From: Phytoactinopolyspora halophila
GTDB taxonomy: Bacteria; Actinomycetota; Actinomycetes; Jiangellales; Jiangellaceae
Assembly: GCF_003287285.1 (NCBI RefSeq)
Contig: NZ_QMIG01000046.1
Span: 1-35,384 of the forward strand
DNA length: 35,384 bases
Direction: 5' to 3'
Made by a program: the position numbers and the translations under genes. This document shows positions 1 through 35,384 of the stretch, piece by piece (within the stretch, counting starts at the first letter, position 1; every line of letters begins with the position of its first letter). The notes beneath the pieces are model-generated. The model had not been told where the DNA came from and did no database searches. It worked only from the letters and a program-made list of their open reading frames with translations.

Positions 1-144
1 CGCCGCTCCCTGCCCCTGGCCACCCAACACCTGCGCATCGTGCAATCCCACACCGGCGACCGCGCGGGTACCATCGGCGCCGCCGTCATGGTCATCGACC
101 ACGCCCTCTCCCCCGCACAGGTCAACGCGCTCGCCGGGGTGTGA
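1..144 (+). CDS. ROK-family protein, C-terminal fragment
   Basis: An open frame enters from the left edge and ends at a TGA at 142-144, giving the last 47 residues. The segment GDRAGTIGAAVMVIDHALSP resembles the end of ROK proteins (sugar kinases and NagC/XylR-type repressors), where a GxxGAA stretch packs near the sugar/ATP site just before the C terminus. The N-terminal part lies outside the window, so kinase and repressor cannot be separated. It converges with the symporter gene ending at 294. Confidence 0.55.
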   Translation, partial: RRSLPLATQHLRIVQSHTGDRAGTIGAAVMVIDHALSPAQVNALAGV

Positions 145-205
145 GCACGCACGCGTGACGGTCGCGTGTCGCGTAACGCAGTCGCGCATCCGGTGGCCAT
201 CCGGC

Positions 206-251
206 CGAGAGCTCGTGAGAGCGGGCTCTCGGCCGCTCTCACGAGCTCTCG
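206..251. terminator. 19-bp perfect inverted repeat between convergent genes
   Basis: The arm CGAGAGCTCGTGAGAGCGG (206-224) is the exact reverse complement of 233-251, with an 8-nt spacer. It lies between the end of the ROK gene (144) and the end of the minus-strand symporter gene (294), where a bidirectional terminator is expected. There is no clear T-tract, as is common for actinobacterial hairpin terminators. The terminator role is inferred from position and structure. Confidence 0.6.
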
Positions 252-293
252 AGCCAGGCGCCGGCAAAGATCAGGCGGTAGACGGCTCCCCGG

Positions 294-1970
294 CTAACCG
301 TCGCGCCCGGCCGGCACCCGGCGCTTGGCAGCGGGATAGCGGATGTTCTCCACCATCTCCGACAAGGTCGCCGACGGTGGCGGGGTCAGCTTCGACACCA
401 CGATCGCCACGACGAAGTTCACCAGGGCACCGATGGTGCCCACGCCCTCCGGGCTGATGTCGAAGATGTGATCGTTCTCTGACGTGCCGAACACCTCCAG
501 CGTGTACACCATGTAGGTGATCGTCACCGCGAGGCCGGCCACCATGCCCGACGCGGCGCCTGCGGCGTTGCACCGCTTCCAGAAGATCCCGAGCACGAGG
601 GCAGGGAAGAAGCTCGCCGCCGCGAGGCCGAACGCGAACGCGACGACCTGTGCCACGAACGCCGGCGGGTTCATCCCCGCGAGGATCGCGATCACGACGG
701 CACCGGCCATGGCGATCCGGCCGGCGAGCAGCCGTTCGCGGTCGCTCGCGGTCTTGCGGATCCGGCGGAAGTAGAAATCGTGCGACACCGACGAGGAGAT
801 CACCAGCAGCAGCCCGGCCGCCGTGGACAGCGCGGCGGCCATGCCTCCTGCCGCGACAAGACCGACGATGGGTGCGGGCAGCCCGGCGATCTCCGGCGAG
901 GCCAGGACGAGGATGTCGTTGTTCACGATGAGGTCCGCTCCCGACGCCGGATCGTTGCCCACCGACTGGATCGTCTCGGCGTCCTCGGCGACGCTGACCA
1001 GCCCGGTGGCCGCCCAGTTGTCGATCCACTGCGGCAGTTCTGACACCGGCGTGTTCTCCACCCCTTCGAGCAGGTTGAACTTGGTGAACGCGCCGACCGC
1101 AGGGGCCGTCGTGTACAGCAGGCCGATGAAGAACAGCGCCCAGAACGCCGAGTAGCGCGCGCCCCGGACGGTCTTCGTCGTGTAGAAGCGGATGATCACA
1201 TGCGGCAGGCCCGCCGTGCCGATCATCAGCGCCATCGTGACGAGGAAGACGTCGATCTGCGGGCGCTCGGTGAACGCGGCGGTGTACTCGTTCAAACCGA
1301 GATCGGTTCCCAGCGCATTGAGCTCGTCCAGGATCTGCCCGAACGACACCTGCGGGATCGGAAACCCGGTGATCTTTTGCGCGACGGCCACCGCCGGGAT
1401 GAGGTAGGCCGTGATCAACACGGTGTACTGGGCGACCTGGGTCCAGGTGATGCCCTTCATCCCGCCCAGCACGGCGTAGGTGAAGATGATGGCCCCGGCA
1501 ATCAGCACGCCCCCGTTGATCCCCATGCCCAGGAAGCGGCTGAAGACGATACCGCCACCGTTCATCTGCCCGACGACGTAGGTGAACGAGATGATGATGG
1601 CCGCGCCGGCCGAGATGGTACGCACCAGCTCGGAGTAGCGATCGCCGACGAACTCCGGCACCGTGTACTTGCCCCACTTGCGCAGGTAGGGCGCCAGCAA
1701 CAGGGCAAGCAGGACATAGCCGCCGGTCCATCCCATCAAGTAGATGGAACCGTCCGAGCCCAGGAAGGCGATCAACCCCGCCATGGAGATGAACGACGCC
1801 GCGGACATCCAGTCCGCCGCGACCGCGGCTCCGTTGGCGACGGTGGGTATGCCGTGACCGGCGACGTAGAAGCCCTCCGTCTCGCGCACCCGGCTACGCC
1901 AGGCGATGACGATGTAGGTACCGAAGGACAGGACGATGAAGATCGTGGTCCACAGCTGGATGTCGCTCAC
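294..1970 (-). CDS. Sodium:solute symporter, VC_2705-like large subunit
   Basis: A 558-residue, highly hydrophobic SSS-family transporter with about 12-13 membrane segments, expected to couple Na+ entry to uptake of a small organic solute in the cytoplasmic membrane. Family-typical stretches are FYVAGHGIPTVANGAAVAADW and SAASFISMAGLIAFLGSDG near the N terminus, YAVLGGMKGITWTQVAQY in the middle, and MIGTAGLPHVIIRFYTT. These fit the subgroup that pairs with a DUF4212 small subunit, and such a gene lies directly upstream. The GTG start at 1968-1970 overlaps the TGA of that gene (GTGA), implying translational coupling. The substrate is not known from sequence; acetate or another short carboxylate is the usual guess. 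Confidence 0.9.
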   Translation of the reverse strand: MSDIQLWTTIFIVLSFGTYIVIAWRSRVRETEGFYVAGHGIPTVANGAAVAADWMSAASFISMAGLIAFLGSDGSIYLMGWTGGYVLLALLLAPYLRKWGKYTVPEFVGDRYSELVRTISAGAAIIISFTYVVGQMNGGGIVFSRFLGMGINGGVLIAGAIIFTYAVLGGMKGITWTQVAQYTVLITAYLIPAVAVAQKITGFPIPQVSFGQILDELNALGTDLGLNEYTAAFTERPQIDVFLVTMALMIGTAGLPHVIIRFYTTKTVRGARYSAFWALFFIGLLYTTAPAVGAFTKFNLLEGVENTPVSELPQWIDNWAATGLVSVAEDAETIQSVGNDPASGADLIVNNDILVLASPEIAGLPAPIVGLVAAGGMAAALSTAAGLLLVISSSVSHDFYFRRIRKTASDRERLLAGRIAMAGAVVIAILAGMNPPAFVAQVVAFAFGLAAASFFPALVLGIFWKRCNAAGAASGMVAGLAVTITYMVYTLEVFGTSENDHIFDISPEGVGTIGALVNFVVAIVVSKLTPPPSATLSEMVENIRYPAAKRRVPAGRDG

Positions 1971-2494
1971 GTCGCCTGCCTCCCGTTCTCGCCGTCGCCG
2001 GTGCCGTCATCGGTGCCGTCGGCGGTGTCGTCGGCGCTGGCGCCGCCCGCTGCGCCCCCGGGCACGCCGTCCAAGCTCGCCTCGGACTCCGTCGTGTCGG
2101 CGGTCGCACCGGCCGTTCCGGTTGCCGCCGCACCCTGAGATTCCGCTTCCGCGGGCGCGTGCCCGGCGGCCATGCCGGTGTCGCCGCCCGCGTCCTCGTC
2201 ACGCTCGCTAACCCCGAACTTGTCGTCGAGGCGATCCATGCGCAGCGCATAGATGAGTATCAAGAGGATGAACGTATAGATCGATCCTTGCTGGGCGAAC
2301 CAGAACCCCAGCGGATACCCGAAGATCGTCAACTCGTTCAAGACGTCGACGAACAAGATTCCCGCGCCAAACGAGACGATGAACCAGATGCACAGCAACA
2401 CGGCCATGAGCCGGAGGTTGCGGCGCCAATACTCCCGCCTCCAGTCACCGGAAGGCGGCCCATCGTCTCGAGTCGCGTCCGTGCGAGTAGCCAC
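1967..2494 (-). CDS. DUF4212 small subunit of the symporter
   Basis: A 175-residue protein with the DUF4212 signature: YWRRNLRLMAVLLCIWFIVS, then FGYPLGFWFAQQGSIYTFIL and YALRMDRLDDKFG. This gives two membrane helices followed by a cytoplasmic tail. The family is known as the small partner of VC_2705-type symporters. The chosen start is a GTG at 2492-2494 with AGGAGGGAG about 10 nt upstream; the frame stays open further 5' but reads as low-quality sequence. The C-terminal tail of about 75 residues is unusually long and rich in Asp, Gly, Ala and Thr. The gene is first in a two-gene operon with the symporter. Confidence 0.85.
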   Translation of the reverse strand: MATRTDATRDDGPPSGDWRREYWRRNLRLMAVLLCIWFIVSFGAGILFVDVLNELTIFGYPLGFWFAQQGSIYTFILLILIYALRMDRLDDKFGVSERDEDAGGDTGMAAGHAPAEAESQGAAATGTAGATADTTESEASLDGVPGGAAGGASADDTADGTDDGTGDGENGRQAT

Positions 2495-2864
2495 GTCCGA
2501 ACTCCCTCCTGCAGATACGGGCGAGATACGGGCGCCGCGCGCTAACCGATCAGCGACGTTTCCGCACCTGTAGTAAGCACACCGAACCGACAAGCTCATA
2601 CAGCACACAAGGCCTACTCGAACGAGCGGCCCGTCCCGGCCGTCCAACGGTCATCGCGGTGCCGGCGGACCGGTCCCGGTCCCGCCGTTCGGCCGTTCGC
2701 AGCGGGATATGCCCGCTCGCGCCTCCAGAGGAACCCCTGACGAACGTCCCCATGCCGGAGAGCGCTGCCGTCGGGTTACACTCCCCGCACGTCAGGTCCA
2801 CGCGAAGGGACCGTCACCAGGGTTCCGCCGCGGTCCCGGCCGACCCGATGAGGGAGGGCGCCAC
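2495..2864. other. Divergent intergenic region of the two symporter loci
   Basis: About 370 bases separate the DUF4212 gene (minus) and the small membrane protein gene (plus). I see no convincing gene here. Promoters for both directions should lie in it, but I could not pick clear -35/-10 pairs or a LytTR-type direct repeat by eye. Confidence 0.4.
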
Positions 2865-3281
2865 ATGACACCGACCGGCCACACCGCTACCCATAGCCCG
2901 TCGCGCCGGATCATGCATGTGGGAAGCGCGGGAATGCTGCTCGGCGGCCTCCTCATTGCCATCGGTTCCCTCCTGCCCTGGGTCTCGACCCCCGTCGGCC
3001 ACCTGTCCGGGACCGTCGGGCCCGGTCTGTGGACGTTGTGCGCGGGCGTCATCGTCATCGCTGGAGCGCTCCTCCCCTACCGCCGGGTCGCGCTCGCGCA
3101 CGCGTTCGTTCCCGGTGTGGCCGTGGCGACTCTCGCCATGTGGCAGTTCATCCGGCTGATCCAGCTCAGCGCCACTACGGACAGCTGGGGACGCCTCCTC
3201 CCAGGTATCGGACTGGTCATGGTCAGCGGGGGTGCGGTCGTCGTGCTCCGTGCCGCCTGGCGAATCCGCGCTGCTGGTTAG
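2865..3281 (+). CDS. Small four-helix membrane protein, function unknown
   Basis: A 138-residue protein with four predicted membrane segments: MLLGGLLIAIGSLLPWV, the stretch around LWTLCAGVIVIAGALLPY, FVPGVAVATLAMWQFI and IGLVMVSGGAVVVLRAAW. The ATG at 2865 is preceded by AGGGAGGG (2851-2858), deciding it over earlier in-frame starts. I do not recognise a named family. It lies 138 bases upstream of, and in the same direction as, the ActP-like symporter operon, so it may be co-transcribed, but that is an inference. Confidence 0.7.
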   Translation: MTPTGHTATHSPSRRIMHVGSAGMLLGGLLIAIGSLLPWVSTPVGHLSGTVGPGLWTLCAGVIVIAGALLPYRRVALAHAFVPGVAVATLAMWQFIRLIQLSATTDSWGRLLPGIGLVMVSGGAVVVLRAAWRIRAAG

Positions 3282-3418
3282 GACCAGGAGTGCGCCGCTC
3301 GCGCACGGGCCGCATCCGCGTCACGCCGGCCGCGCACCGTTCCCATCCCCGACGCGGCCGCGCATGGCTACGGCACAAGCACTGGCGCGCACCGCCCCGC
3401 ACGGCGCACGATGACCCC

Positions 3419-3922
3419 ATGGTTCAGCCCGGTCCCGGCACGGACATGGGGACGTTCGAATCGTCCGACGAGTACGACATGCCTGCCGAGGTCGACGCGA
3501 CCGTTCGCACCCTGCGCAGGGTCGCGGTCAGTCACGTCGCCGTCTTCCTCGGGGTCGTCCTCGTCGTGCCGTTCCTCACGCTTGCCCTCGACTGGTGGTC
3601 CGAGGGCCGGCTGATCGGCGGTATGAGCCCCAACTTCGCGATGGCGGCGTTCGGGCTCTACATCTTCTTCTTCGTGCTGGCCATCGCCGCCGCTCGGCTG
3701 TCCAACGCGGTCGAGCACCGCATGCTCGGGGGCAGCGACCACGACCTTCACGAGGCCGTGACCGACGACCTTCACGACGACTTCACCGACGACTTTCGCG
3801 AGGACCTGACCGGCAAACTGACCGGCGATCGCCCCGCGGATCTCCACAACGATCAGGCCGCCGGCCAGAACGGCAAGCTGGCGGGCGGGGATGGGGACAA
3901 CACCGATGGTGATACGACGTGA
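3419..3922 (+). CDS. Two-helix small partner of ActP-like symporter
   Basis: A 167-residue protein with two membrane helices (VAVFLGVVLVVPFLTLALDW and FAMAAFGLYIFFFVLAIAAA) and a charged C-terminal tail with a loosely repeated acidic pattern (TDDLHDDFTDDFREDL). Size, topology and position directly before an SSS transporter resemble the DUF485/YjcH proteins that accompany the acetate permease ActP, but similarity to DUF485 is weak by eye. The ATG at 3419 has a poor ribosome site; an ATG at 3446 is an alternative. Its TGA overlaps the GTG start of the next gene. Confidence 0.7.
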   Translation: MVQPGPGTDMGTFESSDEYDMPAEVDATVRTLRRVAVSHVAVFLGVVLVVPFLTLALDWWSEGRLIGGMSPNFAMAAFGLYIFFFVLAIAAARLSNAVEHRMLGGSDHDLHEAVTDDLHDDFTDDFREDLTGKLTGDRPADLHNDQAAGQNGKLAGGDGDNTDGDTT

Positions 3923-5613
3923 TCACTGCGAGCGTGTTGATCCTCGTCGCGCTGCTCATCGCCGTCATCATGGTCGGCATTTTCATCCGGCCGCGTCGCG
4001 CTTCCACGCTGGACTTCTATCTCGCGGGCCAGCGTGTCGGCGTCGTCACGAACGCGTGCGCCATCTGCGGCGACTACTTCTCGGCCGCATCGTTCCTGGG
4101 TGTCGCCGCATCGGTCTACGTCTCCGGCCTCGACGGCATCTGGTATGCCACCGGATTCGCCGCCGGCTTCGTACCCGTCCTGCTGTTCGTCGCCGCTCCG
4201 TTACGGCGCTTCGGAGAGTTCTCCATCCCGGACTTCCTGGGCCGCCGCCTGGAGTCCGACCGGGTCCGGTTCACCGCCGTCGTCGCCGTACAGCTCATCA
4301 TCCTCTCGTATCTGGTCCCGCAGGCCGTCGGCAGCGGCATCACGTGGGAGCTGCTGGTGGGACACGGCATCGCCGGCCTGTCGCCGTACGCCACCGGGGT
4401 GGTGGTCGCGACGACGGTGATCACCGCGCTGGTGACGCTGGGTGGCATGCGCGGGACGACCTGGACACAGGCGATCCAGTTCCTGCTACTCCTGGCCGCG
4501 TTCGTCTGGCTCGCCATCGCCGTCGTCGGGTCCGGGTTCCACTACGCCGACGCCGTCGCCGACGTGAGCGCAGAGCCCCTGGCCAACCCCGTGCACACCG
4601 GCGGGCAGTGGCAGCTGGAAGCCGAGGCGAACCGGCTGCACCCCGGTGAGGCGATCCACTTCGGCGAACCCGGCGGGCGGTACGGGCCGCTCGGGCAGTT
4701 CGCCCTGATCATGACGCTGGTCATGGGCACCGCCGGGCTGCCGCACATCATGAACCGCTACTTCACCAGCCCCACCGGCACCGCCGCGCGCATGACCACG
4801 GTCTGGGTTCTCGGCCTGGCCGGGCTGTTCTACGCGCTGGCCGTCATGCTCGGCACCGCCGCCCGCGCACTCATTCCAGCGGCAGCATCCCGGCATCCGT
4901 GGCTGGACGAGCTGACCGTCGACGGGGTGCTGCGCGTCCCCGAACACGCCCTGCTGGCCCTGGGCCGGTTGTACGGGGGCCAGGCAGGTTTGGGATTCAT
5001 CGCCACCGGTGCCCTGATCGCGGTGCTGTCGACCATCGCCGGGCTGCTGCTGGCTTCCGCCGCATCCTGGGGACACGACGTCTACGAGCGCCACATCAAC
5101 CCGCGTGCCACGCAGCGCCAGGCCGTATGGGCCGGGCGCGGGGCGGTGCTCACCGTGGCCGGGCTCTCCGCGGCCCTCGCGCTTAGCCTGCGTCCGGATT
5201 CACTGACAGCCATGTTCCCGTCGATCGTGGCGACCATGGTCACGTGGGCGTTCGCCTTCGCCGGCTCGGCACTCACCCCGGTGTTCATCCTCACCATCTG
5301 GTGGCGGCGGATGACCGCAGCCGGCGCCGTCGCCGGCATCGTCACGGGTGCCGTCACCGCCATCACGATGTTCGCCACCGGGACGATCGCCGGGGACCGC
5401 GGCCTCGGTGAGATGCTGCTCACGCCCACCGTCGTCGCCGCGCCACTCGCCGCTGGGGTCGCCGTCGTGATCTCGCTGTACACCCGCACGCCCGCGAACC
5501 TGGAGCGGCTGTGGCTCCGGCTGCACGGCACCGCAGCCGACCGGCGTGCCGAGCGGCTCGCCCGCCTCACCATCTCCGGCGTCGCCGACCTGCATTCGGG
5601 ACCGCAGCGATGA
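3919..5613 (+). CDS. ActP-like sodium/carboxylate symporter
   Basis: A 564-residue SSS-family permease with about 13 membrane helices. Typical stretches are LDFYLAGQRVGVVTNACAIC, GDYFSAASFLGVAASVYVSG, VTLGGMRGTTWTQAIQFLLL and MGTAGLPHIMNRYFTSPTG. The first of these and the GDYFSAASFLG motif are close to cation/acetate symporters. A loop of about 60 residues rich in His, Glu and Gly (roughly residues 210-270) lies mid-protein, as in ActP relatives. GTG start at 3919-3921 overlaps the upstream stop, and the stop overlaps the start of the sensor kinase gene, so transporter and sensor are translationally coupled. Acetate or pyruvate is the likely substrate, by family and by analogy with LytS/LytTR-controlled carboxylate transporters. 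Confidence 0.9.
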   Translation: MITASVLILVALLIAVIMVGIFIRPRRASTLDFYLAGQRVGVVTNACAICGDYFSAASFLGVAASVYVSGLDGIWYATGFAAGFVPVLLFVAAPLRRFGEFSIPDFLGRRLESDRVRFTAVVAVQLIILSYLVPQAVGSGITWELLVGHGIAGLSPYATGVVVATTVITALVTLGGMRGTTWTQAIQFLLLLAAFVWLAIAVVGSGFHYADAVADVSAEPLANPVHTGGQWQLEAEANRLHPGEAIHFGEPGGRYGPLGQFALIMTLVMGTAGLPHIMNRYFTSPTGTAARMTTVWVLGLAGLFYALAVMLGTAARALIPAAASRHPWLDELTVDGVLRVPEHALLALGRLYGGQAGLGFIATGALIAVLSTIAGLLLASAASWGHDVYERHINPRATQRQAVWAGRGAVLTVAGLSAALALSLRPDSLTAMFPSIVATMVTWAFAFAGSALTPVFILTIWWRRMTAAGAVAGIVTGAVTAITMFATGTIAGDRGLGEMLLTPTVVAAPLAAGVAVVISLYTRTPANLERLWLRLHGTAADRRAERLARLTISGVADLHSGPQR

Positions 5614-6950
5614 ACAGTGGCAGCCTGCCCCTGGCCGGGCTCACCACGCTCGCGTGGGGCCTCGTGTACCTGTTCACACAGATCGTGGCCGATCCCCCGC
5701 TGACCGTCGGTCCCACGGTGCTGCTGGGAATCGGACTGACCGTCGTGCTGACGCTCGGCTACCCGTCGGCGCTGCGCGGCGCCCGTACCGCCCCGACCAC
5801 CCGCACCACGCGCATGCCCCGGCTGAACCGTTTTGCCCGCACCGCGCGCACGGCGGGGGCGACGGCACGCCAGCCGGGCCGGCACGGTTCCACCATCGCC
5901 GCCGTCGGCCGCTCGATCCCGCTGCGGTCCGGATTGAACGCCGAGGCGGCCGAGCGCACCGCCAAGCTGCTGCACCCCCTGCTCGGTGGCGACGCCGTGG
6001 CCATCACCGACCACGAGAAGGTCCTCGCCTTCGTCGGCCCCGGTTCCGACCACCACACCGTCGGCGATCCACCACAGACCGAGTCCTCGGCCCGGGTTCT
6101 GGCCGGCGGCAAGACCGTCGTCGTGCGCAAACGCTCCAAGTTGGGCTGCCCGAACACCGACTGCCCCCTCCAAGCTGCCGTCATCGCTCCGCTCACGGAC
6201 GGCAAGCGCGTCGTCGGCACCCTCAAGGTGTATCGCCTCGACGAGATCCCGCCGCAGCGCAGCCTCGTCGAAGGCCTGGCCGGGATCCTCTCGCTGCACC
6301 TCGAACTGGCCGAGTTCGACCGGGAACGCAACCTGGCCGTCGACGCCAAGCTCGACGCCCTGCGCGCACAGATCAACCCGCACTTCCTGTTCAACACCCT
6401 GAACACCATCACCTCGAAGGCCCGAACCGATCCGGAAGAGGCGCGGCAACTCCTGCTGCGGCTGTCGGACTTCTTCCGCTACGCGGTGCGCCAAGACGGG
6501 CACTTCGCCGAATTCAGCCACGAGTACTTCTTCGTGCGCACGTACCTCTCGCTGGAGCAGGCACGCTATGGCGAGCGCCTGCGGGTGCGCTACGACGTCG
6601 ATCCCCAGGTGCTCACCGCGCATGTGCCCGTCCTGACGATCCAGCCGCTCGTGGAGAACGCCGTCAAACACGGCCTGGCCGACAAGGTCGACGGGGGAAC
6701 CATCACGCTCAAGGCGCGCGTCGACCCGCTGACCCGGACCACCTCGATCCGGGTGGCCGACGACGGCGTCGGCATCCATTCCGACGTGCTCGAACAGCTC
6801 ACCTCGCCGGCCGGCGGCGTGGACGGCGGGCTGGGATTGCGAAACATCTCCGAACGCTTGGCGGCGCTGTATGGTGAACGCTATCGTCTCGACATCCGAT
6901 CCGACGAAGGCGAGGGGACCGTCGTCGACCTGCGAATTCCACTGGGATGA
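5610..6950 (+). CDS. LytS/YpdA-type sensor histidine kinase with GAF domain
   Basis: A 446-residue kinase. Two N-terminal membrane helices (about residues 5-50) are followed by a basic linker and a GAF-like domain (about 110-235). The GAF part contains KLGCPNTDCPLQAAVIAPL with Cys180 and Cys185, a pattern shared with LytS, BtsS and YpdA. The histidine kinase part has the LytS-type H box QINPHFLFNTLNTI (His258), the N box QPLVENAVKHGL (Asn350) and ATP-lid glycines DDGVGI and GLGLRNISERL. The ATG overlaps the symporter stop (ATGA); the longer upstream frame is ignored. It should phosphorylate the LytTR regulator encoded next, 13 bases downstream. Confidence 0.9.
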   Translation: MNSGSLPLAGLTTLAWGLVYLFTQIVADPPLTVGPTVLLGIGLTVVLTLGYPSALRGARTAPTTRTTRMPRLNRFARTARTAGATARQPGRHGSTIAAVGRSIPLRSGLNAEAAERTAKLLHPLLGGDAVAITDHEKVLAFVGPGSDHHTVGDPPQTESSARVLAGGKTVVVRKRSKLGCPNTDCPLQAAVIAPLTDGKRVVGTLKVYRLDEIPPQRSLVEGLAGILSLHLELAEFDRERNLAVDAKLDALRAQINPHFLFNTLNTITSKARTDPEEARQLLLRLSDFFRYAVRQDGHFAEFSHEYFFVRTYLSLEQARYGERLRVRYDVDPQVLTAHVPVLTIQPLVENAVKHGLADKVDGGTITLKARVDPLTRTTSIRVADDGVGIHSDVLEQLTSPAGGVDGGLGLRNISERLAALYGERYRLDIRSDEGEGTVVDLRIPLG

Positions 6951-6963
6951 CGGGAGTGAGCCG

Positions 6964-7722
6964 ATGCGTGCGCGCTGTCTCATCGTCGACGACGAAGCGC
7001 CCGCCCGGGAGGAACTGCGCTACCTGCTCACCACGTTCGATCATGTCCAGGTGGTCGGCGAAGCGACGAATTCCGAGGAAGCGCTGACGCTGCTGCGATC
7101 ACTCACATATGACGTGGTACTGCTCGACATCCGGCTGCCCGGAGGCACCGGCCTGGAGGTCGCCGCCGCGTTGCGGGAGGCGCCGAACTCGCCGAAGGTC
7201 ATCTTCACCACGGCCTATCCGGACTACGCCGTCGAGGCATTCGACCTCGAAGCGATCGATTACCTGGTGAAGCCGTTCGACGCGGAGCGGCTGGGCCGCG
7301 CGCTGGATCGGGCGCTCTCCGCGCCGGTGGAAGAGAGCGAGCCCGAGGTCCCGAGCCAGCCGGGACGGGCCGCCGGGTGGGCATCCGATCCCCTGGGACG
7401 GATTCCCGTCCAGCAAGGTGATCGTACGGTGCTCGTCGACGAGTCGGCGATCGTCTACGCCAGCGCGGCGCGGGGATACTCGTACCTGCAACTCTCCGGT
7501 GACCGCGTGCTGGTGAACTACTCGCTCAACGAGCTGGAGCGGCGGGTGGGCGGGCACTTCTTCCGGGCGCACCGCTCGCACCTGGTCAACCTCGACCACG
7601 TCCGCGAGCTGATCCCCGATTTCAAGGGCTCGCTCGTGCTGGTGATGAACGATCACCGGCGCAGCAGGGTCGAGGTCTCGCGGCGCAAGACCCGGGAGCT
7701 GCGCCGCCTGCTCGGCATGTAG
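6964..7722 (+). CDS. LytTR-family response regulator
   Basis: A 252-residue two-domain regulator. The receiver domain (1-120) has the acidic pocket at Asp9/Asp10, phospho-acceptor Asp55 in LLDIRLPGG, the FTTAYPDYAVEAF switch region and Lys103 in YLVKPF. The LytTR DNA-binding domain (about 145-250) contains FFRAHRSHLVNLDHV and ends in a basic tail. Start ATG at 6964 has GGGAG about 6-8 nt upstream. It is last in the operon partner-symporter-kinase-regulator and is expected to control transporter genes here, perhaps both divergent symporters; binding sites were not identified. Confidence 0.92.
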   Translation: MRARCLIVDDEAPAREELRYLLTTFDHVQVVGEATNSEEALTLLRSLTYDVVLLDIRLPGGTGLEVAAALREAPNSPKVIFTTAYPDYAVEAFDLEAIDYLVKPFDAERLGRALDRALSAPVEESEPEVPSQPGRAAGWASDPLGRIPVQQGDRTVLVDESAIVYASAARGYSYLQLSGDRVLVNYSLNELERRVGGHFFRAHRSHLVNLDHVRELIPDFKGSLVLVMNDHRRSRVEVSRRKTRELRRLLGM

Positions 7723-7725
7723 CCC

Positions 7726-7817
7726 CCATCTCCCGCTCCCTTCCCCAGACCCTTCCGCTGATCATGAACACTAGGCGACCTATGTAGTCGCTTACCGTTC
7801 ATGATCAGCGGGAGTGT
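7726..7817. repeat. Palindromic repeat family A, copy 1
   Basis: CCGCTGATCATGAAC (7755-7769) and its exact complement at 7797-7811 bracket an inner imperfect stem (GGCGAC/GTCGCT) around CTATGTA. The left flank CCATCTCCCGCTCCC (7726-7740) is identical to the flank of copy 2 (bottom strand, 14557-14571). The right half from 7788 is identical to copy 3. It lies between the convergent ends of the LytTR gene (7722) and the ABC permease gene (7827), so it may act as a bidirectional terminator. Confidence 0.85.
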
Positions 7818-7826
7818 TTCGGTGGG

Positions 7827-8657
7827 TCACTTCACCGCACCGGCAGTCACCCCTCGAACCAACCAGCGGCGAACGACAACGGTGAAGAGCGCCACCGGAA
7901 TGACGATGAGCATGGCAATGACACCGAGCTGGCCGAACTGAATGCCTTCCTCCGTGCGCACCGACGATGCCAACACCGGGAGCGTCGCGGCGTCCGATCT
8001 GGTTAGCGGGAGCGCCAGCACCAGATCGCTCCACGCCAGGACGAACGAGAACACGCTCACCGCTGCAAGACCTGGACCCGTGAGGGGGAGGATGATCAGA
8101 AGAAAGGTCCGGATATACCCACACCCATCGACCAGGGCAGCCTCCTCGAGCTCCCGGGGCAGGTCCATGAAGAAGCCTTGCAGCATCCACGTCGCCAACG
8201 GGATGTTGAGCGCGATGTACGGCAAGATCAGCGCCAGTCTCGTGTCCAGCACGTCGAGGCGGGAAGCGATGAGGAACAGGGGCGAGACGAGGGCGATGGG
8301 TGGCAGCATCCGGACACTGAGGATGAGCAGCCCGATGAAACGATGCCCTCGGGGCCGCAGCCTCGACAGCGCGTAGGCCGCGAAAGCTGCGAGCGCGACC
8401 GAGACCACGGTGCTGACCAGTGTCACCACGACGGAGTTGACGAAGTATCGCGATACCGGAATCTGCCTGGTCTGGAAGATCTCCCGATAGTTGTCCAGCG
8501 TGGGCGAGAAAAAGATCTTCGGTGGCCAGGCGATCAGGTCGGTCGCGCTTTTCACGGATGTCAACGCCAGCCACACGATGGGTGTCAGCGCCACCAGTAC
8601 CGTCACGCCGAGTATCGCGTAGCCTGCCGACTTCCGGAACAGCCGTTTGGTGCGCAC
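7827..8657 (-). CDS. ABC sugar-type permease, MalG-like
   Basis: A 276-residue inner-membrane permease of the CUT1 (carbohydrate uptake) type with about six helices. The cytoplasmic EAA loop, which contacts the ATPase, is ELEEAALVDGCGYIRTFLLI followed by ILPLTGPG. The FVNSVVVTLVSTVVSVALAA stretch is typical of MalG-like subunits. GTG start at 8655-8657 has GGAAAGGAG just upstream. It is last in the operon cyclase, binding protein, permease, permease. No ATP-binding subunit is encoded nearby, so a shared MsiK-like ATPase elsewhere is likely. Confidence 0.93.
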   Translation of the reverse strand: MRTKRLFRKSAGYAILGVTVLVALTPIVWLALTSVKSATDLIAWPPKIFFSPTLDNYREIFQTRQIPVSRYFVNSVVVTLVSTVVSVALAAFAAYALSRLRPRGHRFIGLLILSVRMLPPIALVSPLFLIASRLDVLDTRLALILPYIALNIPLATWMLQGFFMDLPRELEEAALVDGCGYIRTFLLIILPLTGPGLAAVSVFSFVLAWSDLVLALPLTRSDAATLPVLASSVRTEEGIQFGQLGVIAMLIVIPVALFTVVVRRWLVRGVTAGAVK

Positions 8658-8684
8658 GTCACTCCTTTCCGGCCGGCGCTCCGC

Positions 8685-9626
8685 CTAGCTCAGCGCCTCG
8701 CGGCTCAGCAGCTTGATGTACAACACGCCGACGGCCATGCTGAACAGCAGCATCAGCGCAGACAGCGCCGCGGCGTAGCCCATCTCGTAGTGCTGGAACG
8801 CGGCGCGATAGATCTCGATACCGAGCAGCGTGGTGCTGTCCGCAGGTCCCCCGCCGGTCAGGATGTATATGGGCGTGAACACCCGCATCGCGAACACCGT
8901 TCGGAACATCACGACGACGAGCAGCGCTGGCATCAGCAGTGGCAGCATGATGTGGCGTACGCTGGTGAATCCGGTCGCGCCGTCCACCTTCGCCGCTTCC
9001 AGGACGTCCTGTGGCAGACCCTGCATGGCGGCAAACAGGACGAGAATGACGAACGGCGTGTGCTGCCAGACGTCCACGGCCATGACACTGATGAAAGCCC
9101 AATCGGAACCGAGCCATACCTGGGGTTCGATCCCAACCAGGCCGAGGAGCCAGTTCAGGAGGCTCACGTCGTGGCTCAGGATGAGCCGGAAGCCGAGGCC
9201 CGCAACAACCTCCGAGATCATCATCGGTAGCAAGAGCACGATGCCGAGCAGCCGCAGGCGCCCGAACTCACGGAAGAGAAACAACGCGATGCCGAACCCG
9301 AGAACTGTCTGCGCGCCCACCGTGATCAGTACGAACAACGCCGTCCTGACGAAGGACGCGAGCACCGCCGGGTCCGACAGCGCCCGAACATAGTTGTCCA
9401 GGCCGATCAGTTCCGGCTGATCACCGAATAACGTCCAGTCGTGGAGGCTGACGTAAAGACTGAAGACGATCGGTGCGGCGAGGATCGCTGCCAGCACCAG
9501 CAGCGCCGGCAGGATAAAGCCGTAGGCCACCCGAGCCCGGTGGCGCTCCAACGGGCTCGCCGCGCGTCCTCGCCAGCCGCCCGCCGGGTGGTGCTGCAGG
9601 GATACTCCATGCGGCTTCGTCTGCAT
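8685..9626 (-). CDS. ABC sugar-type permease, MalF-like
   Basis: A 313-residue permease with an N-terminal cytoplasmic segment, then about six membrane helices. The first helix YGFILPALLVLAAILAAPIV and the following SLYVSLHDWTLFG are typical of MalF/UgpA-like CUT1 subunits. The EAA loop is VLEAAKVDGATGFTSVRHIM followed by LPLLMPAL. ATG start at 9624-9626 has GGTGGAG about 7 nt upstream. It ends 27 bases before the MalG-like gene begins and should form a heterodimeric channel with it. Confidence 0.93.
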   Translation of the reverse strand: MQTKPHGVSLQHHPAGGWRGRAASPLERHRARVAYGFILPALLVLAAILAAPIVFSLYVSLHDWTLFGDQPELIGLDNYVRALSDPAVLASFVRTALFVLITVGAQTVLGFGIALFLFREFGRLRLLGIVLLLPMMISEVVAGLGFRLILSHDVSLLNWLLGLVGIEPQVWLGSDWAFISVMAVDVWQHTPFVILVLFAAMQGLPQDVLEAAKVDGATGFTSVRHIMLPLLMPALLVVVMFRTVFAMRVFTPIYILTGGGPADSTTLLGIEIYRAAFQHYEMGYAAALSALMLLFSMAVGVLYIKLLSREALS

Positions 9627-9688
9627 GATCTGGCTCCACCACCTGCAATGTCGGCGTCCGGTCAGCTACGCATTACCCCGGGAGTCTC

Positions 9689-11005
9689 CTAGCTGCCGAG
9701 GGCCTCATTCACGTCCTCCTCAGCAGCCGACAGTGCTTCCGCAACCGTCCGGCTGTCCGTGAGCGCCTCCGAGAGCCGCAGGGCGAGTGCTTCTTCGATC
9801 TCGGTCCACTCGACGACTCCCGGGCGAGTTGACGCGCCTTTCAGGACGTCAAGGACCTCACCCGCGGCTTCGTACGCTTCCAGGTACTCCTCGTCGCGAT
9901 AGACCGAGGCAACCGTCGGGCTGTTTCCGTGCTCGATCGCGAGCGTCGCCTGGACGTCATCTCGCGTCAGATACTCGGCCAACTCCCACGCCGCATCCTT
10001 GTTCACGCTGTTCCGGGCGATACCGACGCCCCAGCCGGTGATCATCGAGCGCCCGGTGTCGAGATCGGAGTCCGCTCTTCGGGGTAGCTCCCCTGCCACG
10101 GCGAAACTGCCGGCGAAATCCGACTGATCGGGCGAGTTCATCTCGAGGTAGTAGGGCGAGTAGGTGATCGCCATCGCGGTCTGGCCTTGCTGCATCGCGG
10201 TGATCACGCCATCGTGATCAGCCTCGATCGCCCCGGGCGGCACGAGACCGTCCTTGTACAGGTCGACCAGGAACGTCGTCGCCTCGATTCCAGCGTCACT
10301 GTTGAACGCGGCCTGTTGGTTGTCCCCCGTCAGTAGCTCACCACCAAACGACCACAGGAACGGAAGCCACTGGGCAACCAGGAAGTTAGTCTGGGCCAGC
10401 GGCGCGGCAAAGCCATACGTCTGGTCACTCGTGAGCCTCTCCGCAGCGTCCCGGAACTCCGCCCACGTCTGCGGCACCTGCGTGATCCCGGCACTGTCGA
10501 AAAGGTCCTCCCGGTAGATCAGGACCCAGCCACCGACGCGGAACGGGAGCGCGTAGGTGGCGTCGTCACGCTGGAACATCGTCGGCATCGACGCGACGAA
10601 CCTCTCCAGCTCCGACGCGTCGATCCTGTCGTCGATCGGATCGAGATGCTGGTGCAGTTCGGCGAGCCAGATCTGCCCATCGATCAGCACCGCGTCAAGG
10701 TCTCCTCCGCCGCCCAGCTCCAACAACTGCTGCTGACGTGCTTCCGCGTACGGATACGTGAGTATCTCCACGGAGATGTCCGACGTGCTCTCGAATTCCC
10801 GAGCAGCCTCGACGAACGCCCTTGACAGCCCCCCTTCCGGCACCACAGCCCGGACCGTGCCCGAGGCCGCGCTCGTCGTCTCCTCCGAGCATCCGGCCAA
10901 CGTGCCGACGGAGCCAAGCGCGTATGCGCTTGCGGCGACACCAGCACCAGCCCTCATGAACTGCCGGCGGGTGACACCCTCACCTACCCCAAGATTCGGC
11001 CTCAT
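9689..11005 (-). CDS. Tat-exported lipoprotein solute-binding protein
   Basis: A 438-residue extracellular substrate-binding protein of the CUT1 class. The N terminus carries a twin-arginine motif (TRRQFM), a hydrophobic stretch (AGVAASAYALGSVGT) and a lipobox LAGC (Cys39), so it should be exported folded by Tat and lipid-anchored. The body shows binding-protein patterns such as YALPFRVGGWVLIYREDLFD, WAEFRDAAERLT and GWGVGIARNSVNKDAAWELA. I chose the ATG at 11003-11005, which has GGGAGGAAGAGA immediately upstream, over an earlier in-frame start. The ligand is unknown; the neighbouring cyclase-family gene suggests something other than a plain sugar. Confidence 0.92.
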   Translation of the reverse strand: MRPNLGVGEGVTRRQFMRAGAGVAASAYALGSVGTLAGCSEETTSAASGTVRAVVPEGGLSRAFVEAAREFESTSDISVEILTYPYAEARQQQLLELGGGGDLDAVLIDGQIWLAELHQHLDPIDDRIDASELERFVASMPTMFQRDDATYALPFRVGGWVLIYREDLFDSAGITQVPQTWAEFRDAAERLTSDQTYGFAAPLAQTNFLVAQWLPFLWSFGGELLTGDNQQAAFNSDAGIEATTFLVDLYKDGLVPPGAIEADHDGVITAMQQGQTAMAITYSPYYLEMNSPDQSDFAGSFAVAGELPRRADSDLDTGRSMITGWGVGIARNSVNKDAAWELAEYLTRDDVQATLAIEHGNSPTVASVYRDEEYLEAYEAAGEVLDVLKGASTRPGVVEWTEIEEALALRLSEALTDSRTVAEALSAAEEDVNEALGS

Positions 11006-11114
11006 TCTCTTCCTCCCTCGCCTTGTTGCGGAGTTCGAAGCCAGTGGTCGAGTCACACGGTCACACACGACCAGGGAGACAGTGCGCTCATGTTGTCGAG
11101 ACGAGCTGGCGAGC

Positions 11115-12719
11115 TCAGTCCCATTGCTCGATAGCCATGAGATGTGCGGGGAAGCAGCCTTGATGGCTTACCGGTAGGGCCAGGATCGCGGCAATGAACC
11201 GCTGCTTGCGGAAATGGTGGAACCGCAGGGCCCACTCGACCAATGGAATGTCGTTCCGGTGAAGCAAGTAGTGAATCTTGTTCGACGTATTCCGGAGACC
11301 GGACGCGGAGAACGGGTCCGAGCGTTCGACCGAGGGGCAGTCCAGAACGAGAGCGCGGATGCCCCGATCTACGAACCACTGTCCCGCATCCGGGCTCAGC
11401 CCCGGCGTGACGGTGATGTTGACGTCGGCACCGTAGTAGTACCAGTCGGTGATGTCGGTCCGAAGGAAGACGATGTCACCCTCGCGCACGCCCGGGTCCA
11501 CGGCGTCGAGATGCCCCGCGTCGATCTGCTGGCCAGGGCCAATCATGTCGCCCAGGTTCACCAACACCCCTGGACCGATGAGCCTGTCGGCTGGCATCCG
11601 CACGTATCGCCGGAGGATCTCGTCCGGAACGTGATGTCTGCCCCAGGGATCGAAGAAGGCACCCTCGATATGCGTCGTCGTCGAATGGCCATACTGGATG
11701 TACATCTCCTGTCCGATCAGGCCGAGCTCCGGGTGCCGGATATTGAACGGCGTGAGCCGCGTCTGCCGGGCCACCTGCTCCTGGAGCTCCCTGGGATCGA
11801 TCCGTCCGGGAAGCGGATTCGGGTAGTCACCGATGTCTCGCAATTCGTCCAGGGATGTTTCCGGCGGGACGAACGGAATCTCGTCAGTGACCTTGTCCGG
11901 GAAGTACTCGAGCTGGTGCGTGCAATCCACGAACGTCGTCGGATCTGCACGGTTGATGACGAAGACGCGGGCGGGACCTCCCGAGACACCCCGCACCCCC
12001 AGGGGCAACCCGACGAGCGCGAACTCGTGCTCGCTACCGAGCTGGTCCAGGTTGGCCAGGTCTTCGACGACGACCACACCGGCCGCATTGAGCACCTGGT
12101 GCACGTTCGTGCCCGTCGAGTGGCCGGTGTAGCGAGAATCGAGCGTACGTACGTCCGCACCAACGACGTGCACTCGCCGCTCGGCCAGCCACTCGGCTGC
12201 CGCGACGTCGAGCGTGGGTGAGTTGGTGTAGTACTCGGCCGTCGGCTCGGCACTCCGGTGTTGCTTGCTGTAGTCCGTTCGGATGAACACGACGGTGCCG
12301 GGTTGGATGGCTTCGGCGTACGGCTCGAGGTGGCCGATCGTGATGACGTCACCCGGCTTGATCGAACCTGCGAGGTTCACCAACGCCAGCGCTCCAACGA
12401 ATCGCTCCGCCGGGAGATCGGGAGCGCAGCGATGTGCAGACGTCGCGGAACCGCGATTGTCGAACGTCAGGTTCGTCCCGTGCGGTTTGGTCGTGATGGT
12501 CCCGTAATTGAACGTCTCGCCGGGCTGCACGCCGAGCATCGAGAGCCGTCGCTGGTTGAAACTCAGCAGACTCGCGATATCCCGGGATGCACTGAGCGGC
12601 TCGGTGAGGATCGGAGTCTCCGGCTCTTCGAAGCCCACGACTGGCTGTACCGCCGCCCGGTTGTAACCCTCGGGGCACGGATATGGCTTCATCGTGAGGT
12701 CGAGTACGCGTTCCACCAC
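11115..12719 (-). CDS. Tandem two-domain cyclase-family protein
   Basis: A 534-residue protein with two consecutive domains of the cyclase/kynurenine-formamidase-like family (Pfam Cyclase), metal-dependent hydrolases that normally carry an HxGTHxD motif. The C-terminal domain keeps a variant, GHSTTTHIEGAFFDPWGRHH, with both His present and Glu for Asp. The N-terminal domain has PHGTNLTFDN at the aligned place, so the usual ligands appear lost although the fold pattern (VVVVEDLANLDQL, LPLGVRGVSGGPARVFVI) is intact. The chosen start is GTG at 12717-12719 with AAGGAGGA 7 nt upstream; an in-frame ATG at 12837-12839 would add a basic 40-residue extension. It is the first gene of the ABC operon, 110 bases before the binding-protein gene. 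The reaction is unknown. Confidence 0.85.
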   Translation of the reverse strand: MVERVLDLTMKPYPCPEGYNRAAVQPVVGFEEPETPILTEPLSASRDIASLLSFNQRRLSMLGVQPGETFNYGTITTKPHGTNLTFDNRGSATSAHRCAPDLPAERFVGALALVNLAGSIKPGDVITIGHLEPYAEAIQPGTVVFIRTDYSKQHRSAEPTAEYYTNSPTLDVAAAEWLAERRVHVVGADVRTLDSRYTGHSTGTNVHQVLNAAGVVVVEDLANLDQLGSEHEFALVGLPLGVRGVSGGPARVFVINRADPTTFVDCTHQLEYFPDKVTDEIPFVPPETSLDELRDIGDYPNPLPGRIDPRELQEQVARQTRLTPFNIRHPELGLIGQEMYIQYGHSTTTHIEGAFFDPWGRHHVPDEILRRYVRMPADRLIGPGVLVNLGDMIGPGQQIDAGHLDAVDPGVREGDIVFLRTDITDWYYYGADVNITVTPGLSPDAGQWFVDRGIRALVLDCPSVERSDPFSASGLRNTSNKIHYLLHRNDIPLVEWALRFHHFRKQRFIAAILALPVSHQGCFPAHLMAIEQWD

Positions 12720-12871
12720 TGGACGTTCCTCCTTCTCGGGCCCGGAGCCGGGCGGCTCCCGGGCAGTCGCTGGTCGGGCGCCGCGCAAGGATCGTCGTAG
12801 CCGCAGGGTCTCCACGAGTCCGACATCTCGCATGGCCATTTGCGTACGCTCGCCGCGCTGACCATTGACGC

Positions 12872-12919
12872 ACCAATACGTCCTTTAGGCCGTTTATGGT
12901 CTCGATCGGTTGTATTGGT
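12872..12919. promoter_or_regulatory. Inverted repeat ACCAATAC/GTATTGGT, candidate GntR operator
   Basis: ACCAATAC at 12872-12879 is exactly inverted at 12912-12919, 32 bases apart, with the second half at the predicted start of transcription of the cyclase operon. A related CCAATAT lies at 13057-13063 just before the GntR gene. Such spacing would suit two dimers or looping by the divergent GntR regulator. Inference from symmetry and position. Confidence 0.4.
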
Positions 12920-12925
12920 TGCTCA

Positions 12926-12954
12926 ACCGTATCGGCGACATGAGCTGGCGTCAA
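12926..12954 (-). promoter_or_regulatory. Candidate promoter of the cyclase/ABC operon
   Basis: On the minus strand TTGACG (complement of 12949-12954) is followed by a 17-nt spacer and TACGGT (complement of 12926-12931), matching TTGACA and the actinobacterial TAnnnT pattern. Transcription would start near 12919. This is motif reading only. Confidence 0.5.
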
Positions 12955-13096
12955 TACAGAACTGTCCCGATCAAAGGTCATATGCGGGATTCATATGGGA
13001 TAACCGCGCCCGCGCTAGGCCGACGACCCGGGAGTTGCGATCCAAACCAATCTGGACCAATATGCTAGGATGGTCACGCAATCGACAGGAGGTGTG

Positions 13097-13774
13097 ATGC
13101 CTAAAGGAGACGTCGGCGCCGAGAAGCGAGTGATCGATGTCGTGGAGCAAGAGATCACTGCCCGCAACCTCGTTCCGGGGAGCAAGCTGCCAACAGAACG
13201 CGATCTCGCGCAGCTATCCGGAGAGGGGCGGACCACCGTCCGGCGTGCCCTGGAATCACTCGAAGCCGAAGGACGAATCACCCGCCACATCGGTCGCGGC
13301 ACGTTCCTCGCACCGGAGTCCGTGGATCACGAAACCGTTAGCGTCAATGACGCCAGCCCGGCGGAGATCATGGCGACTCGGCTACTCCTCGAGCCGCAGA
13401 TGATGCCTCTGATCGTTACCGAGGGAACCGGATCGGATCTCACCGAGATCGAGCGCTGCCTGCACGGCGGGAACAGCGCCGAGAGTCGTTACGAGTTCGA
13501 GCTGTGGGGAAGCGCGATTCATCGGGCAATGGCGGCTGCCACGCACAATCGCATGCTCATCAGCATCTGCCAGACGTTCGACATGCACGATCACCCGCTC
13601 TGGCACAAGCTGCTGCGTCGTAATTTCACGGCAGAACGCCTGGCCTTGTACAAGCAGGACCATCAGCAGATCGTGGACGCTCTCCTGGAACGAGACGGCG
13701 AGTCAGCGCAGCAACTGATGCGCCAGCACCTGCTGCACATACGCAACCATGTCCTGGGTGATCATTTTTACTGA
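13097..13774 (+). CDS. GntR-family (FadR/FCD-type) regulator
   Basis: A 225-residue repressor-type protein. The winged helix-turn-helix occupies about residues 8-75 (LVPGSKLPTERDLAQLSGEG, RTTVRRALESLEAEG, HIGRGTFLA). The all-helical C-terminal domain resembles the FCD ligand-binding domain, with an ELWGSAIHRAMAAATHNRML stretch and a late QLMRQHLLHIRNHV helix. ATG at 13097 has AGGAGGTG at 13087-13094. It is divergent from the cyclase/ABC operon and is the obvious candidate regulator of it, probably released by the transported compound or a product. Confidence 0.9.
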   Translation: MPKGDVGAEKRVIDVVEQEITARNLVPGSKLPTERDLAQLSGEGRTTVRRALESLEAEGRITRHIGRGTFLAPESVDHETVSVNDASPAEIMATRLLLEPQMMPLIVTEGTGSDLTEIERCLHGGNSAESRYEFELWGSAIHRAMAAATHNRMLISICQTFDMHDHPLWHKLLRRNFTAERLALYKQDHQQIVDALLERDGESAQQLMRQHLLHIRNHVLGDHFY

Positions 13775-13926
13775 TCTCTCCCATGCCCACGAAAACTAGG
13801 GGATCGTTTCGGCACGCGGCGCTGGTGAGGCGACTTCGATACTGAAACGTGCTTTAATTCGCCGATCTGGCGGTGTTCTCGCACGTCTGGGTATCAAAGT
13901 GGGCGCCGCGTACACGCCGCCTCCGC

Positions 13927-13978
13927 TCACCGGCGCCATTATCGATCGACCTCAGGCAGCGCCGGTGAGATCGACGAT
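13927..13978. terminator. 10-bp inverted repeat downstream of gntR and VOC genes
   Basis: TCACCGGCGC (13927-13936) is exactly inverted at 13969-13978 with a 32-nt loop. It sits in the 223-base gap between the convergent GntR gene (ends 13774) and VOC gene (ends 13998). The rest of this gap holds no gene I can support. A terminator role is only suggested by position. Confidence 0.35.
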
Positions 13979-13992
13979 CTTCACAAGGTCTC

Positions 13993-14054
13993 GTCGCTTA
14001 CCGTTCATGATCAGCGGGAGTGTCGATGGGTGAGGACGTGGGAGTGTCGATGGG
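13993..14054. repeat. Family A repeat, half copy 3, plus 15-bp direct repeat
   Basis: The 30 bases 13993-14022 are identical to the right half of copy 1 (7788-7817); the left arm is missing. On the minus strand this half encodes the last residues (PADHER) and the TAA stop of the VOC gene. Next to it GGGAGTGTCGATGGG occurs twice (14016-14030 and 14040-14054, 24-base period), giving the repeated IDTP in the VOC protein tail. Confidence 0.8.
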
Positions 14055-14426
14055 CTGGGAGATGATCCACTGGTAGCCGAACGGGTCGGTGACCCGGCCC
14101 TGCCGGTATCCGTACGGCCGGTCCGCGACCGGGATGTCCACGGTGGCGCCGGCGTCAATGAGGGAGTTCGCGACGGTGTCGGCGTCGGCGACGTCGAGCG
14201 TGAGGATGATCGCGGACCCGCCGATGGTCGACGCCGAGCGATCGAAGCCGTCCTCATCCTTGATGCTGATCCTCGTCTCGCCGATACACACCTCGGCATA
14301 GACGACGGACCCATCGCCCGCGGTGTAGCGGGCGGTGAGCTCCGCGCCCAGGGCCTTGCGGTAGAACTCGATCGCCGCGTCAGCGCCGGCGACGACGAGT
14401 TTCGGCACGACTGTCATGTATGTCAT
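13998..14426 (-). CDS. VOC-family (PhnB/glyoxalase-like) protein
   Basis: A 142-residue single-domain vicinal-oxygen-chelate protein. The pattern VVPKLVVAGADAAIEFYRKA followed by LGAEL, then AEVCIGETRISIKDEDG and RVTDPFGYQWIISQP, is typical of PhnB/YdcE-like VOC proteins, which have varied or unknown substrates. ATG at 14424-14426 fits the family's usual N terminus; a GTG 27 bases upstream is possible. The last 14 or so residues lie beyond the domain and come from repeat sequence: IDTP is repeated and ADHER plus the stop are part of repeat family A. Confidence 0.85.
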   Translation of the reverse strand: MTYMTVVPKLVVAGADAAIEFYRKALGAELTARYTAGDGSVVYAEVCIGETRISIKDEDGFDRSASTIGGSAIILTLDVADADTVANSLIDAGATVDIPVADRPYGYRQGRVTDPFGYQWIISQPIDTPTSSPIDTPADHER

Positions 14427-14474
14427 GTCCCGAGCATCGCCCGAGGGCCGCACATGGCGCTTGGAAATTTCCCC

Positions 14475-14571
14475 GCCCCCTTCCGCTGATCATGAACACT
14501 AGGCGACCTATGTAGTCGCCTAGTGTTCATGATCAGCGGAAGGGGGCAGACGGGATGGGAGCGGGAGATGG
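14475..14571. repeat. Palindromic repeat family A, copy 2 (perfect hairpin)
   Basis: A perfect 33-bp inverted repeat: arm 14475-14507, 7-nt loop CTATGTA, arm 14515-14547. It includes CCGCTGATCATGAAC and its complement. Homology with copy 1 continues into the flank as GGGAGCGGGAGATGG (14557-14571), the complement of 7726-7740. The right arm and flank form the 3' end of the AraC gene, including its TAG stop at 14520-14522. It separates the AraC gene from the VOC gene start and would form a very stable mRNA hairpin. Confidence 0.9.
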
Positions 14572-15446
14572 TTGGATGCACCGGGCGAGCGGGGCCGATA
14601 CGCCGTCGGCGTCACGCCGGTGAACATCCGGAACTCGTTGATCAGATGCGCCTGATCGTAGTACCCGTGCTCGACAGCCACCGTGGACCAGTCGCCGTCA
14701 CCTGCACCATGACCGCCGCCAGCGCCGGCGTCGTCGTACCCGTTCACCGCCCGCAGCACTCGCTGCAGCCGCCGCACCCGCGCGAAGGCCTTGGGGTTCA
14801 GCCCGACGGCCGAGCGAAAGCGCCGATTGAACGTCGTCGAGGTCAACCCTGACCAGTCGACGACCTCGTCCACGCGCGCTCCCGTGGAGAGGCGTTCCAC
14901 CGCCTTCCCGACCAGGGAATCCGGAGCGGAGACCACGCGCTGCAGCAAGACGGACTCGAAGACCTGCAGCGCGCTCTCCGGGGTGCGCTGCTCCAGCAAC
15001 CGTTCCCGCAACACCGCGCCATCCCGGCCCCACAGCGAATCGAGCGCGATCACCGGCTCGGCCAGCACGTTCGCCGGCGGGTGGAAGAACGCCGCCGCAC
15101 CTCCCGGCCGAAAGGCCACTCCGACGGTGGCCCGCTGATCGGCATTGTCGATGATCAACGGACGGGTGAGCGCACCGATCAGCCCGCTTCCCGACGTGCG
15201 ATGCGCCGCCCGCACCGCACGAGCGCCGCCGTCCTCGTCGTCGTGGCCGGGCTCTTCGCGATGGTGTACGTCGTGGTGGTCGCTGTCGAACCAGCGCAGC
15301 GTGTCCTCGTGGAGGTTCACCACGAGCTGGGCGGCTCCCGTCGGGATCGTACGCTCCCGGCCGGGCGGCAGCGGCTCGTCGATGTACCACAGCACGTCGA
15401 CGAACGGCGCCAGCACCGGCGACGGCTCCCGGAACAGGCTGACCAT
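14520..15446 (-). CDS. AraC-family transcriptional regulator
   Basis: A 308-residue regulator. The N-terminal half (FREPSPVLAPFVDVLWYIDE, PTGAAQLVVNLHEDTLRW, VGVAFRPGGAAAFFHPPANV) matches the sensor domain seen in many actinobacterial AraC proteins. The C-terminal double helix-turn-helix runs from STGARVDEVVDWSGLTSTTF through FNRRFRSAVGLNPKAFARVR to YYDQAHLINEFRMFTGVTPT. A Gly/Ala/Asp insertion (GYDDAGAGGGHGAGDGDW) lies between the two HTH motifs. The C-terminal tail after YRPRSPGAS is encoded by repeat family A sequence. It is 51 bases downstream of ilvC, same strand, but need not be functionally linked. Confidence 0.9.
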   Translation of the reverse strand: MVSLFREPSPVLAPFVDVLWYIDEPLPPGRERTIPTGAAQLVVNLHEDTLRWFDSDHHDVHHREEPGHDDEDGGARAVRAAHRTSGSGLIGALTRPLIIDNADQRATVGVAFRPGGAAAFFHPPANVLAEPVIALDSLWGRDGAVLRERLLEQRTPESALQVFESVLLQRVVSAPDSLVGKAVERLSTGARVDEVVDWSGLTSTTFNRRFRSAVGLNPKAFARVRRLQRVLRAVNGYDDAGAGGGHGAGDGDWSTVAVEHGYYDQAHLINEFRMFTGVTPTAYRPRSPGASNHLPLPSRLPPSADHEH

Positions 15447-15496
15447 GACCCGTCCAGTCTACCGTCGCCGCAGTGCTGGCACCTCCGGAAGTCGCC

Positions 15497-16646
<1,150 letters not shown>

Positions 16647-16665
16647 AGAAATCGGGGCGGTAGGG

Positions 16666-17199
16666 TCAGGCGGTGCGTTCCAGGCGGTCCAGCGGGCGCA
16701 GCGTGCGGTCGGTGATGGATCGCGCACCCCGGCCGACGGCCACCACGCCGGATTGTACGAGTTCGCGGATCCCGTACGGTTCGAGCACCCGAAGCAACGC
16801 CTCCAGCTTGTCCGTGGAACCCGTGGCCTCGATGGTCACCGCGTCGGTCGAGACGTCGACCACCTTGGCCCGGAACAGCTCGACGGTCTGCAGGATGTGC
16901 GGCCGTGTCTCGCTGTCGGTTCGCACCTTGAGCAGCAGCAGCTCCCGCTGCACCGAACTCGCCGGCTCCAGCTCAACGATCTTGATCACGTTGACCAGCT
17001 TGTTCAGCTGCTTCGTCACCTGCTCCAGCGGGGATTCCTCGACATCCACGACGACGGTCATCCGCGACACCGAGGGATACTCGGTGGGACCGACAGCCAG
17101 CGAGTCGATGTTGAAGCCCCGCCGCGAGAACAACGACGCGATCCGGGCCAGCACACCGGGCTTGTTCTCCACCAGCACCGACAACGTGTGTTTGCTCAT
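16666..17199 (-). CDS. ilvN: Acetolactate synthase small (regulatory) subunit
   Basis: A 177-residue regulatory subunit with an N-terminal ACT domain (LSVLVENKPGVLARIASLFS, RRGFNIDSLAVGPTE, SRMTVVVDV) and the C-terminal IlvN domain (RELLLLKVRTDSETRPHILQ, FRAKVVDVSTDAVTIEATG). It binds valine-type effectors and activates and feedback-regulates the catalytic subunit. ATG at 17197-17199 has GAGGAAC just upstream. It follows ilvB by 63 bases. Confidence 0.95.
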   Translation of the reverse strand: MSKHTLSVLVENKPGVLARIASLFSRRGFNIDSLAVGPTEYPSVSRMTVVVDVEESPLEQVTKQLNKLVNVIKIVELEPASSVQRELLLLKVRTDSETRPHILQTVELFRAKVVDVSTDAVTIEATGSTDKLEALLRVLEPYGIRELVQSGVVAVGRGARSITDRTLRPLDRLERTA

Positions 17200-17262
17200 C
17201 TGTTCCTCACTTCTTCCCTGATCGAGTGGGACGGCGGCTCGCCACCACGACCCCGATGTTTC

Positions 17263-19050
17263 TCAGTCGTCGCTGCGGTCCCACTCCGGCGCCATGCCCC
17301 GCGCGATCTGGATCTCGTCGTTGCTGGTACCGGCGGGCACCATGGGCCACACCATGGCGTCGCGGTGGACGCCGAAATCGACGACGACGGGGCGGTCGTT
17401 GATCGCCATCGCCTTCTCGATCGCCGCGTCCACGTCCGCGGCCGTTTCGCACCGCAGCCCGACGCAACCGTAGGCCTCGGCCAGCTTGACGAAGTCGGGA
17501 ACGCGCTGGCTGTGCAAGTCGGTGTTGGAGTACCGCTCGTTGTAGAACAGCGTCTGCCACTGGCGCACCATGCCCAGGCTGGCATTGTTGATGACCGCGA
17601 CCTTGATCGGGATGCCTTCCAGCGCACATGTGGCCAGTTCCTGGTTGGTCATCTGGAAGCAGCCGTCACCGTCGATGGCCCAGACGGTGGCGTCGGGTTT
17701 GCCCATCTGGGCGCCCATCGCCGCCGGAACGGCAAAGCCCATGGTCCCGAGACCACCCGAGTTCAACCAGGTGCCGGGGTTCTCGTAGGAGATGAACTGC
17801 GACGCCCACATCTGGTGCTGCCCGACCCCGGCGACGTAGAGGGCTTCCGGGCCGGCGATCTTCCCGATCCGCTCGATCACGTACTGCGGCGCCAGCTCAC
17901 CGTTTTCCGGGGTCGCGTACCCGAGCGGGTAGCGGTCCCGCCACTGGTTCAGCTGGCTCCACCAGCCCGTGTAGTCGCCGACGCGGCCTCCGGCGTGCTC
18001 GGCCTGCACCGCGGTGGCGAGGTCGTTGATGACCTCCTTGCAGTCGCCGACGATCGGCACGTCGGCCACCCGGTTCTTGGAGATCTCGGCCGGGTCGATG
18101 TCCGCGTGCACCACGGTTGCTCCCGGCGCGAAGCTGGACAGCTTGCCGGTCACGCGATCGTCGAACCGGGCACCCAACGCAACGATGAGATCCGACTTCT
18201 GCAGCGCGGTCACCGCCGCAACGGTCCCGTGCATACCCGGCATGCCCAGGTGCTGGGGGTGGCTGTCCGGCAGCGCCCCTCGCGCCATCAACGTGGTGAC
18301 GACGGGCACGCCGGTCAGGTCCGCCAGCTGGCGCAACGCGTCCCACGCCCGGGCGCGCAGCACGCCGCCGCCGACGTAGAGGACCGGCCGCTTCGACGAC
18401 ACCATCAGCCGCGCCGCCTCCCGGATCTGCTTGGAGTGCGGTTTCGTCGTCGGGTGGTAGCCGGGCAAGTCCGTCGTCGACGGCCACGTGAACTCGCACT
18501 GTGCCTGCATCGCGTCCTTGGCGACGTCGACGAGGACCGGTCCGGGGCGGCCGGTCCCGGCGATGTGAAACGCCTCCGCGATGGTGCGGGGGATGTCCGC
18601 CGGGTCGGTCACCAGGTAGTTGTGCTTGGTGATGGGCATGGTGATGCCGCGAATGTCCGCCTCCTGGAAGGCGTCGGTGCCGATGGCGGCGCTGGGCACC
18701 TGACCGGTGATCGCCACCATCGGGACCGAGTCCATGTGGGCGTCCGCGATCGCCGTCACCAGGTTCGTCGCCCCGGGACCGGAGGTCGCCAGGCACACCC
18801 CCACGCGCCCCGTCGCCAGGGCGTATCCTTCCGCCGCGTGGCCCGCACCCTGTTCGTGCCGGACCAGGATGTGGCGGATCTGGCGGGAGTCGAAGAGGGG
18901 ATCGTAGGCGGGGAGTACCGCGCCGCCGGGGATGCCGAATACGGTATCGACACCGACCTGCTCGAGGGAGCGGATCAGGCTTTCTGCGCCTGTCATCGTC
19001 ATTGCGTCGTCACGCTGTTCGTGCCCCATTGCCGGCCTCTTCTGCTTCAT
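17263..19050 (-). CDS. ilvB: Acetolactate synthase large subunit
   Basis: The catalytic TPP/FAD/Mg2+ subunit, about 595 residues, making acetolactate and acetohydroxybutyrate from pyruvate. N-terminal TPP domain: [19 protein letters not shown] and [20 protein letters not shown] with the catalytic Glu; then [20 protein letters not shown] and MVAITGQV. Central domain: [14 protein letters not shown]-terminal TPP-binding motif: [18 protein letters not shown] running to VINN. The start is uncertain: ATG 19048-19050 is used; ATG 19027-19029 has a somewhat better AAGAGG upstream. Frames further 5' run into the attenuator and are not used. First structural gene of the operon. Confidence 0.94.
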
Positions 19051-19108
19051 CGACTCGTGGTCCGCCTTCGGATGTCCATGCGTTCTCTCGGAAACTCTCC
19101 CTAGCAAC

Positions 19109-19142
19109 AAAAAATCCCCTCGGCCCGAGGGCTCACGAGGGG
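19109..19142 (-). terminator. ilvB attenuator terminator hairpin
   Basis: On the minus strand CCCTCGGGCCGAGGGG is followed directly by ATTTTTTG, an intrinsic terminator with a six-U run, placed about 60 bases before the ilvB start and just after an Ile-Leu-Val leader peptide. A longer pairing, CCCCTCG with CGAGGGG, is also possible. An upstream 8-bp stem (complements of 19143-19150 and 19167-19174, TAGCGCGT/ACGCGCTA) overlaps the leader stop codon and is placed to respond to ribosome stalling. Confidence 0.85.
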
Positions 19143-19171
19143 TAGCGCGTCGGCGGTGGTTCGCCTACGCG

Positions 19172-19243
19172 CTAATGAGGTACGAGAATGCCGAATCGCA
19201 CGGAAGTACAGTGACCCAGATCGTCGGTGCGCGTCAACCACAT
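19172..19243 (-). CDS. ilv operon leader peptide (attenuation)
   Basis: A short frame ending RFGILVPH then TAG, with consecutive Ile (ATT), Leu (CTC) and Val (GTA) codons six to four codons before the stop. The stop codon lies inside the first stem of the leader RNA. From ATG at 19241-19243 it is 23 residues; from GTG at 19199-19201 it is only 9 residues (MRFGILVPH), close in style to known actinobacterial ilv leaders. Neither start has a strong ribosome site. Starvation for any of the three amino acids would stall the ribosome here and let transcription pass the terminator into ilvB. Confidence 0.75.
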   Translation of the reverse strand: MWLTRTDDLGHCTSVRFGILVPH

Positions 19244-19592
19244 CGAGCGATTGTCTCAGCATCCGATCACTTGTTCCGAATGGCGGGCAGCCGGGAGGCC
19301 GGGTGGTGGGGCGTGAACGGACTGCGCGACCGCTGCCGAACCTCCCCCGTAAGGTCCGGCAGCGAGCTTTCGCCGCGCATCCATCGTCACGCTCCTCGCA
19401 CCCGGCGACATTTCGAGCAACATGGCCCCGGCAGCAACTCTTCGTGACGTGTCCCGCCAAGTGAAGTCACTTTCTGTGATAAGTGACAGACATCACATTA
19501 CAACGAGTCATGCGTTGCCACGAGTGAGTTTCCCTAACGTTCACCGGGCCAAACGAGCCCACCGGCATCGATCGCGTGCTACGTCCGCGCCC
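19244..19592. other. Gene-less stretch upstream of the ilv leader
   Basis: About 350 bases with no supportable gene. It must contain the ilvB promoter at its left end, though I could not assign convincing hexamers. It also contains a cluster of GTGA/TCAC half-sites around 19460-19500 on locally AT-richer DNA. Confidence 0.5.
19483..19497. promoter_or_regulatory. Candidate CRP/GlxR-type binding site
   Basis: GTGACAGACATCACA fits the actinobacterial CRP-like pattern GTGNNANNNNNCACA, and AGTGA-N6-TCACA is one base from the classical site. A second symmetric AAGTGA-AG-TCACTT lies at 19459-19472. The nearest start in a plausible direction is the ilv leader about 240 bases away, so the target is unclear. 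Confidence 0.3.
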
Positions 19593-19883
19593 TCACTCAC
19601 CGGCTGCACTACGACCGTCGTCACCGCCGGCCGCGCTACGACCGTCCAGGCCCTCACGCCGAATCCGCGCGTTCGCGTGCTCGACGATCCGTGCCGCATC
19701 GTTCAGCACCCCGCTCTCCACATCCTCCGCACGGCTGCGACGCAGGCCAACATGACGCGTACTCACGAGCACGATGACGAGAACGAGCAGCAGGGCGGCC
19801 ACGGTCCCGCCGCCGACGATCCACGGTTGCACGACGGATCCCGCCTTCCACACCTCTCGGGTATGGGTGTTATGTCCAGTCAT
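19593..19883 (-). CDS. Small single-helix membrane protein, unknown
   Basis: A 96-residue frame from ATG 19881-19883 with one strong membrane helix (IVGGGTVAALLLVLVIVLVS) followed by a basic, charged cytoplasmic tail containing DAARIVEHANARIRREG, a likely helix, and ending in a Gly/Ala/Asp stretch. The ribosome site is weak (GGCGGGT). Family not recognised. It lies 52 bases downstream of the hydrolase gene on the same strand. The helix and coding-like composition favour a real gene, but confidence is moderate. Confidence 0.5.
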   Translation of the reverse strand: MTGHNTHTREVWKAGSVVQPWIVGGGTVAALLLVLVIVLVSTRHVGLRRSRAEDVESGVLNDAARIVEHANARIRREGLDGRSAAGGDDGRSAAGE

Positions 19884-19934
19884 ACCCGCCGAGCGGCACC
19901 GCCGAATCATCGAATGTCGCCAGGCCCGCCGCAC

Positions 19935-21608
19935 TCACCGATCAAAGCGCTCCCCCAGGAGCTCACGCAGCGCCTGCGTGTCCTCGTCGGTCCACTCGTC
20001 GGGCGCCGCGACAGCGGCCCACGCGTCGGCATACTCCTGCACGTAGACGTGGCCGAACCCGGCGGGCACCTCGCCGGCGACAAACATGTCCATGGTGACG
20101 AGCCAGAACGTGACGAACGGGAGCCATCGGATCTCGTCGAGAACATCCGGGGCGCGCGGCTCGCGCAACCAGTCCGGGCGGTGCAGGACGAGCTCGGGCG
20201 ACCACCACACCACCGCATCCGAGGCATGCTGCAGGTAGAGCACGCGGGGGTGGTCCCAATCCGGGCCCAGGTCCCATACATCGTTCTTAGCGTCCTTACC
20301 GCTCTTACCGGTGGACCACCGCACCTGCCGGCCATCGTCGACGATCGGCCTGCGTTCCAAGGAGCGGGGATCGCGATACCGCACGAGGTCGCGTGCCACC
20401 TTGGTGGAATTCGGCGTCGCCACCCACAAGGCACCATCGGTACGCGCAACCATGTCCTGCAACCCGCTGAACGCGCTCTGCCCGCCGTAGCTGCCCAGCG
20501 ACTCGCCTTGCACCAGCAACAGCGGCCGCTGCTCGACGGGTTGCTCCGTCCACGCCGCGTAGATCGTCTCGAACACGATCCGTCCGGCCTCGGAGATGGT
20601 GTCCTGGTCGGACAGGAAGCTCAGCCAGCTCGAGACGTTGGAATACTGCATGGCAGCGATGGCGGTGTCCCCGCCATGCATCATCTCGATCGCCTCAGCG
20701 GCGACCGGTTCGACGTGACCACTGCTCGTCGGAGTGACGACGACAAGAACCTCGCGGTTCCATGCGTCGGTGCGATCGAGCTCGTCGACGACGAGCTCGG
20801 CCGCGCTGGTCAGATCGCCGGCGGAATCGAGACCGGCATACACCCGGATCGGTAGCCGGATATCAGCGCTGTCGAGTGCATCACTCCGGCTGGCAAATGC
20901 TTCGAGCTCTGCGAGCGACGGTCCGCCGGCCACGAACTCCCGCCCTTGCAGGCTCAACGACTCCCAGGGGACGGCCGACACTGCTGATCCGGACCGCTCG
21001 GCATGTGCCGGTCGTTCGATGCCGGCGTTCTGGTTCTTCTCCACTACGTGCGCGAGCCGGTTCATGCCCGTCACGAGCCATTCGCCGATCGTGCCGTTGA
21101 AGACAAGAACGGCGGCCACCACCGCGACGGCGATCCCGGCGACGTTGACCGCTCTCTCTGGCAACCAATGCTTGAGCTGTCCCACACCTCGCCGGACCAG
21201 CCAGCGCGCCCCCCGGGCAAGGACCACGGCGAGAACGGCGACGACGGCCGCGCCCGGCGCCACGGCGACGAACACCGGCTCCACCCCTGGCATGCCGAAT
21301 CGCTGACGCAGCTCGCCTTGCCAGGCCGCGCCGAGCAGCATGCCACCAACGATCGCCACAGCACCGGAGGCAGCCAGCGCCCACCATCCCAGCCGGCGTG
21401 TCCGCGCCGACCACTCCGGGTGCACACCCGAGCGCCGCGCCAGCCAGGCGATCGCCACGCCGATCCCGTAACCGAGAGCGACGGTGATTCCCGAGAAGAG
21501 CGCCTGGACGAGCCACGGCCTCGGGATCAGGGACGGCAGCAGGGACAGGAAGAAGGCGACAACCCCACCGGCCATCCCAAGCGCAGAAATGGCCCTGCGC
21601 TCACTCAC
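19935..21608 (-). CDS. Membrane-anchored alpha/beta-hydrolase (Abhydrolase_9 type)
   Basis: A 557-residue protein. The N-terminal half has about five membrane helices (for example VVAFFLSLLPSLIPRPWLVQ and AVVAVLAVVLARGARWLVRR); the C-terminal half is a soluble hydrolase domain. The nucleophile elbow is GESLGSYGG with Ser370, preceded by RPLLLVQ. Stretches such as RVYAGLDSAG, AMQYSNVSSWLSFLSDQD and LYLQHASDAVVWWSPELVLH are typical of a conserved actinobacterial family with an N-terminal membrane domain. Its substrate is not established from sequence; an esterase on lipids is plausible. GTG start at 21606-21608 has GGAGGGG upstream. Confidence 0.88.
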   Translation of the reverse strand: MSERRAISALGMAGGVVAFFLSLLPSLIPRPWLVQALFSGITVALGYGIGVAIAWLARRSGVHPEWSARTRRLGWWALAASGAVAIVGGMLLGAAWQGELRQRFGMPGVEPVFVAVAPGAAVVAVLAVVLARGARWLVRRGVGQLKHWLPERAVNVAGIAVAVVAAVLVFNGTIGEWLVTGMNRLAHVVEKNQNAGIERPAHAERSGSAVSAVPWESLSLQGREFVAGGPSLAELEAFASRSDALDSADIRLPIRVYAGLDSAGDLTSAAELVVDELDRTDAWNREVLVVVTPTSSGHVEPVAAEAIEMMHGGDTAIAAMQYSNVSSWLSFLSDQDTISEAGRIVFETIYAAWTEQPVEQRPLLLVQGESLGSYGGQSAFSGLQDMVARTDGALWVATPNSTKVARDLVRYRDPRSLERRPIVDDGRQVRWSTGKSGKDAKNDVWDLGPDWDHPRVLYLQHASDAVVWWSPELVLHRPDWLREPRAPDVLDEIRWLPFVTFWLVTMDMFVAGEVPAGFGHVYVQEYADAWAAVAAPDEWTDEDTQALRELLGERFDR

Positions 21609-21639
21609 GTGCCCCTCCGGCTGTGTCTGCTCCCTCCTG

Positions 21640-22164
21640 TCAGCCTACTGCGGCCGGTGCGCGCAGCTCGGCCAGCAACGCGTCACAGAAGGCGGGAAGA
21701 TCGTCCGGCTTGCGTGAAGTGATCACGTTGCCGTCCTTGACCAGTTCCTCGTCGACCCATTCCGCGCCGGCGTTGACCAGATCTGTACGCAACGACGGCC
21801 ACGACGTCACTCGCTTATCGCGGAGAACGTCGGCTTCGGCGAGGACCCACGGCGCATGGCAGATCGCGGCCACGGGTTTTCCGTCGTCGTGGAACTTACG
21901 TGTGAGCGCGACCGCCTTCTCGTCCGTGCGTACCTTGTCCGGTGAATATCCACCAGGAATGACGACCGCATCGAAATCGTCGGCGCTGATGTCCGATGTG
22001 CCCGTGTCCGCCGTGATCTTCGTGCCGTTCTTGCCCGTGATCTCCTTGCCAGCCGAGCTGCCGACGATGACGGCCTCGTGGCCGGCCTCACGGACTCGGT
22101 CGTAGGGAACCTGGAACTCCGAATCCTCGAAGATGTCGTCGACGATGAATGCGATACGTGGCAT
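21640..22164 (-). CDS. DJ-1/PfpI-family protein
   Basis: A 174-residue single-domain protein of the class I glutamine-amidotransferase-like fold. The nucleophile elbow is AAICHAPWVLAEA with Cys102 and His103; the conserved N-terminal acidic residues lie in DIFEDSEF, and FDAVVIPGGYSPD is a family signature. Members (YhbO, PfpI) are described as stress proteins with protease, glyoxalase or deglycase activity, which is debated. ATG has GAGGGG upstream. Next to dps, which fits a stress role. Confidence 0.92.
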   Translation of the reverse strand: MPRIAFIVDDIFEDSEFQVPYDRVREAGHEAVIVGSSAGKEITGKNGTKITADTGTSDISADDFDAVVIPGGYSPDKVRTDEKAVALTRKFHDDGKPVAAICHAPWVLAEADVLRDKRVTSWPSLRTDLVNAGAEWVDEELVKDGNVITSRKPDDLPAFCDALLAELRAPAAVG

Positions 22165-22212
22165 CCCTACCCCTCTCTGTGCTCTCGTCGGGCACGTCCT
22201 AGAGGCGCCGGT

Positions 22213-22692
22213 TCACCTCTTCGACGCCTCCGTGTTCTGGAAGGCGGCAAGCATCCAGCGGCGCTTCTCCAGCACCCGCAACAACTCGAGCGCGATGTCC
22301 TGGCTTGCCAGGTCGATCGACTCCAGCGGTCCCAGAGTTTCGCGTGTCCGGTCGATGAGGGCGTCAAGTTGTTCGACGATCAGCGCGAGAACCTTGTCGT
22401 CAGAGACGAACCCCTCCGGAAAGTCCGGGCTGGCTTGCGCGACGGCCTGAGGCCGCCCATCGACCGGCACACCGAGCGCGACCAGACGCTCGGCGATCTC
22501 GTCGGCATACGTGCGCGCCTCGGAGACCACCTCGTCCAGCTTCTCGTGCAACGGCGAGAACTGCCGCCCGTAGAGGTGCCAATGCGCCTGCTTGCCGTTC
22601 AGCGCGAGCGCGATCAACTCGGTCAGCAACGGTTCGAGCTGTTCTGCGACATCGCGTCCAGAAACGCGGTTCGGGCTTTCTGGTGCTGTCAT
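22213..22692 (-). CDS. dps: Dps ferritin-like DNA-protection protein
   Basis: A 159-residue four-helix-bundle protein. The inter-subunit ferroxidase residues fit the Dps pattern: His37 in KQAHWHLYG, His49 and Asp53 in FSPLHEKLDE, and Asp64/Glu68 in YADEIAERL. The GVPVDGRP stretch is also typical. Dps forms a 12-mer that oxidises Fe(II) with peroxide and protects DNA. The N terminus is short and not Lys-rich, so direct DNA binding may be weak. ATG has GGGAGG about 9 nt upstream. Confidence 0.93.
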   Translation of the reverse strand: MTAPESPNRVSGRDVAEQLEPLLTELIALALNGKQAHWHLYGRQFSPLHEKLDEVVSEARTYADEIAERLVALGVPVDGRPQAVAQASPDFPEGFVSDDKVLALIVEQLDALIDRTRETLGPLESIDLASQDIALELLRVLEKRRWMLAAFQNTEASKR

Positions 22693-23099
22693 GACTCTCG
22701 ACCTCCCACCAAGGAGTGCTTTTCCGACAGCTCCGATGAGCTGGCGGCAGGGTCGGCGGACCAGGTGCCACTTGCGGACGTGTGCCGACCCCGCCCCGAG
22801 AGATGGCCAGCTTCTCTGCCCATCGTAGCGCCGTCACCGTGCCCGTACCCGCGAAATGCGCCCATAAACCCGGCGCCACCAGCCCACACACACCACTTCC
22901 GAATGATCATGTTTGGTACGTTTTTCCGGGCCGTACCACGTCTGCAGACGTGGTACGGCCCGGAAAAACCTGTTGGCGCACGTGCCAATGGAAGGCTTGT
23001 CATGTCTCAGGAGTTCGGTGACGGCCGGGTCTGAGGACTTGAGTGACAGGGTGGTCGATTTGTTGTAGCGGCGGGTGGGGTCGATGGTGTTTGGTGGCG
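22693..23099. other. Gene-less stretch upstream of dps
   Basis: About 400 bases between the dps start and the end of the lipoprotein gene. It contains the dps promoter region and palindromic repeat B copy 2 (22901-22969). Bases 22970-23099 hold no recognisable gene; they could be decayed mobile DNA, but nothing identifies them. Confidence 0.45.
22901..22969. repeat. Palindromic repeat family B, copy 2
   Basis: A perfect 50-bp palindrome (22920-22969, centre CTGCAG, 25-bp arms without loop) preceded by GAATGATCATGTTTGGTACG (22901-22920), which is identical to the left end of copy 1 at 16559. The right outer arm found in copy 1 is missing here, so this copy looks truncated. Confidence 0.85.
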
Positions 23100-23540
23100 T
23101 CAGCGAGGCGTCAGCATGTACTGCTCATCAGTGATGAGCGTGAAGCCCGTCGTGCGCGAGCCTGCCGGTCGGGGCTTGCTCTTGATGTCCTGGGAGATCC
23201 ACGGCGACGACACATGAACAACCCACTCGTCTGGAGATGTGAACTGCGCTCTGGCCACCCCTAGGTTGCCTGTGTTGCCAGACCATACTGTCTGACCATT
23301 CGACGTGATCTGCACGTCAGCTCCTGGCAATCCCATGGAGGTACAGTTTGGAACGTCACCCTCGATGGGTTCCGCATCCCGCGGCTGGCATACGTTCACC
23401 ATCACACTGATGCGCACGTTTACCTCGGCACTGGGCGTTTGCGCAGGAAAGGCATCTGCAGCCCCATCTGCATCCCTGCCTGTACAGGCAGCCAGCAGTC
23501 CCAGAACAGCCGCGCAAAGAAGGACACACAGACGCATCAT
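23100..23540 (-). CDS. Secreted lipoprotein, unknown function
   Basis: A 146-residue protein with a lipoprotein signal (MRLCVLLCAAVLGLLAAC, lipobox LAAC), so it should be anchored on the outer face of the membrane. The mature part has VMVNVCQPRDAEP and an Ig/carboxypeptidase-regulatory-like stretch (GLPGADVQITSNGQTVWSG, then VARAQFTSPDEWVVHVSS). No family recognised. Codon use is less GC-extreme than its neighbours, and it is flanked by repeats on both sides, hinting at a recently acquired segment. Confidence 0.7.
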   Translation of the reverse strand: MMRLCVLLCAAVLGLLAACTGRDADGAADAFPAQTPSAEVNVRISVMVNVCQPRDAEPIEGDVPNCTSMGLPGADVQITSNGQTVWSGNTGNLGVARAQFTSPDEWVVHVSSPWISQDIKSKPRPAGSRTTGFTLITDEQYMLTPR

Positions 23541-23892
23541 CGTTCTCGTGATCCTCTCACAGGCACCTCCGGATGATCGATCCTGTGATGACGGATCACC
23601 CGGGATGCCAGCAGAGGCTGGCTTTCAGCAGCGGGTGCCCGGCCCGGATTGGTCCCTATTCCAATCGTTATCGCGTCATACTCCCAACTGACACCACAAC
23701 CGTTGAGACCGATGTGGAAACCGTTGGCCTGAAACCAGCACCGTCACCGATCTCATGAGACTCCATAGCTAGTAGAAGATCTGGACGGACATACCGGAGC
23801 CGGGCGAGATCACCGCCGGCACAGACAAGGCCGGGCGAGATCACCGCCGGCACAGACAGGGCCGGGCTCGTCGTCGGAATGGCCGCGCGAGT
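23541..23892. other. Gene-less stretch with tandem repeat
   Basis: About 350 bases between two minus-strand genes, AT-richer than average in 23560-23780, with no supportable gene. It holds the 31-bp tandem repeat at its left-to-right end, next to the phosphotransferase stop codon. Confidence 0.5.
23799..23868. repeat. 31-bp tandem repeat, about 2.2 copies
   Basis: The unit starting GCCGGGCGAGATCACCGCCG occurs at 23799-23829 and 23830-23860, differing by one base near its end, followed by a partial third unit (GCCGGGCT). It lies just downstream of the phosphotransferase-like gene. No function is evident. Confidence 0.85.
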
Positions 23893-24852
23893 TCATCGCC
23901 GCGAGAGGTAGGCGAGCTCGTCGTCGAGCTGTGCGAGCACGTAGCGGCGAACCGGCCCGTGCTCGACCGGATCGAATCCACGCGGCACCCCTTCCGTCAC
24001 CATGATCAAATAGAGGTAGACGCGGTACAGGCTCAGCCGGACGGTCTCGGAGTCGCTCAGCTGACGGCCGAGGAAACCATCGAGCACACCCGGAACCGTC
24101 GCCGGATCCGCGAAGAACGCCAACGACGTCAGCTCGGCAATGGCGTCGCCGTAGAAGGCACGTTCTCCGTCGATGATTCCCTCGACGCGATAGCTGCCAT
24201 CTCCGTCGTCGACCACGAAGACGTTGCCGTCCCACAAGTCGAAGTGGACAAGCACCGGTGTGGCGACCTCGTCGAGCAGCACAGAATGCCGTTCCACCAG
24301 CTCACGGATCCGCACCGGATGCTCTGGCAGCTCACACCCGTGGTCCACCGCATCGGCGAGAATGTCGTCGACCATGGTGAGGAACGACGCTCGCCAGCTC
24401 GCCGACCGGGTGCGCCCGTCTCGGCGTGGGTATCCGAACTGCGTGCCGATCACGCGTCGTAGCCGGGTGCAGATCTCGCCGATCTCCCGCCGCACGGCTT
24501 CGAGCTGCCCGCGCGTCATCGTTTCGGCGACGGATCCCAACGGCTGTCCCCGTAGCCTTCGTGTCAGCAGGTACCCATGGTCGGGTTCGGCGACGACGAG
24601 CTCGGGCAATGGCACTCCTGCCGCACCTGCCCGCCGGTAGAACTCGATCTCGGTGTGAATGAGGTCGACCTCGTATCGCAGCAGCGCCGGCCCCGGCTCC
24701 GGTGCAATCTTGAGTACCAGTTCGCTGCCGTCCGTCAGTGTCACCGCGTGCACGGTGCTGAAGTAGCTGTCGGTGAATTCCGACGAAGCGAGCACCTCGG
24801 CATCGGGACCCAGGCCGTGCTGAACGAGCGCCGCGATCTCGTCGGGGGTCAT
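23893..24852 (-). CDS. Aminoglycoside phosphotransferase-family kinase
   Basis: A 319-residue kinase-like protein. Lys48 in ELVLKIAPE is the likely ATP-binding lysine; the catalytic loop is VHFDLWDGNVF (His203, Asp205, Asn210) and the metal-binding Asp228 lies in IIDGERAFYGD. The family includes aminoglycoside, homoserine and choline kinases and many unknowns, so antibiotic resistance should not be assumed. The start is uncertain: ATG at 24850-24852 is chosen; an upstream GTG at 24874-24876 is possible, and neither has a good ribosome site. Confidence 0.85.
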   Translation of the reverse strand: MTPDEIAALVQHGLGPDAEVLASSEFTDSYFSTVHAVTLTDGSELVLKIAPEPGPALLRYEVDLIHTEIEFYRRAGAAGVPLPELVVAEPDHGYLLTRRLRGQPLGSVAETMTRGQLEAVRREIGEICTRLRRVIGTQFGYPRRDGRTRSASWRASFLTMVDDILADAVDHGCELPEHPVRIRELVERHSVLLDEVATPVLVHFDLWDGNVFVVDDGDGSYRVEGIIDGERAFYGDAIAELTSLAFFADPATVPGVLDGFLGRQLSDSETVRLSLYRVYLYLIMVTEGVPRGFDPVEHGPVRRYVLAQLDDELAYLSRR

Positions 24853-25084
24853 GCGTCGTTTCGTCAGGCTTTGCACCTCAGCAGTATCACCGCCATTACC
24901 CGCTCCCGTATAGACGGGACGCGGCATGACGACGAGGCATGCGACATCGCCAGCATGATCGTCCACGATTCCCGACACCATGATGTCGACGATCGGCGGT
25001 GATCATCGTAGGCGCATGTGCCGGGCCAGTGCTCGGCAGGTGCGGTCTCTGCTCCCTGCCAGTCGGGAGACACACCGGCCACGC

Positions 25085-25090
25085 TATGAT
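25085..25090 (+). promoter_or_regulatory. Candidate -10 element of the trp leader transcript
   Basis: TATGAT lies 8 bases before the leader peptide ATG, so the transcript could begin at or a few bases before that ATG and be leaderless. No clear -35 hexamer is visible at the usual spacing. Confidence 0.45.
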
Positions 25091-25097
25091 CGTCTCC

Positions 25098-25139
25098 ATG
25101 TACGTGCCCGTACTCGGTTCCTGGTGGCCCGCCAGATAG
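25098..25139 (+). CDS. Tryptophan leader peptide
   Basis: A 13-codon frame, MYVPVLGSWWPAR, with tandem Trp codons (TGG TGG at 25122-25127) and a TAG at 25137-25139. The Trp codons lie in the 5' arm of the first RNA stem, as in classical trp attenuators. Ribosome stalling on these codons under Trp shortage should favour the antiterminator. The ribosome site is weak, and initiation may be leaderless. Confidence 0.85.
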   Translation: MYVPVLGSWWPAR

Positions 25140-25195
25140 GCGGCGCCACGCACGCGCGTACATCCACGCAGCGGCCGCCTCGTCCAGGCGGCCGC
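25124..25195 (+). promoter_or_regulatory. trp attenuator (three alternative stems)
   Basis: Stem 1:2 pairs GTGGCCCGCC (25124-25133) with GGCGGCGCCAC (25139-25149), one bulge. Stem 3:4 pairs GCGGCCGCCT (25171-25180) with AGGCGGCCGC (25186-25195), 5-nt loop: the terminator, without an evident U-run. Antiterminator 2:3 pairs AGGCGGC (25138-25144) with GCCGCCT (25174-25180). This is the classical Trp attenuator logic, placed before a fused anthranilate synthase gene. Confidence 0.85.
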
Positions 25196-25253
25196 AGGGC
25201 TCCTCCCTGTGAACTCCCGGTCGAGGCGCATCGACCACGAAGGAGTTCCGCAG

Positions 25254-27557
25254 ATGATCCCAGAGCTCACCGCCCTGCTCGCCAGTCCGGCACCTCCCCC
25301 GTTCGCCGTGGTGCGCCGCGAAGGACGGGAGGGCGTCGAACTCATGCTCGGTGACGTCATCGACGTCGACCAGCTCGCCGATGTTCCCTTGCCATCCGTG
25401 CCGGGGACCGCCGATACGGCGCCGGGCTCCCGGAGCGATTCCGGCAGCACAGCCGCGACCGACAGCTCCGGGACCGGCGGCACCGCCGCGACGGGCGGCT
25501 CCGGGACCGACACCACCGACGCTTCCCAGGTGCTCGCGCTGATCCCCTACCGCCAAGTGAGCGAGCGCGGCTTCGCCTGCCACGACGACGCGGCACCCGT
25601 GCGCTGCCTCGTGGTACGTGATCGGCATGTTCTCGATGTCGAGGACTGTCTCGCCGCGATTCCCGACGCCCCGCTCGACGTCACCGCCGACGGTTTCGAC
25701 ATCGACGACGACGCCTACGCCCGCCTCGTCGGCGATGTCATCCGGGACGAGATCGGACGCGGTGAAGGTGCCAACTTCGTCATCCGCCGGGATTATCGAG
25801 CCCGGATCCACGGAGCATCCCCACACGTGGCCGCGCTACGGCTGTTCCGCCGCCTGCTGATCGGCGAGCCGAACGCCTACTGGACGTTCGCCGCGCACAC
25901 GAACGACGGCACCATGGTGGGAGCGACGCCCGAACGACATGTGAGCGTTGCCGGGGGCACCGTCGTCATGAATCCGATCAGCGGCACCTACCGCCCACCG
26001 GATGGTGTCGCCACACCGGACGGCTTGCTGCGTTTCCTCGCCGACCCCAAGGAGACGGAGGAACTGTTCATGGTCGTCGACGAGGAACTGAAGATGATGA
26101 GCCACGTCTGCGATCGCGGTGGCCAGGTGCTCGGACCGTTCCTCAAGGAAATGGGTCACCTGGTACACACCGAGTACCTGCTGGAAGGCCAGACCGACCT
26201 CGACGTGCGCGACGTGCTTCGGGAGACGATGTTCGCGCCGACCGTGACCGGTTCCCCTCTGGAAAACGCCGCACGCGTCATCACCCGGTACGAGAGCAGC
26301 GGACGGGGGTATTACGCGGGTGTGGCCGCGCTGCTCGAAGCCGGTAGCGGAGGTCGAGTCGACGTCGACGCGCCGATCCTGATCCGCACCGCATACATCG
26401 ACCCGGCGGAAGATGCCCATGATCCCGCGGGAGACGCCCACGGCCCTGCGGGAGATGTCCGCGTTCCCGTTGGAGCCACCCTGGTACGGCACTCGATCGC
26501 GGCGAACGAGGTAGCAGAGACACATGCCAAGGCCGCGGGGATGCTGGCCGCTCTGGGGCTGCTCCCGCCCGCTGCCGGGAGTCTCACCGAGAGTCCTGCC
26601 GGGAGTCTCAGCAGGAGCGCCGCCGGGGGCCATCGTGGCGACGACGGCGCCGAGGCCGGCCCTGACGATCTTCGCGCCGAGCATCCCGAGCATCCCGGGC
26701 ATCCCGGGCATCCCGGGGGTTCCGCGGGTTCCGGGCGTTCCGCGCGGTTGGCCGATCATCCCGGCGTCACGGCAGCGCTCGCAGCACGAAACGCCACCCT
26801 CGCCCCGTTCTGGTTGCGCCGGCAGGACACAGCCCGGCGAGATGATCTCGCCGGGTGTTCCGCGCTGATCATCGATGCCGAGGACCGCTGGACAGCCATG
26901 CTCGCGCACCTGCTGCGGCATCTCGGCATGGCAGCCGACGTGTGCTCGTGGGACGGGAAGCCCGGCGACGCGGCTCGGCACGATCTGCTGATCTGCGGAC
27001 CCGGTCCTGGTGATCCGCGTGACCTGCACAACCCTCGAATGGCCCGCATGGATGCGCTGGTCAGGGCTCGCCTCGAGGCCGAGCGGCCGCTGCTCGCGGT
27101 GTGCTTGAGCCATCAGGTCCTCGCCGCTCGTCTCGGCCTGCCGATCGCTGTCCTGGACCAGCCGTACCAGGGCACCCAGCTGGAGATCGATTTCTTCGGC
27201 CGCAGGACCCGCGCCGGTTTCTACAACACGTTCGCCGCCTGGACATCCGTACCTTCGCCCCATGATCCGCGACGCCCATCGGACTCGTGGATGCCCACAG
27301 CGCCAGCGCATGGAGAGGTCACCGCCTCGCCAACTCTCGGGACACCGCCAGGCATGCGGATCGCGGCTTCGTCACCGGGCGTGGAAATCGCCGCCGACGA
27401 CGCTACCGGTGAGGTCTACGCGCTGCGGGGGCCGGGGTTCGCCTCGGTGCAGTTCCATGTGGAATCGATCCTGTCCGTTGACGGCGTGGACCTGCTCGCC
27501 GGGTTGGTACAACACACGATGACGACAACATCGAGCCGCACCGGCGGAGCGCAGTAG
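25254..27557 (+). CDS. trpEG: Fused anthranilate synthase (TrpE-TrpG, PhzE-like)
   Basis: A 767-residue fusion converting chorismate and glutamine to anthranilate, the first step of tryptophan synthesis. The chorismate-binding part has VGATPERHVSV, NPISGTYR, LKMMSHVCDRGGQVLGPFL and YYAGVAALLE. The glutamine amidotransferase part has ICGPGPGDPRDLHNPRM, the nucleophile Cys617 in AVCLSHQVLAARL, GFYNTFAAW and the His/Glu pair in FHVESILS. The domain style is closest to PhzE (ADIC synthase), but the Trp attenuator upstream argues for TrpEG, as in Streptomyces-type fused enzymes. ATG 25254 has AAGGAG 8 nt upstream. Three low-complexity insertions (about residues 47-91, 383-402, 437-502) are unusual. 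Confidence 0.88.
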   Translation: MIPELTALLASPAPPPFAVVRREGREGVELMLGDVIDVDQLADVPLPSVPGTADTAPGSRSDSGSTAATDSSGTGGTAATGGSGTDTTDASQVLALIPYRQVSERGFACHDDAAPVRCLVVRDRHVLDVEDCLAAIPDAPLDVTADGFDIDDDAYARLVGDVIRDEIGRGEGANFVIRRDYRARIHGASPHVAALRLFRRLLIGEPNAYWTFAAHTNDGTMVGATPERHVSVAGGTVVMNPISGTYRPPDGVATPDGLLRFLADPKETEELFMVVDEELKMMSHVCDRGGQVLGPFLKEMGHLVHTEYLLEGQTDLDVRDVLRETMFAPTVTGSPLENAARVITRYESSGRGYYAGVAALLEAGSGGRVDVDAPILIRTAYIDPAEDAHDPAGDAHGPAGDVRVPVGATLVRHSIAANEVAETHAKAAGMLAALGLLPPAAGSLTESPAGSLSRSAAGGHRGDDGAEAGPDDLRAEHPEHPGHPGHPGGSAGSGRSARLADHPGVTAALAARNATLAPFWLRRQDTARRDDLAGCSALIIDAEDRWTAMLAHLLRHLGMAADVCSWDGKPGDAARHDLLICGPGPGDPRDLHNPRMARMDALVRARLEAERPLLAVCLSHQVLAARLGLPIAVLDQPYQGTQLEIDFFGRRTRAGFYNTFAAWTSVPSPHDPRRPSDSWMPTAPAHGEVTASPTLGTPPGMRIAASSPGVEIAADDATGEVYALRGPGFASVQFHVESILSVDGVDLLAGLVQHTMTTTSSRTGGAQ

Positions 27558-27579
27558 TCTCCGCAACGGCGTCCTCTTG

Positions 27580-27592
27580 ACGGGCTGCCCGT
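27580..27592. terminator. Short hairpin between trpEG and PPOX genes
   Basis: ACGGG-CTG-CCCGT followed by TT lies in the 44-base gap between convergent genes. The stem is only 5 bp, so this is a weak candidate terminator. Confidence 0.3.
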
Positions 27593-27601
27593 TTCGACCG
27601 G

Positions 27602-28168
27602 CTACCCGTGCTGCGCCGGGTCGTAGTCGAATGCGGGCAGTCCATCCAGGCTGACCCGGTTCTTCTTGGCTCGATAGGCGACCTGACCATCGGCCCCCTT
27701 GCGTTCCATGTGCGCGGGAAGCATGTCGCGTTCTCCGACGTACTGCATCAGCGGAACGCCGAACCCGCACGAGTCGGCAACGCGGTGCACATCGACGACG
27801 ATCACCGCGCGAGCGCCTCGCCGCTCCGGGAACAGTTCAACCAGTTCCGTGAACTCGTCGTCGTACATCGGCACGACTCGTCCGGTGCCGTGCAGCCGCA
27901 GGACGTTCGGCGGTCCCTCGAAGGCGCAGAACATCAGCGTGATCCGGCCGTTCTCACGCAGGTGTGCGATGGTTTCGGCGCCGCTGGCCGTGTAGTCGAG
28001 ATACGCGACCCGATGCTCGTCGAGCACGGTGAACGATCCGTCGATGCCTTTGGGAGAGACGTTCACGTGCCCACCTGGACCCGTGGGCGCGCTCGCGACG
28101 AAGAACACCTTCTGATTCGCGATGAACGTGGCCAGCCGCTCGTCGATGCCGTCGTAGACCTTGCCCAT
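27602..28168 (-). CDS. Pyridoxamine 5'-phosphate oxidase-family protein
   Basis: A 188-residue flavin-binding split-barrel protein. The pattern FFVASAPTGPGGHVNVSPKG, then DEHRVAYLDYTASGAETIAH, LMFCAFEGPPNVLRLHGTGR and DSCGFGVPLMQYVGERD is typical of the large PPOX-like family whose members bind FMN, F420 or heme; real PdxH function is unlikely. The ATG at 28166-28168 fits the family's start (MGKVYDGIDERL); the upstream extension overlapping ilvD is not used. It follows ilvD by 28 bases on the same strand and may be co-transcribed. Confidence 0.85.
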   Translation of the reverse strand: MGKVYDGIDERLATFIANQKVFFVASAPTGPGGHVNVSPKGIDGSFTVLDEHRVAYLDYTASGAETIAHLRENGRITLMFCAFEGPPNVLRLHGTGRVVPMYDDEFTELVELFPERRGARAVIVVDVHRVADSCGFGVPLMQYVGERDMLPAHMERKGADGQVAYRAKKNRVSLDGLPAFDYDPAQHG

Positions 28169-28196
28169 ATGATTCCCGTCCACGCCGCCTTTCGGG

Positions 28197-29951
28197 TCAG
28201 TCGCAGACGGCGCCGTTCGCCGCCGACCCCACCAGCTTCGCGTACTTGGCCAGGACACCTCGGGTGTACTTCGAGGCCCGGGGAGCCCATCCCTGCCGCC
28301 GGCGCGCTAGCTCGTCCTCGTCGACCAGCAGGTCGAGGGTGTGTCCCGGCACGTCGAGCCGGATCGGATCGCCGTCCCGGACGAACGCGATCGGACCGCC
28401 GTCGACGGCTTCCGGAGCGACGTGGCCGATGCACAGCCCCGTGGTACCTCCGGAGAACCGGCCATCGGTGACGAGCAGGACGTCCTTGCCGAGCCCGGCT
28501 CCCTTGATGGCCCCGGTCACGGCCAGCATCTCCCGCATGCCCGGGCCACCCTTGGGACCTTCGTAGCGGATGATGACGACGTCGTCCTTCTGCAGTTCTC
28601 CGGCGGAGACGGCGTCCATGGCGGCCTGTTCGCCGTCGAATACCCGGGCCCGTCCGTCGAAGACTTCGGCGTCGAAACCTGCCGTCTTCACCACGGCGCC
28701 CTCCGGTGCGAGCGAGCCACGCAGGATGGTCAGGCCACCCGTCGTGTGGATCGGGTCGGAGAGCGCGTGGATGATCTTGCCATCGGGGTCCGGCGGTGCG
28801 ATTTCGGCGAGGTTCTCCCGCACGGTCTTGCCGGTGACGGTGAGGCAATCGCCGTGCAGCAGCCCGGCGTCGAGCAGCGCACGCATGACGACGGGCACGC
28901 CGCCGATGCGGTCGACGTCGGTCATCACGTACCGGCCGAACGGTTTGACGTCGGCCAGGTGCGGAACCTTGGCGCCGATCCGGTTGAAGTCGTCGAGTTC
29001 GAGCTTCACATCGGCTTCGTGGGCGATGGCCATCAGGTGCAGCACCGCGTTCGTCGAACCGCCGAGCGCCATGACGACGGCGATGGCGTTCTCGAACGCC
29101 TCCTTGGTGAGGATGTCGCGCGTGGTGATCCCCCGGCGCAGCAGCTCGACGACGGCCATGCCGGAGCGGCGCGCGAAGCCATCACGACGGCGGTCCACCG
29201 CCGGCGGCGCGGCGCTACCGGGCAACGCCATGCCCATCGCCTCTGCCGCGCTGGCCATGGTGTTCGCCGTGAACATACCACCACAAGCACCTTCACCAGG
29301 GCAGATGGCCCGCTCGACCTCGTCGACTTCCTCCCGCGTGATCAACCCGCGTGCGCAGGCCCCGATGGCCTCGAAGGCGTCGATGATGGTCACGTCGCGG
29401 TCGCCGACCCGCCCGGGCAGGATGGAGCCGGCATAGAGGAACACGGCAGCGACGTCGAGGCGTGCGGCGGCCATGAGCATGGCCGGTTCCGACTTGTCAC
29501 AGCCGGCCAGCAGTACCGCGCCGTCGAGGCGTTCCGCACCGAACACCGTCTCGACCGAATCCGCGATCACCTCGCGTGAGACGAGCGAGTAGTGCATGCC
29601 CTCGTGGCCCATGGAAATGCCGTCGGACACGGAGATGGTGCCAAATTCCAGGGGATACCCGCTCGCGGCGTGAACGCCGTCCTTCGCGGCCTTGGCCAGC
29701 CGATCGAGGGAGAGATTGCACGGTGTGATCTCGTTCCACGACGATCCGACCCCGATCTGCGGTTTCTCCCAGTCGTCGTCGGTCATCCCGACGGCACGGA
29801 GCATGCCGCGCGCGGCAGCACGCTCGACGCCATCGGTGACCGTCCGCGAGTGTGGCTTGATATCCGGCTTTCCGGCTCCCGAGCCGGTGGCGTCGGAACT
29901 GGATGGGGTGGAACTGGTGGAACTGCTCGGCGTCGACGATGTACCGGTCAT
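28197..29951 (-). CDS. ilvD: Dihydroxy-acid dehydratase
   Basis: A 584-residue Fe-S enzyme of the IlvD/Edd family, dehydrating dihydroxyisovalerate and dihydroxymethylvalerate, the third step of branched-chain amino acid synthesis. Candidate cluster cysteines are Cys78 ([10 protein letters not shown]), Cys151 ([11 protein letters not shown]) and Cys223 ([12 protein letters not shown]). [20 protein letters not shown] and [19 protein letters not shown] are family signatures. ATG at 29949-29951 chosen; an in-frame TTG lies just before. The first 25 or so residues are a Ser/Thr-rich tail not needed for the fold. It stands about 9 kb from ilvBNC, with no attenuator seen. Confidence 0.95.
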
Positions 29952-30025
29952 GGCACCCAACGCTAGACCCGTCGGCTGGCCGACGAGACGCGAGGTCCGA
30001 AATCCGGACGACTACGCGGCCGCGG

Positions 30026-30349
30026 CTAGCCGAGCCCGACGGTGAGGATCACCACCGAATCCAGGTCCGCGACGAGGTCATGGCGTTGCGGAGGAACGTC
30101 CACGAGCGCACCCTCGGGCACCCGCACCGTACGCTCCGCCGCGCGGATCGTGACTCCTCCGCGCAGGCACAAGATGGTGGCATCGCCCGGGCTCTGGTGC
30201 TTGTCCAGCCGCGTTCCCGCCTTCATCGCGGTCAACGTCTGGCGAAGCCGGGCCCCGCTGTGCAACGTTCGCGATGATCGGCCGTTCGAGGAGTTGCGGG
30301 CCGCTTCCAGCAGGTCCGTGCCGATCGATTCCAAGACCATCTCTGCCAT
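30026..30349 (-). CDS. Small cupin-domain protein
   Basis: A 107-residue single cupin barrel. LTAMKAGTRLDKHQSPGDAT followed by ILCLRGGVTIRA and VRVPEGALVDVPPQRHDLVA gives the two cupin motifs, with His in KHQS and RHD as possible metal ligands. Small cupins bind metals or small molecules, and no precise role can be given. ATG has GGGAGGAT about 7 nt upstream. Confidence 0.8.
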   Translation of the reverse strand: MAEMVLESIGTDLLEAARNSSNGRSSRTLHSGARLRQTLTAMKAGTRLDKHQSPGDATILCLRGGVTIRAAERTVRVPEGALVDVPPQRHDLVADLDSVVILTVGLG

Positions 30350-30386
30350 GACCCCATCCTCCCCGTCTATGCGCCCGCCCGCCAGT

Positions 30387-30485
30387 CGCTCAGGACAAGG
30401 CGATCAGGGCAAGCCGCTCAGGACGCGACGGGCCATGGCAAGGCGGGTCCGGACGAGGCCGCTCATGGCACGTCGGTCAGGGCAG
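30387..30485. repeat. Degenerate 14-15 bp tandem repeat
   Basis: About seven loosely related units such as CGCTCAGGACAAGG (30387-30400), CGATCAGGGCAAGC (30401-30414) and CGCTCAGGACGCGA (30415-30428) run through the gap upstream of the cupin gene and into the last codons of the BNR gene. The later units are less alike. No function is evident. Confidence 0.5.
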
Positions 30486-31565
30486 CAGGGCGGCCCGCAC
30501 GCACAGCACGTCCGGCAGGTGAGCCAGGATCTGCGACCAGCTCTCACCCTCGTCGTTGCTGGCATACACGGTGCCGTCCCGCGTGCCGAGGTAGACACCG
30601 GCCGCGCCGGGCACGTCGTCGACGGTCATCGCGTCGCGGAGCACCGACGCGTAAAAGACTCCGGGCTCGCTCACCCGCGTTCCATTCCACGACGCGCCGC
30701 CGTCGTCGGTGCGCCACACCTGCAACGTCCGCTCTGGCGGCATGCGCTCCATGTCGGCGCTCAGCGGCAGTGCCCACGTCATGCCGGACCGGTGGGGGTT
30801 GCTCACGATCGGGAAACCGAAGTTCGACGGCAGTCCCGTATCGATCGGGGACCAGCTCGCGCCGCCGTCGTCGGAGCGGAACACACCCGGATGGTTCTGC
30901 AGGTACAACACGTCGGGGTCGGCGGCATCGCGCACCACCTTGTGCACGCACTGTCCGTACTCGGGCGGATCGCCGGGGAAGAAGTCCGCCGTGATGCCCG
31001 TGTTCGACGGGTTCCAGGATTGCCCGCCGTCGTCGCTGGCGTACACGCCGCCGGTGGACATGGCCACCAGGAGACGGTCGTTGTCGGGATGCGGCAAGAT
31101 CGTGTGCAGTGCCTGTCCGCCACCACCCGGCTCCCACGTGGGCCGGTGCGGATGATTCCACAGCCCCTCACACAGGCTGAACGTCTCGCCGTGATCGTCG
31201 GAGCGCCACAGGGCCGACGGTTCGGTGCCGGCCCAGACCACGCCGGGGCGGCCCTCGGTGTCGGGACGGATCTGCCAGACATTTTCCACCGAAGCACCGA
31301 GGTTGGACGGGAAGCGGATGCCGCTGCCGTCGGGCGCCTCGTGCCAGGTCGCGCCGAGATCGTCGGACCAGGAGACCGCCGGACCCCAGTGGTCGTAGCT
31401 GGCGCCGGCCAGCACCCTGGTGTGGCCTCCCCGCGTGTCGATGGCGCATGCGGCCACGGATTTCATCAGGAGGTGCGGCCCGTCGACCTCCCACGTACGC
31501 CGGTCCGAGCTGCGCAGTAGCCACAGCCCCTTGCGTGTACCGACAGCCAACAGCACGTCGCTCAT
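30477..31565 (-). CDS. BNR/sortilin-like repeat protein
   Basis: A 362-residue beta-propeller protein with repeated Asp-box units (SWSDDLGATW, LWRSDDHGETF, YASDDGGQSW, FRSDDGGASW, WRTDDGGASW, YASNDEGESW). It starts MSDVLLAVGTRKGLWLLRSS, without a signal peptide, so is probably cytoplasmic. Such proteins are often labelled exo-alpha-sialidase or glycosyl hydrolase without proof. ATG at 31563-31565 is chosen over a GTG at 31574 because of ribosome-site spacing (GGGGAT). A promoter and an operator-like palindrome lie just upstream. Confidence 0.88.
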   Translation of the reverse strand: MSDVLLAVGTRKGLWLLRSSDRRTWEVDGPHLLMKSVAACAIDTRGGHTRVLAGASYDHWGPAVSWSDDLGATWHEAPDGSGIRFPSNLGASVENVWQIRPDTEGRPGVVWAGTEPSALWRSDDHGETFSLCEGLWNHPHRPTWEPGGGGQALHTILPHPDNDRLLVAMSTGGVYASDDGGQSWNPSNTGITADFFPGDPPEYGQCVHKVVRDAADPDVLYLQNHPGVFRSDDGGASWSPIDTGLPSNFGFPIVSNPHRSGMTWALPLSADMERMPPERTLQVWRTDDGGASWNGTRVSEPGVFYASVLRDAMTVDDVPGAAGVYLGTRDGTVYASNDEGESWSQILAHLPDVLCVRAALLP

Positions 31566-31588
31566 AATGATCACATCCCCACCAGCGA

Positions 31589-31607
31589 ATGTTCCGAACA
31601 GGAATAT
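31589..31607. promoter_or_regulatory. Operator-like palindrome over BNR gene promoter
   Basis: ATGTTCC-GAACA-GGAATAT, an inverted repeat matching at 6 of 7 positions per arm. On the minus strand a canonical -10 TAATAT (complement of 31604-31609) overlaps it, with TTCCCA (complement of 31627-31632) 17 nt upstream as -35. The same 7-5-7 sequence recurs at 34654-34672 before the PadR gene, so it is a likely PadR operator repressing the BNR gene. Confidence 0.6.
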
Positions 31608-31779
31608 TACTCACGCGGTCCGATCCTGGGAAGACCCGGTTTCGGACGAACATACGCGCCCGGTCCGACACATCCCGATAGTCCGGAAGGCCCGTCCACG
31701 CCCCACGAACGCCCTACACCATGTAATCTCTCTTCCGAGCGACTGACAGATAGACGTTCAATGGCATGGGAACACGGGC

Positions 31780-32079
31780 ATGTGCGACGACGATATGCGC
31801 CCCAATCCTGCACACGGGGCCATCGAGGAGATATTGCAAGACGCCGAGGCGGTCCAAGCGGACATCGCAGAGGCACTCGACGAGGCGCATCGGATCATGA
31901 ACGATGGCGAGGCGTGGACCGGCCCCACGACGGCCCAGGCGTTTCTGGACGAGCTGGAGGAGCGCAAGGGGAACATGCCGCGACTCGCCGAGCGTCTCGT
32001 GGAAGACATTCGGGACGCGCTGAACAACACTCCTGAAGAAGTCCCCAGCACGACATCGGGCGGAAGCATCCCGGTATGA
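31780..32079 (+). CDS. WXG100-like small secreted-type protein
   Basis: A 99-residue, mostly helical acidic protein with a central WTG turn (NDGEAWTGPTTAQAFLDELE) between two long helices, the shape of WXG100/ESX substrates. No signal peptide is present, as expected for type VII export. ATG at 31780 has a weak ribosome site. Its TGA overlaps the ATG at 32076 of the next frame (ATGA). No ESX secretion machinery is visible in the window, so export is inferred from fold only. Confidence 0.65.
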   Translation: MCDDDMRPNPAHGAIEEILQDAEAVQADIAEALDEAHRIMNDGEAWTGPTTAQAFLDELEERKGNMPRLAERLVEDIRDALNNTPEEVPSTTSGGSIPV

Positions 32080-32198
32080 GCGAATACTCCAGCATCAGCG
32101 TCGAAGGTATGGACGACCTCGTCTCAGCTACCCGGTCCGCCGGCCGCACGCTCGGGGAGGACCTGGACAGCTTGCGGAGTCGCATGCGGACGGTGGGA
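32076..32198 (+). pseudogene. N-terminal segment of the large protein, in another frame
   Basis: From ATG 32076 (coupled to the preceding stop by ATGA) the frame reads MSEYSSISVEGMDDLVSATR and continues as a helical segment to MRTVG at about 32198; beyond that this frame becomes an Arg-rich shadow of the next gene, ending only at 32675. The sense then passes to the +1 frame at GTG 32200 (VSMEAMNDIDQM). The joined product would be about 650 residues with a WXG-like helical N terminus. A one-base insertion or an assembly error near 32190-32200 is the simplest explanation; programmed frameshifting or two separate starts cannot be excluded. Confidence 0.6.
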
Positions 32199-32199
32199 C

Positions 32200-34029
32200 G
32201 TGAGCATGGAGGCCATGAACGACATCGACCAGATGGCCGAGTGGGTCGACGATCAGCTCGGCGGTCTGGAGGTGCGCCGGAACATGGCCGTTGGCCTCAC
32301 CGGGGACCAGCCGACCACCACGATGGTTCAGATCGAGGAACCGCCGCCCTTCGATTCACCCGAGGAAGCCGAACAGCACGGCCGCGAGCTCGCCCAGCAG
32401 CTAGAGGAAGACGGGGCGATCGACGCCGACAGGTTCGACCAGCTCATGGAGGATTTCGGGCCATACGTCAACAACCCCGACGTGATGGCGGGTTTCTACA
32501 TGGAACTCGATCCCCAAGTGACCGAGATGTTGCCGTCCCTGCTCCACCAGAGCGGAGCAGACAACGCCGAGCAATATCTCGAGCAATTCAGCACTGGCCT
32601 CGGCACCGCGCTCAGCACCACGGACAACACGAGCTCCACCTCGGATTACTACAGCGAACTCTCGGACGTGCGTGAACACTTCCGCCAACCTGTCGACAGT
32701 CCAGGTATGGCCTGGGACCGGCTGGCGATGCTGCAACACGGAGACTTCCCCGCCCGTTTCGTGGCCGACGTCGCCCGGAACGGCGTCCTGGACCAACTGG
32801 AAGGCGACGAGTGGGATCAGATCGACTACCGAGGTTCCATGACCCAGAAGCTGGGACTCTCCGGCGACACGCTGGCGCTGGCCTTCGGAGCCCTCGGCAA
32901 CAATCCGTCCGCGGCGCGCATCGCCCTGGACGAGAAGGCGGACATATCGCTCGAGGAATACACGAACCGGGTCTACGGCATGGAGGGAAGTCGCGGCACC
33001 GGTGACGACATCGTCGCCGGCTACGGGCAGGCGCTCGCAGCCGGATCCGGAGCTCTCGAAGACCCGCCGGACAAGGGTCACCACGCCTCCAACTTCGCGT
33101 TCGAGGTCATCCAGGTGCTCGGCCAGCACGAAGACACCCCGTGGGGAATGCGCGATCCCATGGGACAGATCGGCGCCGCATACGCGGAAGAGCTGCTCAT
33201 CGGTTCCTATTCCCACGAGCACGCCAACCGCGAATCGTCGATGGACATCCCCGAAGATTTCGAACTGCCACCCGGGACCGACCCGGCATTCCTCTTGAAC
33301 CCGGAAGACGTCTACCGGTTCCTGCACGGATTCGCCCACGACGATACGCACTCGCAGGACTTCGACCGCGCGGTCGAGAATCTGTACGAGACCCTTCCCA
33401 ACCAGGCCATCGAGGCCGATCTCGAAACCACGCAGAACGGGGAGCGAGACCCGCAGAACCTCGAGGCCGTCATGCGGATGTTCGGCACACTGGGAGGGCT
33501 GCAACATCAAGCACAAGTCGAGGTCAGGGGCAGCCAGTTCGACGAGGAAGAAGCCCGCAGAAAGCGATTCGCGCAGGTGCGGAACTTCCTCCTGGGCGAA
33601 GCGGCCGGCACAACCCGCGTCACGGGTGCCATGTGGAAGGCCATGCAGCTCGTAGCACCCAATGCCATCGACGACGCGCTCGGCAGCAACCCCGATCCGC
33701 GAGAGGCCCTGGCCGACAAAGATCTGCGGGTGGGCGTGCTGGAACGCTACACTCTCGCCCAGACCATGGCCGATGCCGGATATCCGACGAGCGAGGAGGC
33801 GCCGGCCGACCTGTTCGATCGTGATCCGGAGAAGATTCTCGATGATCCCGAGTACGCGGCACAGGTCATGGAAGATCTCAACGAGTGGACCGAGAACAAC
33901 TCCGAAGGCGATCCCGAGGACCACACGTTCCCGCTCCAAGACAAGTACAACTCAGCGTGGGACGCGATCGGGAACGGTCGTGGAGACGTCTCGGATCAGA
34001 TCGCGGACCGCGTGGACTGGCAGGAGTAG
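32200..34029 (+). CDS. Large acidic protein of a WXG-type locus, unknown
   Basis: A 609-residue acidic, mainly helical protein without signal peptide or membrane helix. It begins EAMNDIDQMAEWVDDQLGGL, reminiscent of the second helix of WXG-type N-terminal domains. Later stretches include WDRLAMLQHGDFPARFVADV, LALAFGALGNNPSAARIAL, NPEDVYRFLHGFAHDD and KYNSAWDAIGNGRGDV. It resembles actinobacterial proteins of the DUF6571 kind, but I hold this loosely. GTG 32200 or ATG 32206 (GGTGGGA about 7 nt upstream) could start it independently. The true N terminus probably lies at 32076 in another frame. Confidence 0.75.
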   Translation: MSMEAMNDIDQMAEWVDDQLGGLEVRRNMAVGLTGDQPTTTMVQIEEPPPFDSPEEAEQHGRELAQQLEEDGAIDADRFDQLMEDFGPYVNNPDVMAGFYMELDPQVTEMLPSLLHQSGADNAEQYLEQFSTGLGTALSTTDNTSSTSDYYSELSDVREHFRQPVDSPGMAWDRLAMLQHGDFPARFVADVARNGVLDQLEGDEWDQIDYRGSMTQKLGLSGDTLALAFGALGNNPSAARIALDEKADISLEEYTNRVYGMEGSRGTGDDIVAGYGQALAAGSGALEDPPDKGHHASNFAFEVIQVLGQHEDTPWGMRDPMGQIGAAYAEELLIGSYSHEHANRESSMDIPEDFELPPGTDPAFLLNPEDVYRFLHGFAHDDTHSQDFDRAVENLYETLPNQAIEADLETTQNGERDPQNLEAVMRMFGTLGGLQHQAQVEVRGSQFDEEEARRKRFAQVRNFLLGEAAGTTRVTGAMWKAMQLVAPNAIDDALGSNPDPREALADKDLRVGVLERYTLAQTMADAGYPTSEEAPADLFDRDPEKILDDPEYAAQVMEDLNEWTENNSEGDPEDHTFPLQDKYNSAWDAIGNGRGDVSDQIADRVDWQE

Positions 34030-34033
34030 GGGC

Positions 34034-34594
34034 GTGCGAATACGATCTAGCCACGGCCGGTGGCTCCTGGCCGTCGTCGCCGCGTCGGCCCTCCTGGCCA
34101 GCTGCACCAGCGAGTCTGACGTCGACATGGACGAACTCGGCCAGCAGCTCAACGAGGACGGCCAAACCATCGTCGACGAATTCGACACCAACGAACCCCG
34201 CGGCGGACACATCACGTCCACCAGCCCTGGCGCCGACGCCTCCACCGACGAGGAATGCGGCGACGGCGGCGTCCAGCGCCGCTGGACCCACGAATTCTCA
34301 TTCGCCTGGCCCGGAGACCCCACAAACGACGACCACGTCAACGACTCTTTCAACGGCGCATTGGACTTCCTCTCATCCGTCTTGAACCCGCTCGGGTATT
34401 CGGCCGAGCGATCAGACATGGGCCAAGGCGCCAAGCCCCGGACAGCCGTGTACGTGCGCACCGCTACCGACGAGGAGATCGAGCTGGAATTCCGCGTCGA
34501 CTTCGAACTCGCCGCCAACCAGGCCGACGACGAGACCATCACAGCCGACTTCACCCTCACCGGCACCACCGAATGCGTAGGCGCCGACGGCTGA
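34034..34594 (+). CDS. Lipoprotein partner of the WXG-type locus
   Basis: A 186-residue protein starting with GTG 34034 (GGAG 7 nt upstream), with a basic start, a hydrophobic core and lipobox LLASC, so anchored outside the membrane. The mature part is acidic, with EECGDGGVQRRWTHEFSFAW, YVRTATDEEIELEFRVDFEL and a final ECVGADG; two Cys may pair. The gene starts 4 bases after the large-protein stop, so they are surely co-transcribed. An immunity or assembly role beside a WXG-type protein is possible but unproven. Confidence 0.8.
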   Translation: MRIRSSHGRWLLAVVAASALLASCTSESDVDMDELGQQLNEDGQTIVDEFDTNEPRGGHITSTSPGADASTDEECGDGGVQRRWTHEFSFAWPGDPTNDDHVNDSFNGALDFLSSVLNPLGYSAERSDMGQGAKPRTAVYVRTATDEEIELEFRVDFELAANQADDETITADFTLTGTTECVGADG

Positions 34595-34653
34595 CGGCGC
34601 ACCGGACGCGCCGCTGAAGGATCGTGTTCGGCCGGCCGGTTCGGCACCCACTC

Positions 34654-34672
34654 ATGTTCCTGATAGGAATAT
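34654..34672. promoter_or_regulatory. Operator-like palindrome upstream of padR
   Basis: ATGTTCC-TGATA-GGAATAT, with the same arms as the site at 31589-31607 and only the spacer changed. It lies 58-76 bases upstream of the PadR start, where an autoregulatory operator is expected. PadR proteins commonly bind ATGT-N8-ACAT-like repeats; this site is related but longer. Confidence 0.6.
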
Positions 34673-34729
34673 GAGACCGCCCGATCTCGGTACGAAGACG
34701 TACAGGTCGACTCCGTCGGAGAGGAAACG

Positions 34730-35320
34730 GTGCCGCGCGAATCGTCCGAATTCCAAGACCTCCCACCCACGAGCTACGCCTTGCTCGGCCTGCTCTCGTT
34801 CGGGCCCGAGCTGACCGGGTACGAGCTGAAACAGTGGGCCGACTCGACGCTGGGTTTCTACTGGGTGGCGCCTGCCATGAGTCAGGTCTACACGGAACTC
34901 ACTCGGCTGGATCGGCTCGGGCTCGTCGAGTCCCGCGAGGATTCTCGCGCCGGGCGCCGTCCGGCCCGCCGTTACAAGATCAGCACCGCGGGCCTCACCG
35001 AGCTGCGCCGCTGGCTCACCGAAACACCGATCGAGTTCCCGGTGCTCAAACACCCGGCCGCGCTACGCCTGCTGCTCGGGCATCTGGTCGATGTGGATGT
35101 CACCCGGCAGATGCTCGACGGCTATCTCCGCCAGCTCGACGAGCGCCGCGCCGCGCTGCAGCAGGTGCGGGACAATCTCGGTGCCGACGCCCAGTACCGC
35201 TTCCCCGCCGAGGTGGCCGAGTGGGGCCTGGCCTACTACGACTTCGAGGCGCGGACCGCGGCGGAGATCGCCAGCAGGCTCGCCGATGCCGACCCACCCA
35301 CCGCTGATCATGAACAGTAG
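34730..35320 (+). CDS. PadR-family transcriptional regulator
   Basis: A 196-residue regulator. The winged helix N-terminal domain has TSYALLGLLSFGPELTGYEL, then MSQVYTELTRLDRLGLVESR and GRRPARRYKISTAGLTELRR as recognition helix and wing. The C-terminal helical domain (about residues 100-180) forms the PadR dimer interface, including LDGYLRQLDERRAALQQV. GTG 34730 has GGAGAGGAAA upstream. The last residues (PTADHEQ) and TAG come from repeat family A. Likely binds the palindrome at 34654 and the matching site at 31589. Confidence 0.9.
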   Translation: MPRESSEFQDLPPTSYALLGLLSFGPELTGYELKQWADSTLGFYWVAPAMSQVYTELTRLDRLGLVESREDSRAGRRPARRYKISTAGLTELRRWLTETPIEFPVLKHPAALRLLLGHLVDVDVTRQMLDGYLRQLDERRAALQQVRDNLGADAQYRFPAEVAEWGLAYYDFEARTAAEIASRLADADPPTADHEQ

Positions 35321-35373
35321 TCGACCACATGGCGGGCTCAAGCGGTGCTTGCAACGTTCATGCTTAGTGGTGG
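35298..35373. repeat. Family A repeat, diverged copy 4
   Basis: CCACCGCTGATCATGAAC (35298-35315) is inverted imperfectly (15 of 18) at 35356-35373 around a different inner sequence. Its left arm encodes the last codons of PadR and the TAG at 35318-35320. It lies at the right edge of the window. Confidence 0.7.
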
Positions 35374-35384
35374 AGGTGGGCGTT

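What the first reader, a model, noticed from the sequence alone, without database searches (positions are those of the whole stretch)
31589..34672. Same 19-bp operator palindrome before the BNR gene and before padR
ATGTTCC-N5-GGAATAT occurs at 31589-31607, overlapping a good -10 (TAATAT) of the BNR gene, and at 34654-34672 upstream of padR. Identical arms with different spacers are hard to explain by chance in 66% GC DNA. It predicts that PadR represses itself and the BNR protein, and perhaps brackets the WXG-type locus lying between.
Basis: partly seen in the sequence, partly recalled or inferred. Interest (0 to 1): 0.6.

Follow-up and report, generated by a model that had tools for sequence, protein, structure and literature searches.

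The report
PadR repressor operator with export regulon
Two matching DNA palindromes in this actinobacterium very probably are the docking sites of a PadR-type regulator that controls itself and a neighbouring propeller-shaped protein, a pairing conserved in many related bacteria where the same palindrome also sits in front of drug-export pump genes.

Summary
ATGTTCC-N5-GGAATAT lies at 31589-31607 and 34654-34672, and these are the only matches with at most 1 mismatch to ATRTTCC-N5-GGAAYAT in the 5.04 Mb genome (0.01 exact sites expected). In related actinobacteria the same palindrome sits directly upstream of padR orthologues: 68 of 74 distinct upstream regions, against 83 of 3700 shuffles. 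BNR is the divergent neighbour in those 68. The 6 without a site form one clade and lack BNR. BNR genes in genomes without a close PadR orthologue have a site in 1 of 28. So the palindrome is very probably the operator of this PadR, which controls itself and BNR. In relatives the regulon is wider: 13 loci have a DrrA-type ABC ATPase gene between padR and BNR, and 19 of 36 further exact sites examined lie 11-63 bp before such a gene. The WXG-like cassette between the two sites looks inserted: the nearest relative has both operators 107 bp apart without it. PadR autoregulation and PadR control of ABC exporters are known; this operator and the BNR link appear new. No binding data exist.

The parts
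31589..31607 (.). Operator 1, ATGTTCC-GAACA-GGAATAT, 23 bp upstream of the likely BNR start codon, overlapping a -10-like TAATAT
   Evidence: equivalent to the BNR-proximal operator of L011
34654..34672 (.). Operator 2, ATGTTCC-TGATA-GGAATAT, 57 bp upstream of padR
   Evidence: equivalent to the padR-proximal operator of L011
34730..35320 (+). padR, 196 aa; winged-helix domain plus long C-terminal helices (PadR-s1-like build)
   Evidence: PF03551 33 bits over cut-off 27; profile hits PadR 5x11, AphA 1yg2, VanR 5z7b (name VanR); model pLDDT 82 matches Rv1176c and other PadR folds
30477..31565 (-). BNR gene, Asp-box propeller-type protein of unknown function; start ATG 31565 preferred over GTG 31574
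   Evidence: PF02012 and PF15902 over cut-off; model pLDDT 84 matches 3b7f, Reut_B4987, E 4.9e-31, 37% identity
31604..31609 (-). -10-like TAATAT of BNR, four of six bases inside operator 1
   Evidence: read from sequence; not listed by the promoter scan
31780..34594 (+). WXG-like cassette (99, 609 and 186 aa) lying between the two operators; probably a lineage-specific insertion, not a conserved regulon member
   Evidence: no Pfam/NCBIfam match for the three; no homologue of them in the 16.5 kb L011; 609-aa homologues elsewhere in relatives

Best explanation
The two palindromes are operators of the PadR protein encoded at 34730-35320. A PadR dimer sits on ATRTTCC-N5-GGAAYAT with one recognition helix in each arm. 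At site 1 it blocks the BNR promoter and at site 2 its own promoter. A small molecule, unknown here, releases it (inferred from the family), so BNR and padR rise together. In related bacteria the same regulator also holds down DrrAB-type ABC exporters, so the ancestral response is probably to a toxic compound that is pumped out. In this genome only padR and BNR carry the operator, and a WXG-like cassette has been inserted between the two. Shown by sequence: site, rarity, conservation, co-occurrence, neighbour genes. Inferred: binding, repression, ligand, history.
For: Only two sites genome-wide. 10 of 10 named padR relatives have a site at 3 mismatches or fewer, 40-174 bp before the first aligned codon. 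68 of 74 distinct upstreams have it, against 2.2% of shuffles. The divergent neighbour is BNR in those 68: 54 directly, 13 with an exporter ATPase gene between, 1 (window) with the cassette between. BNR loci from genomes without a close PadR orthologue: 1 of 28 has a site. In 245 genomes of the Nocardioidaceae-like family, 59 of 67 padR-positive and 12 of 178 padR-negative genomes hold an exact 17-mer (in 5 of the 59 it is not next to padR). 18 of 27 extra sites in padR-positive genomes lie just before an ABC ATPase gene; of six ATPases tested, all six pass the DrrA subfamily cut-off. PadR recognition helix strongly conserved.
Against: No binding or expression data. Six orthologues lack the site at their own promoter; they are one clade (support 89/48, weak), so they count as one event, and three of their genomes still carry the palindrome before the exporter. 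1 of 28 padR-less BNR genes keeps a site (G012, L054). The window genome's own exporter orthologue (83%) has no site. Relatedness inflates the counts: the orthologues share descent and some intergenic similarity is expected. The BNR promoter is weak by consensus, and the only listed promoter-like site near site 1 points the other way. A PadR with this operator could be an activator, as AphA is (recalled).
Confidence: 0.86

Rival explanations
1. The palindrome is the operator of a different regulator that controls both padR and BNR, PadR being only a target.
For: Operator conservation alone does not name the binder; G012 keeps a BNR site without a padR orthologue found (genome 93% complete), and 12 of 178 padR-negative genomes have an exact 17-mer somewhere.
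Against: In the sampled family the exact motif is about 13 times more frequent in padR-positive genomes (59 of 67 against 12 of 178). Of the 13 sites in padR-negative genomes 9 were read: 1 is before an ABC ATPase (G403), the rest in mixed contexts. The most constant companion of the site is padR itself.
Confidence: 0.06
2. The operators regulate the WXG-like cassette too, from both ends, as a purposeful bracket.
For: 172 bp lie between operator 1 and the cassette start (31780), 59 bp between its end (34594) and operator 2. The promoter scan lists one plus-strand promoter-like site at 31540-31568 (9 of 12), from which a rightward transcript would run through operator 1.
Against: Two operators without cassette in L011; the 19 cassette-homologue loci fetched outside this genome hold no exact operator. 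The listed plus-strand site lies inside the 5' end of BNR and is a consensus match only. Odds raised from 0.05 to 0.08 on rechecking.
Confidence: 0.08
3. Chance pair, or a remnant repeat carried by the inserted cassette.
For: Two copies at either end of an inserted segment resemble flanking repeats.
Against: Both operators exist in L011 without the cassette; spacers differ; 0.01 expected in the genome; conservation.
Confidence: 0.01
4. PadR binds the sites but activates BNR.
For: PadR-family AphA is an activator (recalled; PDB name 'gene activator AphA').
Against: Site 1 covers the -10-like box and, by position, the start of transcription, typical of repression (sequence reading); LmrR represses and autoregulates and bcPadR1 is thought to autoregulate (passages of PMC4534193 and PMC3506622).
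Confidence: 0.08

Closest known systems
LmrR / LmrCD of Lactococcus lactis (PMC4534193, passages read; PMC3506622 passages)
   Same: PadR-family repressor that binds its own promoter and that of an ABC multidrug exporter through an inverted repeat; drugs release it
   Different: LmrR is a small PadR-s2-type protein; canonical ATGT/ACAT with 8-10 bp between. Here a PadR-s1-size protein, outer ATRT/AYAT with 11 bp between in the window and a near-invariant TTCC/GGAA core; the main partner is a BNR protein
bcPadR2 of Bacillus cereus (BCE3449; PMC3506622, passages read)
   Same: gene near an ABC pump similar to DrrAB; operator-like CTGT-N8-ATAT noted by the authors
   Different: PadR-s2, no BNR gene in the passages read, different spacing
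cdPadR1 of Clostridium difficile (PMC5050560, passages read)
   Same: inverted repeat with an 11-12 bp AT-rich middle in its own promoter
   Different: TACT/AGTA arms, about 200 predicted sites against two here
Bacillus subtilis PadR (5x11) and Rv1176c (8ioi)
   Same: nearest solved relatives by profile and by fold
   Different: about 20% identity in the fold alignment (Foldseek); targets of this PadR group differ as far as inferred here
Reut_B4987 (3b7f), putative glycosyl hydrolase with BNR repeats
   Same: same fold over full length as the BNR protein, 37% identity
   Different: 'putative' by its title; function of neither is known from the calls

Membership tests
PadR transcriptional regulators (PF03551) | PadR winged-helix domain above Pfam cut-off | tested here: met
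   33 bits, cut-off 27
PadR transcriptional regulators (PF03551) | Fold: winged helix plus C-terminal dimerisation helices | tested here: met
   model pLDDT 82, best PDB matches are PadR proteins; dimerisation itself not modelled
PadR transcriptional regulators (PF03551) | Binds an inverted repeat in its own promoter | tested here: inconclusive
   repeat present and conserved; binding not testable here
PadR-s1 subfamily | Larger C-terminal domain (Vir_act_alpha_C) | tested here: inconclusive
   PF10400 20.8 bits, cut-off 22.4; long helices 122-150 and 154-186 in the model
Canonical PadR operator ATGT-N8/10-ACAT | Arm sequence and 8-10 bp spacing | tested here: not met
   ATRT-N11-AYAT in the window; outer bases vary, core TTCC-N5-GGAA invariant in 68 sites but for one base in one (sites selected at <=3 mismatches)
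LmrR-type drug-responsive system | Same regulator controls itself and an ABC exporter | tested here: inconclusive
   operator placement fits in relatives; not so in the window genome, whose nearest exporter lacks the site
LmrR-type drug-responsive system | Ligand-induced release | not testable with these tools
   -
BNR / Asp-box repeat proteins (PF02012) | Asp-box repeats above cut-off | tested here: met
   41.2 bits, cut-off 27
F510_1955 family glycosylhydrolase (NF045728) | Equivalog score | tested here: not met
   53.5 bits, cut-off 175

The most novel reading that the evidence does not exclude
A previously undescribed actinobacterial stress regulon in which one PadR, through a TTCC-N5-GGAA operator, couples a BNR propeller-type protein (no signal peptide seen by reading) to DrrAB-type drug exporters. 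The BNR protein is an accessory part of the export or drug response (for example a chaperone for, or sensor of, the exported compound): in 13 loci its gene lies downstream of the exporter ATPase gene on the same strand, and in one clade of six genomes it is missing together with the operator at padR. The operator appears to have been recruited more than once, in front of different exporters.
Probability: 0.4. Interest if true: 0.65.

Novelty: new member of a known kind. Interest (0 to 1): 0.48.

Why it matters
It gives a testable operator and regulon for an uncharacterised PadR group found in Jiangellaceae, Nocardioidaceae and a Microlunatus relative. It also offers a functional lead, co-regulation with drug exporters, for a BNR protein family that is common in these bacteria (188 of 245 genomes) and has a solved structure but no role named in the calls made here. 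It also shows a divergent promoter region split by a cassette with one operator left on each side.

Tried and rejected
Considered and rejected: (a) chance pair; (b) repeats belonging to the cassette (both operators exist without it); (c) a wider regulon in this genome: of the 13 two-mismatch places eight were read, and by reading none is beside an exporter start or a common gene class, and the DrrA orthologue (83%) has a best match of 4 mismatches; (d) a structured RNA in the region: no Rfam match at gathering threshold in 29800-35384. With up to 1 mismatch the 19-mer search of the 22 own-family genomes was not specific (12 of 22 genomes matched, reversed control 4 of 22), so it was not used as evidence on its own. 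One distant homologue (L209, 40% identity, no BNR in its 8 kb) has a 2-mismatch site at -89; the other nine distant loci have none at 3 or fewer. Literature: nine searches of an open-licence library; none listed a paper on a PadR with this operator or on a PadR/BNR pair, judged from titles and abstract starts (one search listed nothing), with passages read of three papers only (PMC3506622, PMC5050560, PMC4534193). A few listed papers hold both words of a pair (for example PMC2774856; PMC7674204) and were not opened. Subscription journals are not held.

Rows dropped: four of 78 padR loci as duplicates of another upstream region (L147, L176, L180, L186); L012 from alignment A3 because its range read a stop. 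The 28 padR-less BNR loci are the 30 best-scoring of 40 genomes with a match minus the window and G014; L077 has only 131 bp upstream. Of 40 non-padR-adjacent exact 17-mers (94 in all; split by my own reading of the listings, sum checked), 36 were fetched; 4 were not listed by the tool (one in G402, two in G432, one in G563). Gene-class names without a Pfam or NCBIfam call are by reading of the sequence.
Full report
OBSERVATION. ATGTTCC-N5-GGAATAT occurs at 31589-31607 and 34654-34672 with no mismatch, and nowhere else in the window with up to 3. In the whole 5,039,258-base assembly (window = contig C38) the symmetrised pattern ATRTTCC-N5-GGAAYAT has two exact places, none at 1 mismatch and 13 at 2; the reversed-pattern control has 3 at up to 2. 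From the window's base composition (66% GC) one expects 0.01 exact and 11.7 at up to 2 mismatches in the genome, so the 13 weak places are background and the two exact places, 3,065 bp apart, are not chance. 23 bp lie between site 1 and the likely BNR start (ATG 31565; two homologues read begin at this Met), and 57 bp between site 2 and padR. The TAATAT on the minus strand overlapping site 1 is weak and was not listed by the promoter scan. That scan listed one promoter-like site near site 1, on the plus strand at 31540-31568 inside the start of BNR, and none near site 2.

GENES. padR encodes a 196-aa PadR-family protein whose nearest solved relatives by profile or fold are B. subtilis PadR, AphA, VanR and Rv1176c. 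The BNR gene encodes an Asp-box protein; its model (pLDDT 84) matches 3b7f over its whole length (37% identity, TM 0.90). Below BNR lie a small cupin-like gene (by reading; no Pfam match) and an IlvD-like gene (by reading; about 90% identical in L011).

CONSERVATION. A scan of named genomes found 10 relatives of this PadR; all 10 carry the palindrome at 3 mismatches or fewer, 40-174 bp before the first aligned codon. A search of 245 genomes of the family of G046 (members that also appear under names here are Nocardioidaceae) gave 67 with a close PadR. I fetched all 67. Pooling window, 10 named loci and 67 unnamed gave 78 loci, 74 with distinct upstream regions. 68 of 74 have a site at 3 mismatches or fewer (2 at 0, 16 at 1, 46 at 2, 4 at 3) between 450 bp upstream and 40 bp inside; 83 of 3,700 dinucleotide shuffles do. 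In the 68 sites, themselves chosen at 3 mismatches or fewer, GGAA is invariant and TTCC departs at its first T in one. The spacer is not free (mostly T/G-A-A/T-T/C-A); both spacers of the window (GAACA, TGATA) fit nearly. A TASNCT-like -10 follows directly in many.

ASSOCIATION WITH BNR. In all 68 loci with a site a BNR orthologue is divergent from padR: 54 directly, 13 at about 2 kb with an ABC ATPase gene beside the operator (13 of 13), and the window at 3.2 kb. The 6 loci without a site have no BNR neighbour, and none of these six genomes is among the 188 BNR-positive genomes (E <= 1e-60). They form one clade (support 89/48, weak), so this is one co-loss, not six. Nine more distant homologues form an outgroup in that midpoint-rooted tree; of the ten distant loci scanned, one (L209) has a 2-mismatch site. 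Conversely, BNR genes from 28 genomes without a close PadR orthologue have a site in 1 case (L054 of G012, 308 bp upstream; TTGACG-17-CATATT beside it by reading). In the 245 genomes an exact 17-mer is present in 59 of 67 padR-positive and 12 of 178 padR-negative genomes (reversed control: 4 of 245 genomes).

EXPORTERS. 94 exact 17-mers occur in 71 of 245 genomes; by my tally 54 adjoin padR and 40 do not. I fetched 36 of the 40. 19 of the 36 lie 11-63 bp before the start of an ABC ATPase gene. Six ATPases were tested, four of these (L219, L223, L224, L228) and those of L203 and L015: all six pass the TIGR01188 DrrA cut-off. The L015 permease is ABC2_membrane, and there the order is ATPase, permease, BNR. 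In padR-positive genomes the ATPase count is 18 of 27; of the other nine, one adjoins an MMPL gene, one an MFS gene, three glyoxalase/bleomycin-resistance-fold genes and one an MDMPI_N gene, and three (L232, L278, L290) have no clear partner. In padR-negative genomes it is 1 of 9 read. P. alkaliphila has a further near-exact site 231 bp before a DrrA-type gene. In three genomes of the BNR-less clade the palindrome is kept before the exporter with a changed spacer. In the window genome the exporter orthologue (83%) has no site, so the local regulon seen is padR and BNR only.

THE CASSETTE. In P. alkaliphila (L011), the nearest relative, two operators 107 bp apart lie in one short intergenic region between BNR and padR. 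In the window the same two lie at either side of a three-gene cassette. Homologues of its 609-aa protein occur in 20 of 99 genomes counting the window's own, for example 16 kb from padR in G014, and none of the 19 outside loci fetched has an exact operator. The simplest history is insertion between two pre-existing operators. Control of the cassette by PadR is not excluded: a plus-strand promoter-like match lies just left of operator 1.

MECHANISM. A PadR dimer on the 19-mer would cover the BNR -10-like box at site 1. The predicted recognition helix (residues 50-62) has 7 of 13 residues invariant in the ten aligned orthologues, in keeping with the constant operator core. By analogy with LmrR (PMC4534193, passages) a small molecule would lift repression. 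Binding, repression and ligand are inferred.

COMPARISON AND NOVELTY. The canonical PadR operator is ATGT-N8/10-ACAT (PMC3506622 and PMC5050560, passages); cdPadR1 uses TACT-N11/12-AGTA. Here the outer bases are ATRT-N11-AYAT in the window but vary elsewhere, and the core is TTCC-N5-GGAA. PadR beside a DrrAB-like pump is known (bcPadR2). New, as far as nine searches of an open-licence library show (listings; three papers in passages), are this operator, the BNR partner and the multi-exporter regulon.

Noticed in passing
window 31780-34594: WXG-like three-gene cassette (99 aa with a W-x-G, 609 aa, 186 aa lipoprotein-like by reading) without any Pfam or NCBIfam match for the three genes; 609-aa homologues are frequent in the family (20 of 99 genomes searched).
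   Followed up: partly
L054 1193-1211 (= L213 3577): G012 keeps a near-perfect operator over a good-looking promoter upstream of BNR, but no orthologue of this PadR was found in that 93%-complete genome.
   Followed up: partly
L234, L277, L281 near 3001: In three BNR-less genomes the palindrome with a GAGAT/ATCTC spacer adjoins a glyoxalase/bleomycin-resistance-fold gene.
   Followed up: partly
L221 3001 and L276 3001: Exact operators beside an MMPL-family and an MFS transporter gene, hinting at other exporters in the regulon.
   Followed up: partly
window 31540-31568: Plus-strand promoter-like site (9 of 12) just left of operator 1, inside the 5' end of BNR, pointing towards the cassette.
   Followed up: no
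L287 3001 and L288 1682: Exact 17-mer inside what reads as a methylmalonyl-CoA mutase gene in two padR-negative genomes; presumably a chance match in conserved coding sequence.
   Followed up: no
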